64,000 bases of DNA from an uncultured Clostridia bacterium (GTDB lineage: Bacteria > Bacillota > Clostridia > Oscillospirales > Ruminococcaceae): assembly GCA_947623585.1 (NCBI GenBank), contig CANQHA010000001.1, forward strand, positions 186,001-250,000. The letters are read 5' to 3'. The position numbers and the translations under genes are program-made. Below the pieces are notes generated by a model. The model worked only from the letters and a program-made list of their open reading frames with translations. It searched no databases and was not told where the DNA came from. This document shows, in pieces, positions 1 through 64,000 of the stretch (positions are counted from its first letter, which is position 1; each line of letters opens with the position of its first letter).

Positions 1-364
1 CCTCTCCGAGCTTTTTGATGTCTTTTCCGAGCTCCTTGCGGCGCTCCTCGGTGAGCTGAGGGAAAGCGAGCCTTATTACGGTGCCGTCGTTAGAGGGGTT
101 GATGCCGAGATCCGACGCCTGAATGGCCTTTTCGATGGCTTTGAGGGAGGATTTGTCCCACGGCTGAATGACGAGCACTCTCGCGTCGGCGACCGAGACC
201 GCCGCCATCTGCTGAATAGGCGTCTGTGTGCCGTAATAATCGACCGTTATCCTGTCCAAAACCGCAGGGTTTGCGCGTCCGGCGCGAATGGCCGCAAAAT
301 CTGAGGCGAGCACCTTCAGGGTCTTTTCCATTCTTTCCTTTGCGTTGTCAAGAACATCTTTCAT
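1..364 (-). CDS. frr: Ribosome recycling factor, 3' end outside window
   Basis: Ribosome recycling factor splits the post-termination ribosome together with EF-G. The visible 121 codons begin [16 protein letters not shown] and continue through the typical RAGRANP and [10 protein letters not shown] segments; the last third of the roughly 185-residue protein lies beyond the window start. The ATG at 364 follows a GAAAGGAGAT ribosome site. It sits 34 bp downstream of the UMP kinase gene on the same strand, which is the usual pyrH-frr pairing, so the two are probably cotranscribed. Identification is by family resemblance and conserved neighbourhood. Confidence 0.95.
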
Positions 365-398
365 TTTGATATCTCCTTTCAGAATATTATTTTAAAAG

Positions 399-1478
399 TT
401 ACTTTTCGACCAGAGTTCCGACGTTCTCGCCCATGCAGGCTTTGTAAATATTGTCGGGGTCCTCGATGGAGAACACGATGATCGGAATAGCATTGTCGGC
501 GCACATGGCCGCAGCGGTGGAATCCATAACGCCGAGGTGGTGGGTCAGAACGTCGTCGAGCTTTAAGGTGTCGTATTTAACGGCGTCGTCGTGCTTGTGA
601 GGGTCTTTGTCGTAAACGCCGTCAACCATAGTCGCCTTGAGCATCACGTTCGCCTCGATCTCGGCGGCGCGGAGGCTTGAAGCTGTATCGGTCGAGAAGA
701 ACGGGCTTCCGGTGCCGCAGCCGAAGATGACTACTCTGCGCTTTTCAAGGTGCCTTATCGCTCTGTTGCGGATATAAGGCTCGGCTATCTGGGTCATGAA
801 AATAGAGGTCTGCACTCTGACGTCGATACCCATGGATTCGAGAACGTCCGCAATAGCGAGCGCGTTCATCGCCGTTGCGAGCATTCCGATGTGGTCGGCT
901 CTGGTCCTGTCCATAGTTCCCGAGGAGCGGCCGCGCCAGAAGTTTCCTCCGCCGACGACTATTCCTATCTCAACGCCGGCGTCATATGCCTTTTTGATGC
1001 CCTTGCAGATGCTGTTTATCCTGTCAAAATCAAGGCCCGAGCCCTTTTTGCCGGCAAGCGATTCTCCGCTTAATTTCAAAAGCACTCTCTTATATTTAAC
1101 GCCGTCGGCAGGAGTGGAGACGGCCTCGGAAACAGGCGCTTTGACCTCGACCTTTCCGTGCTCTTTCTCATAGTCCGAGCGGATCTTATATACATAGTTG
1201 TAGGAAGTCCCGATCTCTTTTGCGATCTCCTTGGTGGTCATTCCCTGATCCATCAGCGCGATGACTTTTTTCTTGATAGATTTCCTCTTTCTGGAAATCC
1301 TTACCTTGCCGCCGGTCTTTCTGACGTGCTTCTGAATGACGTTATAGACGAAAGCATAGCTTACGCCGAGGGTCGAGGCGATATCGCCTATCTCCATTCC
1401 GCCCTCGTAAAGCGCTTTCATCTTTGCGCTCTTGCTGTTCTCGCTTTCGACTATAAGTGCAATATCGCTTTTTTTCAT
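399..1478 (-). CDS. pyrH: UMP kinase with N-terminal tandem helix-turn-helix extension
   Basis: Residues about 127-359 form a complete bacterial UMP kinase (UMP to UDP, pyrimidine nucleotide synthesis), beginning [13 protein letters not shown] and containing the glycine-rich [12 protein letters not shown] loop, the [14 protein letters not shown] region and a normal C-terminus. Ahead of it lie about 126 extra residues. Residues 17-50 and 66-103 are two copies of one helix-turn-helix-like unit sharing the pattern GM....IA..[LI]G.SY.[FY]VY, followed by a Lys-rich stretch and a Pro/Ala/Glu linker. ATG 1478 has an AGGAGGAATT ribosome site. No ATG, GTG or TTG lies at the kinase boundary, so a separate kinase start is unlikely. 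A TATAAT (1508-1513) lies upstream without a clear -35. The kinase call is secure; DNA binding by the extension is inferred. Confidence 0.93.
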
Positions 1479-1549
1479 ATTGAAATTCCTCCTAAAGTAT
1501 CTATATAATTATAATACACTAAAAAATATAAAAAGTAAAGAGCAATTAC

Positions 1550-1582
1550 AAAAAAGTCCGCGGAATTTTCCGCGGATTTTTA
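1550..1582. terminator. Bidirectional intrinsic terminator after gpsA
   Basis: A near-perfect palindrome (TCCGCGGAA / TTCCGCGGA, 1557-1576) is flanked by a T-run on each strand. On the minus strand it ends the der-plsY-gpsA unit just beyond the gpsA stop and separates it from the pyrH promoter region. Confidence 0.8.
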
Positions 1583-1590
1583 TTGAAAAG

Positions 1591-2574
1591 TCATTCGGCG
1601 CCGATAGGTCTGCTCATTAAATCGCTTATCGCCTGCATTATCGGCTGAGATTTAAAGAGTATCTCGTTTATCTCCTCGGTGATGGGCATTTTGACGTTCA
1701 GCTTTTTCGCAAGGTCGAGCGTCGCTTTTGCGCAGGCATAGCCCTCGACGGTGCCGACCTGACGGACCGCCTCCTCGGGCTTAACGCCCTTTCCTATCAG
1801 CACGCCGGCGCGATAGTTTCGCGAGTGAACGCTTGTGCAGGTGACGACGAGATCGCCGAGCCCCGCAAGCCCAGAAAAGGTCTCTCTTTTTCCTCCGAGA
1901 GCCACGCCGAGACGGGTCATCTCATAAAGACCGCGGGTTATAAGGGCGGCTTTTGTGTTGTCTCCGAGGCCAAGACCGTCGCTTACTCCGCAGCAAAGCG
2001 CAATGACGTTTTTGACCGCTCCGCCTATCTCGCAGCCGATAACGTCGCCGTTGACGTAAAGCCTCAGAGTGTTGTCCGAAAACGCGCGCTGAACGAATTC
2101 CGCGGCTTCGGCGTTTTCCGAGGCTACCGCCACGGCGGTGGGTATTCCCCTGCCGAGCTCCTCTGCGTGAGAGGGGCCGCTCATGACGGCGACGCGGTTC
2201 TCGGGATATATCTCTTTGATTATCTCGCTCATGCGCTTGAGGCTTTTGTCCTCAAGGCCCTTTGCGGTGCTCAGAAGTATGCTGTTTTTGCCGACGTAAG
2301 GCTTTGCCTGCTCGCAGACCGAACGCACGAACGCCGAGGGAATTCCCACCAAAACGATATCCGCGCCCTCGACGCAGGAAATGTCGGTCGTGAGGCTGAC
2401 GGTCTTGGGTATCTGCACGCCGGGCAGCTTTGCTTTAAGCTCGCCGGTGCGCTTTATGGCTTCGATCTCGTCGGAAAACTTGCTCCAGACGGTTACGCTG
2501 TGACCGAGGCGGTCGCAGGTGCAGGCAAGCGCAAGCCCCCAGCCGCCCGAGCCGAGTATAGCGATCTTTATCAT
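1591..2574 (-). CDS. gpsA: Glycerol-3-phosphate dehydrogenase [NAD(P)+]
   Basis: Reduces dihydroxyacetone phosphate to sn-glycerol 3-phosphate, the backbone for phospholipid synthesis; cytosolic. The 327 residues match the usual family length. The N-terminal Rossmann motif is AILGSGGWGLALA, followed by the family segments MSGPSHAEE and GAVKNVIALCCG (catalytic Lys in the latter) and the GLAGLGDLVVTC motif. It is the third gene of a der-plsY-gpsA run, 22 bp after plsY, whose product uses glycerol 3-phosphate. The operon ends at the palindromic terminator just downstream. Confidence 0.97.
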   Translation of the reverse strand: MIKIAILGSGGWGLALACTCDRLGHSVTVWSKFSDEIEAIKRTGELKAKLPGVQIPKTVSLTTDISCVEGADIVLVGIPSAFVRSVCEQAKPYVGKNSILLSTAKGLEDKSLKRMSEIIKEIYPENRVAVMSGPSHAEELGRGIPTAVAVASENAEAAEFVQRAFSDNTLRLYVNGDVIGCEIGGAVKNVIALCCGVSDGLGLGDNTKAALITRGLYEMTRLGVALGGKRETFSGLAGLGDLVVTCTSVHSRNYRAGVLIGKGVKPEEAVRQVGTVEGYACAKATLDLAKKLNVKMPITEEINEILFKSQPIMQAISDLMSRPIGAE

Positions 2575-2596
2575 TTAAATAGCTCCTTCCGAAAGT

Positions 2597-3280
2597 TCAG
2601 GTTTCGTTCTCGCCCTTTTTGTGGAGATAAAACTTTTTCTCGTCGCCGCTGAAAAGGTGGCGGATATTGCTGAAATGCCGAAGAAAGCAGAGCAAAAACA
2701 TCGGCAGAATTATAACGAGGTGCAGCCCGATGTTCTGATATCCCGCGTCAAAAAGCGCGTTCGCGGCGTATTGCCATATGAGAGTGGCAATGGGATATGC
2801 AACGCAGGCGGTCATCGAGCCTATCGAGATATATTTCGTCGCCGCGACGAAAATCACAAAAATCAAAAGCTCGATGAGAAAAACGACCGGGTCGGTGAAA
2901 AGAAGGCAGACCGCCGCGATAAGTATCCCCTTTCCGCCCTTGAAGCGGTAAAACACAGGATAGCAGTGCCCTATCACCGCGCACAGAGACGACATCATGC
3001 AGACCGACAGCGAATCTATCTTAAGCTGCGAAAACACGGGAAGCATGAGCGCCAGCTTAGTTCCGAAAACGACCGCGACGCCCTTTAAAACATCCATTCC
3101 CAAGGTGGCGCCGGCGCATCCGACGCCGAAGCAGCGATAAACGTTCGTCAGCCCCGCGTTGAAGCTGCCGTACTCGCGGATATCCTTTTTCTTCAAAATA
3201 TAAGTCATGATTATCGCCGAGTTGAGGCTTCCGATGAGATAAGCCGCGGCAAAAACCGCTATAAGGGCAACTGTGACCGT
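2597..3280 (-). CDS. plsY: Acyl-phosphate:glycerol-3-phosphate acyltransferase, apparent non-canonical start
   Basis: Membrane enzyme that transfers the acyl group from acyl-phosphate to glycerol 3-phosphate, the first step of lysophosphatidate formation. Conserved family signatures are DIREYGSFNAGLTNV, YRFKGGKG (ATP-independent acyl-phosphate site) and several hydrophobic helices. The first in-frame ATG is at 3208, but the frame upstream encodes the expected first membrane helix and motif (VTVALIAVFAAAYLIGSLNS). Between the in-frame TAG at 3301-3299 and 3208 there is no ATG, GTG or TTG. The coordinates use an ACG at 3280, ten bases after an AAAGGA site and one transition from ATG. This start is inferred; a base error or mutation of ATG is the alternative. 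A protein starting at 3208 would lack the first helix. It lies between der and gpsA. Confidence 0.85.
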   Translation of the reverse strand, partial: TVTVALIAVFAAAYLIGSLNSAIIMTYILKKKDIREYGSFNAGLTNVYRCFGVGCAGATLGMDVLKGVAVVFGTKLALMLPVFSQLKIDSLSVCMMSSLCAVIGHCYPVFYRFKGGKGILIAAVCLLFTDPVVFLIELLIFVIFVAATKYISIGSMTACVAYPIATLIWQYAANALFDAGYQNIGLHLVIILPMFLLCFLRHFSNIRHLFSGDEKKFYLHKKGENET

Positions 3281-3298
3281 TTTAAAAACTTCCTTTCG

Positions 3299-4633
3299 CT
3301 ATTTTGTGTCCGAGCTGTCTCTCTCGCGGACGATAAACCGTATCGGAGTGCCCGAAAGCCCGCCGAAGACCTCGCGTATCTGATTTTCGAGGTATCTTCG
3401 GTAGGAGAAGTGAAACAGCTCGGCCGAATTTACGAAGACAACAAAGGTCGGCGGGTTCGAGGACGGCTGGGTCATGTAATATATCTTCAGCCGTCTGCCC
3501 TTGTCCGACGGCGGCTGAACGCGCTCGGTGGCATAAGAAAGTATCTCGTTGAGCCTGCCTGTGGGGATCCTCATCGAGTTGTTCTGATGAACGGCGTTGA
3601 TGAGGTCGAACAGCTTGTTAAGGCGCTGACCGGTTTTTGCCGAGATGAAAACGAACGGCACATAATCCATGAAGCCGAGATTTTTTCTGAGGTCCTTTGT
3701 GAACTCGTTCATGGTGTCGCCGTCCTTTTCAACGGCGTCCCACTTGTTCACGGCGACGATGCAGCCCTTGCCCTGCTCGTGAGCATAGCCGGCTACCTTT
3801 GAATCCTGCTCGGTGAAGCCGACCTCGGCGTCGATGACTATTACCGCGACGTCGGCCCTATCGACCGCCATATACGAGCGCAAAACGCTGTAATGCTCTA
3901 TGTTCTCGTAAATTTTCGATTTTCTTCTTATTCCGGCGGTGTCTATAAAGGTATACCGCCCGAAGGAGTTTTCAACGAGCGTGTCGGTCGAATCGCGGGT
4001 GGTTCCGGCAAAATCGGTGACTATCGCGCGCTCCTGCCCCGAAACGGCGTTTATAAGCGAGGATTTGCCGACGTTGGGCTTTCCTATCACCGCGACCTTG
4101 ACCGAATCGTCGTCGGCCGGGCTTTCATCGCTTTTCGGGAGGTTTTCCGCCACCCTGTCCAAAAGGTCGCCGGTGCCGTAACCGTGGACCGAGCTGACCT
4201 CGACGGGATCGCCCAGACCGAGATTGTAAAATTCATAGAATTCCGGCTCGGGGTTGCCGGGGCGGTCGCATTTGTTCACGCACAAAACGACCGGCTTGCC
4301 GCATTTCTGAAGCATCGACGCAACGTCGTAATCGTTTGCGGTGACGCCGCATTTTAAATCGGTCACAAGGATTATAACGCTCGCGCTGTCTATCGCTATC
4401 TGAGCCTGCCTGCGCATCTGAACGAGTATTCTGTCGTCCGACGCGGGCTCAATCCCTCCGGTATCGACGAGCATAAACTCTCTGCCGGCCCAATCGCATT
4501 TGGCATAAATTCTGTCGCGGGTAACGCCGGGGGTATCGTCAACGATGGAAAGCCGCTGACCGATGAGCCTGTTGAAAAGGGTCGATTTGCCGACGTTCGG
4601 TCTTCCGACGACTGCAACAACCGGTAAAGCCAT
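3299..4633 (-). CDS. der: Ribosome biogenesis GTPase Der (EngA)
   Basis: Double-GTPase essential for 50S subunit maturation. Two G domains are visible in tandem: the first with GRPNVGKSTLFN and DTGGIEPAS, the second (from about residue 178) with GKPNVGKSSLIN, DTAGIRRKS and NKWD. These are followed by the C-terminal KH-like domain. The 444 residues fit the family. ATG 4633 has a GGAAGGAAG ribosome site. It begins the der-plsY-gpsA run. No dedicated promoter was seen in the short gap after the rpmF terminator, so some readthrough from DUF177-rpmF is possible. Confidence 0.97.
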   Translation of the reverse strand: MALPVVAVVGRPNVGKSTLFNRLIGQRLSIVDDTPGVTRDRIYAKCDWAGREFMLVDTGGIEPASDDRILVQMRRQAQIAIDSASVIILVTDLKCGVTANDYDVASMLQKCGKPVVLCVNKCDRPGNPEPEFYEFYNLGLGDPVEVSSVHGYGTGDLLDRVAENLPKSDESPADDDSVKVAVIGKPNVGKSSLINAVSGQERAIVTDFAGTTRDSTDTLVENSFGRYTFIDTAGIRRKSKIYENIEHYSVLRSYMAVDRADVAVIVIDAEVGFTEQDSKVAGYAHEQGKGCIVAVNKWDAVEKDGDTMNEFTKDLRKNLGFMDYVPFVFISAKTGQRLNKLFDLINAVHQNNSMRIPTGRLNEILSYATERVQPPSDKGRRLKIYYMTQPSSNPPTFVVFVNSAELFHFSYRRYLENQIREVFGGLSGTPIRFIVRERDSSDTK

Positions 4634-4661
4634 TTTCTTCCTTCCTTCCGCAGATACGTCT

Positions 4662-4695
4662 CAAAAAAACAGAGAAGGATTTTGCTCCTTCTCTG
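4662..4695 (-). terminator. Intrinsic terminator after rpmF
   Basis: On the minus strand a perfect 10-bp stem (CAGAGAAGGA / TCCTTCTCTG) with a 6-base loop is followed by seven T residues. It lies about 15 bp beyond the rpmF stop and should end the DUF177-rpmF transcript. Confidence 0.9.
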
Positions 4696-4709
4696 AATTT
4701 TGAAGAAGA

Positions 4710-4892
4710 TCACGCTTCTTTGTGAATTACCTCAACGCCCTTATAGTAGCCGCAGTTCGAGCATACTTTATGAGGCGAAGTAAGGGCGCCGCAGTTGGAG
4801 CATCTTGAAAGCGCGGGGGCTTCAAGTTTCCAGACGGCCGAGCGTCTCTTGTCTCTTCTTGCCTTGGAGACTTTTCTCTTCGGTACTGCCAT
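4710..4892 (-). CDS. rpmF: 50S ribosomal protein L32
   Basis: A structural protein of the large ribosomal subunit. The N-terminus MAVPKRKVSKARRDKRR is diagnostic. Two CxxC pairs (CSNC and CSNC) form the zinc site, so this is the zinc-binding form. The start is placed at ATG 4892, preceded at the right distance by GAGGAGGTG; a GTG three codons upstream lies inside that ribosome site and is rejected. The product has 60 residues. It is 29 bp downstream of the DUF177 gene, the widely conserved yceD-rpmF pair. Confidence 0.97.
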   Translation of the reverse strand: MAVPKRKVSKARRDKRRSAVWKLEAPALSRCSNCGALTSPHKVCSNCGYYKGVEVIHKEA

Positions 4893-4921
4893 GTTCAGCA
4901 CCTCCTCTGATTTTCAAATCG

Positions 4922-5395
4922 TTATTCGTTGACGGTGTCGATCCTTGCCGAGCATCCGCATTCGCCGCGGTTGAGGTTTTGCCCGCAAACCGGGCACAGC
5001 CCCTTGCAGTTTTCGCTGCAAAGCCGCTTGGTGGGAAGCTCGGCCAAAATATCCGAGATAACGATCTCGTCAAGATCGCAGCTGCCGCCCTCGCACACGA
5101 CGGCGCTGTCGCCGTCAAACGAACTTTCGTCCGTTATGAGAATGTGTTCAAACTCAAAGCGGTATGAGCTTTCAAATTCGTCAAGACATCTGTCGCACAG
5201 GCTGCGGACCGAAAACTCGCACGCATAGTCGAGTGAAACCATGCCGGCGCGGTTTCTTACGCTGCCTTTAAGCGATATCGGCGTCGAAAAAGATTCGCAG
5301 CCGCCGTGCTCGCTCAATTCCTCCAAAGAAAGCCGGCAGTCGATATCGAACCTGTCTCCCGATCTTTCAAAGAGACGTTTAAGCTGCAAAATCAC
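4922..5395 (-). CDS. DUF177 (YceD) family protein
   Basis: YceD/DUF177 proteins are linked to 23S rRNA accumulation and are almost always encoded next to rpmF, as here. The 157-residue protein has the family's beta-rich N-terminal half and a C-terminal cysteine cluster (LCSENCKGLCPVCGQNLN, then CGC) that could bind zinc. It starts at GTG 5395 after a GAGGTG ribosome site, directly behind a consensus promoter (5422-5450). The molecular activity is not established from sequence. Confidence 0.88.
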   Translation of the reverse strand: MILQLKRLFERSGDRFDIDCRLSLEELSEHGGCESFSTPISLKGSVRNRAGMVSLDYACEFSVRSLCDRCLDEFESSYRFEFEHILITDESSFDGDSAVVCEGGSCDLDEIVISDILAELPTKRLCSENCKGLCPVCGQNLNRGECGCSARIDTVNE

Positions 5396-5421
5396 ACTAA
5401 CACCTCAGAATATCAAACTAT

Positions 5422-5450
5422 ATTATACCTTTGCCGGAACGAATTGTCAA
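5422..5450 (-). promoter_or_regulatory. Sigma-A promoter of the DUF177-rpmF operon
   Basis: TTGACA (5450-5445), a 17-bp spacer and TATAAT (5427-5422), both hexamers perfect, about 27 bp ahead of the DUF177 start codon. Confidence 0.9.
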
Positions 5451-5471
5451 CACATTTTTGAATTTTTTCGG

Positions 5472-5876
5472 TTATTTGCAGTATTTGAGGACCGATTCGG
5501 GGAGATTTTCTTCGTCCTCGGAAACAGTGAAGACGATCTCTATCTCGGAGGTTATCTTTTCGACCATCGCAAAGAAAGCTCCGAGCGCCTCGTAATCTCT
5601 GCCGCCGATCTTTAAGATTCCGTCTACAAAGACCTCGGAAATGTCATAGTTTCCGGCGATCATTCCGCTGACGAAGCCGTACAGCTTGTCATAGCTGTCG
5701 ATCGAGTAGCTGTCAACGTCAACGAGACGGACGCTGTAAGGGATATCGTAGGTGAGCTGCATGGCTTTTTCGATGCAAACGACGTTGCCACGGGTGTTCT
5801 TGGCGGCGTCCTTGATGAGATCGACGAGTATCTTCGTCTTTCCCGAGCCTCTTTTGCCTGTAATCAACTTAATCAT
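5472..5876 (-). CDS. Small P-loop nucleotide-binding protein, function unknown
   Basis: A 134-residue protein opening with a Walker A motif (MIKLITGKRGSGKTKILVDL). A hydrophobic strand ending in Asp (ISEVFVDGILKIGG) may be a Walker B site. No membrane segment or signal peptide is present. I do not recognise a specific family; similar short ATPase-like proteins of clostridia are usually left as hypothetical. It sits between pgi (74 bp upstream, same strand) and the DUF177 promoter, and nothing around it fixes a role. Nucleotide binding is well supported by the motif; anything further is open. Confidence 0.75.
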   Translation of the reverse strand: MIKLITGKRGSGKTKILVDLIKDAAKNTRGNVVCIEKAMQLTYDIPYSVRLVDVDSYSIDSYDKLYGFVSGMIAGNYDISEVFVDGILKIGGRDYEALGAFFAMVEKITSEIEIVFTVSEDEENLPESVLKYCK

Positions 5877-5950
5877 GTGAATACTCCGTTTCCGCCCTTT
5901 CGGGCTGTCTTATATTTATACTGAACGGCAAAATGCCGCTTTAGCCGGTT

Positions 5951-7285
5951 TTATTTTGAGAGTTTTTCCTCAAGCGCGGCTTTTTGGTCTTCATAGCCGG
6001 GCTTGCCCAAAAGCGCGAACATATTTTTCTTGTAGCTCTCGACGCCGGGTTGGTTGAAGGGGTTTACTCCGAGCATATAGCCCGAAAGCGCGCACGCCTT
6101 CTCGAAGAAATAGACCATTTCGCCGAAGTTGAACTCGTCCAGCTTATCGACCTCAAGAATGATGTTCGGCACTCCGCCCTCGGTGTGAGCCAAAACGGTG
6201 CCCTCCATCGCCTTGCGGTTTACTACCGACATATTCTGATTCGTTAAGAAGTTGAGACCGTCGAGGTTTTCGGGGTCGCTTTCAAGGAAGAGGTCCTTTT
6301 TCGTGTGCTTGACGTCAACGACGGTCTCGAACATTATCCTCGAACCGTCCTGAACGAACTGACCGAGAGAATGAAGGTCGGTCGAGAAGGTCGCGCTCGA
6401 AGGATATATGCCCTTTTGGTCTTTGCCCTCGCTCTCGCCGAAAAGCTGCTTGAACCACTCGGCCATCATATTGAAGCAGGGCTCGTAGGAGACGAGCATT
6501 TCGACCGATTTGCCCTTTCTGTAAAGAATATTTCTCAGCGCTGCGTATTTTTCGCAGTCGTTGAGGTCGTCGTTCTTATAAAGCTCTCTCGAAGCCTGCG
6601 CGCCCGCCATAATGGCGTCGATATCGCAGCCCGCCACGGCTATCGGCAAAAGCCCGACCGCGGTGAGAACGGAATATCTTCCGCCGACGTCGTCGGGGAT
6701 AACAAAGGTCTCATATCCCTCGGCGTCGGAAAGCTCTTTGAGAGTTCCCCTCGCCTTGTCGGTCGTGGCGAAGATGCGGTTTTTGGCCTCGTCCTTGCCG
6801 TATTTCTCCTCGACCAGCTTCTTGAAGATCCTAAAAGCAAGAGCGGGCTCGGTAGTGGTACCCGACTTGGAGATGACGTTGACGCAGATGTCTTTTCCCT
6901 CGCAGATAGAAAGTATCTCATTGAGATAGGTGGGGCTTATGGTGTTTCCGACAAAGTAAATGTCGGGCGTGTCCTTTTTAAGGCTGTTGTAATAAGGGCT
7001 TCTCAAAAGCTCAATAGCGGCGCGGGCGCCCAGATATGAGCCGCCTATGCCTATTACGATAAGTACGTCCGCCTTGCTTTTTATCTTCTCGGCGGCTTTC
7101 TTGATCCTTGCGAATTCCTCCTTGTCATAATCGACCGGAAGATCGACCCAGCCCAGAAAATCGTTTCCGAGGCCCGAGCGGTTCTTCAAAGTCTCATGCG
7201 CGGCGGTGAGCTGCGCTCGCATGGCTTCAAGCTCGTGCGGGGCGACGAACTTGTCGCAATATTTGGTTACCAGTTTAAGTGACAT
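5951..7285 (-). CDS. pgi: Glucose-6-phosphate isomerase
   Basis: Interconverts glucose 6-phosphate and fructose 6-phosphate in glycolysis and gluconeogenesis. The 444 residues match the short Gram-positive form. Visible family features are the sugar-phosphate-binding segment [14 protein letters not shown], the SKSGTTTEP loop, [15 protein letters not shown] and the C-terminal [16 protein letters not shown] carrying the catalytic Lys region. ATG 7285 follows a GAGGGATC ribosome site and a promoter at 7319-7347. It appears to be transcribed alone or with the small P-loop gene downstream. Confidence 0.98.
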
Positions 7286-7318
7286 AAAATGATCCCTCTT
7301 TTCTGATTGGTTGTCTAT

Positions 7319-7347
7319 ATTTTAACACGCCGCGCAAGATATTGCAA
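7319..7347 (-). promoter_or_regulatory. Probable sigma-A promoter of pgi
   Basis: TTGCAA (7347-7342), a 17-bp spacer and TAAAAT (7324-7319), about 34 bp upstream of the pgi start. Confidence 0.75.
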
Positions 7348-7388
7348 GGAATTTTTATGAAAAAACTGTGAAAGCGGAAAAATTTTTT

Positions 7389-8513
7389 TTACATTTTTAT
7401 CAGACTTTCGAGCGCTCGCTTAATTCCGATGAAAAAATTCATTTTTCGCACCCCGAATTTTGCGACTATCGGGCAGGAATATATCTCCTCCTCGCCGACA
7501 TACCAAACCGCCCTGCCGACCTTATCTCCCGCCGAAAGCGGCGCCTCGACGTTCTCGGAATATTCGATTTTGATTTCAATGTTTTCCTCGGCGCTTTTTC
7601 TCACGATAAACCCCGAAAGCCGCGAAAGCTCGGTCTCGACCTCGGAAAACTCGCCGCCCCTGACCTTTACCGGCTCGGTATAAACGTCGCTGCGCTTCGG
7701 CTTAAAAAGCGAATAGGCATTGAAGCCGGTGTTCAGCTTCTCCTTTGCCGTCGCAAAACGCCTGAACTCGTCGCTTTCGCCGAAAATAACGCAGACCATT
7801 ATCAGACCGTCTCTTTCCGCCGCCGCGATAAGGCAGTTTCCGAGATCGTCGGCATAATAAGCCTTTGTGCCGATAAGCCCCTCGTAGGTAAGTATCAGCC
7901 TGTTTGTCGAGGCAAGCTCGGTTTTTCCGCCCCGCACAGATGTCACCCACGTCGTGAAAAACTCCCTGAGATAGCTTATTTTTGCAAGCTCCGAGGCAAG
8001 TATCGCGCAGTCGCAGGCGGTGGTCACCGAATCGACGGAAATTCCGGTGCAGTCGGAATAAGACGTTCCGCTCATTCCAAGCTGCTCCGCCTTTTCATTC
8101 ATCATTTTAACGAATTTTTCCTCGCTGCCGCCAACTCCCTCCGCAAGTACCACCGCGGCGTCGTTTGCGTTGCCGACCGTTATCGCGGCGACAAGCTCGC
8201 GCACGGTTATCTCCTCGTTCGGCATAAGCCATATCTGAGCCCCCTGCATCGAGTTTGCGTACTGCGAGGTTTTAAGAAGCGTGTCGAGCGACATTCTCCC
8301 CGAATCTATCGCCTCGGCGGTCAGAAGAAGCGTCATCAGCTTTGCCGAGTGGTGCGCCCTGACCCTTGCCTCGCCGTTTTCGGAATATAAAAGCGTCTCG
8401 GTGCCGCCCTCCATTAAAACATAGGAATAAGCCGGCGGGGTATCGTCGGCAAAAGCGTGAAAGCAAAATATAAACGCCGCGGCGCACATGGCGCAGACAA
8501 GCCTTTTGAGCAT
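7389..8513 (-). CDS. DacF-like D-Ala-D-Ala carboxypeptidase homologue, probably catalytically inactive
   Basis: Secreted penicillin-binding-protein fold: signal peptide (MLKRLVCAMCAAAFIFCFHAFA), peptidase S11 domain, then a C-terminal PBP5-type beta domain. All three catalytic motifs are altered. Where relatives have S-x-x-K (STTKIMT), this protein reads HHSAKLMT, so the position three before Lys is His. S-x-N is N-A-N (GNANDAAVVLAE). K-T-G is replaced by an IGTKA stretch with two extra residues. The rest of the fold is well kept, so it is not decaying at random. Start ATG 8513 is chosen because AAAGG lies nine bases upstream; a TTG three codons earlier abuts it. Family membership is clear; inactivity is inferred from the motif losses. 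It may bind peptidoglycan without cleaving it. Confidence 0.85.
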   Translation of the reverse strand: MLKRLVCAMCAAAFIFCFHAFADDTPPAYSYVLMEGGTETLLYSENGEARVRAHHSAKLMTLLLTAEAIDSGRMSLDTLLKTSQYANSMQGAQIWLMPNEEITVRELVAAITVGNANDAAVVLAEGVGGSEEKFVKMMNEKAEQLGMSGTSYSDCTGISVDSVTTACDCAILASELAKISYLREFFTTWVTSVRGGKTELASTNRLILTYEGLIGTKAYYADDLGNCLIAAAERDGLIMVCVIFGESDEFRRFATAKEKLNTGFNAYSLFKPKRSDVYTEPVKVRGGEFSEVETELSRLSGFIVRKSAEENIEIKIEYSENVEAPLSAGDKVGRAVWYVGEEEIYSCPIVAKFGVRKMNFFIGIKRALESLIKM

Positions 8514-8564
8514 AGATATCAACCTTTCTTTTTTTAAAATTCTATGCTCGGCCCGGGCGGTAAA

Positions 8565-8598
8565 TTAAAAAAACCGCGCCCCTTTTTTCGGAGCGCGG
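8565..8598 (-). terminator. Intrinsic terminator of the ABC/DUF1854 operon
   Basis: On the minus strand a GC-rich stem (CCGCGCtCC / GGgGCGCGG) with an A-rich loop is followed by seven T residues, just beyond the stop of the last ABC gene. Confidence 0.85.
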
Positions 8599-8604
8599 AA
8601 AAAA

Positions 8605-10845
8605 TCAGTTTGCGGGCGCGGGGTTAGGCGCGGGCTTTGCGGGCGGAAGCCCCTGAGGCCCGACGGCTTTCATCTTGGTGGTCTTTCTCTGAGCCATTAC
8701 AAGGCTGTAATAGACCCCCTTGCGCCGCATTAGCTGGTCGTGAGTGCCGACCTCGGCGAGCCTTCCCTTGTCAAGAACGATAAGGCAGTCGGCGTTTGAA
8801 AGGGTCGAAAGTCTGTGCGCTATGGCTATGGTGGTTCTTCCCTTGCAAAGCTCGTTGAGACCCTCTTGGATCTGCCTTTCGGTCTCGGTATCCAAAGAAG
8901 CGGTGGCCTCGTCGAGGATTATTATCTTCGGGTCGTGAAGAATGGCTCTCGCTATCGCAACTCTTTGACGCTCGCCGCCCGAAAGAGTGTAGCCCTTGTT
9001 GCCGACGCGGGTGTTATAACCGTCGGGCAGCTTGGTGATGAATTCGTGCGCATGAGCTATCTTTGCGGCCTCGACGACCTCCTCGAAGGTCGCGTCGGGC
9101 TTGGCGTAGGTCAGATTGTCAAGCACGGTGCCCTCAAAAAGATAGGTCTCCTGCAAAACGACGCCGACCTGCGAGCGCAGGCTCTTCTGAGAAATCTTTC
9201 TTATGTCCACCCCGTCGATGGTCACCGAGCCCTGAGTTACGTCGTAAAGTCGAAGAATGAGGTTTATCATCGTCGATTTTCCGACGCCCGAATGCCCGAC
9301 GATGCCGTACATCTTGCCTTTTTCAAGGTGGCAGGTGATGTCCTTGAGCACGGGGTTATAGATCTTGTAGCCGAAGAAAACGTGGTCGAAGCTGATGTCT
9401 CCCTGAATGTCGAGATCGACGCAGTTTTCGTCGTCCCTAACGTCGGTGTGCTCCTCAAGTATCTCAAAGACCTTTGAGGCCGAGACCGAGACGTCGGCGA
9501 TCTGCCTCGGAAGCTGCATCAGCCAGCGAAGCGGGTTATAAAGCATTCCGATATAGCTTGTGAACTGCAAAAGCTCTCCGAGCGTCATTGTACCGAACGC
9601 CGGTATCCTCTGCAAGATCATCAGCGAGCCGAAATAGAGAACGAAATAGTTTCCTATCGTCATCATGAAATCTGCGAACGGCCAGACGAGATACCAAACT
9701 ATCTCGGCCTTTGAAGCCGACTTCGCCCATTTTTCCGAGGCGACGCGGTATTTTTCTATCTCGGCCTCCTCGGTGCCGCAGGATTTGACTACTCTTATGC
9801 CGTTCAGAACGTCATGGAGCAGCTTTGAATGGGCGTTCTGGAAGCGCCATGCCCTGCCGTAGTACATATGGATGATGTTATACGCCTTTTTGACGATGAG
9901 GATAACGAAAGGTATCGGCAAAATCGCAAACAGCGCGAGCTTCCAGTTCATCACAAAGACTATCACCGTGACGATGACGAGCGATAAAAGCCTTACCACG
10001 GCGTTTTTGCCGTTATCGGTCATAAAGCTCTGCAGCTTGTTCGCGTCGTTCGATACGCGGTTGATAAGGTCTCCGGCGGTCTTTTTTGAAATAGAAGCCA
10101 TCGAGAGGTCGAGGGTCTTGTTGAAAACGTCCTGCCTCAAATCCTGACCGAGGTTCAGCGAAACATACCTGCTCGCTTTCATGTTCGCCCAGTCGAGGAT
10201 AGTGTTTATCACGACGATGAGAAGCATCGCCGCGCACAAAGCTCCGAAGCCGAGCCAGTGCGAGGTATTTTGCGGCTGAACGTAATCGTCGATGAGAATT
10301 TTGTTTATCTGAGGCGAAACGACGTTCAAAAGCTCGCTCAGAATAGTGCAGCCGATAGCTATTCCGAAGGGTCCGGCATAGGGTTTAATTCTCCCGAACA
10401 GCTTCGAGAAGGTTTTTATTTTTGAGGCGCAGTAAGGACATTCGGTATATCCGTCGAGAGGAAGCCCGCACTTCGGGCATTTCGGCTCGTCGATATCCGA
10501 CTGCTCGACCAAAATGCCGGTGGTGAGATAGTGATTGACTATCTTGCAGACCTCGGCGAAAGCGATGAAGTTTTCCTGCCCGAAAGCGCAGATGCACTTC
10601 ATGTCGCGGTCGTCGTTTCTGCCGACCAGCATCGAGCAGCCGATGAGCTGTTCGCAGGCGTATTCTTCATATTCCTCGAATTTTATCCTATCGACCTGAT
10701 CGGAATCTATGTAAACGATGAATTCCTCGCGGGTAACGCAAAGGTGTCCGTTCACCTTTTTCGCCTTGCCGTAAAAATCGAACGGAAGCGAGAACAGAAA
10801 TTCCGAAAGCTGATGTCCTTCGGGAGCGCTCAGCAAAAGGTTCAT
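8605..10845 (-). CDS. ABC exporter half-transporter with N-terminal zinc-ribbon extension
   Basis: A 746-residue fused membrane/ATPase protein of the exporter type. Residues 1-120 are an extension of unknown fold; a zinc ribbon follows with Cys123, 126, 136 and 139 (CPKCG...CPYC). Six membrane helices come next (about 155-430), then the nucleotide-binding domain with Walker A GHSGVGKST, signature LSGGERQRVAIA and Walker B IIILDEATASLD. The C-terminus is a Pro/Ala-rich tail. It is the last of three genes with DUF1854 and a second such ABC protein, so the two half-transporters probably form a heterodimer. Comparable ABC/DUF1854 trios have been annotated near cyanophycin genes in proteobacteria; no cyanophycin gene is visible here. 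The substrate is unknown. Confidence 0.85.
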   Translation of the reverse strand: MNLLLSAPEGHQLSEFLFSLPFDFYGKAKKVNGHLCVTREEFIVYIDSDQVDRIKFEEYEEYACEQLIGCSMLVGRNDDRDMKCICAFGQENFIAFAEVCKIVNHYLTTGILVEQSDIDEPKCPKCGLPLDGYTECPYCASKIKTFSKLFGRIKPYAGPFGIAIGCTILSELLNVVSPQINKILIDDYVQPQNTSHWLGFGALCAAMLLIVVINTILDWANMKASRYVSLNLGQDLRQDVFNKTLDLSMASISKKTAGDLINRVSNDANKLQSFMTDNGKNAVVRLLSLVIVTVIVFVMNWKLALFAILPIPFVILIVKKAYNIIHMYYGRAWRFQNAHSKLLHDVLNGIRVVKSCGTEEAEIEKYRVASEKWAKSASKAEIVWYLVWPFADFMMTIGNYFVLYFGSLMILQRIPAFGTMTLGELLQFTSYIGMLYNPLRWLMQLPRQIADVSVSASKVFEILEEHTDVRDDENCVDLDIQGDISFDHVFFGYKIYNPVLKDITCHLEKGKMYGIVGHSGVGKSTMINLILRLYDVTQGSVTIDGVDIRKISQKSLRSQVGVVLQETYLFEGTVLDNLTYAKPDATFEEVVEAAKIAHAHEFITKLPDGYNTRVGNKGYTLSGGERQRVAIARAILHDPKIIILDEATASLDTETERQIQEGLNELCKGRTTIAIAHRLSTLSNADCLIVLDKGRLAEVGTHDQLMRRKGVYYSLVMAQRKTTKMKAVGPQGLPPAKPAPNPAPAN

Positions 10846-10877
10846 AAAATCACACCCCTTTGGTGAATCAAGCGGTT

Positions 10878-11417
10878 TTAGACGAATATTTCAAGCGTTG
10901 CAAGGCTCTTGCGGTCCAGCTTGTCGATATCGGGGCAGAAATATTTGTTTCCGTCAACGTCGATAGCGTAAAGCATCTTCTCCGATATCATTCTGAAGTT
11001 CGAGTACCAGTCGCGGACGCAGATGGTTTTTCTGCCCGAAGTCGTCATGACGTCTACAAAGATGTATCCGCGGGAGTTATCCTTTATCGAATAGACCTTT
11101 GTTATCTCGGGCATATAGTATTTGTATTCGAGGTAATCGTCTATCATCTTATACTGATCCTCCGAAAGCTCGGAAAGGTCGTTTATTACGCCGACCTCGA
11201 CAAATTCATTGTCCGCGTTGTCATAGGCGACGCTGATATACTTGGTCTTTGAGAAAAACGGCACCAGCCTTGTCAGGCGAACGTTGAAATAGCTTTCGCC
11301 GTTGTAATCAAGCGAGATGAAGTTTCCCTCGTCTTTATAAAAGCGGAGCTTTGAGCAATCGAGAATGTTAAGGCGGTCGATCTCAAATCTTTCCTCTTCA
11401 AGCATTGTTTTATCCAT
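10878..11417 (-). CDS. DUF1854 family protein
   Basis: A 179-residue soluble protein rich in beta strand, resembling DUF1854: an N-terminal LNILDCSKLRFYKDEG segment, a central LVPFFSKTKYISV segment (relatives have a similar Arg/Pro turn) and a C-terminal VRDWYSNFRMIS. No signal or membrane segment. The start is ATG 11417, eight bases after AAGGAGG; an ATG three codons earlier touches that site. It is encoded between two ABC exporter genes, 35 and 32 bp from each. Its N-terminal half resembles the extension of the larger ABC protein (both have a KYYMPEI/KKYVPEI-YRV type segment), which suggests the extension is a divergent DUF1854-like domain. Function unknown; probably an accessory subunit. 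Confidence 0.75.
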   Translation of the reverse strand: MDKTMLEEERFEIDRLNILDCSKLRFYKDEGNFISLDYNGESYFNVRLTRLVPFFSKTKYISVAYDNADNEFVEVGVINDLSELSEDQYKMIDDYLEYKYYMPEITKVYSIKDNSRGYIFVDVMTTSGRKTICVRDWYSNFRMISEKMLYAIDVDGNKYFCPDIDKLDRKSLATLEIFV

Positions 11418-11452
11418 TCTGGGCATCCTCCTTTTTGCGAAAAATCAACAAA

Positions 11453-13969
11453 TCAGCCTTCTTCGATAAACTTGAGCGCTTCGGCCTGAAGCCTGTAAAG
11501 CTCGAAGTATTTTCCCTTGCGGCGAATAAGGTCGTCGTGGGTTCCGAGCTCTTTGAGCTCGCCGTTTTCGATAACGCAAAGCATATCGGCGTCTCTTAGG
11601 GTCGAGAGTCTGTGCGCTATCGCGATGATGGTCCTTCCCTCTTTCAGCGAGTCGATAGCGACCTGAATTTTTCTCTCGGTCCTCGTATCCATCGAAGCCG
11701 TGGCCTCGTCAAGGATAAGTATGTTCGGGTCCTGAATGATAGCCCTCGCTATCGATATCCTCTGGCGCTCGCCGCCCGAAAGAGAAACTCCTCCCGAGCC
11801 GATCTTGGTGTTATAGCCCTCGGGCAGCTTGGTGATGAATTCGTGGGCGTTCGCCGACTTCGCGGCCTCGATCACGTCTTCAAGCGAAGCGTCGGGTCGG
11901 GCATACCTTATGTTGTCGGCTACGGTGCCCATGAACAGATATGTCTCCTGCGAGACGATGCCGATATTCTTTCTCAGATCGGCAAAAGGTATCTTTTTGA
12001 TAGGCACGCCGTCGATGAGAATTTCTCCGCCGGTGACGTCGTAAAGCCTCGCCATGAGGTTTATTATGGTCGATTTTCCGGCGCCGGTCTTTCCGACGAT
12101 TCCGAACATCTGACCGCCCTCGACGCTGAACGTAAGGTTTTTGATTATGGGTCTTCCGGCCTCATATTCAAACGAGACGTTTTTGAAGTCGATGTTTCCG
12201 GTCATGTTTTCGATATGCACCGGCCTTGAGGGGTCGTATTTATCGGTGCCGAGTACCGAGATATCCTGCGGCTCGCCCGAAGCCTCGACGACGGTGGGCT
12301 TTGCGTCAAGTATCTCAAACATTCTCGAAGCGGCGTCGATGCACCTTGCCCAGCGATCGCCTATCCACATGAAGAAGTCCATCGGGTCATAGATCATGTC
12401 GGTATAGGACAGCAGCGCCGTTAAAACGCCGTATTTGATGTGGCCGGTGATGACGAGATAGCAGCCGAAGCAGAAAAGCCCGATGGATACGAGCCTGTAA
12501 AAGCTCCAGACGAAAGGCACCGTCGAGGTGACCTTGTTGTTTATCCTCGTGTTGACGTCGTAAGCGTCGGCGTTCTTCTTTTTATAGCGCTTTATCTCTT
12601 TTTCCTCTTTGGCGAAGGATTTTACCACGCGCTGACCGTTCATAACGTCGGAAAGCACCGAGTTGAGGCTTCGCATGGCAACGTCCAGCTTGCGATAGAG
12701 CTTTCTCTGAGACTGATAAAGGTGATTATCCACCCAAAGAATAACGGTGATGATGATTATTATCGCTATGGATATCGCGGGGCTGAGCCAGAACATTATC
12801 GCCGCGACGCCCACTATTTTAATAATGTTCGCGATGCCGTAAGGCACAATATCGACGAAGAAGTTATAGACGTTCTGACTGTCGCGATCGACCCTTGACA
12901 TGAGCGAGCCGGTCTGCTTGCTCGTGAAGAACGAAAGCGAAAGATGAGACATCGAGGAATATATCCTTGCGCGCAGCTTGTGAGTTACTATCGGCACGAC
13001 CTTTGCGGTGATAACGCCCGAGATAACTCCGGTGACGACCTTTAAAAGGTTGACGAAAAGCATGAGCATTATCACGAACAGCACCTGTCCGTAATATTTT
13101 CCGTCCGCGGCCAAAACGTCGTCGTAAAGCATCTTCGAGCCGAACCACGGCGCGACGACCGCCAAAACGTTCGTCATTATTATCGTCAGAAAGATCAGCG
13201 CTATCTCGATCTTGAAATCTTTAAACATTCCGACAAGGCGGTCAAAGATCGAGCGGCGGTCGATGCACTGAGGGCAGACCGGACGGTTCGGGTCGGGATA
13301 GGGGTGACCGCATATCGGGCAGAAAAGCTGCACCGCGTCAAGAAGCGAATCGTCTATCTCCTCTCCCCGGTGGGTGAGATTTACGCGCTCGCAGAATTTT
13401 TCAAACTTCTCGGCAAAGCCGATGGAAAATCTCGCGACGGGAATGTTCGGGCGGTTTTTGTCATAAGAATGCCCGAAGCCCGCATGGGCGTGGCCCCCGT
13501 GGCGATGTCCCCCTCCCGGTCTCGGCCTTGCGGGCGCGCCCTCGGCAAAAGCCGCCGAAGGATCGGGGAAGGTCTCGACCTCGCCCTCGTTCAAAAGCGC
13601 AAAGACAAGCCTTGCGGTGTTCTGATTGCGGTCTACATAGGCGACCTTGATCTTCGAGATCGGATATTCCGCGAAGTTCTCAACGCGATAGGTAACGATC
13701 TCGGGGACGTATTTTTTCTTGATGAAGTTCCTGACTAACGGAATTTCGCTCGCGCTCTGCTTCAGGCATTCCTTCTTGGGAATCTCGGAATATTCCTCGT
13801 AGCCGCTGATTATGTAGGCGGTATCCTTGTTGAAGGTCACATAGACGTCGTAATATCCGCCGTCGCCGTCAAGATCGGCCTTGACGCAATAAAGCAGCGA
13901 ATCAACGTCAACTCCGCGTTCCGCAAGCCTTTCGGCGACAACGCCCGGCAAATTGTCAAAATACTTCAT
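11453..13969 (-). CDS. ABC exporter half-transporter with DUF1854-like extension, His-rich linker and zinc ribbon
   Basis: An 838-residue exporter-type ABC protein. Residues 1-130 are a DUF1854-like extension (EIVTYRVENF, NQNTARLVFALL). A Gly/His-rich linker carries His155, 157, 160, 162 and 167. A zinc ribbon follows with Cys217, 220, 232 and 235, then six membrane helices (about 250-540) and a nucleotide-binding domain with GKTGAGKST, LSGGERQRISIA and ILILDEATASMD. It is the first gene of the three-gene unit and has an AAAGGAGATG ribosome site. The promoter (14218-14246) and a leader terminator (14043-14081) lie upstream. The His cluster with the ribbon suggests metal sensing or binding, which is inference. 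Substrate unknown. Confidence 0.85.
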   Translation of the reverse strand: MKYFDNLPGVVAERLAERGVDVDSLLYCVKADLDGDGGYYDVYVTFNKDTAYIISGYEEYSEIPKKECLKQSASEIPLVRNFIKKKYVPEIVTYRVENFAEYPISKIKVAYVDRNQNTARLVFALLNEGEVETFPDPSAAFAEGAPARPRPGGGHRHGGHAHAGFGHSYDKNRPNIPVARFSIGFAEKFEKFCERVNLTHRGEEIDDSLLDAVQLFCPICGHPYPDPNRPVCPQCIDRRSIFDRLVGMFKDFKIEIALIFLTIIMTNVLAVVAPWFGSKMLYDDVLAADGKYYGQVLFVIMLMLFVNLLKVVTGVISGVITAKVVPIVTHKLRARIYSSMSHLSLSFFTSKQTGSLMSRVDRDSQNVYNFFVDIVPYGIANIIKIVGVAAIMFWLSPAISIAIIIIITVILWVDNHLYQSQRKLYRKLDVAMRSLNSVLSDVMNGQRVVKSFAKEEKEIKRYKKKNADAYDVNTRINNKVTSTVPFVWSFYRLVSIGLFCFGCYLVITGHIKYGVLTALLSYTDMIYDPMDFFMWIGDRWARCIDAASRMFEILDAKPTVVEASGEPQDISVLGTDKYDPSRPVHIENMTGNIDFKNVSFEYEAGRPIIKNLTFSVEGGQMFGIVGKTGAGKSTIINLMARLYDVTGGEILIDGVPIKKIPFADLRKNIGIVSQETYLFMGTVADNIRYARPDASLEDVIEAAKSANAHEFITKLPEGYNTKIGSGGVSLSGGERQRISIARAIIQDPNILILDEATASMDTRTERKIQVAIDSLKEGRTIIAIAHRLSTLRDADMLCVIENGELKELGTHDDLIRRKGKYFELYRLQAEALKFIEEG

Positions 13970-14211
13970 TTTTCAGCATCTCCTTTCCTTCAGTGTCAAA
14001 TCATAAGATGCTCGGTTTTTGATGATCACTCCCGAAAAAATTCAAAGAAAAACGCCCCTGAATGCCGATACATCAAGAGCGATCGATTAACAAAATTCGG
14101 TTAACGAGGCAAAAAGGCCGGGAAGCCCGCTGACGTACATTCGTATTAAGTTGTTAAATATCAACTGCTTGCGCACTTTTTACACCCTTTCGTTATTTTC
14201 GGTTCAAGACC
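13970..14211 (-). promoter_or_regulatory. Long 5' leader of the ABC/DUF1854 operon, candidate structured RNA
   Basis: About 240 bases separate the predicted transcription start (near 14211) from the first ATG. The first 130 bases contain small hairpins (for example GTTG...CAAC near 14154-14169, CGGGC..CCCG near 14125 and TTAAC...GTTAA near 14086-14104) and end in an intrinsic terminator. The layout of promoter, structured segment, terminator and gene is that of a transcriptional riboswitch or other attenuator. It matches no riboswitch class I can recall, and no convincing leader peptide was seen. Confidence 0.6.
14043..14081 (-). terminator. Leader terminator (attenuator) upstream of the ABC/DUF1854 operon
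   Basis: In the minus-strand RNA a 9-bp stem (CGCUCUUGA / UCAGGGGCG, two G-U pairs) with an 11-base loop is followed by UUUUUCUUU. The two G-U pairs appear only in this strand, so the hairpin belongs to the minus transcript. Confidence 0.75.
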
Positions 14212-14217
14212 GTTGCT

Positions 14218-14246
14218 ATTATATGACTAATCTTTGAAAAAGTCAA
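14218..14246 (-). promoter_or_regulatory. Sigma-A promoter of the ABC/DUF1854 operon
   Basis: TTGACT (14246-14241), a 17-bp spacer and TATAAT (14223-14218). It is divergent from the Lrp promoter 85 bp away. Confidence 0.88.
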
Positions 14247-14330
14247 TAGTTTTTTTTCATTTTCTTAAAAATTTTTCTATATATTTTTCATAAATTTCAA
14301 AGCATATTTTAGATGAGATAGACAAATCCG

Positions 14331-14359
14331 TTGACTTGGGCGCAATAACGTGATATACT
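14331..14359 (+). promoter_or_regulatory. Sigma-A promoter of the Lrp-aminotransferase-ispE-radical SAM run
   Basis: TTGACT (14331-14336), a 17-bp spacer and TATACT (14354-14359), 33 bp ahead of the regulator start. Confidence 0.85.
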
Positions 14360-14392
14360 GCTCGTGAATACATATTAAAGGAGCGCTTTTAT

Positions 14393-14869
14393 ATGACCGA
14401 CAGACTTATGAAGCTGTTAAAAACAAACGCAAGGCTTTCAAACGCCGAGATAGCCGTCATGCTCGGAGCGACCGAAAAAGAGGTCGCCGACAAAATCGCC
14501 GAGCTTGAAAGCGCCGGCGTCATAAAGGGCTATACCACCGTTTTCGACGAGGACGTCGTCTCAAAAGACTATGTTCGGGCGGTCATCGAGCTTAAAGTCA
14601 CCCCGAAGGCTCAGGTCGGATACGACGCTATCGCAAGGCATATCGCGCAGTATACCGAGGTCGAGAATATCTATCTCGTTTCGGGCGGATACGACCTTTC
14701 GATAACACTTCGCTGCCACAGCTTAAAGGAAGTCTCGGATTATGTGGCGCAGCGCCTTGCCACCATAGACGGCGTTGTTTCGACGACCACGCATTTCTTC
14801 CTGCAAAAATATAAGGAGAGCGGCATAATGCTCATCAGCGAAGAGGCTGACGAGCGCGTTATGCAGTGA
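14393..14869 (+). CDS. Lrp/AsnC family transcriptional regulator
   Basis: Feast/famine regulator of 158 residues. The N-terminal winged helix (about 1-50: LLKTNARLSNAEIAVMLGATEKEV) is followed by the linker GVIKGYTTVFD and the ligand-binding RAM domain (VIELKVTPK ... VYLVSGGYDLSITLRC-type strands) with the family's GG turn. These proteins bind amino acids and form octamers. It starts with a GGAGCG ribosome site and ends 7 bp before an aminotransferase gene, so that gene's substrate or product may be its effector. The short C-terminal extension after the RAM domain is common in clostridial members. Confidence 0.93.
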   Translation: MTDRLMKLLKTNARLSNAEIAVMLGATEKEVADKIAELESAGVIKGYTTVFDEDVVSKDYVRAVIELKVTPKAQVGYDAIARHIAQYTEVENIYLVSGGYDLSITLRCHSLKEVSDYVAQRLATIDGVVSTTTHFFLQKYKESGIMLISEEADERVMQ

Positions 14870-14876
14870 AGCGGCC

Positions 14877-16049
14877 ATGGACTATTCACAGATCGTAAGC
14901 AAAAAAGCCTCGGGGCTTAAACCCTCGGGCATAAGAAAATATTTCGACATCGCCGCAAAGCTCGACAACGTTATCTCTCTCGGCATCGGCGAGCCTGATT
15001 TCAGCACGCCCTGGACGGTTCGGCGCGAGGCTATCAAGGCGCTTGAGCGCGGAAAGACCATATATACCGCAAACCCGGGGCTTATCTCTTTGAGAAGGTC
15101 TATCTCGGCATATACCGCCGAAAAGACCGGCGTTACCTATGACCCCGACGGCGAGATAATCGTCACCGTCGGCGGCTCGGAGGCCATTGATCTGACTGTC
15201 CGCACGATAGTCGAACCGGGCGACGAGGTGATAATCCCCGAGCCCTCCTTTGTCTGCTATAAGCCGATAGTCGAGCTTACCGGCGGAATACCGGTCATCA
15301 TCGAAACAAAGGAAGAAAACAGCTTCAAGCTGACCGCGCAGCAGCTTAAAGAAAAGATAACAGACCGCACAAAGCTGCTGATACTGCCCTATCCTAACAA
15401 CCCCACCGGCGCCGTGATGACAAAGCGCGATCTCGAGCCTATCGCCGAGGCGCTTAAAGGGACGGACATAATGGTACTCACCGACGAGATTTACTCCGAG
15501 CTTACTTACGGGCAGAAGCACTTCTCTATAATCTCGCTGCCCGGGATGAAGGAGCGCACGGTCTATGTCAACGGCTTTTCAAAGGCTTTCGCAATGACCG
15601 GCTGGCGCCTCGGATATATGTGCGGCCCGAAAGAAGTTCTCACCCACGCACTGAAAATTCACCAGTTCGGAATAATGTCCTCGCCGACCGTCAGCCAGTA
15701 CGCCGCCATCGAAGCGCTTTCCTCCTGCTCCGAGGACGTCGCGAACATGGTCTCGGAATACGATATGCGAAGAAGATATCTCGTTGACGCTTTCAACCGG
15801 CTCGGGCTTCGCTGCTTCATGCCCGAGGGCGCGTTCTACGTTTTCCCCTGCATAAAATCCACCGGCCTTTCAAGCGACGCTTTCTGCGAGAAGCTGCTCT
15901 ATTCAAAGCGCGTCGCCGTTATTCCCGGCACCGCTTTCGGAGACTGCGGCGAGGGCTATGTCAGGGTGTCATATGCCTATTCGCTGAAGCACCTTAAAAC
16001 CGCCGTCGAAAGGATCGCGGAGTTTTTGGAGGAGCTGAAAAATGCTTAG
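14877..16049 (+). CDS. Pyridoxal-phosphate-dependent aminotransferase, class I/II (aspartate aminotransferase-like)
   Basis: Cytosolic fold-type I aminotransferase of 390 residues. Visible features are ISLGIGEPDF near the N-terminus, PYPNNPTGAVM, the Asp/Tyr pair in TDEIYSEL, the Schiff-base Lys in NGFSKAFAMTGWRLGY, and the substrate-carboxylate Arg in GYVRVSYAYS. This is the subfamily often labelled PatA or aromatic/aspartate aminotransferase; the exact donor and acceptor cannot be read from sequence. It follows the Lrp-type regulator by 7 bp and overlaps ispE by 8 bp, which indicates translational coupling. In a window rich in aromatic and aspartate-family genes, either substrate class would fit. 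Confidence 0.92.
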   Translation: MDYSQIVSKKASGLKPSGIRKYFDIAAKLDNVISLGIGEPDFSTPWTVRREAIKALERGKTIYTANPGLISLRRSISAYTAEKTGVTYDPDGEIIVTVGGSEAIDLTVRTIVEPGDEVIIPEPSFVCYKPIVELTGGIPVIIETKEENSFKLTAQQLKEKITDRTKLLILPYPNNPTGAVMTKRDLEPIAEALKGTDIMVLTDEIYSELTYGQKHFSIISLPGMKERTVYVNGFSKAFAMTGWRLGYMCGPKEVLTHALKIHQFGIMSSPTVSQYAAIEALSSCSEDVANMVSEYDMRRRYLVDAFNRLGLRCFMPEGAFYVFPCIKSTGLSSDAFCEKLLYSKRVAVIPGTAFGDCGEGYVRVSYAYSLKHLKTAVERIAEFLEELKNA

Positions 16050-16872
16050 TTCAAAGGCGTTCGCGAAGATAAATCTTACGCTCGACGTCGTCGGAAAACG
16101 CCCCGACGGCTATCATCTTCTTGAAACGGTCATGCAGACCGTCTCGCTTTTCGACGTCGTTTGCGTTGAAAAAGCCGACGGTATCGCGGTTTTATGCTCT
16201 GACAAAAAAATCCCCCTCGGCGAAAAAAACACCTGCTTTAAGGCGGCGAAGATATTTTTTGCCGAGACCGGCGTTTTGGGCGGAGCAAAGATAACCCTCG
16301 AAAAAAATATCCCCTCCGAGGCGGGTCTCGGCGGAGGGTCTTCGGACGCGGCGGAGGTAATAAAGCTGCTCGACCGGCTTTATGGCACCTCGCTTGAAAA
16401 AGCCGAGCTTGAAAGGCTCGCCGCAAAGGTCGGGGCGGACGCCGCGTTTTTTGTCGGCGGAGGGACGGCTCTTTGCGAGGGCGTGGGCGAAAAGATAACT
16501 CCCCTGCCCGCTTTTTCCGGTAAGCCCCTTTTGCTCGTCAAGCCCGATTTCGGCGTTTCCACCCCCGAGGCTTACCGCCTTTTCGATGAAAAGGGCGGGG
16601 TCTCAAATCACGCGACGCCTCTTGCCGCGGGCGCTCTTTCGGGCGGCGCTTCTTTGACAAAATATCTCTCGAACGACCTTGAAGCCGCCGTCGAGAACCC
16701 CGAAATAGAAAAAATTAAGGCCGAGCTTCTCGCTCTCGGAGCAGAGGCGGCGCTGATGACCGGAAGCGGCTCCTGCGTTTACGGATTTTTCAAAAGCGAA
16801 GACGACTCGGCTCTTGCCGCGAAAAAACTGGACGGAAAATATCCGTTTGTGACGCCATGCCTGACTATCTGA
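16042..16872 (+). CDS. ispE: 4-diphosphocytidyl-2-C-methyl-D-erythritol kinase
   Basis: Phosphorylates CDP-methylerythritol in the non-mevalonate isoprenoid pathway. A GHMP kinase of 276 residues: N-terminal SKAFAKINLTLDVVGKRPDGYH (conserved Lys), the ATP-binding glycine loop PSEAGLGGGSSDAA, and the C-terminal MTGSGSCVYGFF. The gene overlaps the aminotransferase upstream by 8 bp and the radical SAM gene downstream by 16 bp, giving a tightly packed run. No sequence anomaly was seen. Confidence 0.97.
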   Translation: MLSSKAFAKINLTLDVVGKRPDGYHLLETVMQTVSLFDVVCVEKADGIAVLCSDKKIPLGEKNTCFKAAKIFFAETGVLGGAKITLEKNIPSEAGLGGGSSDAAEVIKLLDRLYGTSLEKAELERLAAKVGADAAFFVGGGTALCEGVGEKITPLPAFSGKPLLLVKPDFGVSTPEAYRLFDEKGGVSNHATPLAAGALSGGASLTKYLSNDLEAAVENPEIEKIKAELLALGAEAALMTGSGSCVYGFFKSEDDSALAAKKLDGKYPFVTPCLTI

Positions 16873-17750
16873 GCTGCCGGCTGTGCCCCCGCCGCTGCGG
16901 CGTAAACAGAACTCTGACGGCGGGCAGATGCCGCCAGACCGACAAAATCAGGATCGCTCGGGCGGCGCTTCATATGTGGGAGGAGCCCTGCATTTCGGGC
17001 GAGCGCGGCTCGGGGACGGTTTTTTTCAGCGGTTGCACGCTCGACTGCTGCTTTTGCCAAAATTTTGAAATTTCGCAGCAAAATAAAGGCTATTTTATCA
17101 CCGAGGACCAGCTTACCGACATTTTTTTGCGGCTTCAGGGCGAGGGCGCTCACAACATAAACCTCGTATCTCCGACGCCGTTTGTCCCCTCGATAATCAA
17201 GGCGCTCGACAAGGCGAAGGGCCGCCTGAATATCCCCGTCGTCTATAACTGCGGGGGCTACGAGCGCGTCGAGACGGTCGAGGCGCTGAAGGATCACATC
17301 GACATATGGCTCCCCGACCTCAAATATTTTTCCGCCGAGGCTTCAAAAAAATATTCAAACGCCGAGGATTACTTTGCGACCGCGCTCGCGGCGATAAAAA
17401 AGATGCAAAGCATAGCCGGCAAGCCTGTTTTCGGCGAGGACGGGCTTTTAAAGCGCGGCGTTTTGGTTCGGCACCTCGTTTTGCCGACGCTGAGAAAGGA
17501 TTCGATGAAAATAATCGAAGCGCTTTCCGAGAACTTTGCGCCCGACGACATCATTTTAAGCGTCATGAGCCAGTACACGCCGATGTATCGCGCGGCCGAG
17601 CACCGAGAGATAAACCGCCGTGTCTCGACCTTTGAATATAATTCCGTCCTCGATTTTGCCCGCGCCGCAGGCTTCGACGGCTATTCTCAGGAGCGCGGCG
17701 CCGCTACGAACGCCTATGTTCCGCCGTTCGAGGGCGAAAAGCTCAGATAA
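16857..17750 (+). CDS. Radical SAM protein, pyruvate-formate-lyase-activating-enzyme-like
   Basis: A 297-residue radical SAM enzyme. The N-terminus has a separate cysteine pair region (CRLCPRRCGVNR), possibly a second metal site. The S-adenosylmethionine cluster motif CxxxCxxC is in FSGCTLDCCFCQN (residues about 59-71), and YNCGGYE and WLPDLKYF are typical of the AmmeMemoRadiSam/PflA-like branch. Members are often called activating-enzyme homologues, but this subgroup has no partner lyase here and its true substrate is unknown. ATG 16857 lies inside the end of ispE, implying coupled translation. It is the last gene before a bidirectional terminator. Confidence 0.9.
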   Translation: MPDYLSCRLCPRRCGVNRTLTAGRCRQTDKIRIARAALHMWEEPCISGERGSGTVFFSGCTLDCCFCQNFEISQQNKGYFITEDQLTDIFLRLQGEGAHNINLVSPTPFVPSIIKALDKAKGRLNIPVVYNCGGYERVETVEALKDHIDIWLPDLKYFSAEASKKYSNAEDYFATALAAIKKMQSIAGKPVFGEDGLLKRGVLVRHLVLPTLRKDSMKIIEALSENFAPDDIILSVMSQYTPMYRAAEHREINRRVSTFEYNSVLDFARAAGFDGYSQERGAATNAYVPPFEGEKLR

Positions 17751-17767
17751 TGTTTGAAAAATGTCAA

Positions 17768-17808
17768 CAAAAATCCCCCGATTCCTCGGGGGAATTTCTT
17801 ATTTTTTC
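17768..17808. terminator. Bidirectional intrinsic terminator between converging transcripts
   Basis: Stem CCCCCGA / TCGGGGG (17775-17781 with 17786-17792), loop TTCC. T-rich tracts follow on both strands, so it ends the plus-strand radical SAM run and the minus-strand carAB unit. Confidence 0.88.
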
Positions 17809-18002
17809 TTAATCAGCTTCGATATCGCAAGGCCGGCAGATACGCCGATAAGGAAGATACCCGCAAGCATCCAGATATCCCAGACGGTTTTCATGAAAGC
17901 GGGGCCGGCGACGGTCGGAGAAGAAAGCGCGGCAAAAAATACCGCCGCTCCGATAACGAGCATCAAAATGCCCGCAGCCAGTGTGACAAACGCTTTTTTC
18001 AT
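17799..18002 (-). CDS. Small two-helix membrane protein, function unknown
   Basis: A 67-residue protein with two hydrophobic segments (about residues 5-27 and 42-60) and a Lys-rich C-terminus (SKLIKKK), predicted to span the membrane twice. No family is recognised. ATG 18002 has an AGGGAAG ribosome site and lies 15 bp after the CarB-DapF stop, so it is probably the last gene of the carAB transcript, ending at the terminator. The context gives no functional clue. Confidence 0.65.
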   Translation of the reverse strand: MKKAFVTLAAGILMLVIGAAVFFAALSSPTVAGPAFMKTVWDIWMLAGIFLIGVSAGLAISKLIKKK

Positions 18003-18017
18003 GCTGCTCTTCCCTTT

Positions 18018-21000
18018 TTAATACTCAAACTCGCCCTCAAATACCTTGACTGCGCTGCCGCTCAGGGTGACCTGCTCGTCGGTATAGTTGACGACAAGGT
18101 CGCCGCCTTTCAGCTTAACGGTGACGTCTCTGCCCTTGTCGCAAAAGCCGTTCTCGACCGCCGCGATGACTGCCGCACAAGCGCCGGTGCCGCAGGCAAG
18201 GGTCTCGCCGTTGCCGCGCTCCCAAACCCTCATTCTCAGGGTGGTGCGGTTGACTATTCTCACAAACTCGGTGTTTATCCTCTCGGGGAAAAGCTCGTGA
18301 TATTCAAACTTCGGGCCGAGCGTTTCGAGGTCCAAGCGGTCAATGTCGTCAAGAAATACCACGCAGTGCGGGTTTCCGACGCCTACGCAGCTAACTCGAT
18401 AGCTCTTTCCGTCAACGGTTATCGGGGCGTTTATCATCTTTTCGGCACTGTGTTTTGCGGGGAGCATCTTCGCCCGAAGCTCGGCCTTGCCCATGTTTAC
18501 CGAGACAGAATTTACCAAGCCGTCGCGAACATGAAGCTCCATTTTGTGAACGCCGCTTCCGGTCTCAACGGTGATATTCTCGTCGGCGACGATGCCGCTG
18601 TCATAGAGATATTTCGCAACGCAGCGGATATTGTTGCCCGCCATCTGACCCTCCGAGCCGTCCTTGTTGAACGAGCGCATCTTTGCGTCGGCGACGGTGG
18701 ATTTTTCGATCAAAACGATACCGCTTCCGCCGATACCGTAGTGCTCGGGGCAAAGGCTGACGCAGAGGCTTTCGGGGCAGCTTATCGCGCCGTCGAAGTT
18801 CGGAATGAAGATATAATCGTTTCCTGCCGACTGCATTTTGAGGAATTTTATCCTGCGGCGGCGGGTACGCATTTTGTTTATGTTGACAAGCTCGGTGTTC
18901 AGGCAGTTGAAGCGCGAGGCGATGATATCGGCCAAGGCGTTCGCGGTGTCAAGCGACGTGAGGCAGGGTATTCCGAGCTGCATCGCCCTGCGGTGAAGGG
19001 TGATATAGTCGCCTATCGCGCTGTCTCTTACCGCTCCGGTATAGACGATATAGCCTATCTTTCCGCTCTCCAAAAGCTCCGAAAGCTCGCCCGAGCTGCT
19101 TGCGTCGGCGACCGAGTTCACCGGAATACCGAGCAGCGCGATATCCTTTGCGGTGCCGCCGGTCGCATAGATCTCGATGCCGAGGTCGTAAAATCTCTTA
19201 GCCAAAGAAATTATCTCGTCATAGTCGTTTTGCTCAACGCTTATCAGAACGCCCTTCGTTTTTGCGGGTTTAACGGAGAACCCCGCCGCGGTAAGCCCCT
19301 TGAAAAGCGCCTCGGCCATGGTTTTGCCGATCCCGAGCACCTCGCCGGTAGATTTCATCTCGGGTCCCAAGATCGAGTTTGCGTCAGACAGCTTCTCGAA
19401 CGAAAAGACCGGCACCTTGACCGCATAATAGGGCGGAGATTTGTGAAGCCCGGTTCCGTAGCCGAGGTCTTTCAGTTTTGCTCCGAGCATGACCTTTGAG
19501 GCGAGAGCGACCATCGGAACGTTTGTTACCTTGCTTATATAAGGCACCGTTCTTGAAGCCCTCGGGTTGACCTCGATGACGTAAAGCTCGCCGTCATAGA
19601 TGAGATACTGAATGTTTACGAGCCCCTTTGTTCCGAGCCCGAGCGCAAGTTTTTCCGAGCACTCGCAGATTATCTTCAAAAATCTGTCGCTGAGATTATA
19701 GGGCGGATAAACGGCGATCGAGTCTCCCGAATGAATCCCCGCGCGCTCGATATGCTCCATGATACCGGGTATCAGAACGTCCTCGCCGTCCGAAATTACA
19801 TCGACCTCAAGCTCGGTGCCGGGCATATATTTATCGACGAGCACCGGGTTTTCTATCCCCTGCGCCAAGATCGCTTTCATATATTTCGAGGTGTGAGCGG
19901 CGTTTCGCGAAATGGTCATGTTCTGCCCGCCGATGACGTAAGACGGCCTCAAAAGAACCGGATAGCCAAGACTTTGCGCAGCTTCAAGCGCCTCCTCCTC
20001 GGTGAGAACGCCCATGCCCTTCGGGCGTTTTATTCCCAAAGATTCCAAAAGCCCGTCGAAACGCGCTCTGTCCTCGGCGATGTCGATTCCGTCGGCCGAG
20101 GTGCCGAGGATAGGTATGCCGTTATCGTCCAAAAATTTAGTCAGCTTGATAGCGGTCTGCCCGCCGAAAGCAACGACTACTCCGACCGGCTTTTCGACCT
20201 TTATTATGTTCATGACGTCCTCGGGGCAAAGCGGCTCGAAATAAAGCCTGTCCGCGGTGTCATAGTCGGTCGAGACGGTCTCGGGGTTGTTGTTGACGAT
20301 AACGACGTCATAGCCCATCTCCCTGAGCGTCCAAACGCAGTGGACCGAGCTGTAATCGAACTCTATCCCCTGCCCTATTCTTATCGGACCCGAGCCGAGT
20401 ACCATTACGACGGGTTTTCCCGAACGCGCAAAAGTCCTCGCCTCGCAGGCGCGCTCGCAGCATGAGTAGAAATAAGGCGTCACCGCGTCGAACTCGGCGC
20501 CGCAGGTATCGACCATTTTATAGCTGAAATCGACCCCGGGCAGCTCTTTTTCTCCGCTGAGCCTTTTTATAGCCGCGTCGGTATATCCGAGCTTCTTAGC
20601 TTGAATATAATCGCCCTCGCAAAGCCCGCCGGATATCTTCTTTTCAAACTCCGCAAGCCCCCTGAGCTTTTCAAGGAACCACTCGTCGATAAGCGTTATC
20701 TCATGTATGCGCTCGACCGAGACGCCGCTTTTTAAAGCCTCGAAAACGGTGAATATTCTGCGGTCGTTCTGCTCGTAAAGCCGCTCCTCGACCGGTTTAT
20801 CCGAAAGCGGCGCGGCGTTTAAGGTGTCAAGCGATATCTCTGCTCCGCGAACGGCCTTTAAAACCGCCATTTCAAAGCATGGAGCTATCGACATGACCTC
20901 GCCGGTGGCTTTCATCTGAGTGCCGAGGCTGCGGTTCGAGCCGCTGAATTTATCAAACGGCCACTTCGGAAACTTCACGACGACATAATCGAGCGTCGGC

Positions 21001-22040
21001 TCGAAGCAGGCGCAGGTTTTGCCGGTGATTTCGTTTTTTATCTCGTCAAGCGTATATCCGAGTGCGATCTTGGTGGTTATTTTTGCAATAGGATAGCCCG
21101 TCGCCTTTGAAGCGAGCGCCGACGAGCGCGATACCCTCGGGTTGACCTCGATGACGGCGTATTCAAAGCTCTCGGGGTTGAGGGCGAACTGGCAGTTGCA
21201 GCCGCCGACGATGCCTATCGACGAGATTATATCAAGCGAGGCCGAGCGGAGCATCTGATACTCCTTGTCGGCAAGGGTCAGCGCCGGCGCGACAACTATC
21301 GAGTCGCCGGTATGAACGCCGACAGGGTCGAAGTTTTCCATCGAGCAGACCGCGATGACGTTTCCGAGCGCGTCGCGCATCGTCTCAAACTCTATCTCTT
21401 TCCAGCCCGAAATGCACTTTTCAATGAGCACCTGAGTTATCGGCGAGGCGTCAAGGCCGGTCTTTGCGATGATTTTAAGCTCATCCTCATCAGCGGCGAT
21501 TCCTCCGCCCGAGCCGCCGAGGGTAAACGCGGGTCTGACTATGACCGGATAGCCTATCTTTTCGGCGATCTCAAGCGCGCCCGAGACGGTCTGGGTGATG
21601 TCGGAGGGCACTACCGGCTGGCCGATAGCCTTCATGGTGTCTCTGAAAAGCTCGCGGTCCTCGGCCTTGTCGATAGCCTCGATGTCCGAGCCCAAAAGCC
21701 TTACGTTGTATTTTTCAAGCACCCCCGCGCGGGAAAGCTGCATAGCTATCGTAAGCCCGGTCTGCCCGCCGAGACCCGCCAAAAGCCCGTCGGGGCGCTC
21801 TTTTTCGATTATACGCGCAACGGTCTCCTCATTCAGGGGTTCAAGATAAATTGCGTCGGCGAGGTTTTTGTCGGTCATGATGGTCGCGGGGTTCGAGTTG
21901 ACTAAAACTACGTTGATCCCCTCGCTCCGCAGAACGCGGCAAGCCTGTGCTCCGGCATAGTCAAACTCGGCCGCCTGACCGATTATAATAGGCCCCGAGC
22001 CGATAACGAGCACTTTTTTTATTGATTTATCCTTAGGCAT
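18018..22040 (-). CDS. carB-dapF: Carbamoyl-phosphate synthase large subunit fused to diaminopimelate epimerase
   Basis: One uninterrupted 1340-residue frame. Residues 1-1055 are a complete CarB: two ATP-grasp halves (VLVIGSGPIIIGQAAEFDYAG at the start, a second VLGSGPIRIGQGIEFDYSS), then the allosteric MGS-like domain (GVLISVEQNDYDE, IYATGGTAKD). It makes carbamoyl phosphate from glutamine-derived ammonia, bicarbonate and ATP. From about 1064 (IKFLKMQSAGNDYIF) a complete DapF follows, with both catalytic cysteines (GNNIRC and ACGTGACAA), which converts LL- to meso-diaminopimelate. The join (residues about 1050-1063) is basic, MRTRRRR. No strong ribosome site precedes Met1057, so a fused product is likely. 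CarA overlaps upstream by 8 bp. Both activities look intact. A merged-gene artefact is unlikely because the frame is continuous. Confidence 0.94.
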   Translation of the reverse strand: MPKDKSIKKVLVIGSGPIIIGQAAEFDYAGAQACRVLRSEGINVVLVNSNPATIMTDKNLADAIYLEPLNEETVARIIEKERPDGLLAGLGGQTGLTIAMQLSRAGVLEKYNVRLLGSDIEAIDKAEDRELFRDTMKAIGQPVVPSDITQTVSGALEIAEKIGYPVIVRPAFTLGGSGGGIAADEDELKIIAKTGLDASPITQVLIEKCISGWKEIEFETMRDALGNVIAVCSMENFDPVGVHTGDSIVVAPALTLADKEYQMLRSASLDIISSIGIVGGCNCQFALNPESFEYAVIEVNPRVSRSSALASKATGYPIAKITTKIALGYTLDEIKNEITGKTCACFEPTLDYVVVKFPKWPFDKFSGSNRSLGTQMKATGEVMSIAPCFEMAVLKAVRGAEISLDTLNAAPLSDKPVEERLYEQNDRRIFTVFEALKSGVSVERIHEITLIDEWFLEKLRGLAEFEKKISGGLCEGDYIQAKKLGYTDAAIKRLSGEKELPGVDFSYKMVDTCGAEFDAVTPYFYSCCERACEARTFARSGKPVVMVLGSGPIRIGQGIEFDYSSVHCVWTLREMGYDVVIVNNNPETVSTDYDTADRLYFEPLCPEDVMNIIKVEKPVGVVVAFGGQTAIKLTKFLDDNGIPILGTSADGIDIAEDRARFDGLLESLGIKRPKGMGVLTEEEALEAAQSLGYPVLLRPSYVIGGQNMTISRNAAHTSKYMKAILAQGIENPVLVDKYMPGTELEVDVISDGEDVLIPGIMEHIERAGIHSGDSIAVYPPYNLSDRFLKIICECSEKLALGLGTKGLVNIQYLIYDGELYVIEVNPRASRTVPYISKVTNVPMVALASKVMLGAKLKDLGYGTGLHKSPPYYAVKVPVFSFEKLSDANSILGPEMKSTGEVLGIGKTMAEALFKGLTAAGFSVKPAKTKGVLISVEQNDYDEIISLAKRFYDLGIEIYATGGTAKDIALLGIPVNSVADASSSGELSELLESGKIGYIVYTGAVRDSAIGDYITLHRRAMQLGIPCLTSLDTANALADIIASRFNCLNTELVNINKMRTRRRRIKFLKMQSAGNDYIFIPNFDGAISCPESLCVSLCPEHYGIGGSGIVLIEKSTVADAKMRSFNKDGSEGQMAGNNIRCVAKYLYDSGIVADENITVETGSGVHKMELHVRDGLVNSVSVNMGKAELRAKMLPAKHSAEKMINAPITVDGKSYRVSCVGVGNPHCVVFLDDIDRLDLETLGPKFEYHELFPERINTEFVRIVNRTTLRMRVWERGNGETLACGTGACAAVIAAVENGFCDKGRDVTVKLKGGDLVVNYTDEQVTLSGSAVKVFEGEFEY

Positions 22041-23121
22041 TGCGCTCGCCTCCCATCATTGAAATAAATCTGTCGAACAGAAAAGAGGTGTCGTGCGGGC
22101 CTCCGCAGGCCTCGGGGTGAAACTGAACGGTGAAGCAGTTTTTGCCGGGATATTCCATTCCCTCGCAGCTTCCGTCGTTTGCGTTGACAAACGTCTCAAT
22201 CCCAATGCCCTCAAGGCTTTTCGCGACGACCGCATAGCCGTGGTTCTGGCTGGTGATATACGTTCTCCCGCCGACGAGGTCTTTGACTGGCTGATTCGCC
22301 CCGCGGTGACCATATTTCAGCTTAACGGTCTTTCCGCCCATGGCGAGCGCGGTGAGCTGGTGACCGAGGCAGATCCCGAACACCGGCGCTTTTCCGATGA
22401 TTTTTTTAAGCTCCGCTATCGCCGCGACGTTTTCCTCGGGGTCGCCGGGGCCGTTTGAAAGCATAATGCCGTCGGGCTTTGAGTTTAAAATCTCCTCCGC
22501 CTTGGCGTCCTGCGGGAAGCAGGTGACCTCGCAGCCTCTTTCCTGAAGGCTTCGCACTATGTTTTGCTTCGCGCCGTAATCCAAAAGCGCGACTCTGAAC
22601 CTTTTTTCGCCGGCGGCTTCAAATACCTCGGGCGTTTTTCTCGATACCGAAGCGACCGCGTTTTTAACCGAATAGCTCTTGACGTCGCCGAGGTCTTTCG
22701 GCACCTCGTCGCAAATTTTCGCGTTCATAACGCCCTCTTCGCGGATTATCCTCGTTATCTCGCGGGTATCCACCCCCGCGATGCCGGGTATGCCGTTCTC
22801 TTTCAAAAAGCGGTCGAGCTCATATTCCGAGCGAAAATTCGACGGCGTTTTGCACATCTCCCTGACGACATAGCCCTTAACGGCTGTTCTGCCCTCAAAA
22901 TCGGGGCTTATGACGCCGTAGTTGCCGATAAGCGGGAAGGTCTGCATGACTATCTGACCGAAATAGCTCGGGTCGGTAAGCGTTTCAAGATATCCCGTCA
23001 TTCCGGTCGTGAAAACAAGCTCGCCGACGCTCTCTCCCTCTGCTCCGACGCGCACGCCCTCGAAAACGTCGCCGTTCGAGAGCACCAAATAGGCTTTTTT
23101 GGAAAACTGAATCTCGTTCAT
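22033..23121 (-). CDS. carA: Carbamoyl-phosphate synthase small (glutaminase) subunit
   Basis: Hydrolyses glutamine and passes ammonia to CarB. 362 residues: N-terminal CarA domain (YLVLSNGDVFEG ... TGMTGYLETLTDPSY) and a C-terminal class I amidotransferase with the nucleophile in FGICLGHQL and the His/Glu of FHPEACGGP. ATG 23121 follows AAGGACGG. It overlaps carB by 8 bp. A promoter lies at 23161-23189. The neighbouring argGHF operon suggests use in arginine synthesis, although the same carbamoyl phosphate also feeds pyrimidines. Confidence 0.97.
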   Translation of the reverse strand: MNEIQFSKKAYLVLSNGDVFEGVRVGAEGESVGELVFTTGMTGYLETLTDPSYFGQIVMQTFPLIGNYGVISPDFEGRTAVKGYVVREMCKTPSNFRSEYELDRFLKENGIPGIAGVDTREITRIIREEGVMNAKICDEVPKDLGDVKSYSVKNAVASVSRKTPEVFEAAGEKRFRVALLDYGAKQNIVRSLQERGCEVTCFPQDAKAEEILNSKPDGIMLSNGPGDPEENVAAIAELKKIIGKAPVFGICLGHQLTALAMGGKTVKLKYGHRGANQPVKDLVGGRTYITSQNHGYAVVAKSLEGIGIETFVNANDGSCEGMEYPGKNCFTVQFHPEACGGPHDTSFLFDRFISMMGGERNA

Positions 23122-23160
23122 ATTTTATTTCCGTCCTTTCCTATAAACTTCTAAATTATA

Positions 23161-23189
23161 ATAATAACATACATTCCGAAGAAGTTCAA
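23161..23189 (-). promoter_or_regulatory. Probable sigma-A promoter of carA-carB/dapF
   Basis: TTGAAC (23189-23184), a 17-bp spacer and TATTAT (23166-23161), within an AT-rich gap between argF and carA. Each hexamer departs from consensus. Confidence 0.6.
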
Positions 23190-23254
23190 CCTTAAACCGC
23201 CCGAAATTTAAAATTCTATGTTATGCACAAAAAATTCAAGCGAAGATCATTTTC

Positions 23255-23284
23255 AAAAAAAGCACCGCCCGAAAAAGCGGTGCC
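23255..23284 (-). terminator. Intrinsic terminator of argGHF
   Basis: On the minus strand GGCACCGC / GGCGGTGC with a T/C loop is followed by seven T residues, 8 bp after the argF stop. Confidence 0.9.
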
Positions 23285-23291
23285 GAAAATA

Positions 23292-24281
23292 TCAAATAAG
23301 CGTCGTCGCCATGACGGCTTTTATCGTGTGCAAACGGTTCTCGGCCTCGTCGAAAACCACCGAGGCGTCCGATTCAAACACCTCGTCGGTGACCTCAAGG
23401 CAGTCATAGCCGAATTTTTCATACATCTCCCGCCCGATCTCGGTCTTAAGATCGTGAAACGCCGGCAGACAGTGCATGAAAAGGGTCTTTTTGCCGGTCA
23501 TAGACATCATCTTCGAGTTGACCTGATAAGGCATAAGATCGCGGATGCGCTCGGCCCAGACCTCGTCGGGCTCGCCCATCGAGACCCAGACGTCGGTATA
23601 AATAACGTCGGCGTCCGAGACCGCGGTTTTGATATCCTCAATGAATTCAAGCGTAGCGCCGGTATCCTTTGCGACCTCGCGGCACTCGGCGACAAGGTCA
23701 CCGTCGGGGAAATACCCTTTAGGCGAGCAGGCGACAAAGTGCATACCCATTTTCGCGCAGCCGACCATCAGAGAATTGCCCATATTATACCTCGCGTCAC
23801 CGGCATAAACCAGCTTAACGCCTTTAAGCCCGCCGAGATGCTCTCTTATCGTGAGAAAATCGGCGAGTATCTGAGTCGGGTGAAATTCGTTCGTAAGGCC
23901 GTTCCAGACCGGCACGCCCGAATATTTCGCAAGGCTCTCGGCGAGCTCTTGGCCGTAGCCGCGATATTCTATGCCGTCGAACATTCTGCCGAGCACCCTT
24001 GCGGTGTCGGGTATCGACTCTTTTTTTCCGACCTGAGAAGATTTCGGGTCGAGGTATACCGCGTGCATACCGAGGTCGGCCGCCGCGACTTCAAACGAGC
24101 AGCGGGTACGGGTCGAGGTCTTTTCAAAGATCAGCGCGACGTTTTTGCCCTCGAGATAGCGGTGAGGGATACCCGCCTTTTTGAGCGATTTAAGCTCGGC
24201 CGCAGCGTTTAAAAGCCCCTCGATCTCGCTCGGCGTAAAATCCAAAAGCCTCAAAAAGCTCCTGCCTTTAAGTGAAATCAT
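23292..24281 (-). CDS. argF: Ornithine carbamoyltransferase
   Basis: Forms citrulline from ornithine and carbamoyl phosphate. 329 residues with the carbamoyl-phosphate motif [23 protein letters not shown], and the ornithine-side [11 protein letters not shown] and [12 protein letters not shown]. This spelling of the last motifs is characteristic of anabolic/catabolic OTCases rather than aspartate transcarbamoylases. ATG 24281 follows GGAGG. Third gene of argG-argH-argF, ending at a strong terminator; carAB, which supplies its substrate, begins just downstream. Confidence 0.97.
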
Positions 24282-24299
24282 TTTTATCCTCCGTATCGT

Positions 24300-25673
24300 T
24301 TATTCAAGGCGTTTTTTGACGTATTGTATCTGCTCGAAGACCGAAGCCCCCGAGGTGCCGCCCTCGGAGATTCTTTTATCTACGCAGTTTTTAAGGTCGA
24401 TCTCGGCGTAAAGGTCGCTTTCAAAAAGCTCCGAAAGCTCTTTATACCGTTCGAGCGGCAGGGTTTCAAGCACGAACCCCTCGCTTTGGCACTTGGCGAC
24501 CGCCCGACCCGCGATTTTGTATGCCGATCTGAAAGGCAGCCCCTTTCTGACGAGATAATCCGCAAGGTCGGTCGCGTTGATAAAGCCGTTTTGCGCCGCC
24601 TTGAGCATATTCTCGGGGCGGGCTTTCATCTCGCTTATCATCGGGACGAGCACCGAAAGGCAGGCTTTAACGCTGTCAACGGCGTCAAAAACCGCCTCCT
24701 TGTCCTCCTGCATATCCTTGTTATATGCCAGAGGAAGCCCTTTCAGAACGGTGAGCAGCGACATCAAGTCGCCATACACCCGCCCGGTCTTTCCGCGAAT
24801 AAGCTCGGCCATGTCGGGGTTTTTCTTCTGCGGCATTATCGACGAGCCGGTGGTGAAAGCGTCCGAAAGCTCGATAAATCCGAACTCCCAGCTCGACCAC
24901 AAAACAAGCTCTTCGCAAAGCCTTGAAAGATGCGTCTGAATTATCGCCAAATCGCTTAAAAGCTCGAGCGCAAAGTCGCGGTCCGAAACGCCGTCGATGG
25001 AATTTCGGCAGATGTCCGAAAATCCGAGCAGCTCGGCTTCAAATCTGCGGTCGGTGTCATAGGTCGTTCCGGCGAGCGCGCAGCAGCCTATCGGGCTGAC
25101 GTTCAGCCTTTTGCGGCAGTCAAAAAGCCTGTCGATATCCCGCAAAAACATCATGCAGTAAGCGAGGAGCTGCTGAGAAAAAAGTATCGGCTGAGCCCGC
25201 TGCAAATGCGTATATCCCGGCATTACGGCGTCTTTATATTCCTCCGCCTTGTCAAGAACAGCCTTTGCGGCGGCTTTTATAAGCTCGATTATCTCGTCGG
25301 TCTCGCGGCGAAGATAAAGCCTTAAATCAAGCGCCACCTGATCGTTTCGCGACCTTGCGGTGTGCAGCTTTTTGCCGTCGTCGCCAATCCTTTCGGTAAG
25401 CACCTGTTCGACGAACATATGTATATCCTCGCAGGAAAGGTCGAATTTGAGCTTTCCCGCTTCAAGGTCTTCGAGTATTCCGACGAGGCCGGCGATGATA
25501 TTGTCTCTTTCCGCGCCGGTCAGAATCCCCTGCTTTGCGAGCATCTTCGCATGGGCTGCCGACCCCGCGATATCCTCGCGGAACATTCTCGAATCAAAGG
25601 CTATGGAGGAGTTGAAATCGTCGGCGAGCTTTGAGGTAACGCCGTCGGTCACGCCCTGCCACATTTTCGCCAT
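24300..25673 (-). CDS. argH: Argininosuccinate lyase
   Basis: Cleaves argininosuccinate to arginine and fumarate. 457 residues: N-terminal MWQGVTDGVT (relatives WGGRF), the HTARSRNDQVALDLRLY block, THLQRAQPI, and the fumarase-superfamily signature GSSIMPQKKNPD with its catalytic Ser. ATG 25673 has a GGGGGAA ribosome site. It lies between argG (18 bp) and argF (18 bp). Confidence 0.97.
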   Translation of the reverse strand: MAKMWQGVTDGVTSKLADDFNSSIAFDSRMFREDIAGSAAHAKMLAKQGILTGAERDNIIAGLVGILEDLEAGKLKFDLSCEDIHMFVEQVLTERIGDDGKKLHTARSRNDQVALDLRLYLRRETDEIIELIKAAAKAVLDKAEEYKDAVMPGYTHLQRAQPILFSQQLLAYCMMFLRDIDRLFDCRKRLNVSPIGCCALAGTTYDTDRRFEAELLGFSDICRNSIDGVSDRDFALELLSDLAIIQTHLSRLCEELVLWSSWEFGFIELSDAFTTGSSIMPQKKNPDMAELIRGKTGRVYGDLMSLLTVLKGLPLAYNKDMQEDKEAVFDAVDSVKACLSVLVPMISEMKARPENMLKAAQNGFINATDLADYLVRKGLPFRSAYKIAGRAVAKCQSEGFVLETLPLERYKELSELFESDLYAEIDLKNCVDKRISEGGTSGASVFEQIQYVKKRLE

Positions 25674-25691
25674 TTCAATTCCCCCTTTTTA

Positions 25692-26921
25692 TCATTTCTT
25701 ATCTTTCAGCTTGGCGTCAACAACAGCCTGAACCTTTATCGGCAGACCGTAAAGGTTGATGAAGCCCGCGGAATCCTTCTGGTCGTAATCCGATTCGCCG
25801 AAGGTCGCTATCTCCTCGCTGTAAAGGCTGTAATCGCTCCAGACGCCCGCGTTTATCATGTTGCCCTTATAGAGCTTGAGGCGCACTTTGCCGGTCACCC
25901 GCTCCTGAGTTTTATCGACAAAGGCGGAAAGGGCTTCTCTTAACGGAGTGAACCACTGACCGTTGTATACGAGCTCGGCAAAGGTGATAGAAAGGCGCTG
26001 CTTTTCGTGAAGGGTCATCTTGTCAAGGCAGACGGACTCCAGAACGCTGTGCGCCTTATAAAGCACCGTTCCGCCGGGGGTCTCATAAACACCGCGGCAC
26101 TTCATTCCGACAAGGCGGTTCTCAACGATGTCGATGATGCCGATGCCGTTTCTGCCGCCGATCTTGTTGAGCTCCAAAATAATGTCTTTCGCGCTCATTT
26201 TCTTGCCGTTTAAAGAGACCGGCACGCCCTTTTCAAATTCAAGCTCGATATATTCGGGCTTATCGGGCGCTGCGACGGGGCTTACGCCCATTTCCAAAAA
26301 GCCGGGCTTCTCATACTGCGGCTCGTTGCCGGTGTCCTCAAGGTCGAGCCCCTCGTGAGAGAGGTGCCAGAGGTTTTTGTCTTTTGAATAGTTTGTCTCC
26401 CTGTTGATTTTAAGAGGGATATTGTGCGCCTCGGCATAATCTATCTCCTCGTCGCGGGATTTTATGCTCCATTCCCTCCAAGGGGCGATGATGGGCATAT
26501 TCGGCGCAAAGTGCTTGATAGCCAGCTCGAACCTGACCTGATCGTTGCCCTTGCCGGTGCAGCCGTGAACGATAGCGTCGGCGCCCTCTTTTTTGGCAAT
26601 CTCAACAAGTCCTTTCGCTATGCAGGGCCTTGCGTGCGAGGTTCCGAGCAGATAGTCCTCATAGACGGCTCCGGCTTTCATCGTCGGAATTATGTACTCG
26701 TCCACATACTCGTCGGTGAGGTCTAAAACATACAGCTTTGAAGCGCCGGTTTTGAGGGCTTTTTCTTCAAGCCCCTCAAGCTCGTCGGCCTGACCGACGT
26801 TGCCCGAGACCGCGATGACCTCGCAGTTGTTATAGTTCTCTTTCAGCCACGGAATGATTATCGAGGTGTCAAGTCCTCCCGAATATGCAAGAACGACCTT
26901 TTTTATGCAATCTTTATTCAT
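25692..26921 (-). CDS. argG: Argininosuccinate synthase
   Basis: Condenses citrulline and aspartate using ATP. 409 residues from the chosen start: the N-type ATP pyrophosphatase loop [12 protein letters not shown], the citrulline-binding [12 protein letters not shown], and [15 protein letters not shown] 26921 is preceded by GGAGG at normal spacing; an in-frame upstream ATG seven codons earlier lacks one. First gene of argGHF with a near-consensus promoter. Confidence 0.97.
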
Positions 26922-26958
26922 ATTTGACCTCCGTATATACAAAATTTATCTTTCTGTC

Positions 26959-26992
26959 TGCATATTATGCAACAAATATTTAAAATTGTCAA
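26959..26992 (-). promoter_or_regulatory. argGHF promoter with overlapping palindrome
   Basis: TTGACA (26992-26987), a 17-bp spacer and CATAAT (26969-26964). The -10 lies inside a 13-bp palindrome TGCATATTATGCA (26959-26971), well placed for a repressor such as ArgR, although it does not closely match the Bacillus or E. coli ARG box. Confidence 0.8.
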
Positions 26993-27074
26993 GCCCTGTG
27001 CGAATAAAAATACAAATTTGTGAAAACTGTCTCAACGCTGTGAGAAAACCCGAAAACAGTTGTGCAAATTCCCG

Positions 27075-28109
27075 TCAGACAAGCTCGGCGATGTCGTATA
27101 TCAGGCGTTCCGACTTCTCCCACCCGAGGCAGGCGTCGGTTATCGACTTGCCGTAAACGCACTCGCCTATCTTCTGCGAGCCGTCCTCGATATAGCTTTC
27201 TATCATGAAGCCCTTGACAAGCCTTTTGATATCGTCGGAATGGCGGCAGCTGTACAAGACCTCCTTGCATATCCTCGGCTGCTGGAAGGGATCTTTGCCC
27301 GAGTTCGAGTGGTTGGTGTCGATGATGAGCGCGGGGTTTTTCAGCTCGCTTTTTGAATACGACTCGCAGAGGTGCAAAAGGTCCTCATAGTGATAGTTCG
27401 GCATATTCTGACCGTGCTTGTTGACGTATCCGCGCAAAATAGCGTGCGCAAGCGGGTTGCCCGAGGAATGGACCTCCCACCCGCGATAGATGAACGTGTG
27501 CGGGTGCTGAGCCGCCGATATCGCGTTCATCATCACCGAAATGTCGCCGCTCATCGGGTTTTTCATTCCGACCGGGATATTAAGTCCGCTCGCGGTAAGG
27601 CGGTGGTGCTGGTCTTCAACCGAACGCGCGCCGACCGCGACGTAGCCGATTATATCGCTCAGATAGCGGTGATTCTCGGGGTAAAGCATTTCATCGGCGC
27701 AGGAGAAGCCCGATTCGCTCAAAGCGCGCATATGCAGGTTTCTTATCGCGACTATGCCCTTGAACATATCCGGCTTTTCGGTGGGGTCGGGCTGATGCAG
27801 CAGCCCTTTATAGCCGTCGCCGGTCGTTCTCGGCTTGCCGGTATAGATGCGCGGAATGATGAAAATTTTGTCCTTGACCTTCTCCTGAACCTCGCGGAGG
27901 CGGGAGATATAATCGAGAACGCTGTCGGCGTTGTCGGCCGAGCAGGGACCGATTATAAGGATAAATTTATCCGACCTCCCCGAAAAAATGTCGGCAAGCT
28001 CGTCGGCCCGCTGCTTAACTACCGCCGCAAGCTGCTCCGAAAGCGGAAACATCTTCTTGACCTCCTGCGGGATAGGCAGCTTTCTTTCAAAAACCATGTT
28101 CATATGCAT
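27075..28109 (-). CDS. aroF: 3-deoxy-7-phosphoheptulonate (DAHP) synthase, type I AroG-like
   Basis: First step of the shikimate pathway: phosphoenolpyruvate plus erythrose 4-phosphate. 344 residues in the E. coli AroFGH style: IIGPCSADNADSVLDY, YTGKPRTTGDGYKG, NPMSGDISV, and the C-terminal SNSGKDPFQQ and ESYIEDGSQ. No ACT or chorismate mutase domain is fused here; the mutase is on AroB instead. The N-terminus resembles the part that binds feedback amino acids in the E. coli isozymes. It is the last gene of the aromatic operon, 30 bp after tyrA. Confidence 0.95.
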   Translation of the reverse strand: MHMNMVFERKLPIPQEVKKMFPLSEQLAAVVKQRADELADIFSGRSDKFILIIGPCSADNADSVLDYISRLREVQEKVKDKIFIIPRIYTGKPRTTGDGYKGLLHQPDPTEKPDMFKGIVAIRNLHMRALSESGFSCADEMLYPENHRYLSDIIGYVAVGARSVEDQHHRLTASGLNIPVGMKNPMSGDISVMMNAISAAQHPHTFIYRGWEVHSSGNPLAHAILRGYVNKHGQNMPNYHYEDLLHLCESYSKSELKNPALIIDTNHSNSGKDPFQQPRICKEVLYSCRHSDDIKRLVKGFMIESYIEDGSQKIGECVYGKSITDACLGWEKSERLIYDIAELV

Positions 28110-28139
28110 TCCAGCCTTTCTGCTTTAAAAATCTTCTCG

Positions 28140-28994
28140 TTATCTGTCAAACTTGGCGCGGCGTTCGCTTGAATATTTCATCATCTCGCGCATACCGTCA
28201 ACGTCGTCGTTTTCTATCATCTTTTTGAGCCTGTCGAACTGCGCCTCAAAGAGGTTCATCTGGTCCAAAAGCGCCTTTTTGTTGGCCAAAAAAAGCTCAG
28301 ACCACATCAAATCGTTTATCCTTGCTATCCTCGTCAGGTCGCGGAAAGAGTCGCCGGTGAACTTTTCGATGTTCTCGGCGTCGTTGCAGGTCATAAGCGA
28401 CACCGCGATGCAGTGGGTGAGCTGCGAAACGAAGCCTATCATCTCGTCGTGTTCCTCGGGGCTCAGCTCTGCCACCTGCGCAAAACCGAGCAAAAGTCCG
28501 AGCTCGCGGCAGGTCTCGATGGCCTCGGGGGTGTTTTTTTCGGTCGGGGTGACGATGTAGTTAGCACCGTGAAAAATCCTTGAAGTCGCGTTCTCGACTC
28601 CGTAGACCTCACGCCCCGCCATCGGGTGTGCGGCGATGAATTCGCAGTCGGGTCGAAGCATCTCCTGAATCTTATAAACCACCGAGCCCTTGACGCCGGT
28701 GACGTCTGTGAGAAGCGCTCCGGGCTTCAAAAGCCGCTGATTTTTTTCGAGCCACTCTATAAAGATGTGCGGATAAAGCGCAAAAACAACGATGTCGGCC
28801 TCTTTCACAAGGTTCTCTCTGACCTCGGCCGCGCCGTCGTCTATCATCTTATGCTCCAAGGCGTAGTCTATCGAGCGCTGCGAACGGGTTATCGCCGTGA
28901 CCCGAAAACCGTAGCGTTTCAGCGCCTCGGCATAGCTTCCGCCGATAAGCCCGAGCCCGACGATAAGTATATTTTTTTTGACGTCAATCATCAT
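28140..28994 (-). CDS. tyrA: Prephenate dehydrogenase
   Basis: Oxidatively decarboxylates prephenate to 4-hydroxyphenylpyruvate, the tyrosine branch. 284 residues: the Rossmann motif ILIVGLGLIGGSYAEAL, then DVTGVKG, FIAAHPMAGREVYG and the HDEMIGFVSQLTHCIAV helix. No ACT domain is present, so feedback by tyrosine may rely on transcription rather than on this protein. Start with GGAGGAAAAAG. It is preceded by aroA (15 bp) and followed by DAHP synthase. No prephenate dehydratase gene is in the window. Confidence 0.95.
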   Translation of the reverse strand: MMIDVKKNILIVGLGLIGGSYAEALKRYGFRVTAITRSQRSIDYALEHKMIDDGAAEVRENLVKEADIVVFALYPHIFIEWLEKNQRLLKPGALLTDVTGVKGSVVYKIQEMLRPDCEFIAAHPMAGREVYGVENATSRIFHGANYIVTPTEKNTPEAIETCRELGLLLGFAQVAELSPEEHDEMIGFVSQLTHCIAVSLMTCNDAENIEKFTGDSFRDLTRIARINDLMWSELFLANKKALLDQMNLFEAQFDRLKKMIENDDVDGMREMMKYSSERRAKFDR

Positions 28995-29009
28995 AGCTTT
29001 TTCCTCCGC

Positions 29010-30209
29010 TCAGAAAATTTCAAGGCGCGCGCCCAGCTTTTTTATATCCTCAAAAAACGAGGGATATGTCTTTCTGACGGCTTCAGCGCCCTCGATGACC
29101 CCGCCGGTAACGGTCGCCATCACCGCAAGAGACATCACGATTCGGTGGTCGTTGTGCCCGCAAAGCGGCTCGCCCGGGGCTTTGAGAGAACATTTCGGCA
29201 CGGTTATCTCGTTCTCGCTGCAAATAATTTTTACCCCGAACTTTTCAAGCTCCTCTTTCATGGCCTCGCCTCGGTCGCTCTCTTTTATGGCGAGCCTGCG
29301 GGTGCCGGTCAGCTTGCAGCCGTTATTCAGCGCCGCCGCCGCCATAAGCACCGGCCCGAGGTCGGGGCAGTCCGAAATGTCTATCTCGGGGCTGCCGGAA
29401 AGGATATCGGCAAAATGTTTTTTATAAATCCTGTCGCCCTGAGCGGAATTATCCGACAATCCTGTGACCTTTACAGCGCCACCCGCGCAGTTGAAAGCGT
29501 CCAAAAACGCGGCGTTCGAGTAATCCCCCTCGACGGTGACGTTGCGTGGCGAAAGGCTTTTGCCGACAACTTCAACGGTCAGAGGGTCGATAAAGCGCGC
29601 TTTGCCGCCGAAAGCCTCTATCGCCCGGAGCGTCAGCTCGACATAGGAGCGGCTCTCAAAGGGCGGGGCGATCTCGATTTTTCCGACGCCGTCGCAGCAA
29701 AGAAGCGCAAATATCATGCCGCTGATAAACTGGCTCGAAACCGAGCCGTCAAGCCGGTAAACGCCGCTTGAAAGCCGCCCGCAGACGGTCACGGCGCCGT
29801 CGCTCTTATATAAAAAGCCGTGCTCGCGGCAAAGGTCGGAATAGACCTTCTGAGGGCGCTCCATCAGCCTTTTCGAGCCCTCGAGCCTAATCTCGCAGCC
29901 CAAAGTCAGGCAAAGCGGGATCAGAAAGCGCAGGGTGTTTCCGCTTTCGCGGCAGTTGAGGGTCGGCGTGATGTTTTTTAAAAAGCCCGAGCCGTCAACT
30001 TCGACCTCGCCGCCGTTTGCCCGGCACTTTGCGCCGAGGGCGTTAAGGCAGTCTATCATCGCGAGGACGTCCTCGGAGTAGTCAAGGTTATCTACTTTAC
30101 AGACCCCGCCGGATATCGCAGCAAGAAGGAGCATTCGGTGAGCGGCGCTTTTCGAGGGCGGAGCCTTGATCTCTCCGCAAAGGCGGGATTTTTCAATCTT
30201 GACGGTCAT
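29010..30209 (-). CDS. aroA: 3-phosphoshikimate 1-carboxyvinyltransferase (EPSP synthase)
   Basis: Transfers the enolpyruvyl group to shikimate 3-phosphate. 399 residues, slightly short of the family's roughly 430: KAPPSKSAAHRMLL, NCRESGNTLRFLIPL (the LRF motif), VSSQFISGM, LDAFNCAGG and KESDRGEAM. It overlaps aroQ by 4 bp (ATGA type), indicating coupling. Sixth cistron of the aromatic operon when the leader peptide is counted out. Confidence 0.96.
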   Translation of the reverse strand: MTVKIEKSRLCGEIKAPPSKSAAHRMLLLAAISGGVCKVDNLDYSEDVLAMIDCLNALGAKCRANGGEVEVDGSGFLKNITPTLNCRESGNTLRFLIPLCLTLGCEIRLEGSKRLMERPQKVYSDLCREHGFLYKSDGAVTVCGRLSSGVYRLDGSVSSQFISGMIFALLCCDGVGKIEIAPPFESRSYVELTLRAIEAFGGKARFIDPLTVEVVGKSLSPRNVTVEGDYSNAAFLDAFNCAGGAVKVTGLSDNSAQGDRIYKKHFADILSGSPEIDISDCPDLGPVLMAAAALNNGCKLTGTRRLAIKESDRGEAMKEELEKFGVKIICSENEITVPKCSLKAPGEPLCGHNDHRIVMSLAVMATVTGGVIEGAEAVRKTYPSFFEDIKKLGARLEIF

Positions 30210-30640
30210 TTTCCGCTCCTTTTTGCCAAAAGATCGACCGCTTCAAGGTATCCGTCGGTCCCGCGACCCGATATCGTAGCGATACAGGCGGCTCTGAGAT
30301 AGCTTGTTCTGCGAAATTCCTCGCGGCTGTCAACGTCCGAGATATGCACCTCGACCGTCGGGACGGATACGGCTTTCAGAGCGTCGAGAATGGCTACGCT
30401 CGTGTGGGTATAGGCTCCCGGGTTGATAACGATGCCGTCAAAGCTGCCGTAGGCCTCCTGTATCCAATCGACAAGGTCGCCCTCGTGGTTAGACTGGCGG
30501 CAGTCGACGTCAAGCTGTTTAGCTTTACAGTGCTCGGTTATCTTTTCGATCAGCGAGGCATAAGTCTCCCGCCCATAGATGTCGGGTTCGCGAATTCCGA
30601 GCATATTGAGGTTGGGGCCGTTAAGAACTAAAATCTTCAT
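30206..30640 (-). CDS. aroQ: 3-dehydroquinate dehydratase, type II
   Basis: Dehydrates 3-dehydroquinate to 3-dehydroshikimate. 144 residues of the small dodecameric class: MKILVLNGPNLNMLGIREPDIYG, RQSNHEGDLVDWIQEA, VINPGAYTHTSVAI and EVHISDVDSREEFRRTSY, carrying the usual Tyr, His and Arg residues. The start is ATG 30640, just inside the end of aroE-aroK; an upstream in-frame TTG overlaps the ribosome site GAAAGG and is rejected. Confidence 0.96.
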   Translation of the reverse strand: MKILVLNGPNLNMLGIREPDIYGRETYASLIEKITEHCKAKQLDVDCRQSNHEGDLVDWIQEAYGSFDGIVINPGAYTHTSVAILDALKAVSVPTVEVHISDVDSREEFRRTSYLRAACIATISGRGTDGYLEAVDLLAKRSGK

Positions 30641-30644
30641 TTTT

Positions 30645-31877
30645 TCAAAGCCTTTCAATAATCATTTCGGCGTTAAGATCCGCATTATCGGCGGGTTTTA
30701 TGATAACGTCGGCGGTTTCGGCATATCTTTTTTGCCGCTCGGCGTATCTCTTTTTTATAGCCTCGCGATCGCTCGCCGTCGGTCTGTCCGAGGTCGGCTT
30801 GAGCCAGTCTGGATCTCTGTCAAGCAAAAATACTTTACAGTTTTGCCTGAGCGCTTCTACATTTTCGTCCCGCAAAATCGCCCCTCCGCCCGTCGCGATG
30901 ACCACGCCGCTTCTTCGGCAAACGTCTTTTAAAACCTCTGTCTCAATGGCGCGAAAGCCTTGCTCCCCCTTTTCGGCGAAGATGTCGGTAATAGGCTTTC
31001 CGACGCGTGAAACTATCTCTGCGTCGAGATCGATAAACTCTCTTTCAAGCATTTTCGCGACGATTTTTCCGATGGTCGATTTTCCGCTCCCCGGCATTCC
31101 GGTCAGCGCAACGCTTTGCTTCATTTTGAGAATTGTGCCGAAAATGCGGTCGATCTCGCTTTTGTCGATGAAAACGTCTCTGAAAATTTCCGAGGCGCAG
31201 ACCGCCTGCGCGACGAGCATATAAAGCCCGCCCTCGGCGTTCAGCCCGCGTTTTTTCGCCGCGAGAACGAGCGGCGTTCTCAGCGGGTTGAATACCGCGT
31301 CGGCGACCCCCTCGAGCCTCGGAAAAAGGCCGATATCAATAGGCGAGGCGTAGTTTTCGGGGTACATTCCGACCGGAGTGGTGTTGATGATGACCTCGGC
31401 GTTTTTGCAGCGCTCGGCGGCCTCGGAGTATGTAATAACGCCCTCGCCGGCTCTTCTCGAAACGACAAAGACCTCTTTTGCGCCGAGATCCTTTGAAAGC
31501 ACCTGCGCCGTGACCGACGTGCCGCCGGTCCCCAAAACGAGAACGATTTTGTTTTCAACGCTCACGCCGGCTTTTTTGAGAAGCGCTTTCATTCCGAAAT
31601 AGTCGGTATTATAGCCGAAAAGTCTGCCATCGCGGTTCACTACGGTGTTCACCGAGCCTATCCTTTTCGCGACGTCGTTCATTCCGTCGAGATAAGGTAT
31701 GACGTCCTTTTTATAAGGTATCGTGACGTTTATGCCTTTAAAATCGCGCTTTCGCATAAAATCGTCGAGCCCGTCCCCCGGCACCTCGCAAAGGCGATAG
31801 TCGTAATCGCCTATGAGCGAGTGTATTTCCGCGGAAAAGCTGTGCCCGAGCTTTTTTGCAATGCAGCCGAATTCCAA
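30645..31877 (-). CDS. aroE-aroK: Shikimate dehydrogenase-shikimate kinase fusion
   Basis: A 410-residue bifunctional protein. Residues 1 to about 240 are AroE (dehydroshikimate to shikimate): CIAKKLGHSFSAEIH, NVTIPYKKDV with the catalytic Lys, GYNTDYFGM, VLGTGGTS and a C-terminal GLYMLVAQA. Residues about 245-410 are AroK: GMPGSGKST Walker A, DLDAEIV, ATGGGAILR and DRPTAS. Successive pathway steps are therefore joined. The start is TTG 31877, six bases after GGGAGGGG; further upstream the frame runs into the palindromic repeat and gives Arg/Pro-rich non-protein sequence. It is 158 bp from aroC, with a four-way-junction palindrome in the gap. Confidence 0.94.
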   Translation of the reverse strand: MEFGCIAKKLGHSFSAEIHSLIGDYDYRLCEVPGDGLDDFMRKRDFKGINVTIPYKKDVIPYLDGMNDVAKRIGSVNTVVNRDGRLFGYNTDYFGMKALLKKAGVSVENKIVLVLGTGGTSVTAQVLSKDLGAKEVFVVSRRAGEGVITYSEAAERCKNAEVIINTTPVGMYPENYASPIDIGLFPRLEGVADAVFNPLRTPLVLAAKKRGLNAEGGLYMLVAQAVCASEIFRDVFIDKSEIDRIFGTILKMKQSVALTGMPGSGKSTIGKIVAKMLEREFIDLDAEIVSRVGKPITDIFAEKGEQGFRAIETEVLKDVCRRSGVVIATGGGAILRDENVEALRQNCKVFLLDRDPDWLKPTSDRPTASDREAIKKRYAERQKRYAETADVIIKPADNADLNAEMIIERL

Positions 31878-31932
31878 CTTTGTCCCCTCCCTCGGTGAAA
31901 ATTTCTGCGACCGCTTCACCCCGGCGCGTGAC

Positions 31933-32028
31933 GGCGCAGCCTTTCGCCGCGGGCAAAGCCCGCGGCGGGGCTCCGCCCGCCACTGCGGGGGCGGGCGGAG
32001 GCGCGAACGAAGTTCGCAAGGCTGCGCC
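31933..32028. repeat. GC-rich cloverleaf-like palindromic element inside the aromatic operon
   Basis: An outer 11-bp inverted repeat GGCGCAGCCTT / AAGGCTGCGCC (31933-31943 with 32018-32028) encloses three perfect hairpins: 10 bp with loop AAA (31945-31967), 11 bp with an 8-base loop (31971-32000) and 6 bp with loop GAA (32003-32017). Linkers are 0-3 bases, so the whole folds as a compact four-way junction. It lies 8 bp after the aroC stop. It resembles the other palindrome clusters of the window in style. It is not a tRNA. Confidence 0.85.
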
Positions 32029-32035
32029 CCGCGCC

Positions 32036-33139
32036 TCAGTCTTTGTATCCTGCTCCCAAAAAATCGGTGCCGTATCTTTGGGCGAGCAGGTCGCACAGCA
32101 CTATCGCCGCAACACTGTCAACAACGGCCCTCGCGCGGTGGAATATCGCCGGATCGTGCCGGCCGGTGAGCTGCAAAACCGCGTTTTCGCGCTTAATGAA
32201 GTCAACGGTCTCCTGCTGCTTATAGATCGATGAGGTCGGCTTGACCGCGCAGCTGAAAACGATGGGCATTCCGTTTGTTATGCCGCCGTTCACGCCGCCG
32301 TTATGGTTTGTTTTCGTAACTATTTTTTCGCCGCTCATTTTGAACATATCGTTGGCCTCGCTGCCCCTCATTGCGGCAAGCCCGAAGCCGTCGCCGAACT
32401 GAACGCCCTTTATCGCGGGTATGGCGAAAAGCGCGTGCGAAAGAACGCTCTCGACGCTGTCAAAGAACGGCTCGCCAACGCCTGCGGGGAAGCCCGTCAC
32501 CGCGGTCTCCAAAATCCCTCCGACGCTGTCTCCGTCGGCAGCCGCCTTTTCGATCTCCTCTACCATCGCGGCCGAAATCTCTTGGTCGAGCACGGCGAAA
32601 TTCATTGTGTTGAGCATCTTAATCTCGTCCTCATATTCTCCGAATTCTCGGTCCGAGATGCCCGCGCACATTTTTATATGCGTGCCTATCATGATTCCCT
32701 TTGCGGCGAGCGCCGAAACAGCTATCGCTCCGACGGCGGTGAGCGCGGCGGTCACTCTGCCGCTGAAATGTCCGCTCCCGCGATAGTCCTCGAAGCCGTG
32801 ATATTTCACCGAGGCTGTATAGTCGGCGTGTCCGGGTCGGGCAAGGCGGCTCAGCGCAAGATAATCGCTCGATTTGACGTCCTTGTTCGGAATCGCTATA
32901 ACTATCGGAGTTCCGGTGGTTTTGCCGTTGAAAACTCCGCTCAAGATCTCGAATTTATCCTGCTCGACCCTGCTCGTTGAAATTTTTCCGGCAGGTCTGC
33001 GCTTTGTGAGCTGCTCGGCGATGAACCCCTCGTCGATATCTATTCCCGGCGCCATTCCGTCTAAAACCGCTCCTATCGCGGGTCCGTGGCTTTCGCCGAA
33101 AATCGTCACCGAAACGCTTTGTCCGAATGTGTTTTTCAT
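32036..33139 (-). CDS. aroC: Chorismate synthase
   Basis: FMN-dependent elimination of phosphate from EPSP to give chorismate. 367 residues: TIFGESHGPAIG, RRPAGKISTSRVEQDKF, RPGHADYT, YRGSGHFSGRVTA, and a C-terminal GGVNGGITNGMPI and RHDPAIFHRARAV. It overlaps the chorismate mutase-AroB gene by 4 bp. Full family length and no missing motif. Confidence 0.97.
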   Translation of the reverse strand: MKNTFGQSVSVTIFGESHGPAIGAVLDGMAPGIDIDEGFIAEQLTKRRPAGKISTSRVEQDKFEILSGVFNGKTTGTPIVIAIPNKDVKSSDYLALSRLARPGHADYTASVKYHGFEDYRGSGHFSGRVTAALTAVGAIAVSALAAKGIMIGTHIKMCAGISDREFGEYEDEIKMLNTMNFAVLDQEISAAMVEEIEKAAADGDSVGGILETAVTGFPAGVGEPFFDSVESVLSHALFAIPAIKGVQFGDGFGLAAMRGSEANDMFKMSGEKIVTKTNHNGGVNGGITNGMPIVFSCAVKPTSSIYKQQETVDFIKRENAVLQLTGRHDPAIFHRARAVVDSVAAIVLCDLLAQRYGTDFLGAGYKD

Positions 33140-34428
33140 TTTTTTGCCTCCCGTAAGTAATTGTCAAGCAGATCGAAAAGCTGCTCGAAGGTCATGTTTT
33201 CTATCTCGAATTTTCCGACCTCGTTCACCCTGACGGCCGAAACGCCGCCCTTCTGAGATTTTTTGTCGTGAAGCACCGCCGCCTTGATCTTTTCGGGGTC
33301 GGCGCTTATTTCAAGCGGCAGCCCCAGCTTTGAAAGCACATTTTTGAGCCGCTCTCTCACCTCTTCCGAGCACATCGGCAACATTCCGAGCGCAACGCAT
33401 TCGCCGTGGAAAAGCCTGCCGTTTTCGGCGGTCTCAATTCCGTGGCCGATCGTGTGGCCGAAATTCAAAACCTTTCTCAGGCCCGATTCCGTCTCGTCCT
33501 GCTCGACCACCGCCTTTTTGATTTTAAGCGAGCTGGCGATGATGTCGTCAAGCCGGTCGCCCGGCTCAAAGCTCTCAAACCTCTCGAAAAGCTCTTTATC
33601 GAAGCACAGCGCCATTTTAACGGCCTCCGCAAGCCCGCAGGCGGTCTGTCTCGGGTCGAGAGTGGAAAGCACGTCGGGGTCGATGAGCACGAATTTCGGC
33701 TGCCAGAAAGCCCCGACCGTGTTTTTGAAGCCGTCAAGGTCTACCGCGACCTTTCCGCCTATCGAAGAATCTATCTGCGAAAGCGTCGTCGTCGGCACGT
33801 TGTAAAAATCAATCCCGCGCATATAAGCCGCTGCGGCAAACCCCGCAAGGTCGCCGATCACCCCTCCGCCGACCGCTATAACGCAGTCTTTTCGGGTGAA
33901 TCTTTTTTCGAGCATATTTTTCAGCAAAAGTTTAAAGCTGTCAAGATCCTTGGTTTTTTCGCCCTGCGGCAGGGTGACGATATAGCCCTCGGCGCACTGC
34001 TCGGCTAATATTTCGGCATACTCGGGCGGCACGCCGTCGTCGGTAACGATAAGCGCCTTGCGGTCAAGGTCAAGGTGCTTCGCCGCGTTTTTAAGCTCGC
34101 CGCGCCTGACCAAAATATCATAGCTTCTGTCTCCGAGCTCTAACCTTATAAGCCCGTCGCAGGCTTCCGCCCTGTCGCGCTGATATCTTTTCGACACGCC
34201 GATAACTCCGCGCAAAAACTCGGCGTAGTAGCCCTTAAGCTGCTCAGGCACCGCCTCGGAATTTTTTTCGAGCAATGCCGATTCTCTTGCCGAATCAAGG
34301 ACTTTTAGGCCGTTTTCCCTTTTAAAATCGCTCACCTCGCGCACGGCTTCCATGCGTTTTATCCAAAGCGAAGCCATCTCGGCGTCTATCTCGTTGATCT
34401 TTGCGCGGGCGTTTTCAAGTTTGTTCAT
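33136..34428 (-). CDS. aroB: Chorismate mutase-3-dehydroquinate synthase fusion
   Basis: First structural gene of the aromatic operon, 430 residues. Residues 1 to about 88 form an AroQ-class chorismate mutase: LENARAKINEID, the helix with KRMEAVREVSDFKRENG and DSARESALLEK, which keep the usual Arg, Lys, Asp and Glu positions. The rest is a complete dehydroquinate synthase (VTLPQGEKTKDL, AVGGGVIGDLAGFAA, TTTLSQIDSSIGGK, LNFGHTIGHGIE), which cyclises DAHP. The start is ATG 34428, five bases after GGAGG. The fusion joins pathway step 2 to the step that feeds prephenate. Both domains look active. Confidence 0.94.
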   Translation of the reverse strand: MNKLENARAKINEIDAEMASLWIKRMEAVREVSDFKRENGLKVLDSARESALLEKNSEAVPEQLKGYYAEFLRGVIGVSKRYQRDRAEACDGLIRLELGDRSYDILVRRGELKNAAKHLDLDRKALIVTDDGVPPEYAEILAEQCAEGYIVTLPQGEKTKDLDSFKLLLKNMLEKRFTRKDCVIAVGGGVIGDLAGFAAAAYMRGIDFYNVPTTTLSQIDSSIGGKVAVDLDGFKNTVGAFWQPKFVLIDPDVLSTLDPRQTACGLAEAVKMALCFDKELFERFESFEPGDRLDDIIASSLKIKKAVVEQDETESGLRKVLNFGHTIGHGIETAENGRLFHGECVALGMLPMCSEEVRERLKNVLSKLGLPLEISADPEKIKAAVLHDKKSQKGGVSAVRVNEVGKFEIENMTFEQLFDLLDNYLREAKK

Positions 34429-34449
34429 TTTGTCCTCCGTATGCGATAT

Positions 34450-34492
34450 AAAAATGCTCCAAAGATTATTCATCACGAATAAGCAGTGGAGC
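34450..34492 (-). terminator. Attenuator terminator of the aromatic operon
   Basis: In the minus-strand RNA GCUCCA pairs with UGGAGC, with an inner TTATTC / GAATAA stem, followed by AUUUUUAU. It lies between the leader peptide and aroB. An alternative stem GAGCAATT / AATTcGCTC (34509-34489, one bulged C) would consume the 5' arm and act as antiterminator. Confidence 0.82.
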
Positions 34493-34515
34493 GAATTTTT
34501 GAATTGCTCGGCTGC

Positions 34516-34554
34516 TCAGCGCTTATAATAAGAATAATCGTGCATTTCAGACAT
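34516..34554 (-). CDS. Tyr-rich leader peptide (attenuation)
   Basis: A 12-codon open frame, MSEMHDYSYYKR, starting at ATG 34554, six bases after a GGGAG ribosome site and about 20 bases after the predicted transcription start. Three of four consecutive codons 7-10 are tyrosine. It is followed by mutually exclusive antiterminator and terminator stems, the classic layout of ribosome-mediated attenuation. When charged tRNA-Tyr is scarce the ribosome would stall on these codons and let transcription continue into the aromatic genes. Peptide and structures are seen directly; the regulatory role is inferred. Confidence 0.8.
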   Translation of the reverse strand: MSEMHDYSYYKR

Positions 34555-34580
34555 GGCGAGACTCCCAAAGTGTTTTTTAT

Positions 34581-34609
34581 ATTGTACGCCTTTAAACGCA
34601 TAAAGTCAA
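34581..34609 (-). promoter_or_regulatory. Sigma-A promoter of the aromatic operon
   Basis: TTGACT (34609-34604), a 17-bp spacer and TACAAT (34586-34581); transcription would start near 34574, just ahead of the leader peptide. Confidence 0.88.
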
Positions 34610-34725
34610 GAGAATTTCCCGAAAACTTGCTCCAAAAAACTCGTTATGGTATCTTTTACATAGTTTTCAACGCCGTGCGGGCAAATCTGCTTGTAAAGTT
34701 TGACAGTTTTTTCGCCGAAAACCGA

Positions 34726-34758
34726 AAGCCCCCGTCCCCGAAAAAGGGGCGGGAGCAT
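34726..34758 (-). terminator. Probable terminator of the glutamate synthase-pyrG operon
   Basis: On the minus strand a GC-rich stem (GCTCCCG..CCC / GGGG.CGGGGGC, 34756-34728) lies 12 bp after the pyrG stop and is followed by a weak T tract (CTTTCGGTTTTC). The rest of the gap up to 34581 shows nothing else. Confidence 0.6.
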
Positions 34759-34767
34759 AAAAGTCGG

Positions 34768-36974
<2,207 letters not shown>

Positions 36975-37017
36975 AAAAAGTCTCCTCCTCTCGCGCTTGT
37001 CTCAAAAAAAGGCGCGC

Positions 37018-38238
37018 TCAGCGGCTGCAATAGCTGTCAAGTATCTGCTTCGGAAGATATTTTTTGACAAATTCGCTCGATTTAGCCTCGCGCTCGGCCT
37101 CCTCAAGGTCGTGCGGAAGCTCTTTAAGCCCCGAAATGCGGCTCTCCTCAGCCGAATAAAGGTCGATATCCACCGCTCTTTCAAGCTCGGCGTTTTCTTT
37201 GAGCCCCTCGAGCCCCGCAAGAATTATCAGCGCGAACGAAAGATAGGGGTTAGCCAAGGGGTCGGGCGATCTGAGCTCGGCCGCCCTGAGATCCAACGAT
37301 TCCCCGACGGGCGCGGGAACCCTTATAAGCTGCGAGCGGTTTTCGCTCGACCATGTGATATATTTCGGCGCCTTGTTCGCCCCGAGCCTTAAATAGGATT
37401 CGGGCGAGGTGTTCAAAAACAGCGTTATTTCGGAAATTCGGTTCATTATCCCGGCGATAATCTTCGGCAAAAGCTCGCCTCTTTCGTTGTTGGCGACCGA
37501 TACCCTGATATGAAAACCGTTTCCCGAGCGGTTTTTCATCGGCTTCGGAGAAAAATCGGCGTAAAGTCCATTTCTTGCGGCAATGGTGCTTACGACCGAG
37601 CGGAAGGTCACCGCGTCGTCGGCGGCTTTAAGCGGGTCCGAGCGCCTGAAATCAATGACGTTCTGCCCGGGTCCCTCGGCGTGGTGCGAGCCCTCGGGCA
37701 GAATACCCATTCTTTCAAGGTCGAGGCAGATTTCACGGCGAACGTTCTCGCCCTTGTCGGCGGGAGCTATATCCATATACCCCGCCTTATCGTAAGGCTC
37801 CGAGGTCGGCTCGCCCTTTTCGTCTCGGTTAAAGAGATAAAATTCGGTCTGCGAGCCGATATAGAAGCTGTAACCCTCTTTTTCGGCGAACTCGACGACC
37901 TTTTTGAGAAAGCTCCTCGTGTCGGGCAGAAATTCTCTGCCGTCGGGGTAAGTTATTGTGCAAAACATTCTTACGACCTTTCCGTGCTCGGGCCGCCAAG
38001 GCAGCACCGCAAGTGTCGCGGGGTCGGGGTGCAAAAACAGGTCGGAATGTACTATGCCTCCGAAACCGGCGATAGCCGAAGCGTCGATGGCTATGCCGTA
38101 TTTAAAGGCGCGTTCAAGCTCTCCCGGCATGACGGAGATATTCTTCTGTCTGCCGAAAACGTCAACGAAAGCAAGACGTATAAACTTAACGTCCTCCTCG
38201 CGGCAATACTGTATTGTCTCTTCCTGAGTATAGGTCAT
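37018..38238 (-). CDS. Glutamine synthetase type I homologue with degenerate active-site residues
   Basis: 406 residues in the GS-I fold: a beta-grasp N-terminal part (FIRLAFVDVFGRQKNISV) and a catalytic barrel (QTEFYLF, NRSQLIRVPAP, LRSPDPLANPYL). Positions that carry glutamate in active enzymes are changed. The HHEVAPGQHEIDF block reads HHAEGPGQNVIDF, losing the first and last Glu as aligned, and the flap block GYEAP reads GANKAP, putting Lys for the catalytic flap Glu. GSGMH is GNGFH, keeping the His. It may be inactive, regulatory, or specific for another amine. It lies in the ANTAR/glutamate synthase operon. A separate type III GS (43636-45723) looks fully functional. The fold is certain; altered function is inferred. 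Confidence 0.85.
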   Translation of the reverse strand: MTYTQEETIQYCREEDVKFIRLAFVDVFGRQKNISVMPGELERAFKYGIAIDASAIAGFGGIVHSDLFLHPDPATLAVLPWRPEHGKVVRMFCTITYPDGREFLPDTRSFLKKVVEFAEKEGYSFYIGSQTEFYLFNRDEKGEPTSEPYDKAGYMDIAPADKGENVRREICLDLERMGILPEGSHHAEGPGQNVIDFRRSDPLKAADDAVTFRSVVSTIAARNGLYADFSPKPMKNRSGNGFHIRVSVANNERGELLPKIIAGIMNRISEITLFLNTSPESYLRLGANKAPKYITWSSENRSQLIRVPAPVGESLDLRAAELRSPDPLANPYLSFALIILAGLEGLKENAELERAVDIDLYSAEESRISGLKELPHDLEEAEREAKSSEFVKKYLPKQILDSYCSR

Positions 38239-38257
38239 TCCGATCCTCCTTAAAAAA

Positions 38258-38980
38258 TCAGTTCTGAACGTACATCTGCTTATATGGGTTTTTGCTGTCG
38301 GGCGTAATGACGGTGAAATCGGCGTCTAAAACGCTGTCAAGGTCCTCTCCGAAAAGGTCGCAGTATTCCTTAACATAGCCCCTGATCTCCTCAAGGTCTT
38401 CTGGCAAGGCTTTTTTCGCGGTGACCTGCTTCGGAAAAGCGACGGTCTTGCAATCCGAGCGCAAAAAGAGTTTTCCGCCGTGCATACCCGTGCAGGGGAA
38501 ATTCCCGACGATGGGGCTTTCGCCCTTTCCGAGGCCCAAAACGACGATAAGTCCGCCGGCCTGATATTCTCCCAAAAAGCTGCCGGTGCGCCCGCCGATG
38601 ACCATTACGGGGACTTTGTCCTTATAGGCTTTCATATGTATCCCCGCGCGATAGCCGGCGTCGGACTGAACGATTATCTCTCCCCCACGCATGGCATAGC
38701 CCGCCGCGTCGCCGATCGAGCCGTGAATAATGATTTTTCCGTCGTTCATGGTGTCGCCGACGGCATCCTGAGCGTTTCCGAAAACCTCGACGCTTCCGCC
38801 GTTGAGGTAAGCTCCGAGGGCGTTGCCGGGGGTGCCCTTGATCTTTATGTCGCGATAGCTCATGCCTGCGGCGATGAATCTCTGTCCGAGGCAGTTTTCG
38901 ATCTCGCAGTCGCCCGTTTCTCTTATTATAGCATTTAATGCGGAAAATTCAAGGTCTTTTGCATTTATTGTTTTCATCAC
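38258..38980 (-). CDS. Glutamate synthase, GXGXG (alpha subunit C-terminal) domain protein
   Basis: 240 residues forming the right-handed beta-helix of the glutamate synthase large subunit as a separate protein. Repeated G-x-x-x-G turns are visible (GNALGAYLNGGSVEVFGNAQ, GDAAGYAMRGGEI, GYRAGIHMKAY, GGRTGSFLGEYQAGG). It helps position the ammonia channel between the amidotransferase and FMN domains. It overlaps the oxidoreductase gene by 4 bp and precedes the GS homologue. Part of an archaeal-style split glutamate synthase. Confidence 0.93.
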   Translation of the reverse strand: MMKTINAKDLEFSALNAIIRETGDCEIENCLGQRFIAAGMSYRDIKIKGTPGNALGAYLNGGSVEVFGNAQDAVGDTMNDGKIIIHGSIGDAAGYAMRGGEIIVQSDAGYRAGIHMKAYKDKVPVMVIGGRTGSFLGEYQAGGLIVVLGLGKGESPIVGNFPCTGMHGGKLFLRSDCKTVAFPKQVTAKKALPEDLEEIRGYVKEYCDLFGEDLDSVLDADFTVITPDSKNPYKQMYVQN

Positions 38981-40218
38981 ACCGCACCTCCGAGTTTTTC
39001 TCCGCGATATTCCCTGCCGAAAGCCGCAAGCGCGGGCGCTTTTTTCAAAAGCTCGAAATCAACGCTGTCAAGCGGAGTTTTGTTTCTTATTAGCGAGGTA
39101 TAAATCCCCGCGCGGTCGCAGTTTCCGATGAGCATGAAGCCAGTAAGAAGTCCGTTTTTAACGAACAGCCGCTTAATCGAGGTCTCGTTTTTTTCCTCAA
39201 AAAGCTCGCCGTCCGGGCTTCCGGCGCTCATGCAGTGAAGCCCGCCGAAGCCTATCGAATTCATCGGCAGGGCGTTGTCTATCCTCTCGTCGCCGCCCGC
39301 CATGTTCACGCCGGCGCAGTGCCCCTGAATATATGCGAGCGGCATTATCGCCATGACTTTTTTCTGCCCCGAGGTTATGTCGGTCGATTCGGTGCAGTCG
39401 CCCGCGGCATAGATATCCTCAAGGGTGGTGCGCATTTTTTCATCGACCGCTATTCCCCTGCCGACCTCTCCGCCCGCTTCTTTGATCAAAGAAACGTTCG
39501 GTCTGACTCCGACTGCGGTCACCAAAACGTCGAAATCGACGGTTTTTCCGCTCTTCATCAAAGCCTTTCCGCCCTCGAATTTAACGGCGGTGTCGTCGAG
39601 CAAAAATTTTATCCCCATTTTTTCGAGCTTATTCTGCATAATTTTCGCGCAGTCAAAGTCGAGTATGCTCGAAAGAACCCTCGGCGCCAGATCGCAGACG
39701 GTTATCTCGGCGCAACGCCCGATTATCCCCTCGGCACACTTAAGCCCGATGAGCCCCGCGCCGATTATCAGAACATTGGCGCTCGGGTCGAGGAATTTTT
39801 CAAGGCGCTCGGCGTCGTCAAGCGTCATAAAGCAGCAGCGCTTTTCAACGGTATCAAGTCCCTCTGTCGGCGGTGTGAACGGGCTCGAGCCGGTCGCCGC
39901 ACAAAGGCTGTCATAGCGAATCTTCTCGCCGCCCTCAACGGTAACGGTCTTCTCGGCAGGGTCGATCTTCTCCGCCTTTTTGCCGAAAATCACCCTCACG
40001 CCGTTTTTTGAATAAAAATCCTCGGGGCGATAAAGCATTCTTTTAAGGTCGGTCTTGCCCTCCAAAAGATAGGATATAAGCGGTCTTGCGTAAACATGGC
40101 GGTTTTCCGCCGAAATAACGGTTATGCTCCCCTCGGCGTCAACCGAGCGAATACCCTCGACAGCGCCGACAGCGGCAGCTCCGTTTCCTATTATAACGTA
40201 ATTTTTCACGGCGCTCAC
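38977..40218 (-). CDS. FAD-dependent pyridine nucleotide oxidoreductase of the split glutamate synthase
   Basis: 413 residues with two dinucleotide folds: N-terminal YVIIGNGAAAVGAVEGI (FAD) and central VLIIGAGLIGLKCAEGI (NAD(P)H), then DIYAAGDCTES, which closes the FAD site. Probably supplies electrons, through the neighbouring 4Fe-4S protein, to the FMN domain of glutamate synthase, in place of the GltD subunit. It overlaps the ferredoxin-like gene and the GXGXG gene by 4 bp each. Confidence 0.9.
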   Translation of the reverse strand: MSAVKNYVIIGNGAAAVGAVEGIRSVDAEGSITVISAENRHVYARPLISYLLEGKTDLKRMLYRPEDFYSKNGVRVIFGKKAEKIDPAEKTVTVEGGEKIRYDSLCAATGSSPFTPPTEGLDTVEKRCCFMTLDDAERLEKFLDPSANVLIIGAGLIGLKCAEGIIGRCAEITVCDLAPRVLSSILDFDCAKIMQNKLEKMGIKFLLDDTAVKFEGGKALMKSGKTVDFDVLVTAVGVRPNVSLIKEAGGEVGRGIAVDEKMRTTLEDIYAAGDCTESTDITSGQKKVMAIMPLAYIQGHCAGVNMAGGDERIDNALPMNSIGFGGLHCMSAGSPDGELFEEKNETSIKRLFVKNGLLTGFMLIGNCDRAGIYTSLIRNKTPLDSVDFELLKKAPALAAFGREYRGEKLGGAV

Positions 40219-40643
40219 CTCTCCTCAAAAACAATGGCTCGGTTCGGGCAACCCTTAACGCACGCCGGCTCGCCGACGGTGTTGTCAAGGCAAAGCTGAC
40301 ATTTTTGCACCGCGCCGTTTTCGCCCTCGCGAATGCAGCCGTAAGGGCAGACCAAAACGCAGGTCAGGCAGCCCACGCATTTGTCGTGGTCGATAGTCGC
40401 CACGCCGTCTTTGAGAGAAAGCGCGCCCGAAATGCAGCTTTTAACGCAGATCGGGTCGCGGCAGTGGCGGCACGAGACCGCAAAGTTTACGTCTCCGTCC
40501 TGCTCGACGACGATGTTGGGGCGTATTGCCTTTTTCCTCAACGCCTTGACCATGCTGCTCTCGCCCGAATTGGCAAAAGCGCAGTTATATTCGCAAAGGT
40601 GGCAGCCGAGGCACCATTTTTCGTTCACATAAACTCTTTTCAT
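40215..40643 (-). CDS. 4Fe-4S ferredoxin-type electron transfer protein
   Basis: 142 residues with four cysteine clusters (CLGCHLCEYNC, CRHCRDPICVKSC, CVGCLTCVLVCPYGC and CQLC...CVKGCP), as in HycB/DmsB-type electron carriers, so up to four 4Fe-4S centres. No Tat or Sec signal, hence cytosolic. ATG 40643 lies 1 base after the stop of the FMN-domain gene. It probably carries electrons between the oxidoreductase and the glutamate synthase core. Confidence 0.92.
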   Translation of the reverse strand: MKRVYVNEKWCLGCHLCEYNCAFANSGESSMVKALRKKAIRPNIVVEQDGDVNFAVSCRHCRDPICVKSCISGALSLKDGVATIDHDKCVGCLTCVLVCPYGCIREGENGAVQKCQLCLDNTVGEPACVKGCPNRAIVFEER

Positions 40644-40644
40644 A

Positions 40645-42150
40645 TCATTCACCCGCATGAGAGATACCGAGTATCTCAAGTTCCTTTTCCGTCATATTGA
40701 CGCCTCTGAGCATCAGCCTGTTGCCTTTAAGCGACTCTATCGAGTTGATACCCATGCCGCCCATAAGCTCCATTATCTCGTGCCGCCAAGCGGTCATAAG
40801 GTTCACAAGCCTCTGCGAGCCGATATCGGGGTTGAGCCGCTTAACAAGCTCGGGGCGCTGGGTCGCTATTCCCCAGTTGCACTTGCCGGTCTGGCAGGTT
40901 CGGCAGAGGTGGCAGCCGAGCGCCATAAGCGCCGCTGTCGCGATATAGCAGGCGTCTGCGCCGAGGGCGACCGCTTTTACAACGTCCGCCGCCGAGCGGA
41001 TAGACCCGCCGACCACAAGGCTGACGTTTCCTCTTATCCCCTCGTCTCTAAGTCTTTTATCGACAGACGCGAGCGCAAGCTCAATAGGAATTCCCACGTT
41101 GTCTCGAATCCTTGTCGGGGCGGCTCCGGTGCCTCCTCTGAAGCCGTCTATCGCGATTATGTCCGCGCCCGAGCGTGCGATTCCGCTTGCTATCGCCGCG
41201 ATGTTATGCACCGCCGCGACCTTGACGATTATCGGCTTTTTATATTCCGTCGCCTCTTTCAGAGAATAGACGAGCTGCCTTAGATCCTCGATAGAATAAA
41301 TGTCGTGATGAGGCGCGGGAGAAATGGCGTCCGAGCCCTCGGGTATCATTCTCGTTCTTGAAACGTCGCCGACTATCTTTGCGCCGGGAAGATGCCCGCC
41401 GATGCCGGGCTTTGCGCCCTGACCCATTTTAATTTCTATCGCCGCGCCGGCTTTGAGGTAACCCTCGTGAACGCCGAAGCGCCCCGAAGCCACCTGCACG
41501 ATAGTGTTCGGGCCGTATTTATAGAAGTCCTCGTGAAGCCCGCCCTCGCCGGTGTTGTAATACACGCCGAGCTCTGTTGCGGCGCGCGCAAGGCTCTCGT
41601 GGGCGTTATAGCTTATCGAGCCGTAGCTCATCGCGGAGAACATCACCGGCATCGAAAGCTCAAGCTGAGGGTCGAGCTCGGTGATAAGCCCGCCTTTTTC
41701 GTCCCTTTTCATCTCGGAGGGCTTTTTGCCGAGGAAAACCTTTGTCTCCATCGGTTCTCTGAGAGGGTCTATCGACGGGTTGGTGACCTGCGAAGCGTTT
41801 ATCAGTATTTTGTCCCAATAGACCGGAAGCGGGTTGGGGTTTCCCATTGACGAAAGCAAAACGCCGCCGCTCGAGGCCTGCTTATATATCTCTTTAATGG
41901 TGTCCTGTCCCCAGTTGGCGTTGGGACGGAAAGTGCAGTCGCTCTTTACTATCTTCAAGGCTCTTGTCGGGCAAAGGGCAACGCAGCGCTGGCAATCGAC
42001 GCACTTTGTTTCGTCGCTGAGCATCATATCCGAATCGGGGTCGTAAGAGTGAACGCAGTTTGCGCACTGGCGCTCGCAGACGCGGCAGCGAATGCACCTT
42101 GAATCGTTTCTGACGACTTCAAACTCGGGGTAAATATATTCGATTCCCAT
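40645..42150 (-). CDS. gltB: Glutamate synthase FMN-domain protein with N-terminal 4Fe-4S domain
   Basis: 501 residues. The N-terminus has two ferredoxin motifs (CIRCRVCERQC and CVDCQRCVALCP). The remainder is the TIM-barrel FMN domain that forms glutamate from 2-oxoglutarate and ammonia: MSYGSISYNAHESLA, GEGGLHEDFYKYG, EIKMGQGAKPGIGGHLPG, FRGGTGAAPTRIRDNVGI and the 3Fe-4S cysteine cluster GCHLCRTCQTGKCNWGIAT. It overlaps the amidotransferase gene by 1 bp. This two-part organisation is typical of archaeal and clostridial glutamate synthases. Confidence 0.93.
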   Translation of the reverse strand: MGIEYIYPEFEVVRNDSRCIRCRVCERQCANCVHSYDPDSDMMLSDETKCVDCQRCVALCPTRALKIVKSDCTFRPNANWGQDTIKEIYKQASSGGVLLSSMGNPNPLPVYWDKILINASQVTNPSIDPLREPMETKVFLGKKPSEMKRDEKGGLITELDPQLELSMPVMFSAMSYGSISYNAHESLARAATELGVYYNTGEGGLHEDFYKYGPNTIVQVASGRFGVHEGYLKAGAAIEIKMGQGAKPGIGGHLPGAKIVGDVSRTRMIPEGSDAISPAPHHDIYSIEDLRQLVYSLKEATEYKKPIIVKVAAVHNIAAIASGIARSGADIIAIDGFRGGTGAAPTRIRDNVGIPIELALASVDKRLRDEGIRGNVSLVVGGSIRSAADVVKAVALGADACYIATAALMALGCHLCRTCQTGKCNWGIATQRPELVKRLNPDIGSQRLVNLMTAWRHEIMELMGGMGINSIESLKGNRLMLRGVNMTEKELEILGISHAGE

Positions 42151-43262
42151 TAAAACGCGCCCTCCTTCACTTTAACGATGACCGGCTCTCCTCCGGCGGG
42201 AGCATAAAGCCTGTCTAAATTAGGCTCCATGACCCTTATCGCGGCCTCCTCGCTCGCGACGTATACCATGTCGTCCTTTTCGCCGACGACCATTGATCTC
42301 AGCTTAAGCCTGTCGTTAAGCGCCATCATTCCGCCCTCAAAGCCCAAAACTATCGAGAACGGGCCGGTCACCAAAAGGCTTGAATAGACCGTTCGCAGAT
42401 ATTTCAGCTTTTTGGCCTCATCGGGGGATTTTTTGGCGATAGTGCTCCAAAAAGGCGCTGCGATGACCGATGCGGTCTCTTCAAGAGTAAGCCCCTGCTT
42501 TCTTAAAAGGTAGTCCGCTATGTAGGTTATTACCTCGGTGTCGGTCTGAAGAGTGCAGCGATAGCCGAACATCTCGATATAGCGGCGGTTGGCGTCATAG
42601 CTTGAAATTTCGCCGTTGTGAACGATGGAATAATTCAGCAGCGCAAAGGGGTGAGCGCCGCCCCACCAGCCCGGGGTGTTTGTAGGATATCTTCCGTGAG
42701 ACGTCCAGAGATAGGCCTCGTATTCGTCTAACTTATAAAACAGCCCGACGTCCTCGGGGAAGCCGACCGCCTTGAAAGCGCCCATGTTCTTTCCGCTTGA
42801 GAAGACGTAAGCGCCTTTAAGCTCGGCGTTTATTCTTGTGACCGCCCGGGCGACGAATTCGTCGGGCGTAAGCTGCGAGGCGTTGAGCCTGTTATGCTCG
42901 GGCACGGCGAAATAACGCCAGATAAGCGGGCAGTCGGTTATCTCGGGCATCTTTCGCGTCGGAATTATCTCGCTTCTGACGATCTCGAAGCGCTCGGCGA
43001 GATATTTTTCGCAGTCGGCGCGGCAGGCGTTGTCGTCATAAAAAATGTGCAGCGCGTAATAATCCTTGTAATCGGGATATATGCCGTAGGCCGCAAAGCC
43101 GCCGCCGAGACCGTTCGAGCGGTCGTGCATCGGCTTCATCGAATTGATGATTCCTTCGCCGGTAAATTTTCTGCCGCTTTTTGATATCGCTGCCGATATC
43201 GCGCAGCCCGAGGGTATCCTTACGCTTCCCTCTCTCAGCGGCTCATTGGGGTAATCAAGCAT
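42150..43262 (-). CDS. Glutamate synthase-type class II glutamine amidotransferase
   Basis: 370 residues. The likely catalytic Cys is residue 20 in RIPSGCAISAAI, so an N-terminal propeptide of about 19 residues would have to be removed to expose it, as happens in glutamate synthase alpha subunits. Other features are HDRSNGLGGGFAAYGIYP, SHGRYPTNTPGWWGGAHPF and LNYSIVHNGEISSYDANRR, the substrate-binding parts of Ntn amidotransferases. It releases ammonia from glutamine for the FMN domain. First gene of the operon; ATG 43262 after GAAAGG. Confidence 0.92.
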   Translation of the reverse strand: MLDYPNEPLREGSVRIPSGCAISAAISKSGRKFTGEGIINSMKPMHDRSNGLGGGFAAYGIYPDYKDYYALHIFYDDNACRADCEKYLAERFEIVRSEIIPTRKMPEITDCPLIWRYFAVPEHNRLNASQLTPDEFVARAVTRINAELKGAYVFSSGKNMGAFKAVGFPEDVGLFYKLDEYEAYLWTSHGRYPTNTPGWWGGAHPFALLNYSIVHNGEISSYDANRRYIEMFGYRCTLQTDTEVITYIADYLLRKQGLTLEETASVIAAPFWSTIAKKSPDEAKKLKYLRTVYSSLLVTGPFSIVLGFEGGMMALNDRLKLRSMVVGEKDDMVYVASEEAAIRVMEPNLDRLYAPAGGEPVIVKVKEGAF

Positions 43263-43280
43263 CAGATCATAACCTTTCAG

Positions 43281-43333
43281 AAAAAATAGGCGGCACCGAC
43301 AAAAGGGCTTTTTCCGCCCTATCGGTGAACGCC
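43281..43333 (-). terminator. Leader terminator upstream of the glutamate synthase operon
   Basis: In the minus-strand RNA nested stems GGCG/CGCC, CACCGA/TCGGTG and GGGC/GCCC form one long hairpin followed by TATTTTTTC, about 20 bp before the first start codon. It should stop most transcripts unless an antiterminator, possibly the ANTAR protein of the same operon, intervenes. Confidence 0.8.
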
Positions 43334-43349
43334 ATTGCTCACAAATATT

Positions 43350-43368
43350 TTGACGGCTCAGCCGTCAA
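43350..43368 (-). promoter_or_regulatory. Perfect hairpin near the 5' end of the glutamate synthase leader
   Basis: TTGACGGC / GCCGTCAA, 8 bp, loop TGA, starting about 5 bases after the predicted transcription start and ahead of the leader terminator. It could be the first stem of a two-hairpin antiterminator target, but the loop is not the ANTAR hexaloop. Confidence 0.6.
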
Positions 43369-43378
43369 CTTCTTTGCT

Positions 43379-43407
43379 ATGATAGCATATAATAAATTGA
43401 ATGTCAA
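43379..43407 (-). promoter_or_regulatory. Sigma-A promoter of the glutamate synthase-pyrG operon
   Basis: TTGACA (43407-43402), a 17-bp spacer and TATCAT (43384-43379). It is divergent from the type III GS promoter. Confidence 0.88.
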
Positions 43408-43520
43408 CGGTTTTCGGAAAAAATTTTTATAAAAAATGAAACTTTCAGCTTCAAATCCTGCAAAAATCATACTAAAATCTGGTAAATGAAAAATTTTTTT
43501 AAATTTTTTGCAATTTGCTA

Positions 43521-43549
43521 TTGACAAATCCGCAAAAGCGGTGTAAAAT
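43521..43549 (+). promoter_or_regulatory. Sigma-A promoter of the type III glutamine synthetase gene
   Basis: TTGACA (43521-43526), a 17-bp spacer and TAAAAT (43544-43549). Transcription would start near 43556. Confidence 0.88.
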
Positions 43550-43566
43550 GACAGACATTGAAGGCA

Positions 43567-43610
43567 AAGGCGTCTTCGGGTTTTGTTCCCGAGGGCGCCT
43601 TCTCTTTTTT
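43567..43610 (+). terminator. Terminator at the very 5' end of the type III GS transcript
   Basis: A 14-bp stem (43567-43580 with 43588-43601, two G-T wobbles) with loop TTTTGTT is followed by CTCTTTTTT. It begins about 11 bases after the predicted start of transcription and precedes the GS ribosome site by some 12 bases. The wobbles favour function in the plus-strand RNA. Confidence 0.82.
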
Positions 43611-43635
43611 CCGAAAAAACATGGAGGTATCAACA

Positions 43636-45723
43636 ATGGAAAATGTATCAGACTATTTCGGCAGCCTTGTTTTTGACGACAGAGTTATGAAAGCCACCCT
43701 CTCGTCCTCGGTTTACAGGTCTCTGAAAAAGACCATCGACGAGGGCGCAAGGCTTGACATTTCGGTTGCAAACGCCGTTGCCGAGGCCATGAAAGACTGG
43801 GCCGTTTCAAAGGGAGCCACCCACTATACCCACTGGTTCCAGCCGCTCACCGGCATCACCGCCGAAAAGCACGACAGCTTTATTTCGCCCGCGCCCGACG
43901 GCAGAGTTTTGATGGAATTCTCCGGAAAAGAACTCATCAAGGGCGAGCCCGACGCTTCGAGCTTCCCCTCGGGCGGTCTCAGGGCGACCTTTGAGGCGAG
44001 GGGCTATACCGCATGGGACCCGACCTCTTACGCCTTTATAAAAGGTAAGACCCTCTGCATTCCTACCGCGTTCTGCTCATACGGCGGCGAAGCGCTTGAC
44101 AAAAAGACCCCGCTTCTTCGCTCGATGGAGGCTTTGAACAAGCAGGCGCTGAGAATTTTAAGGCTTTTCGGCAACACCGAAGTCAAATGCGTTAAAACCT
44201 CGGTCGGCCCCGAGCAGGAATATTTCCTCGTAGACAAGGCGCTCTACGATCAGCGCCCCGACCTCATCTATACCGGCAGAACGCTTTTCGGAAGCCTTCC
44301 GCCGAAAGGTCAGGAGCTTGACGACCACTATTTCGGAGTTATCAAGCCGAGAGTCGCGGCCTATATGGCTGACCTCAACGAGGAGCTCTGGAAGCTCGGA
44401 ATACTTGCAAAAACCGAGCACAACGAGGTCGCGCCCGCTCAGCACGAGCTTGCGCCGATCTACTCTACGACAAACATCGCCACCGACCACAACCAGCTCA
44501 CCATGGAGATTATGCAAAAGGTCGCCGCAAAGCACGGGCTCGTCTGCCTGCTTCACGAGAAGCCCTTTGCGGGTGTGAACGGCTCGGGCAAGCACAACAA
44601 CTGGTCGATAGCCACCGACACCGGAATCAACCTTCTCGCGCCGGGAGAGACCCCCTATGAGAACGCGCAGTTCCTTCTGTTCCTCGTCGCGGTCATCAAG
44701 GCGGTCGACGACTATCAGGATCTTCTGAGACTTGCCGTTGCTACCGCCGGAAACGACCACCGCCTCGGCGCAAACGAAGCTCCTCCGGCAGTTGTTTCAA
44801 TGTTCCTCGGCAACGAGCTTCAGGCCGTCCTCGACGCCATTGAGACCGACACGCCCTATGGCGGAGCGGAGAAAACGACGATGAAGCTCGGCGTGCACGT
44901 TCTGCCGAGATTCCAGCGCGACAACACCGACCGCAACCGCACCTCGCCTTTCGCGTTCACCGGCAACAAGTTCGAGTTCAGAATGCTCGGCTCGTCAAAC
45001 TCAATCGCCTGCGCGAACATCATGCTCAACTCGGCGGTAGCGGAATCGCTCAAGCAGTTCGCCGACGAGCTTGAAAAGGCCGACGACTTTGAAAAATCGC
45101 TCCACGAGGTCATCAAGAAGACCATCAAGGAGCACAAGAGGATAATCTTCAACGGCAACGGCTATGACGACAGTTGGATAGCCGAGGCCGAAAAGAGAGG
45201 GCTTCTGAACCTTAAGACCACCCCCGACGCTATGCCGAGGCTTTTGGACAAGAAAAACGTCGATATGCTCACCGCGCACAAGGTCTACTCCAAGGCGGAA
45301 ATTGAATCCCGCACCGAGATAATGCTTGAAAACTATGTCAAGACGGTGAACATCGAAGCCCTGACTATGGTCGATATGTCTCGCAAAATGATTATGCCGG
45401 CTATCGAGGATTACATATCAGAGCTTGCAAAGACCGCTTTCAACAAAAAAGAAATAGGCGTCGATGCAAAATACGAAAAGACGCTTATCTCAAAGCTGAG
45501 CGACCTTTTGGATCAGATCGGCGCGGCGACGGAGGCTCTCGACGAAAAGATCGCCGATTACAAGAAGATATCCGACGTCACCGAGGCTTCTTACTTCATC
45601 CGCGACTCGATTATCCCCGCTATGGACGCGCTCCGTGCTCCGGCTGACAAGGCCGAGGCCGTTACGGACGAGAAATTCTGGAGATATCCGACCTACGGAA
45701 AACTTCTGTTCGGCGTAAGATAA
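43636..45723 (+). CDS. glnN: Glutamine synthetase type III
   Basis: ATP-dependent synthesis of glutamine from glutamate and ammonia; the large GS class common in Bacteroides and clostridia. 695 residues: [18 protein letters not shown], the [20 protein letters not shown] block, [48 protein letters not shown] and [16 protein letters not shown]. The key Glu and Arg residues are kept, unlike the GS-I homologue on the other strand. The start is ATG 43636, eight bases after GGAGG; in-frame codons further upstream translate the terminator. First gene of a plus-strand nitrogen run. Confidence 0.97.
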
Positions 45724-45754
45724 GCCGAACGCAGCAGCTTTTAAAAAACGACGC

Positions 45755-45773
45755 GCGCGGATAAATTCCGCGC
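45755..45773 (+). other. GC-rich hairpin after glnN
   Basis: GCGCGGA / TCCGCGC with loop TAAAT, about 30 bp beyond the glnN stop, not followed by a T-run. A second structure (CCGGC/GCCGG around GCGAAA/TTTCGC) follows before the amt ribosome site. The 151-bp gap may hold a processing site or leader; no promoter is obvious. Confidence 0.45.
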
Positions 45774-45874
45774 CGTCCGAATACCGCCGGCTTCGGTGTG
45801 CAAGCGAAAAAACGTGGGGTTTCGCCGGAGAGCGTATTTTATGACACTTTATAAAACAGAAAGGGATCATTTAT

Positions 45875-47599
45875 ATGACAATTGAATTCTGGTACCTCAT
45901 CGGCGCGGCGCTCGTCTTTTGGATGCAAGCCGGATTTGCAATGGTAGAAACAGGCTTTACGCGTGCCAAGAACGCCGGAAACATAATCATGAAAAACCTC
46001 ATGGACTTCTGCATCGGCACCGTCGTCTTCTCGCTTTTGGGCTATTCCCTCATGATGGGCGAGGACGCTTTGTTCGGGCTGATAGGAATTCCCAACATGG
46101 ACCTCTTTGCCAACTTCAAAGAGTTCATCGCCTCCCCCGCCGAGGGCTTCACCGGCGCTTCAACATTCGTTTTTAACCTTGTTTTCTGCGCCACCACCGC
46201 AACGATAGTCTCGGGCGCCATGGCCGAAAGAACCAAGTTCTCGGCATACTGCATCTATTCCGCGGTCATCTCTTTGATAGTTTATCCTATCGAAGCTCAC
46301 TGGATCTGGGGCGGCGGCTGGCTTTCACAGCTCGGCTTCCATGACTATGCCGGCTCCTGCGCCATTCACATGGTCGGAGGCATAGCGGCGCTCGTCGGCG
46401 CAATATTCCTCGGCCCGAGAATAGGTAAATACGTCTATGACAAAAACGGCAAGGTCGTCAAGGTCAACGCTATCCCCGGCCACTCCATCACCCTCGGCGC
46501 TCTCGGAGTTTTCATTCTCTGGCTTGGCTGGTACGGCTTCAACGGCGCCGCCGCGACAACTCCCTCTGAGCTTGCTTCGATCTTTCTGACCACCACCGTC
46601 GCGCCCTCGGTTGCGACCTGCACCACAATGATCTATACATGGATCAAAAACGGCAAGCCCGACGTCTCGATGTGCCTGAACGCCTCGCTTGCGGGCCTTG
46701 TGGGCATCACCGCCGGCTGCGACGCGCTTGACTGGGTGGGCTCGGCGGTCGTCGGAATCGTTTCGGGAATACTTGTAGTCGTCGTTGTCGAGGTGCTCGA
46801 TATCAAGCTGCACATCGACGATCCCGTCGGCGCCGTCGGCGTTCACATGGCAAACGGAATCTGGGGAACGATAGCGGTCGGACTTTTGGCCAACCCCGAC
46901 GCCCCCGCCGGACTTTCGGGACTTTTCTATACCGGCAGCTTCAAGCAGCTTGGGATTCAGCTTTTGGGCTTTGCGACCGTCGCCTGCTATGCCGTCGTGA
47001 TGATGATAATCTGCTTCGCTCTCATCAAAAAGCTCCACGGTATCCGCGCGACAGCCGAGGAGGAGCTTACCGGACTTGATATCACCGAGCACGGACTCCC
47101 CTCCGCATACCCCGACTTCATGCCCGCCGTTGACAAATATGTCACCTACGGCGATTATGAAAGCGTTCCAGCCGTTTCGGGTGACGTTCCCGAAGCCGAG
47201 GCGGTGCCGGTCAAGAAGGTGCCGACGTTCAGCGGAGATTCTCCGAAATTCACCAAGGTCGAGATCATCTGCAAAGAAGCCCGCTTCGACGCTCTTAAAA
47301 CCGCAATGTCCAAGCTGGGCATCACCGGCATGACCGTCTCGCACGTCATGGGCTTCGGCGCTCAGAAGGGCAAGCCTGAATATTACCGCGGAGTCCCCGT
47401 TGAAACGAACCTGCTGCCTAAGGTTCAGGTCGACATCGTCGTCTCGAAGATACCCGTCAGAACGGTCATCGAGACCGCGAAGAAGGTTCTTTATACCGGT
47501 CACATCGGCGACGGCAAGATCTTTGTCTACGACGTTGAGAACGTCGTAAAGGTAAGGACCGGCGAAGAGGGCTACGACGCGCTTCAGGACGTCGAATGA
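45875..47599 (+). CDS. amt: Ammonium transporter with C-terminal PII signal-transduction domain
   Basis: 574 residues. The first 390 or so are an Amt channel with eleven predicted membrane helices and the family motifs AKNAGNIIMKN, AHWIWGGGWL and HMVGGIAALVGA, LGWYGFNGA and DDPVGAVGVHMANGIWG (with the pore His). A charged linker of about 65 residues follows. The last 120 residues are a PII (GlnK-type) domain: KVEIICKEARFDALKTAM, MTVSHVMGFGAQKGKPEYYRG (the T-loop with Tyr at the uridylylation position) and VYTGHIGDGKIFVYDVENVVKVRTGE-like C-loop. Normally the PII protein is separate and plugs the channel; here gate and channel are covalently joined. SD GAAAGGGATC. Downstream of glnN and upstream of asnB. 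Confidence 0.95.
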   Translation: MTIEFWYLIGAALVFWMQAGFAMVETGFTRAKNAGNIIMKNLMDFCIGTVVFSLLGYSLMMGEDALFGLIGIPNMDLFANFKEFIASPAEGFTGASTFVFNLVFCATTATIVSGAMAERTKFSAYCIYSAVISLIVYPIEAHWIWGGGWLSQLGFHDYAGSCAIHMVGGIAALVGAIFLGPRIGKYVYDKNGKVVKVNAIPGHSITLGALGVFILWLGWYGFNGAAATTPSELASIFLTTTVAPSVATCTTMIYTWIKNGKPDVSMCLNASLAGLVGITAGCDALDWVGSAVVGIVSGILVVVVVEVLDIKLHIDDPVGAVGVHMANGIWGTIAVGLLANPDAPAGLSGLFYTGSFKQLGIQLLGFATVACYAVVMMIICFALIKKLHGIRATAEEELTGLDITEHGLPSAYPDFMPAVDKYVTYGDYESVPAVSGDVPEAEAVPVKKVPTFSGDSPKFTKVEIICKEARFDALKTAMSKLGITGMTVSHVMGFGAQKGKPEYYRGVPVETNLLPKVQVDIVVSKIPVRTVIETAKKVLYTGHIGDGKIFVYDVENVVKVRTGEEGYDALQDVE

Positions 47600-47639
47600 T
47601 TTAAGACATCTTCTCCTGTTATAAAAAGTGATGTGTTCA

Positions 47640-47671
47640 TGCCCCGGCGGAGAGTGACCTCTTCCGGGGCA
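47640..47671 (+). other. Hairpin in the asnB leader
   Basis: TGCCCCGG / CCGGGGCA with an inner AGAG/CTCT stem, then a second small hairpin AGGGTC / GACCCT near 47685-47702. No T-run follows, so it is not an intrinsic terminator. Confidence 0.5.
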
Positions 47672-47719
47672 CGGACATGATAAAGGGTCTTATTGACCCT
47701 ATCGAAAAGAGGTTATAAT

Positions 47720-49294
47720 ATGTGTTCAATAATGGGCGCCGTCGGTCCGACGGATATCCGCCGCTTCCGCGAGGGCTTTTTGAGAACTAAATCGCGCGGC
47801 CCCGACGATTCGAGGATAATCGACACGGGCGACGGGCTTTTGGGCTTTCACCGCCTTGCGATAATGGGTCTTACGCCCGAGGGTATGCAGCCATTCGAGC
47901 TTTTCGGCAGCTATATCGTCTGCAACGGCGAAATTTACGGCTTCGAGAAGCTGAAAGCCGCTCTGAGCAAAACATATTCCTTCAAAAGCGGCTCCGACTG
48001 CGAGATACTTCTCCCGCTTTATTTTGAATACGGCGTGGAAATGTTTTCGATGCTCGACGCCGAGTTTGCGCTTATAATCTATGACGGCAGAACCGGCGAA
48101 TTCATCGCCGCCCGCGACCCCATCGGCATTCGCCCGCTCTATTACGGCTATCGCGGCGGCTCGATAGTTTTTGCCTCCGAGCCGAAAAACCTCGTCGGTC
48201 TGTGCGACAAAATACTCCCCTTCCCGCCCGGACACTATTATAAAGACGGAAAATTCATCTGCTATCGCGACATCGCCCATGCAAAAAGCTACTCGGCCGA
48301 CGATATTGAGACCGCGACGAAAAAAATTCACGATCTTCTCGTCAAAGGAATCGAAAAGCGCCTTGTCGCCGACGCCAAGGTCGGCTATCTCCTCTCGGGC
48401 GGGCTTGATTCATCTTTAGTCTGCGCAGTCGCTCAGCGCGCCTCGGATAAGCCCATAAAGACCTTTTCGATAGGCATGAGCGGCGACGCCATAGACCTCA
48501 AATATGCAAAGCAGGTCGCCGACTATATCGGCAGCGACCATACCGAGGTCATCATCACAAAGAACGACGTGATCGGCTCGCTCGAAACGGTAATAAACAT
48601 TCTCGGCACGTTTGACATAACGACGATACGCGCAAGCGTCGGAATGTTTTTGGTCTGCAAGGCTATCCACGAGACCACCGATATCCGCGTTATTCTGACC
48701 GGAGAGATCTCAGACGAGCTGTTCGGCTATAAATACACCGACTTTGCGCCCTCGGCCGAGGCTTTTCAGAAAGAAGCCGAAAAGCGCATCAGCGAGCTTC
48801 ATATGTACGACGTTTTGCGAGCGGACCGCTGCATTTCGGTGAACTCGCTCGAGGCGCGGGTGCCTTTCGGCGACCTTGCGTTCGTCGATTATGTCATGTC
48901 GATAGACCCCGAGCTGAAGCTCAACAAATATAACAAGGGAAAATACCTGCTCCGCAAGGCTTTTGAGGAGGGCGATTACCTCCCCCACGATATTTTGTAT
49001 CGTGAAAAGGCCGCGTTTTCCGACGCAGTCGGGCATTCGATGGTGGATTATCTGAAAGAATACGCCGAGCAGCAGTATTCGGACGAGGAGTTTGAGGAGC
49101 GCAAAAAGCTCTATTCCCACGCTCAGCCGTTCACGAAGGAATCGCTTTTATACCGCGAGATCTTCGAGCGCTTCTACCCCGGGCAGTCCGAGATGATAAA
49201 GGATTTTTGGATGCCGAACCGCGAATGGCAGGGCTGCGACGTCAACGACCCGAGCGCCCGCGTCCTCTCAAACTACGGCCAAAGCGGAGTGTGA
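47720..49294 (+). CDS. asnB: Asparagine synthase (glutamine-hydrolysing)
   Basis: Converts aspartate to asparagine using glutamine and ATP. 524 residues. Cys2 (MCSIMGAVG) is the Ntn nucleophile, which fixes the start at ATG 47720 (AAGAGG upstream) rather than the in-frame ATG nine codons earlier. The amidotransferase domain shows SRGPDDSRI and VCNGEIYGFEKL; the synthetase domain shows the pyrophosphatase loop LLSGGLDSSLVCAV and LTGEISDELFGYKY. E. coli AsnB-like rather than the longer Bacillus forms. It is the third glutamine/ammonium gene in the run. Confidence 0.95.
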   Translation: MCSIMGAVGPTDIRRFREGFLRTKSRGPDDSRIIDTGDGLLGFHRLAIMGLTPEGMQPFELFGSYIVCNGEIYGFEKLKAALSKTYSFKSGSDCEILLPLYFEYGVEMFSMLDAEFALIIYDGRTGEFIAARDPIGIRPLYYGYRGGSIVFASEPKNLVGLCDKILPFPPGHYYKDGKFICYRDIAHAKSYSADDIETATKKIHDLLVKGIEKRLVADAKVGYLLSGGLDSSLVCAVAQRASDKPIKTFSIGMSGDAIDLKYAKQVADYIGSDHTEVIITKNDVIGSLETVINILGTFDITTIRASVGMFLVCKAIHETTDIRVILTGEISDELFGYKYTDFAPSAEAFQKEAEKRISELHMYDVLRADRCISVNSLEARVPFGDLAFVDYVMSIDPELKLNKYNKGKYLLRKAFEEGDYLPHDILYREKAAFSDAVGHSMVDYLKEYAEQQYSDEEFEERKKLYSHAQPFTKESLLYREIFERFYPGQSEMIKDFWMPNREWQGCDVNDPSARVLSNYGQSGV

Positions 49295-49325
49295 AAATAG
49301 GAATATCCACTCCGAGCATATAAAT

Positions 49326-49474
49326 TCAAAAGTTTTCGCTCAAGCCTTTTTCTAAAAGGCTTGTCAGGGTCGAGGGGTGAAACCCCTCGTCGCAGCCCGC
49401 AGGCTGCGAAAGCCTTTACAGCGTGCGCTCCGCAAGGGGTGAATTAAAAAAACAATCCGGCGGATTGTTTTTTT
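49326..49474. repeat. Palindrome-cluster repeat, copy A
   Basis: Consecutive hairpins: AAGCCTTTT/AAAAGGCTT within a 38-bp unit (49326-49363), CGAGGGG/CCCCTCG, CGCAGCC/GGCTGCG (49391-49411), then AAAAAAACAATCC/GGATTGTTTTTTT (49446-49474). The first and third units recur almost identically at 52076-52163; the second hairpin is different in sequence but occupies the same slot. The last hairpin would terminate asnB transcription. The remaining gap to 49565 shows nothing else. Confidence 0.8.
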
Positions 49475-49564
49475 AAGAGGGGACGACCTGCAAGAGAGGG
49501 CGTCCCATAAACATAGCATATTACTCGCCGCGTCCCCCAAAAACGCTCTCACTTTAACTCCTAC

Positions 49565-49600
49565 TAAAAAAACACCCCCGGAGCTTCTCGCCCCGGGGTG
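49565..49600 (-). terminator. Terminator after the DUF4867 gene
   Basis: On the minus strand CACCCC..GGGC / GCTCC..GGGGTG forms a GC-rich stem followed by seven T residues, 14 bp past the stop codon. Confidence 0.8.
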
Positions 49601-49613
49601 AATTTTTCTGATA

Positions 49614-50252
49614 TCAGATATCGTTTTTGATGTCGATATTCTCGCCTTTAAGACCTATGTAAGCGCCCTGCGCGGCCTCGGAGGATTCGGGGTGAGCAAG
49701 CAGCCACTTGTTGCAGGCCCAAAGCCTCTTGTCCTCGGAATATTTGACTCCGATGTTCGGCTTTTCGGTGTTGGTGCCCTTGGGAAGCGCGACCATCACT
49801 CGAAAGCCCTTTGCGGGGTCGGTGTGGCAGGGAGCATAGTGCAAAGTCGTCGCGAAGCACTCGACGATAACGCCCTTGGGCGCTTTGAAAGCCTTGACCT
49901 TTGCGGTGTCGAGCACGCCGTTTTCAAGCTCGCCCTGCTTTGCTACCAAAAGAATAAAGTCCTCGGTGCCGAGGTTGAACTCGCTGTCTCTATGATATTC
50001 AAGGCAGTTGAGCTTTGTGTTGTGGCCGTTGCACCAGCCGAGCTGCACCGGCATTCCGCCGTAAAGATGCTCCGAGACCTCGACCGCTGCGGGAAGCTCC
50101 TGCAAAACGGGGTCCTCGGCGACGTAATCGGTGCCGTCGGGCAGAGGGGTCTTCTCAAGCCCCGAAAGAAGCTCGGCGACGGTCTCCTCCATGCCGTCTA
50201 CCACCTGACCGTAGTCCTTGAACTCGGGGTCGTAAACTGAAAGAATCTTCAT
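49614..50252 (-). CDS. DUF4867 family protein
   Basis: A 212-residue soluble protein of a family common in clostridia and of unknown function, starting MKILSVYDPEFKDYG. The central part (NTKLNCLEYHRDSEFNLGTEDFILLVA, GVIVECFATTLHYAPCHT) looks like a cupin-type beta barrel with His and Glu residues that could bind a metal. ATG 50252 follows AAGGAGG. It is 54 bp from dapB on the same strand, but a small hairpin lies between them and a shared role is not evident. A sugar-metabolism or housekeeping enzyme is possible; no assignment is made. Confidence 0.75.
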   Translation of the reverse strand: MKILSVYDPEFKDYGQVVDGMEETVAELLSGLEKTPLPDGTDYVAEDPVLQELPAAVEVSEHLYGGMPVQLGWCNGHNTKLNCLEYHRDSEFNLGTEDFILLVAKQGELENGVLDTAKVKAFKAPKGVIVECFATTLHYAPCHTDPAKGFRVMVALPKGTNTEKPNIGVKYSEDKRLWACNKWLLAHPESSEAAQGAYIGLKGENIDIKNDI

Positions 50253-50306
50253 AATTTTTCCTCCTTGATATTTTGTCTCCCGTTTTTCGGGAGCATTTTT
50301 ACCTTG

Positions 50307-51065
50307 TCAGATCATGTCGCCCATGGCGTAAAGCCCGGCGCTTTTTTTAGCGACGAAAACCGCGGCGTTGACCGCTCCGACGGCAAAGACCTCTTTTGAG
50401 GCCGCCGAGTGGCTCAGCGTTATGACCTCGTCGCGCCCGGCGAAGATTATCTCGTGGTCTCCGACGATGGTCCCCCCGCGGACCGAGTGGATGCCTATCT
50501 CCTTGGGGTCGCGCTTACGGCGCTCGCTGTGCCGGTCGTATGTATAGCTGTAAACGCCGCCGCGCGCGGAATTTACCGAATCCGCAAGCATAAGCGCGGT
50601 GCCGCTCGGGGCGTCGATCTTCTGGTTGTGGTGGCGCTCGACGATTTCAACGTCGAACTGCTCGCCCAAAACCGAGGCGGCCTTTTTTGCAAGCTCGGAG
50701 AGAAGATTTATCCCCAAAGACATATTCGCCGTAAAGAAGACCGGTATCTGAAGCGCGGCCGAGCGTATCTTCTCGATCTGCGAGGGGTCGTAGCCGGTCG
50801 TCGCCAAAACGAGCGCGACGCCGTTTGTCAGCGCATAGCTTAAAATTCCGTCGAGCGCCGAGGGGTGGGTAAAGTCAACGATAACGTCCGGCGCCGAGGG
50901 CAGCTCGCCCAAGGTTTTATAAACTGTAAAGTCTGAATACTTTACAGGGTTCAAATCAACTCCGGCGATGACCTCGCAGTCGTTTCGCGAAGAAATTATG
51001 TCCGCGATGACCCTTCCCATCTTGCCGCAAGCGCCCATTATCACTATTTTCGTCAATTGTTTCAC
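50307..51065 (-). CDS. dapB: 4-hydroxy-tetrahydrodipicolinate reductase
   Basis: NAD(P)H-dependent reductase of the diaminopimelate/lysine pathway. 252 residues: VIMGACGKMGRVIADII (Rossmann motif), VIVDFTHPSAL, VLATTGYD, the catalytic VERHHNQKIDAPSGTALML and VRGGTIVGDHEIIFAG. Downstream of dapA by 51 bp. Together with asd and dapA it makes tetrahydrodipicolinate for meso-DAP cell wall and lysine. Confidence 0.97.
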   Translation of the reverse strand: MKQLTKIVIMGACGKMGRVIADIISSRNDCEVIAGVDLNPVKYSDFTVYKTLGELPSAPDVIVDFTHPSALDGILSYALTNGVALVLATTGYDPSQIEKIRSAALQIPVFFTANMSLGINLLSELAKKAASVLGEQFDVEIVERHHNQKIDAPSGTALMLADSVNSARGGVYSYTYDRHSERRKRDPKEIGIHSVRGGTIVGDHEIIFAGRDEVITLSHSAASKEVFAVGAVNAAVFVAKKSAGLYAMGDMI

Positions 51066-51116
51066 TTCCCTGAAAAAAGTTTTTTCGTTTTAGAAGCGTC
51101 GTTCTGTAAAGCTATG

Positions 51117-52007
51117 TCACTTTACAAGCCCGAGCTTCAAAAGCTCGTTTTTGAGCAGTTCCGAGGTGGCCTCCGAGACGTCGCACAGCGGCAGCCTGCA
51201 CCCGCCGACGCCGAGCCCGAGCATATTCATCGCGGCTTTGACCGGCATCGGGTTGACCTCGGCAAAAAGCGCGTTTGCAAGGGACATATATTTCATCGCA
51301 AGCCGCGCCGCCGCTTTAAAATCGTTCTCGAGGCAAAGTCGGCATATCTCATGGGTTTCGCGGGGCAGAACGTTTGAAAGCACCGAGATAACGCCCTTTC
51401 CGCCCAGAGACATTATCGGGACGGTGAGATCGTCGTTTCCGCTGTAAACCGGCAGCTCGTCTCCGCAGACGTCGATGAGCCTTGCCGCAAAGGAAACGCT
51501 TCCGCTCGCCTCTTTGACCCCGGCGACGAGCGGGTGCTTCGAGAGCTCCTTAAAGGTCTCGACCGAAACGCTCATGCCGGTTCGGCCGGGAATGTGATAG
51601 AGTATCGCGGGGATAGAGACGTTTTCGAGGATTTTTTCATAGTGCTTGATAAGCCCCGCCTGCGTGGTTTTGTTGTAATAGGGCGTAACCAGCAAAAGCG
51701 CGTCGGCGCCCGCCTCCTCGGCGGCTTTCGAGGTCTCGGCTCCGTAAGCCGTGTCGTTCGAGCCGGTCGAGCAGATAAGCGGCACGCGCCCGCCGATTCT
51801 TTTCGCAGCAAAATCCATCAGCTTGCGGTGCTCCTCGCCCGAAAGCGTCGCGTTTTCGCCGGTCGTGCCGACGGCGACTATCGCGTCGATGCCGCTTTCG
51901 ATCTGCCAATCGATAAGCTCGCCGTATTTTTCAAAATTTATACTTCCGTCGAGGTTGAACGGCGTTACGATAGCGGTCGCCGCGCCCTCAAAAAGCAGTT
52001 TTTTCAT
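51117..52007 (-). CDS. dapA: 4-hydroxy-tetrahydrodipicolinate synthase
   Basis: Condenses pyruvate and aspartate semialdehyde. 296 residues: GAATAIVTPFN, VAVGTTGENATLS, LLLVTPYYNKTTQAGLIKHY with the active-site Tyr, YHIPGRTGMSV and the Schiff-base Lys in VAGVKEASGS. The start is ATG 52007, eight bases after GGAGG; the frame upstream runs into the repeat region. Between asd and dapB. Confidence 0.97.
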   Translation of the reverse strand: MKKLLFEGAATAIVTPFNLDGSINFEKYGELIDWQIESGIDAIVAVGTTGENATLSGEEHRKLMDFAAKRIGGRVPLICSTGSNDTAYGAETSKAAEEAGADALLLVTPYYNKTTQAGLIKHYEKILENVSIPAILYHIPGRTGMSVSVETFKELSKHPLVAGVKEASGSVSFAARLIDVCGDELPVYSGNDDLTVPIMSLGGKGVISVLSNVLPRETHEICRLCLENDFKAAARLAMKYMSLANALFAEVNPMPVKAAMNMLGLGVGGCRLPLCDVSEATSELLKNELLKLGLVK

Positions 52008-52075
52008 AAATACGACCTCCGAAAAAATATGCTTTGAACGGCCTTTAGCAGGAGCATTTGCTCCAGCACATAAAA

Positions 52076-52217
52076 TCAAAAGTTTTCGCTCAAGCCTTTT
52101 TCAAAAGGCTTGCGAGAGGTCCGGAGGCGAGCAGCCTCCGGTCGCAGCCCGCAGGCTGCGAAACTCCCTTGCGAAGAGAAGCGCAGGAGGGGGAACGAAA
52201 ATCTGTCCTGTGGACAG
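52076..52217. repeat. Palindrome-cluster repeat, copy B
   Basis: Hairpins in the same order as copy A: the AAGCCTTTT/AAAAGGCTT unit (52076-52112), a slot hairpin CCGGAGGC/GCCTCCGG, CGCAGCC/GGCTGCG (52143-52163) and CTGTCC/GGACAG (52203-52217). It fills the gap between asd and dapA, with further GC-rich palindromic sequence to about 52345 (for example CGAAGGC/GCCTTCG). No gene is supported here. Confidence 0.8.
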
Positions 52218-52364
52218 TTTGTCACCCCCATTTTGGGCGAAGGCGCAAGCCTTCGCGAAACGATGCCGGCAAACTCAACTGCCCGCAGAAAGTACGAGCA
52301 TCGTTGAACCCTCGTCGGGGGGTTCCCCCTTTGCCGAGCGATGAGCGAGGCAAACAAAATCAAA

Positions 52365-53444
52365 TCAGTCAAAATACCCCTTGGCGGCCAAAAGCTCGGC
52401 GGCCAAAACTCCACCGCCGGCGGCGCCGCGCAAAGTGTTGTGCGAGAGGCAGACGAACTTGTAATCAAAGAACGTATCCTCGCGCAGGCGGCCGATCGAC
52501 ACCGCCATGCCGCCTTCAAGGTCGCGGTCCAGCTTTGCCTGAGGGCGGTTATCCTCCTCGAAATAGTTTAAGAACTGCTTCGGGGCAGAGGGCAGCCCGA
52601 GCTTCTGCGGCTCGCCCTTGAAATCGGCCCAAGCCTTTAAAATAGCCTCTTTTTCGGGCTTGTGAGCAAATTTGACGAACACCGCCGAGGTGTGACCGTC
52701 CGAGACCGGCACTCTGAGGCACTGGGTGGTGATGACAGGCTTTTGCGCGTTCACGATGACGCCGTTTTTGACCTCGCCCCAAATCTTCATCGGCTCGATC
52801 TCGCTTTTTTGCTCCTCGCCCTTGATGAACGGAATGAGGTTATCGACCATTTCGGGCCAGGTTTCAAAGGTCTTGCCGGCGCCGGATATCGCCTGATAGT
52901 TGCAGGCGACGACGGTTTCAAGCCCGTATTCTCTCAAAGGGTGGAGCGCGGGAACATAGCTTTGTATCGAGCAGTTGGGCTTTACGGCCACAAATCCCCT
53001 CTTTGTTCCGAGGCGCTTTTTCTGAGTTTCGATGACCGCAAGGTGAGAGGAGTTGCACTCGGGAATAAGCATGGGAACGTCGTCGAAATAGCGGTGCTCC
53101 TTGTTATTCGAGACGACAGGACATTCGAGCTTAGCATAGCCCTGCTCGAGCGCGATTATCTCCTCGGACGGCATATCTACCGCGCAGAAAACGAAATCGA
53201 CCGAATCGGCTATCTCTTTCATATCCGCAACGGCGTCTTTAACTATCATGTCCCCTATTTTTTCGGGGAGCGGCGTTTTCATCGCCCATTTTTCCCCGAC
53301 GGCCTCGCGATAGGTTTTTCCCGCCGAACGCGAGGAAGCCGCAAGGACCTTCAGACTGAACCAAGGGTGCTCGGCGAGAAGCGTGATGAACCTCTGCCCG
53401 ACCATTCCGGTGGCGCCGATCAACCCGACGTTGTAATTTCTCAT
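52365..53444 (-). CDS. asd: Aspartate-semialdehyde dehydrogenase
   Basis: Reduces aspartyl phosphate to the semialdehyde shared by the lysine/DAP, threonine and methionine branches. 359 residues of the longer archaeal/fungal-like type: VGLIGATGMVGQRFITLL, KPNCSIQSYVPALHPL with the catalytic Cys, and RVPVSDGHTSAV with the active His. The start is ATG 53444 with GAGAGGAA upstream; codons further upstream overlap the promoter. First gene of asd-dapA-dapB, although the repeat lies between asd and dapA. Confidence 0.96.
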   Translation of the reverse strand: MRNYNVGLIGATGMVGQRFITLLAEHPWFSLKVLAASSRSAGKTYREAVGEKWAMKTPLPEKIGDMIVKDAVADMKEIADSVDFVFCAVDMPSEEIIALEQGYAKLECPVVSNNKEHRYFDDVPMLIPECNSSHLAVIETQKKRLGTKRGFVAVKPNCSIQSYVPALHPLREYGLETVVACNYQAISGAGKTFETWPEMVDNLIPFIKGEEQKSEIEPMKIWGEVKNGVIVNAQKPVITTQCLRVPVSDGHTSAVFVKFAHKPEKEAILKAWADFKGEPQKLGLPSAPKQFLNYFEEDNRPQAKLDRDLEGGMAVSIGRLREDTFFDYKFVCLSHNTLRGAAGGGVLAAELLAAKGYFD

Positions 53445-53460
53445 ACTGTCAATTCCTCTC

Positions 53461-53489
53461 TTGAAAAAATCATAAGAATGGTATATAAT
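53461..53489 (+). promoter_or_regulatory. Sigma-A promoter of queA
   Basis: TTGAAA (53461-53466), a 17-bp spacer and TATAAT (53484-53489), 65 bp ahead of queA. It lies inside the transcribed leader of asd. Confidence 0.8.
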
Positions 53490-53502
53490 CATATACAAAT
53501 AC

Positions 53503-53531
53503 AGAATATCACACCGATTTGATTCTGTCAA
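53503..53531 (-). promoter_or_regulatory. Sigma-A promoter of asd
   Basis: TTGACA (53531-53526), a 17-bp spacer and TATTCT (53508-53503). The asd and queA transcripts overlap head to head by several tens of bases. Confidence 0.82.
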
Positions 53532-53554
53532 TAAATTTTCGGAGTTAAAACGCC

Positions 53555-54598
53555 ATGCTTGATTTAAAAGATCTCAAAAAAAGCGACTTCTATTACGAAC
53601 TGCCCGAGGAGCTTATCGCTCAGACCCCGCTTGAGCCGCGAAACAGCTCGCGGTTAATGGTCATCGACCGCAAAACCGGCGCAATTTCTCACGACCGCTT
53701 CTATAATCTATGCGACCACCTCAAAAAAGGCGACGCGCTTATTCTCAACGATTCGCGGGTGCTTCCCGCAAGGATTTACGGCGAACGCGAGGAAAACGGC
53801 AGCTTTATCGAATTTCTTCTCTTGGAGCAGCGCGCTCAGAACGTCTGGGAGATCCTCTGCCGCCCCGGAAAAAAGGCAAAGATCGGCTCGCGCTTTGTTT
53901 TCGGCGGAGGAAAGCTCACCGCGAAGATACTCGACGTTTTGGAGGACGGAAACCGCATCGCCGAATTTTTCTGCGAGGGAAGCCTTTTTTCCGTGCTCGA
54001 CGAAATAGGCCAGATGCCGCTTCCGCCATATATCACGAAAAAGCTCGAAAACAAGGAGCGCTATCAGACCGTCTATTCCCGCGAGACGGGCTCGGCAGCC
54101 GCGCCGACGGCGGGTCTGCACTTCACCATTGAGCAGCTCGAGCAGCTTAAAAACGCGGGTATTTCTATCGGCTATGTGACGCTTCACGTCGGGCTCGGCA
54201 CTTTCAGACCGGTCAAAGAAGAAAAAGTGAGCGATCACAAAATGCACAGCGAGTTTTACGTTCTTCCGCCCGAGACCGCCGAGCTTATCAACAAAACCAA
54301 GCAAAACGGCGGCAGGGTCGTCGCGGTGGGTACGACCTCCTGCCGAACGCTTGAAAGCGTCTATAAAAAGCTCGGCCGCATCGCCGCCGACGAGGGCTCG
54401 ACCGACATTTTCATCTATCCGGGCTACCAATTCGGCGCGATAGACGGGCTCATCACGAATTTCCACCTGCCCGAAAGCACGCTTATCATGCTTGTGAGCG
54501 CGTTTTTGGGCTATGACGAGACCATGAACGCCTACCGCGAGGCCGTCAGGGAACGCTACCGCTTTTTCAGCTTCGGCGACGCGATGATGATAATGTGA
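53555..54598 (+). CDS. queA: S-adenosylmethionine:tRNA ribosyltransferase-isomerase
   Basis: Adds the epoxycyclopentane ring to preQ1 at the tRNA wobble position during queuosine synthesis. 347 residues: [21 protein letters not shown] at the N-terminus, [32 protein letters not shown] and [19 protein letters not shown]. Start with CGGAG upstream. It appears monocistronic; tgt is not in the window. Confidence 0.97.
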
Positions 54599-54628
54599 GC
54601 GGGTTTTGCACAAGAGAAAGAGCCGCCG
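54598..54628 (+). repeat. Inverted repeat, left arm
   Basis: A 31-bp sequence beginning AGCGGGTTTTG and ending GAGCCGCCG, starting at the last base of the queA stop. It matches the reverse complement of 54857-54887 at 28 of 31 positions. The 509-bp gap from 54599 to 55107 has no supported gene; it contains this inverted pair and several palindromes. Confidence 0.8.
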
Positions 54629-54700
54629 GTGCAAACGTAACCTCACAGCTCGCGCTTTATCCTTACCTTTGCCGCAAGCCGTGTCGAGCGCTTAAAAGGT

Positions 54701-54732
54701 ATCCATATTTTCCTCTGCCGGAAAATATGGAT
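54701..54732. repeat. Perfect 13-bp palindrome
   Basis: ATCCATATTTTCC / GGAAAATATGGAT with loop TCTGCC. No T-run follows. It lies between the arms of the inverted repeat. Confidence 0.8.
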
Positions 54733-54856
54733 GCTATCGCTCATCACCCCACCCCCGCAAAACTTCCTACGGAGTGGAAAAATTGAGCCGCCCCCGCCCC
54801 TCGAGGGCAACAGAAGCTGGTTTTGTTGCCAATCGGGCTTCGCCGCCATGCCGAAT

Positions 54857-54887
54857 CGGCGGCTCGTTCTCTTGGACAAAACCCGCT
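54857..54887 (-). repeat. Inverted repeat, right arm
   Basis: Reverse-complement copy of 54598-54628 with three mismatches. A shorter inverted pair (ACAGAAGC.GGTTTTGT type, near 54809 and 54893) overlaps it. Confidence 0.8.
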
Positions 54888-54975
54888 TCTGTGCGAGGCG
54901 CCCCTGCGGTGCTTTGTGCGCATGGAGCGTTTAGGAAGATAGCGAGCGGGGTGGGGTGACTCAAAATAGTATGAA

Positions 54976-55001
54976 ATCACTCCCTCGCAAGAGGGAGCGA
55001 T
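54976..55001. repeat. Palindrome in the queA-regulator gap
   Basis: ATCACTCCCTC / GAGGGAGCGAT with one mismatch and loop GCAA; no adjacent T-run on either strand. Confidence 0.7.
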
Positions 55002-55107
55002 TGAATTCCTTTTTACAGGTTGGCGCGCCTTACGGCAAACGTATTTATATGCCCTCACCCGCACCCCTAATCTTCGGCAAAGCCGGGGAAGAATAGTCCC
55101 CCTCCCC

Positions 55108-55632
55108 TCACCTCTTTTCCATCTCTTTCCCCTCGCCTTTGAACGCCCTCTGCTCGACATAGGTCATCATGCGGTTATTCAAAAAGCAATACTCCGCAAT
55201 CCCCGCGACTGCAAAAACTACCGGGCAAAGCGGCTTTATCATCACCCATGCGAGCGCGGTCAAAGCTAAAAGTACCGCCGCAGCAAGGACCAGCGCGAAA
55301 ACGTGGTCTTTCAGCCACTTTTTTCTGAAAAATTTTATCCTCTCGCTAAGGCCGAACGCGCCCGGCTCGGAAAGCGCCAAAGCGAGGTTTTCCTCGGCCT
55401 TTTCGGCGAATTCCTCGGGTGCAAGCCTTTTCCCCGCGACGAGCTCGTTGATCGTCACTCCGAACTCCTTTGAAAGCATTTCGAGCGCCTCGATGGGCGG
55501 CATATACGCGCCGGTCTCCCACCGTGAGACGGTTTTGTTCGTCGCCAAAACGCGCTCGCCGAGCTGCTGCTGGGTGAGCCCCTTTTCGCGCCGAAGCTCA
55601 GCTATGAAACCGCCGGTTTTTTTCGTGTCCAT
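55108..55632 (-). CDS. XRE-family regulator with C-terminal membrane segments
   Basis: 174 residues. Residues about 8-63 are a Cro/C1-type helix-turn-helix (LRREKGLTQQQLGERVLATNKTVSRWETG). A linker follows, then two hydrophobic segments (VFALVLAAAVLLALTALAWV and LCPVVFAVAGIAEYCFL), so it is probably a membrane-anchored DNA-binding protein, a common Firmicute type. The start is ATG 55632 after GAGGTG, 18 bp behind a promoter; upstream codons lie in non-coding sequence. The target is unknown. Confidence 0.85.
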   Translation of the reverse strand: MDTKKTGGFIAELRREKGLTQQQLGERVLATNKTVSRWETGAYMPPIEALEMLSKEFGVTINELVAGKRLAPEEFAEKAEENLALALSEPGAFGLSERIKFFRKKWLKDHVFALVLAAAVLLALTALAWVMIKPLCPVVFAVAGIAEYCFLNNRMMTYVEQRAFKGEGKEMEKR

Positions 55633-55650
55633 AATCATCACCTCGCGCTG

Positions 55651-55679
55651 ATTATACCACGGATCCGAAAATTTGTCAT
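55651..55679 (-). promoter_or_regulatory. Sigma-A promoter of the membrane-anchored XRE regulator
   Basis: ATGACA (55679-55674), a 17-bp spacer and TATAAT (55656-55651). Confidence 0.78.
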
Positions 55680-55754
55680 CCCCACAAAAAGCGAATCGGC
55701 GCGTCAAAGCCCCACCTTTTTCTTTTTTTGAGCAGGTATGCGCAAAAACTGCGT

Positions 55755-55845
55755 GCGACCGCTGCTGCTGCGGTCGCTTAGGAGCGTCCATTCCCCGCGC
55801 AATATCATATTCTGCCCTCTGACTATCTGACCTCTGCCCTCTGAC
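55755..55845. repeat. Hairpin and short direct repeat upstream of pepF
   Basis: A perfect 8-bp hairpin GCGACCGC / GCGGTCGC (55755-55777) and two copies of TCTGCCCTCTGAC (55811-55823, 55833-55845), 22 bp apart, just upstream of the pepF promoter. The rest of the 346-bp gap holds only the two divergent promoters. Confidence 0.7.
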
Positions 55846-55851
55846 AGCCCC

Positions 55852-55880
55852 TTGCAATTTCTCCAAAAATACTGTATAAT
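55852..55880 (+). promoter_or_regulatory. Sigma-A promoter of pepF
   Basis: TTGCAA (55852-55857), a 17-bp spacer and TATAAT (55875-55880), about 98 bp ahead of the start codon. Confidence 0.8.
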
Positions 55881-55978
55881 AAAAAACAACGTTTCTGCGC
55901 TCCGGAAGCGTTTTTACCCTGCGGAAGCGCTAAAAATCACAATATAAACCACACTCTTAACCCGAAAGGAGAATTTTT

Positions 55979-57739
55979 ATGAACTATGAATGGTCGCTCG
56001 ACGTGCTTTACAAGGGCTATGACGACCCGAAATTCAAGGAGGACATGAAAAAGCTCGACGAATCGGTCGAACGCACAAACCGCTTCGCCGAGGAAATAGC
56101 TTCAATGCCGCCGCTGAATGCTCTGCTCGAATACATCAGGCAGGGCGAGGAGGATCAGCTTTTAATAAGCCGGCTTTATTCCTATGCGAGCCTGCGCTCG
56201 TCGGCAAACACAAAAGACACCGAGTCGGCTTCGGTCATCGGCAGGCTTATGGGCAAGCTGAGCTCGACCGCCAAGGCGAGCACGCGTATCGAAAAATACA
56301 TCGCTTCTATCGAAGATTTAGACCGTCTTATCGAGTCGGAGCCGGTGCTCAAAGAGTATGAGTTTATGCTGAAAAATCTTCGCGAGGCCCAAAAGCACAG
56401 GCTCAGCGACGAGTGCGAGGAGATCGCGGCGCTCTATGACATCAGCGGCGGAAGCGCTTGGAGCGATCTGCACAGCTATCTCACATCGTCGGTCACGGCG
56501 GATTATCGCGGAGAAAAAATCAATCTTTCTTCGGTGAGAAATCTGGCTTACAGCCCCGACCCCGCCGTCAGAAAGGACGCTTATGACGCCGAGCTTTTAT
56601 GCTATGAAAAAATCAAAGATTCGGTCGCCTTTGCGCTTAACAGCATTAAACTTCAGGTGATAAACAGCTCGCGGCTGCGCGGCTTCTCCTCTCCCCTCGA
56701 GCAGGTTCTCTTCGGCTCGCATATGACCCGCGAGACCCTCGACGCGCTTCTTGACGCCATGCGCGAGCACCTTGACATCTTCCACCGCTATTTAAAAATC
56801 AAGGCGAAAGCCCTCGGGCACAAAAACGGTCTGCCGTGGTACGACCTATTTGCGCCGATGGGCTCGTGCGAGAGAAAATTCACCCCCGAGCAGGCAAAGG
56901 ATTACCTTCTCAACATCTTCAACGGCTTCGACAAAGACCTTGCAAACATGGTCGAGCGCGCCTTTGACGAAAGCTGGATAGATTTTTACCCGCGCGAGGG
57001 CAAGGTCGGCGGAGCGTTCTGCGCCTCTCTTGAGGGGCTGAATCAAAGCAGAGTGCTGACGAACTTCGACGGCGCTTTGACCGATGTTGTGACGCTTGCG
57101 CACGAGCTTGGGCACGCTTTCCACAACCTTAACCTTGAGAAGCACCGCCCGCTAAACAACGACTATTCAATGCCTGTCGCCGAGACCGCCTCGACCTTCA
57201 ACGAAAACGTCGTCATGAACGCCGCTATCAAGGCCGCGCAGTCGGACGACGAGAAGCTGTTTTTGATCGAAAGTCAGCTTCAGGACACCACTCAGATCAT
57301 CTGCGACATCTATTCGAGATACCTCTTTGAGACGGCTGTGTTTGAGAACCGCGAGAACGAATTTCTGCCCGCCGACCGCCTTTGCGAGCTGATGCTTGAC
57401 GCACAGAAAAAAGCCTACGGCGACGGGCTCGACCCCGACGTTCTGCACCCGTTCATGTGGCTCTGCAAGGGGCATTATTACAGCTCGGGGCTGTCGTTCT
57501 ATAACTTCCCCTATGCTTTCGGCGGGCTTTTCGCAAGAGGGCTTTACGAGAAATATCTCGAGGAGGGAAGCAGCTTTGTGCCGGTCTATCGCAAGCTGCT
57601 CTATACCACCCCGACGGCGACCGTCGAGGGAGCGGCAAAGGTCGCCGGGATAGACCTCACCGACAAGAGATTCTGGGAAAACAGCCTGAGCTCCTATAAA
57701 AACAACGTCGATGAATTTGAAAGGCTCGTCAGCAGGTAA
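55979..57739 (+). CDS. pepF: Oligoendopeptidase F
   Basis: M3-family zinc metallopeptidase that degrades short peptides in the cytosol. 586 residues: the N-terminal helical lobe (WSLDVLYKGYDDPKF), then GAFCASLEG, the zinc site LAHELGHAFH (HExxH), the third ligand region VAETASTFNENVVM, and a C-terminal YSSGLSFYNFPYAFGGLFARGLY. AAAGGAG ribosome site. No signal peptide. Followed after 71 bp by an unrecognised gene that may share the transcript. Confidence 0.96.
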   Translation: MNYEWSLDVLYKGYDDPKFKEDMKKLDESVERTNRFAEEIASMPPLNALLEYIRQGEEDQLLISRLYSYASLRSSANTKDTESASVIGRLMGKLSSTAKASTRIEKYIASIEDLDRLIESEPVLKEYEFMLKNLREAQKHRLSDECEEIAALYDISGGSAWSDLHSYLTSSVTADYRGEKINLSSVRNLAYSPDPAVRKDAYDAELLCYEKIKDSVAFALNSIKLQVINSSRLRGFSSPLEQVLFGSHMTRETLDALLDAMREHLDIFHRYLKIKAKALGHKNGLPWYDLFAPMGSCERKFTPEQAKDYLLNIFNGFDKDLANMVERAFDESWIDFYPREGKVGGAFCASLEGLNQSRVLTNFDGALTDVVTLAHELGHAFHNLNLEKHRPLNNDYSMPVAETASTFNENVVMNAAIKAAQSDDEKLFLIESQLQDTTQIICDIYSRYLFETAVFENRENEFLPADRLCELMLDAQKKAYGDGLDPDVLHPFMWLCKGHYYSSGLSFYNFPYAFGGLFARGLYEKYLEEGSSFVPVYRKLLYTTPTATVEGAAKVAGIDLTDKRFWENSLSSYKNNVDEFERLVSR

Positions 57740-57810
57740 AAATAACCTCCGCGCCTTTTCGGCCCGGGCAGTTTCAAGCTCAAAAATTGATTTATTCTCA
57801 CGAGGCGGCC

Positions 57811-58308
57811 ATGGAAATTATAGAAATACTTCGCAAGCACGCAAAAAAATATCCGCTGATGCAGCCCTGCGACGCCGTTAAGCTGATTTATCAGAACGAA
57901 TTCGGCGGCGGGCACCTCATCAAAGACCCCGAAAAAAGCCTCGAAATGCTGAGGCGCGAGTTTTCAGAGGTCGAAAAGGAGCCGGGCGCCGAGCTTTACG
58001 AATATATCGGAAACGGCATTTCGAGGGTTAATCTTTCGGCGATAGACGAAAGCGCATATCCCCTTGAGGCGCTGAACCGCGACTTTGTTTCATCGGCAGA
58101 AAACCGAAAGGGCAGCCTTGACAGCTTCTTAAATAAGCTGAGCGCCGTTTTGTCGGAGTTTGAAAAAATCGGCTTCGGGTTTGAAAAAGCCGCGTTCGAG
58201 GCTTATATTTGCGAATATAAAGCCGCCGGCTGCCCGATGGTCTCTCACAGCGAGATTTACCGAAAAGCCTATAAACCGGCTTACAGGGTCGTTGAGAAAA
58301 AGCCCTGA
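57811..58308 (+). CDS. Protein of unknown function
   Basis: 165 residues, soluble, mostly helical with an acidic centre. The N-terminal part contains KKYPLMQPCDAVKLIYQNEF followed by GGGHLIKDPEKS, which look like conserved motifs (His and Asp could be catalytic or metal-binding), and the C-terminal part ends in HSEIYRKAYKPAYRVVEK. I do not recognise the family. The start is ATG 57811, five bases after GAGG; an in-frame ATG eight codons upstream lacks a ribosome site. Codon use matches neighbours. It lies between pepF and an XRE gene that has its own promoter. Confidence 0.7.
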   Translation: MEIIEILRKHAKKYPLMQPCDAVKLIYQNEFGGGHLIKDPEKSLEMLRREFSEVEKEPGAELYEYIGNGISRVNLSAIDESAYPLEALNRDFVSSAENRKGSLDSFLNKLSAVLSEFEKIGFGFEKAAFEAYICEYKAAGCPMVSHSEIYRKAYKPAYRVVEKKP

Positions 58309-58421
58309 ACCCGCAGATAAATTAAAACCAAACTCGGTCGGGCTCCCCTGCTCGACCGAAATTTTATGCCGATATACAACTATTCGTTTAATTTTACAAC
58401 CGAAATCAAACTGCGCCGCCA

Positions 58422-58450
58422 TTGAAATCGCCGCTCGGGCGGATTATAAT
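58422..58450 (+). promoter_or_regulatory. Sigma-A promoter of the XRE-TPR regulator
   Basis: TTGAAA (58422-58427), a 17-bp spacer and TATAAT (58445-58450), 45 bp ahead of the start. Confidence 0.8.
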
Positions 58451-58495
58451 CAAATCAGAACAGGGCCCGTTCAATAATTTTTAAGGAGAAAAGCC

Positions 58496-59551
58496 ATGAA
58501 TATAACTTTAGACAAAAATTTGCAGCAGCTCCGCCGCGAAAAGGGCTGCACTCAGGAGGAGCTTGCCGAGTTTCTCTCGATAAGCTCGCAGGCGGTCTCG
58601 AAGTGGGAGCGCGCCGAGGGCTTTCCCGACATCACGCTGCTTCCAAAAATCGCGGCGTTCTATAACGTCTCGGTAGACGACCTTTTGGGCGTGGGTGAAA
58701 TCAGAAAGCGCGAGCGGATAGATTGGTACTTTGCCGAGAACCTTAAGCTCCAAAACGTCGGCAAAATGCCCGAGGCGGTCGCCCTCTTGCGCGAGGCGTT
58801 AAAGGAATTTCCGAATGAGCATAGCGTTATGGCTGAGCTCGCGCACGCGATCTTCTATCAAAACATCGACGATACCGAGCGGTATAAAGAGGTCATCGAG
58901 CTCATGGAGCGCGTGCTGCGCGAATCGACGAATCAAAGTCTTCGCGACAGAGCGGTTCAGCTTCTCTGCTACTCTTATAACTATCTCGGCGACAGTGAAA
59001 AGGCAAAGGAATACGCCGAGACGGCAAGCAGCATTGATTGCTCCAATCAGCTCCTTTTGTCGAACATTTTAAAGGAGGAAGAACGCGAGATCTTCAACAA
59101 GGAGCTTATAACCGTGCTGACGGATTATATCGGTTTGTTCACCTATAAGCTCGATTCGATCCCTTGGGAGAAGCGCCACGAATTCTATCTGAAAATTTTA
59201 GAGAAGATCTTCGACGACGGCTTCTACGGGTTCTATGCCACCTGCGCCGCCGAGCGCCACTACTTCCTCGCGAGGATCTATGCGGGGTGGGAGAATCGGG
59301 AGGAAAAGGTCAGATATCACCTTGAACAGCTCGTTCGTCTTGCGAAGCAATATGACAGCCTCGACGGAGAGTACACCTACACCTCGACGTTTATGAAGGG
59401 CGTAAAGGGAAACTCGAAGCAGGTTACGAAGAATGTCGAGGGCACCGAGTGCGAGCAGTATCTTAAGGCGCTCACCGACGACGACAGCCGGATGTTCGAT
59501 AGGTTCCGTGAGACAGACTGGTTCAAGGCGGTCGTCAAAAGCCTCGAATGA
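58496..59551 (+). CDS. XRE-family transcriptional regulator with helical repeat domain
   Basis: 351 residues. Residues 1-62 are a Cro/C1 helix-turn-helix (LRREKGCTQEELAEFLSISSQAVSKWERAEGFPD and IAAFYNVSVDDLLG). The remainder is a helical, TPR-like domain (AVALLREALKEFPNE, LCYSYNYLGDSEKAKEYAETA), which in relatives senses peptides or proteins. AAGGAGAAAAG ribosome site. A short C-terminal helix ends in DWFKAVVKSL. Single-gene unit with its own promoter and a bidirectional terminator. Target unknown. Confidence 0.9.
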   Translation: MNITLDKNLQQLRREKGCTQEELAEFLSISSQAVSKWERAEGFPDITLLPKIAAFYNVSVDDLLGVGEIRKRERIDWYFAENLKLQNVGKMPEAVALLREALKEFPNEHSVMAELAHAIFYQNIDDTERYKEVIELMERVLRESTNQSLRDRAVQLLCYSYNYLGDSEKAKEYAETASSIDCSNQLLLSNILKEEEREIFNKELITVLTDYIGLFTYKLDSIPWEKRHEFYLKILEKIFDDGFYGFYATCAAERHYFLARIYAGWENREEKVRYHLEQLVRLAKQYDSLDGEYTYTSTFMKGVKGNSKQVTKNVEGTECEQYLKALTDDDSRMFDRFRETDWFKAVVKSLE

Positions 59552-59554
59552 AAA

Positions 59555-59592
59555 CAAAAAACCGGACTGCTTTAAACGGCAGTCCGGAATTT
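59555..59592. terminator. Bidirectional intrinsic terminator
   Basis: CCGGACTGC / GCAGTCCGG (59562-59570 with 59579-59587) with an 8-base loop. T-rich sequence follows on both strands, ending the plus-strand XRE gene and the minus-strand lipoprotein gene. Confidence 0.88.
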
Positions 59593-59602
59593 TATGCGGG
59601 TT

Positions 59603-60337
59603 TTACTTGGCGGCGCTGACTGAGGTGATGTGCGGGTTCACGCCGTTATACCAGTAGAGGAAGCCCTCGAGGTCGATCTTGTCGCCTATCGAGAGATTCT
59701 TGACGGCGCTGTAAACCTCGGTGGTGTTGTCGCAAAGATAGGACTCGACGACGAAGGTATAAGTCTCGCCGTTCAGAGATACCTTGAAGTAAAGGTCGTT
59801 GCCGTCTTCGCCCGAGCCGTCGGAGTTGTAAAGGAACGCGGCGTCGTTGCCGTCGGCGTCCTTTGAAGCCTCAACGGTCATGCCCTTGAAAGCGACGAAT
59901 TCGTTCTGATGGTCGATAAGTCCGTCGGTTCCGAGCATCGAGGTGACGTCAAGCGCGTCGGCGACATAATTGCCGTCGAGGATCTCGAAAGTAGCGTCGA
60001 TGATCTCGACCTCGCCCGACCATTCGGACTTGTAGCCGGTAACCTTGATCTTGGTACCCTTGGTCAGCTTTGCGTAATCCTCCTCGGTGCAGGCCATGTT
60101 ATAGAGGAAGTAAGCTCCGTCCTTGTCCTGAGTATAGACGGTGGCCTTATTGTCCCACCACGACTGCTTTGCCTGAACATAAGTCTCAACTACTACCTGA
60201 CTGTCAAGCGGGGCGGCGATATACTCATCGTGAGTCATAACTCCCTCGGATTTTACATCGTCGGCGCTCTCTCCTCCGCAAGCGGCAAGAGAAAGGGTCA
60301 GCGCCGCAGCCAGAATAAATGCCAAAAGTTTTTTCAT
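59603..60337 (-). CDS. Lipoprotein of unknown function with two beta-barrel-like repeats
   Basis: 244 residues with a lipoprotein signal (MKKLLAFILAAALTLSLAACGG, lipobox LAAC). Two similar strand-rich segments follow: one with VVVETYVQAKQSW ... YFLYNMACTEEDYAKLTKGTKIKVTGY and one with EFVAFKGMTVEAS ... DLYFKVSLNGETYTFVVESYL ... LSIGDKIDLEGFLYWYNG. Both look like OB-fold (YdeI/NirD-type nucleic-acid or metal binding folds) units on the outer face of the membrane. Acidic overall. It has its own promoter and terminator, so it is probably independent of the sugar importer upstream. Function unknown. Confidence 0.75.
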   Translation of the reverse strand: MKKLLAFILAAALTLSLAACGGESADDVKSEGVMTHDEYIAAPLDSQVVVETYVQAKQSWWDNKATVYTQDKDGAYFLYNMACTEEDYAKLTKGTKIKVTGYKSEWSGEVEIIDATFEILDGNYVADALDVTSMLGTDGLIDHQNEFVAFKGMTVEASKDADGNDAAFLYNSDGSGEDGNDLYFKVSLNGETYTFVVESYLCDNTTEVYSAVKNLSIGDKIDLEGFLYWYNGVNPHITSVSAAK

Positions 60338-60374
60338 ATCAATTTTCTCCTTTCAGAAACCTTGGTACAACGAC

Positions 60375-60402
60375 ATTATACTCATTTTTGCCCTCATGTC
60401 AA
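60375..60402 (-). promoter_or_regulatory. Sigma-A promoter of the lipoprotein gene
   Basis: TTGACA (60402-60397), a 16-bp spacer and TATAAT (60380-60375), 37 bp ahead of the start. Confidence 0.85.
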
Positions 60403-60416
60403 GGGTTATGCGCAAA

Positions 60417-62015
60417 TTATTTGCCTCGGCGGCGCTTTTTTATCAGCTTTTTCGCGAGGAAAAGCGCCATTATCGCCCATGCCGTCAAAAGCGAGGCGAG
60501 TAAAATTTTCGAGGTAGTCGGCAGCTTTCCGAGCTCTTTTCTTCCGACCGTTTCTACCGAAAGACTGTCGAGCCGGTAAAGCGAGGTGATATCTTTTTTC
60601 AGCTTTTCAAAATATGCGTCGTCGATGGTTTCGTGCCGTCTGACCGATTTCGCGACATTTTCAATCATCTGCCCCGCAGCCGAACGCAGCGACGCCGAGC
60701 CGTTGAATACTGGAGTCACAAAGGTCTCCCCGACGTGCTCCAAAAGAATTTTCGAGGCTTTGATCTTAACGTCGTAATATGTGTCGTAATCCTCGCCCTC
60801 GCGTGAGAGATAGTCGGTATATTCCGCGGAATTCTGGGCTTTCGAGGTTACCGGAACGTAGCCCTCGGTCTGAGAATAGGCTATCTGAACGTCGTTTGTC
60901 AGAAGATACTGGGCGAAAAGCCACGAGGCAAGGACCTCCTGCGGGTCGCTTTTGTTGAATATGCAGACCGACGGCCCCTGAGATATCATCTGCATATTTT
61001 CGGTATCAAACTGAGGCACCGGAAACACCGCAGTCTCGAACTGAACGAAATTCTCCTTGTGAATGTCGGCAAGCGGCGCGTGCGAGCCCATCCATGTGGC
61101 GCCGGCGGTGGAATCTACCGCAAAAACGCACTGCCCCGCGTTGAGAAAGTTTCCGGGATAGCTCGATATCTTAAAGGTCGAAAAAGCTCCGCTTGAGGTG
61201 TGCTCGGCGACGGTCGAGAGTATCTGCTCGGTAACGTCGTTGAAGATGAGGATATCTCCGCCGTCGGTCGAATAGCCCGCGTTTTTTTGCCTGAGCATCT
61301 GTATCATCATGTTGTCGGTAGACTTATAGATGAACGGTATCATGACGTTCTGACCGTTGAGCGCAAAGGTTCCGTCGGGCGATTTTTTCATCGCCGCCTC
61401 CGAGACCTCCCAGATGAAATCCCATGTCAAAACGTCGGGCAGAGTGTATCCGAGCGCCTCGACCATCGTTTTGTTCACATAGCACGCCTCGGTCGAACGC
61501 ATGAAGGGTATGGCGTAATGCTCGCCGCCGAGAATGCACTCGTCCAAAAACTGAGGTATGACCTCGTCCTTTTTCGGACCGTCGAATTTTATCTCGCTTC
61601 CGCCGAAGCCGTATTTTTCATCGTCAAAAAGCCCGTCGAGCGGAACGACGACGTTGGTTCCGGTGCGATAAGTCGCGATGTGGTCGGGATAGGTTATGCA
61701 GACGTTGGGAGTGGTGTTTGTCGGAATGTTTGTGATGACGTCGTTATATATCACGCTGTAATCGTTATAGCGGATATGCTTGACGCTTATGTTCGGATAA
61801 AGCCGCTCGAAGTCCTCTATCGCCTGCTCGTATACCTTTGTTTGCAGCTTGTTGGTGTCGTTTTTCGCCCAGAAGGTTATCTCATATTGGCGGGATTCGT
61901 CGAACTCCTCGGGCATTTCAAAGGGCTCGAGCCCCTTTGAGCCGTGACAGCCCGAAAGCGCAAAGCAGGCGGCGAGGAGCACTAAAATCAAAGATAGTCT
62001 TTTCAAAGCCGTCAT
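60417..62015 (-). CDS. Sugar ABC transporter substrate-binding lipoprotein with C-terminal membrane anchor
   Basis: 532 residues. Lipoprotein signal (MTALKRLSLILVLLAACFALSGC), then a type 1 extracellular solute-binding fold (YEITFWAKNDTNKL, VKHIRYNDYSVIY, YAIPFMRSTEACYVNK, MLRQKNAGYSTDGG). Unusually, after the binding domain a hydrophobic segment (LLASLLTAWAIMALFLA) and a basic KKLIKKRRRGK tail add a second anchor at the C-terminus. ATG 62015 overlaps the permease stop as ATGA, so translation is coupled although the nearest SD (AAAGGG) abuts the start. Probably captures an oligosaccharide; the sugar is unknown. Confidence 0.9.
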   Translation of the reverse strand: MTALKRLSLILVLLAACFALSGCHGSKGLEPFEMPEEFDESRQYEITFWAKNDTNKLQTKVYEQAIEDFERLYPNISVKHIRYNDYSVIYNDVITNIPTNTTPNVCITYPDHIATYRTGTNVVVPLDGLFDDEKYGFGGSEIKFDGPKKDEVIPQFLDECILGGEHYAIPFMRSTEACYVNKTMVEALGYTLPDVLTWDFIWEVSEAAMKKSPDGTFALNGQNVMIPFIYKSTDNMMIQMLRQKNAGYSTDGGDILIFNDVTEQILSTVAEHTSSGAFSTFKISSYPGNFLNAGQCVFAVDSTAGATWMGSHAPLADIHKENFVQFETAVFPVPQFDTENMQMISQGPSVCIFNKSDPQEVLASWLFAQYLLTNDVQIAYSQTEGYVPVTSKAQNSAEYTDYLSREGEDYDTYYDVKIKASKILLEHVGETFVTPVFNGSASLRSAAGQMIENVAKSVRRHETIDDAYFEKLKKDITSLYRLDSLSVETVGRKELGKLPTTSKILLASLLTAWAIMALFLAKKLIKKRRRGK

Positions 62016-62890
62016 CCCTTTGTGCCCCCTCTTGCAACGCCCTCCATTATTTTTTTGCGGAAAATCAGAAACAGTATTATCAGCGGCGCCGAAATGACGA
62101 CGACGGCGGCCATCATCGCGGGGATATTCTCCCGCCCGAATCCGTTTTCGCGTATCTCCTGAATTCCGTTTGAAACAAGGAAGTAATTCTGATCGTCTGT
62201 GACGAGCCTCGGCCAAACATAAGAATTCCAGCACTCGATTATCTTTAAGATTGTTATCGTAACTATCGTCGGGCGACAGATTGGCATCATCACCCTGAAA
62301 AGATATTTCAGATCGCGGGTGCCGTCAACCTTGGCGGCATAGTAAAGCTCGTCGGGTATCTGAGAAAAATTCTCTTTGAGCAGGTAAATATAGAACACCG
62401 ACGTCACCGAGGGAAGTATGAGACCTGTAAAGGTGTTTCTGAGGTCGAGGTTGGTTATCGTCGTATAGTTTGTTATGACGACAAGCTCGTTGGGAATCAT
62501 CATGAGCGAGAGAAACAGGGTGAAAACAGCGTCTCTGCCCTTGAATTCGAGCCTCGAAAACGCAAACGCCGCGGGGATTATCACAATAAGCATAAGCCCG
62601 GTCGTCAGCACGGTGAATATCACGGTGTTGATAAAATATCTCGCGAGAGGGACCGACGTAAACGCCGAGGAATAGTTTTCAAGCGTCGGCGTTAAGGTGA
62701 AAAACTTCGGAACGTATTCGGAGTTGTAGGAGGCGTATTCCTTGACCGAGGTGAGTATCATCCAATAAAACGGGAACAAAACGACGATCGCCCAGACGGT
62801 CAGTATTATATAAATTATCGCGGTGCGGATAACGCCGCGGGTCTTGGCGGCTTTCTCCGACCTAATTATATCGCGGTTCAAGTCTGTCAC
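62012..62890 (-). CDS. Carbohydrate ABC transporter permease (MalG type)
   Basis: 292 residues with six predicted membrane helices. The ATPase-contact EAA loop is visible as ELYYAAKVDGTRDLKYLFRV followed by PICRPTIV. An extended N-terminus (VIRTAIIYIILTVWAIVVLFPFYWM) and FVWPRLV-like (YVWPRLV) motif are typical of the CUT1 sugar family. Second permease; pairs with the MalF-type subunit 5 bp upstream. Part of an ATPase-permease-permease-binding protein operon. Confidence 0.94.
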   Translation of the reverse strand: MTDLNRDIIRSEKAAKTRGVIRTAIIYIILTVWAIVVLFPFYWMILTSVKEYASYNSEYVPKFFTLTPTLENYSSAFTSVPLARYFINTVIFTVLTTGLMLIVIIPAAFAFSRLEFKGRDAVFTLFLSLMMIPNELVVITNYTTITNLDLRNTFTGLILPSVTSVFYIYLLKENFSQIPDELYYAAKVDGTRDLKYLFRVMMPICRPTIVTITILKIIECWNSYVWPRLVTDDQNYFLVSNGIQEIRENGFGRENIPAMMAAVVVISAPLIILFLIFRKKIMEGVARGGTKG

Positions 62891-62895
62891 CTCCG

Positions 62896-63786
62896 TCAGT
62901 AATGAACGTGCTTTTTGCTTATCATGAGGTTTATGCAGGTTATCGTGAGCACTATCGCGAACAAAACTATCGCCGCGGCCGAGGCGTAGGACGGATAACC
63001 GCCGCTGTCGCCGTAAAGCATATCATAGACATAGCCGACGATGGTATTCATCTCGGCGGCGTTGAGGTTTGTTCCGAAAAGCGCCACAGCGTCGCTGTAA
63101 GCCTTGAAAGCGCCGATAAAGCCGGTGATTATGAGATAAAACAGCATCGGAGATATCATCGGCAGGGTTATTTTTCTGAAAATCCTGAAAGGCCGGGTGC
63201 CGTCGATTTTCGCGGCGCTGTAATATTCCTCGCTGACCGAAGCGAGCGCGCTCGTCAGAATAAGTATCTTAAACGGCAGAACGACCCATATCGTATAAAA
63301 ACAGAGAACGAGCATTTTCGCCCAGTAAGGTCCGTCGATGAAATCGATCGGAGATACCCCGAATTTGCCGAGTATCAGATTTACAAGGCCGTCGGTATAA
63401 GGGGTCTTGCGGAAAAGTATCATGAAAACGAGACCGACCGCAAGGGTGTTCGTCACATAGGGCAGGAAGAATACCGTCTGATAAAGCTCGCGAAGAGGCT
63501 TTATCGAGGAAAGCCCGTAGGATATTCCGAGCGCGATGAGCGTTGAAAGCGGAACGGTGGCTATTACAAGGATAAAAGTGTTTTTGACCGCCTGCAAAAA
63601 ATAGGGGTCGTGGAGAATATACGAATAGTTGTAAACGCCGGTTCCGAAAAACGTCTGCGAAGCGGAGTTATAGCCCTCTTCAAAAGAATAGACGAAAACG
63701 TCTATAAGAGGATAGACCATGAACGCTCCGAGAAAGAGTATCGCGGGTATAAGATAAAGCCAGCCCTTTGCGCTTTTCTGTTCCAT
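62896..63786 (-). CDS. Carbohydrate ABC transporter permease (MalF type)
   Basis: 296 residues with six membrane helices. N-terminal GWLYLIPAILFLGAFMVYPL and the EAA loop EYYSAAKIDGTRPFRIFRKITLPMISP identify the CUT1 family MalF/UgpA subunit. ATG 63786 follows a GGGGGA ribosome site and lies 12 bp after the ATPase gene. Confidence 0.94.
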   Translation of the reverse strand: MEQKSAKGWLYLIPAILFLGAFMVYPLIDVFVYSFEEGYNSASQTFFGTGVYNYSYILHDPYFLQAVKNTFILVIATVPLSTLIALGISYGLSSIKPLRELYQTVFFLPYVTNTLAVGLVFMILFRKTPYTDGLVNLILGKFGVSPIDFIDGPYWAKMLVLCFYTIWVVLPFKILILTSALASVSEEYYSAAKIDGTRPFRIFRKITLPMISPMLFYLIITGFIGAFKAYSDAVALFGTNLNAAEMNTIVGYVYDMLYGDSGGYPSYASAAAIVLFAIVLTITCINLMISKKHVHY

Positions 63787-63798
63787 AATATCCCCCTT

Positions 63799-64000
63799 TC
63801 AGCAGCCGAAGGCTATGCGCTCTTCGGTTTTTTTGTCGAAGAGAAAGACCTTGTTCGGCTTGAGGGAAAATCTCACCGTCTTTGAGGAGAGATCGACCTT
63901 GTTTTCGGCGCTGATTATCGAGCGGACCGTCGGGTTGACGGAATTTTCGTTCGAGGAGACAACGCTGATGTCCCGCCCCATAACCTCAAGCCCGCCGAAC
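63799..64000 (-). CDS. Sugar ABC transporter ATP-binding protein (MsmX/UgpC type), 5' end outside window
   Basis: Only the last 66 codons are visible, entering the window at FGGLEVMGRDISVV. The segment is the regulatory C-terminal beta-domain of CUT1 ATPases (EVMGRDISVVSS, the VRSIIS strand, VRFSLKPNKVFLFDKKTEERI). Walker motifs lie beyond the window edge. It is the upstream neighbour of the two permeases by 12 bp, so it is a dedicated ATPase rather than a shared one. Identity rests on this domain and the context. Confidence 0.8.
   Translation of the reverse strand, partial: FGGLEVMGRDISVVSSNENSVNPTVRSIISAENKVDLSSKTVRFSLKPNKVFLFDKKTEERIAFGC

Follow-up and report, generated by a model that had tools for sequence, protein, structure and literature searches.

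A putative tyrosine-codon transcription attenuator ahead of a seven-cistron aromatic operon in an uncultured Clostridia bacterium

We consider that the leader of the seven-cistron aromatic operon in the 64-kb stretch of DNA analysed here (the window) is, with a probability of roughly 80%, a ribosome-mediated transcription attenuator sensing charged tRNA-Tyr, its counterparts in relatives sensing Tyr and/or Phe. The operon would very probably be turned on under tyrosine shortage. This attenuation reading, first put forward in an initial annotation of the sequence, is supported by our analyses, and the conservation of the leader is stronger evidence for it than the chance tests on the window itself. 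When Tyr-tRNA is ample, the ribosome would reach the stop codon of a short leader frame and cover the 5' half of an antiterminator (region 2), leaving the 3' half (region 3) free, so that a terminator would form and transcription would stop ahead of the first cistron, a chorismate mutase-AroB fusion gene (CM-aroB). When Tyr-tRNA is scarce, the ribosome would stall three to six codons upstream of the stop, regions 2 and 3 would pair, the terminator would be blocked and all seven cistrons would be transcribed. We infer that the frame is translated, that Tyr shortage stalls the ribosome on it, that termination takes place in vivo, and that the antiterminator is the first of the two hairpins to form and stays in place.

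The leader and its operon

The CM-aroB leader region spans 34609-34426 on the minus strand (Table 1). The promoter, Shine-Dalgarno (SD) sequence, 12-codon Tyr frame, GAGC/GCTC stem, GCTCCA/TGGAGC terminator, T-run and aroB of the initial annotation were all confirmed, and gene annotation bears out its seven aromatic cistrons; its competing stem was right as regards GAGC/GCTC but lacked the outer half of the antiterminator, and the inner hairpin of the terminator had also been missed. Antiterminator and terminator are mutually exclusive, as the segment GCTC is common to both. The frame has three Tyr codons and zero Phe. By eye, a similar TTGACT-type promoter-like site is seen at the same position in all 13 CM-aroB loci of the genus. 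The promoter spacer (34602-34585, minus strand) is palindrome-like (TATGCGTTTAAAGGCGTA), and its GGCGTA recurs in the majority of relatives. Many of the 13 loci also have, ca. 50-61 nt 5' of the -35, a GTTGAAAACTAT-like motif (34671-34660, minus strand, in the window). Both are possible operators.

Table 1 Features of the CM-aroB leader and operon in the window
Feature	Position	Strand	Remarks
Promoter-like site TTGACT-17-TACAAT	34581..34609	-	10/12 consensus positions, 17-nt spacer
-35-like TTGACT	34609-34604	-	
-10-like TACAAT	34586-34581	-	
Shine-Dalgarno GGGAG	34562..34566	-	7 nt ahead of ATG 34554-34552; read from sequence
Putative leader frame MSEMHDYSYYKR	34516..34554	-	12 codons; Tyr = codons 7, 9, 10; stop TGA 34518-34516
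Region 2, antiterminator 5' half TGAGCAG..GAGC	34506..34518	-	starts at leader stop codon
Region 3, antiterminator 3' half GCTC..CTGCTTA	34480..34492	-	GCTCCA doubles as terminator 5' arm
Inner antiterminator, GAGC/GCTC	34509-34506 / 34492-34489	-	
Outer antiterminator half, TGAGCAG/CTGCTTA	34518-34512 / 34486-34480	-	
Predicted terminator GCTCCA..TTATTC/GAATAA..TGGAGC + TTTTT	34450..34492	-	folding, alignment pairing
Terminator outer stem, GCTCCA/TGGAGC	34492-34487 / 34461-34456	-	
Terminator inner hairpin, TTATTC/GAATAA	34482-34477 / 34471-34466	-	
T-run TTTTT	34454-34450	-	
CM-aroB fusion, first cistron	33139..34428	-	start ATG 34428-34426; aroB above NCBIfam cut-off, CM_2 above Pfam cut-off
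aroC, aroE-aroK fusion, aroQ, aroA, prephenate dehydrogenase, DAHP synthase (other six cistrons)	27075..33139	-	

Some best matches in the operon, e.g., aroA, fall under the NCBIfam curated cut-off. argG begins ca. 150 bp past the seven aromatic cistrons behind a separate promoter-like site, and the arg genes were therefore left out of the operon count. Elsewhere in the window, an ANTAR-domain protein (PF03861; 36378-36941, minus strand) adjoins a glutamine synthetase gene (37018-38238), with a type III glutamine synthetase (43558-45723) nearby. On another contig, a second DAHP synthase (G000:C4:52079-53712; L139, L205, L208) is followed after ca. 0.4 kb by the only prephenate dehydratase (PDT) match of the genome; the survey rule given below revealed no leader and no T-box motif ahead of this synthase. 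Ten T-box matches (E <= 0.001) were recovered from the same genome, all outside the window, ahead of hisS, tyrS, trpE, leuA, valS, alaS, cysS, pheS, an acyl-CoA-ligase-like gene and a gene without an NCBIfam match. The two above the Rfam cut-off (93) are those of hisS and tyrS; those of trpE (91.8 bits) and pheS (61.1) lie under it.

Chance controls on the window gave 0 plus-strand and 2 minus-strand frames passing a 3-of-8 rule (SD-preceded frame, 7-38 codons, at least three Tyr/Phe including at least two Tyr within 8 codons). Dinucleotide shuffling of the window leader (300 shuffles) produced such a frame in 1.3% of cases, and shuffling of the leaders of all loci (300 per locus) did so in 1.3-7.3%, the 4-of-8 rule of the survey being satisfied in 0-2%. 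The terminator segment folds with a z of -2.56 (1 of 200 shuffles not beaten) and the antiterminator segment with a z of -1.80 (8 of 200 not beaten); the leader as a whole is unexceptional (z -0.86, 31 of 200 shuffles folding equally well). A terminator scanner listed zero terminators between 33900 and 34900, since its rule permits loops of 3-8 nt only and the interrupted stem falls outside it. Rfam release 15 (4227 families) returned no match within the window at the gathering score.

Conservation and alternative structures in the genus

CM-aroB was identified (E <= 1e-100) in 13 of 31 genus genomes. The initial annotation had proposed looking in relatives for conserved codons and covarying stems, and took relatives without the peptide as evidence against it: 12 of the 13 loci keep an aromatic-rich leader frame and the antiterminator covaries (see below), but one genome, G018 (L014/L091), has CM-aroB and the promoter without the frame. 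Ahead of the RBS, G018 carries a short hairpin and a T-run. Besides that of the window, the frames read MKNSYVYYFYYSL, MNTYFGYYYFT, MSAVTDFGFYYYFII, MKSNNYYYFYYKS..., MKTCFFYFYYKF..., MAITNASFFYYYND, MLRFSGYYYYFNS, MVNSRFYYFYYKI..., MSGRFYFYYYR, MKRYGYYYFYNS and MNLNFGYFYYYI. Counting the last six core codons in each of the 12 frames gives 44 Tyr and 18 Phe out of 72, and the last four core positions are all Tyr or Phe save for a single Ser, that of the window, whose frame ranks lowest of the 12 in aromatic content and fails the 4-of-8 rule. The description as a Tyr-codon leader holds for the window, whose relatives mix Tyr and Phe. Third bases of the core codons vary, and Tyr and Phe interchange among relatives, suggesting that selection acts on codon type.

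A covariance model (R1) of the leader matched 12 of the 31 genus genomes, at one site each and always before CM-aroB; as these are the very sequences used to build it, the new information is that no further copies were found. A search of 394 genomes of the order gave 13 matches at E <= 1, three in genus members (below 1e-13) and ten in others (0.176 or worse), and we rejected a wider spread of the exact window-type RNA. A pattern scan of genome contigs gave nine stretches, all from uncultured Clostridia bacterium, isolate Lapin-... (presumably rabbit, going by the name). Judged by eye, region 2 and the leader stop codon overlap in six of the 12 sequences and abut in three, and in three (L006, L007 and L010, from G003, G010 and G005) the stop is lost, CGA replacing it and the frames continuing (RAAE...), to terminate within the terminator in L006 and L010. 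These three stop-less relatives fit the attenuation model poorly.

On an alignment of the 12 leaders (A2), antiterminator pairing holds in 90.9% of cells, as compared with 31.1-54.5% in slid controls, and RNAalifold picks the antiterminator unprompted. Its covariation score (0.229 vs 0.134 shuffled) and its both-side cells (7 vs 2.8 shuffled) were each equalled by 0 of 500 shuffles, although kinship of the sequences alone can beat such shuffles; the two pairs with both-side change were equalled by 79 of 500, and the further pair types by 158 of 500. Terminator pairing holds in 91.4% of cells, with weak covariation that is not above shuffles on most measures. RNAalifold found no conserved protector (1:2) stem among the 12 sequences; an untranslated leader may consequently default to read-through, and we do not file the window leader as a four-segment trp-type attenuator.

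Ribosome positions were simulated with ViennaRNA by masking a footprint that begins 17 nt before the first base of the A-site codon and ends 12 nt from that base, the ribosome covering ca. 12 nt past the translated codon according to PMC4833913. Within this folding model, and for a transcript truncated ahead of the terminator 3' arm, ribosome position gates the antiterminator. With the ribosome at the stop codon the predicted antiterminator probability is 0.00-0.15 (12/12 leaders, the low value in L006 and L010 arising because region 3 rather than region 2 is covered), with no ribosome it is 0.65-1.00 (12/12), and with stalls at core aromatic codons it is at least 0.54 in 65 of 68 cases, the low ones being F13 of L005, Y10 of L011 and F12 of L007. 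In the full leader at equilibrium, a ribosome at the stop gives a terminator probability of at least 0.9 in nine of 12 leaders (L007 0.64, L006 and L010 0.0); with no ribosome the antiterminator is ahead in seven, the terminator in four (L004, L005, L009, L013) and L007 is mixed. The stalled window leader prefers the terminator at equilibrium (0.93-0.99). Stalled L004 and L013 behave likewise, as do L005, L007, L009 and L011 at most of their stalls. This equilibrium preference counts against the attenuation reading; it means that the switch must be kinetic, i.e., the antiterminator would form first and persist, and we set folding of the full leader at equilibrium aside as a gauge of such a switch. 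The antiterminators of known attenuators are likewise assumed to form first and last.

Tyr/Phe leaders elsewhere in the genus and the order

Seventeen genus genomes carry another aro operon, with aroF first (gene order by eye in five); for G007 there was no aroB match. A different Tyr-rich leader, e.g., MSKRISGLSGVICFAYYYYFTMR or MRRNYFYNTYYFYFTACFRLM, was found in 15 of the 17; in G019 the contig begins too late for a judgement, and inspection of G026 revealed no convincing leader. An Rfam T-box search of eight of the 17 loci found none. The 15 loci (A3) form a second, unrelated class of Tyr-rich leader, with GCACAGG in the terminator arm and, by eye, a possible protector stem (CTTTACC/GGTAAAG). 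Two aro operon types are present in one genus (L021-L031 and others vs L002-L014), and AroB matches to the window protein are 66-72% or about 36-39% identical depending on the type, a split that suggests operon replacement by transfer. In other families, aromatic leaders precede operons with CM and aroB frames in G057 and G053.

For a survey of the order, in which PF00793 matched 101 of 117 genomes, we took 97 regions upstream of DAHP synthase genes (30 automatic loci and 67 fetched) from the 98 stronger matches (E 3.5e-57 or better). G080:C60, which lies at a contig start, was left out, as were the 31 matches of lower strength (E 4.6e-49 or worse). Under the 4-of-8 rule (SD-preceded frame, 7-38 codons, at least four Tyr/Phe and 2 Tyr in 8), a Tyr/Phe leader was found in 38 of the 97 regions (one of them, L095, doubtful), or in 37 if both counts must fall in one 8-codon stretch, as against 1 of 97 in the reverse-strand control. 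A T-box motif (up to two mismatches) was present in nine regions, one region had both and 51 had neither. The view that a leader peptide is unexpected here in comparison with T-boxes, as the initial annotation had it, does not survive these counts. Rfam T-boxes among the 30 automatic loci are those of L099, L106, L113, L114 and L116, and that of L098 via L082. The 38 leaders are spread over 16 of 21 families, and within 200 nt of 34 of them there is a terminator-like hairpin, as compared with 2.8 on average in shuffles. When 16 other residue pairs were counted, a like excess was seen only for FL (35 vs 3), which contains Phe; LS, SR and LI gave small excesses.

We see evenly balanced odds that aromatic operons of this order of gut Clostridia are largely under Tyr/Phe leader attenuators that have repeatedly arisen or been turned over, T-boxes being kept for aminoacyl-tRNA synthetases, and that the window type is a fail-open form that senses tyrosine and lacks a protector stem.

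Alternative explanations and known systems

The same mechanism could answer mainly to Phe, or to Tyr and Phe jointly, as the Phe share of the core codons would allow and as the Phe-Tyr-Phe aroR leader of Corynebacterium glutamicum, reported in PMC11802643 to answer Phe and not Tyr, would illustrate. We consider this unlikely for the window, where the frame is without Phe and the operon contains prephenate dehydrogenase, whereas the only PDT match of the genome lies elsewhere. Control at the promoter by a DNA-binding protein, with the hairpin as a constant partial terminator and a leader that is not translation-regulated, would be in keeping with the palindrome-like spacer, with the upstream GTTGAAAA-like motif in many of the 13 loci and with the promoter that G018 retains without a leader; it would, however, leave both the covarying antiterminator and the codon-level conservation unexplained, which makes it highly unlikely.

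A TnaC-type arrest, in which the aromatic nascent peptide itself halts the ribosome and a free amino acid or drug is sensed, would account for the constant spacing between the aromatic runs and the stop codon. Yet the runs precede the stop in varying sequence context, Tyr and Phe interchange, flanking residues are unconserved and codon identity is kept, leaving this explanation only a very slim chance. Scarcely credible is a T-box riboswitch: T-boxes do precede aroF-aroB in two genomes of the same order, G037 and G047, but RF00230 has no match over gathering in the window as opposed to ten matches elsewhere in the same genome, and we rejected a T-box reading of the window leader accordingly.

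Accounts of how Firmicutes control their amino acid genes usually centre on T-boxes and proteins. If the window leader is a tyrosine attenuator, its genome, with a tyrS T-box as well, would offer two sensors of tRNA charging that can be compared in one cell, and recurrence across the order makes the exchange of T-boxes and leader peptides testable. Attenuation would also imply working transcription-translation coupling in these bacteria; such coupling is debated for Bacillus. Our searches of open-licence papers found no tyrosine leader in Clostridia, an absence that is weak evidence. The attenuator kind itself is already known; what is unusual is that Tyr dominates, that the protector stem is missing and that such leaders recur across the order.

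The aroR leader of C. glutamicum, ahead of aroF, was reportedly described by Neshat et al. in 2014. As described in PMC11802643 and PMC4046766, it likewise couples a short aromatic-codon leader peptide to attenuation of a DAHP synthase operon, but it belongs to Actinobacteria and has only Phe-Tyr-Phe, besides its different amino acid response. The Acholeplasma uORFC-13-1 motif, as described in PMC8632094, similarly places an aromatic-codon uORF and a terminator ahead of the DAHP synthase gene aroF, with predicted attenuation, though with Phe codons and in another branch of the phylum. His leaders that replace T-boxes in Bacilli and other Firmicutes (PMC2965389, PMC9413887) and the Leu-rich ilv-leu leader of S. 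aureus (PMC5794164) are also leader peptides where T-boxes are common, yet for other amino acids and other operons. With the enterobacterial trp, his and phe leaders, as outlined in PMC11802643, the window type has in common regulatory codons and an antiterminator and a terminator that use a common segment, and differs from them in its Tyr codons and in that no conserved protector stem was found.
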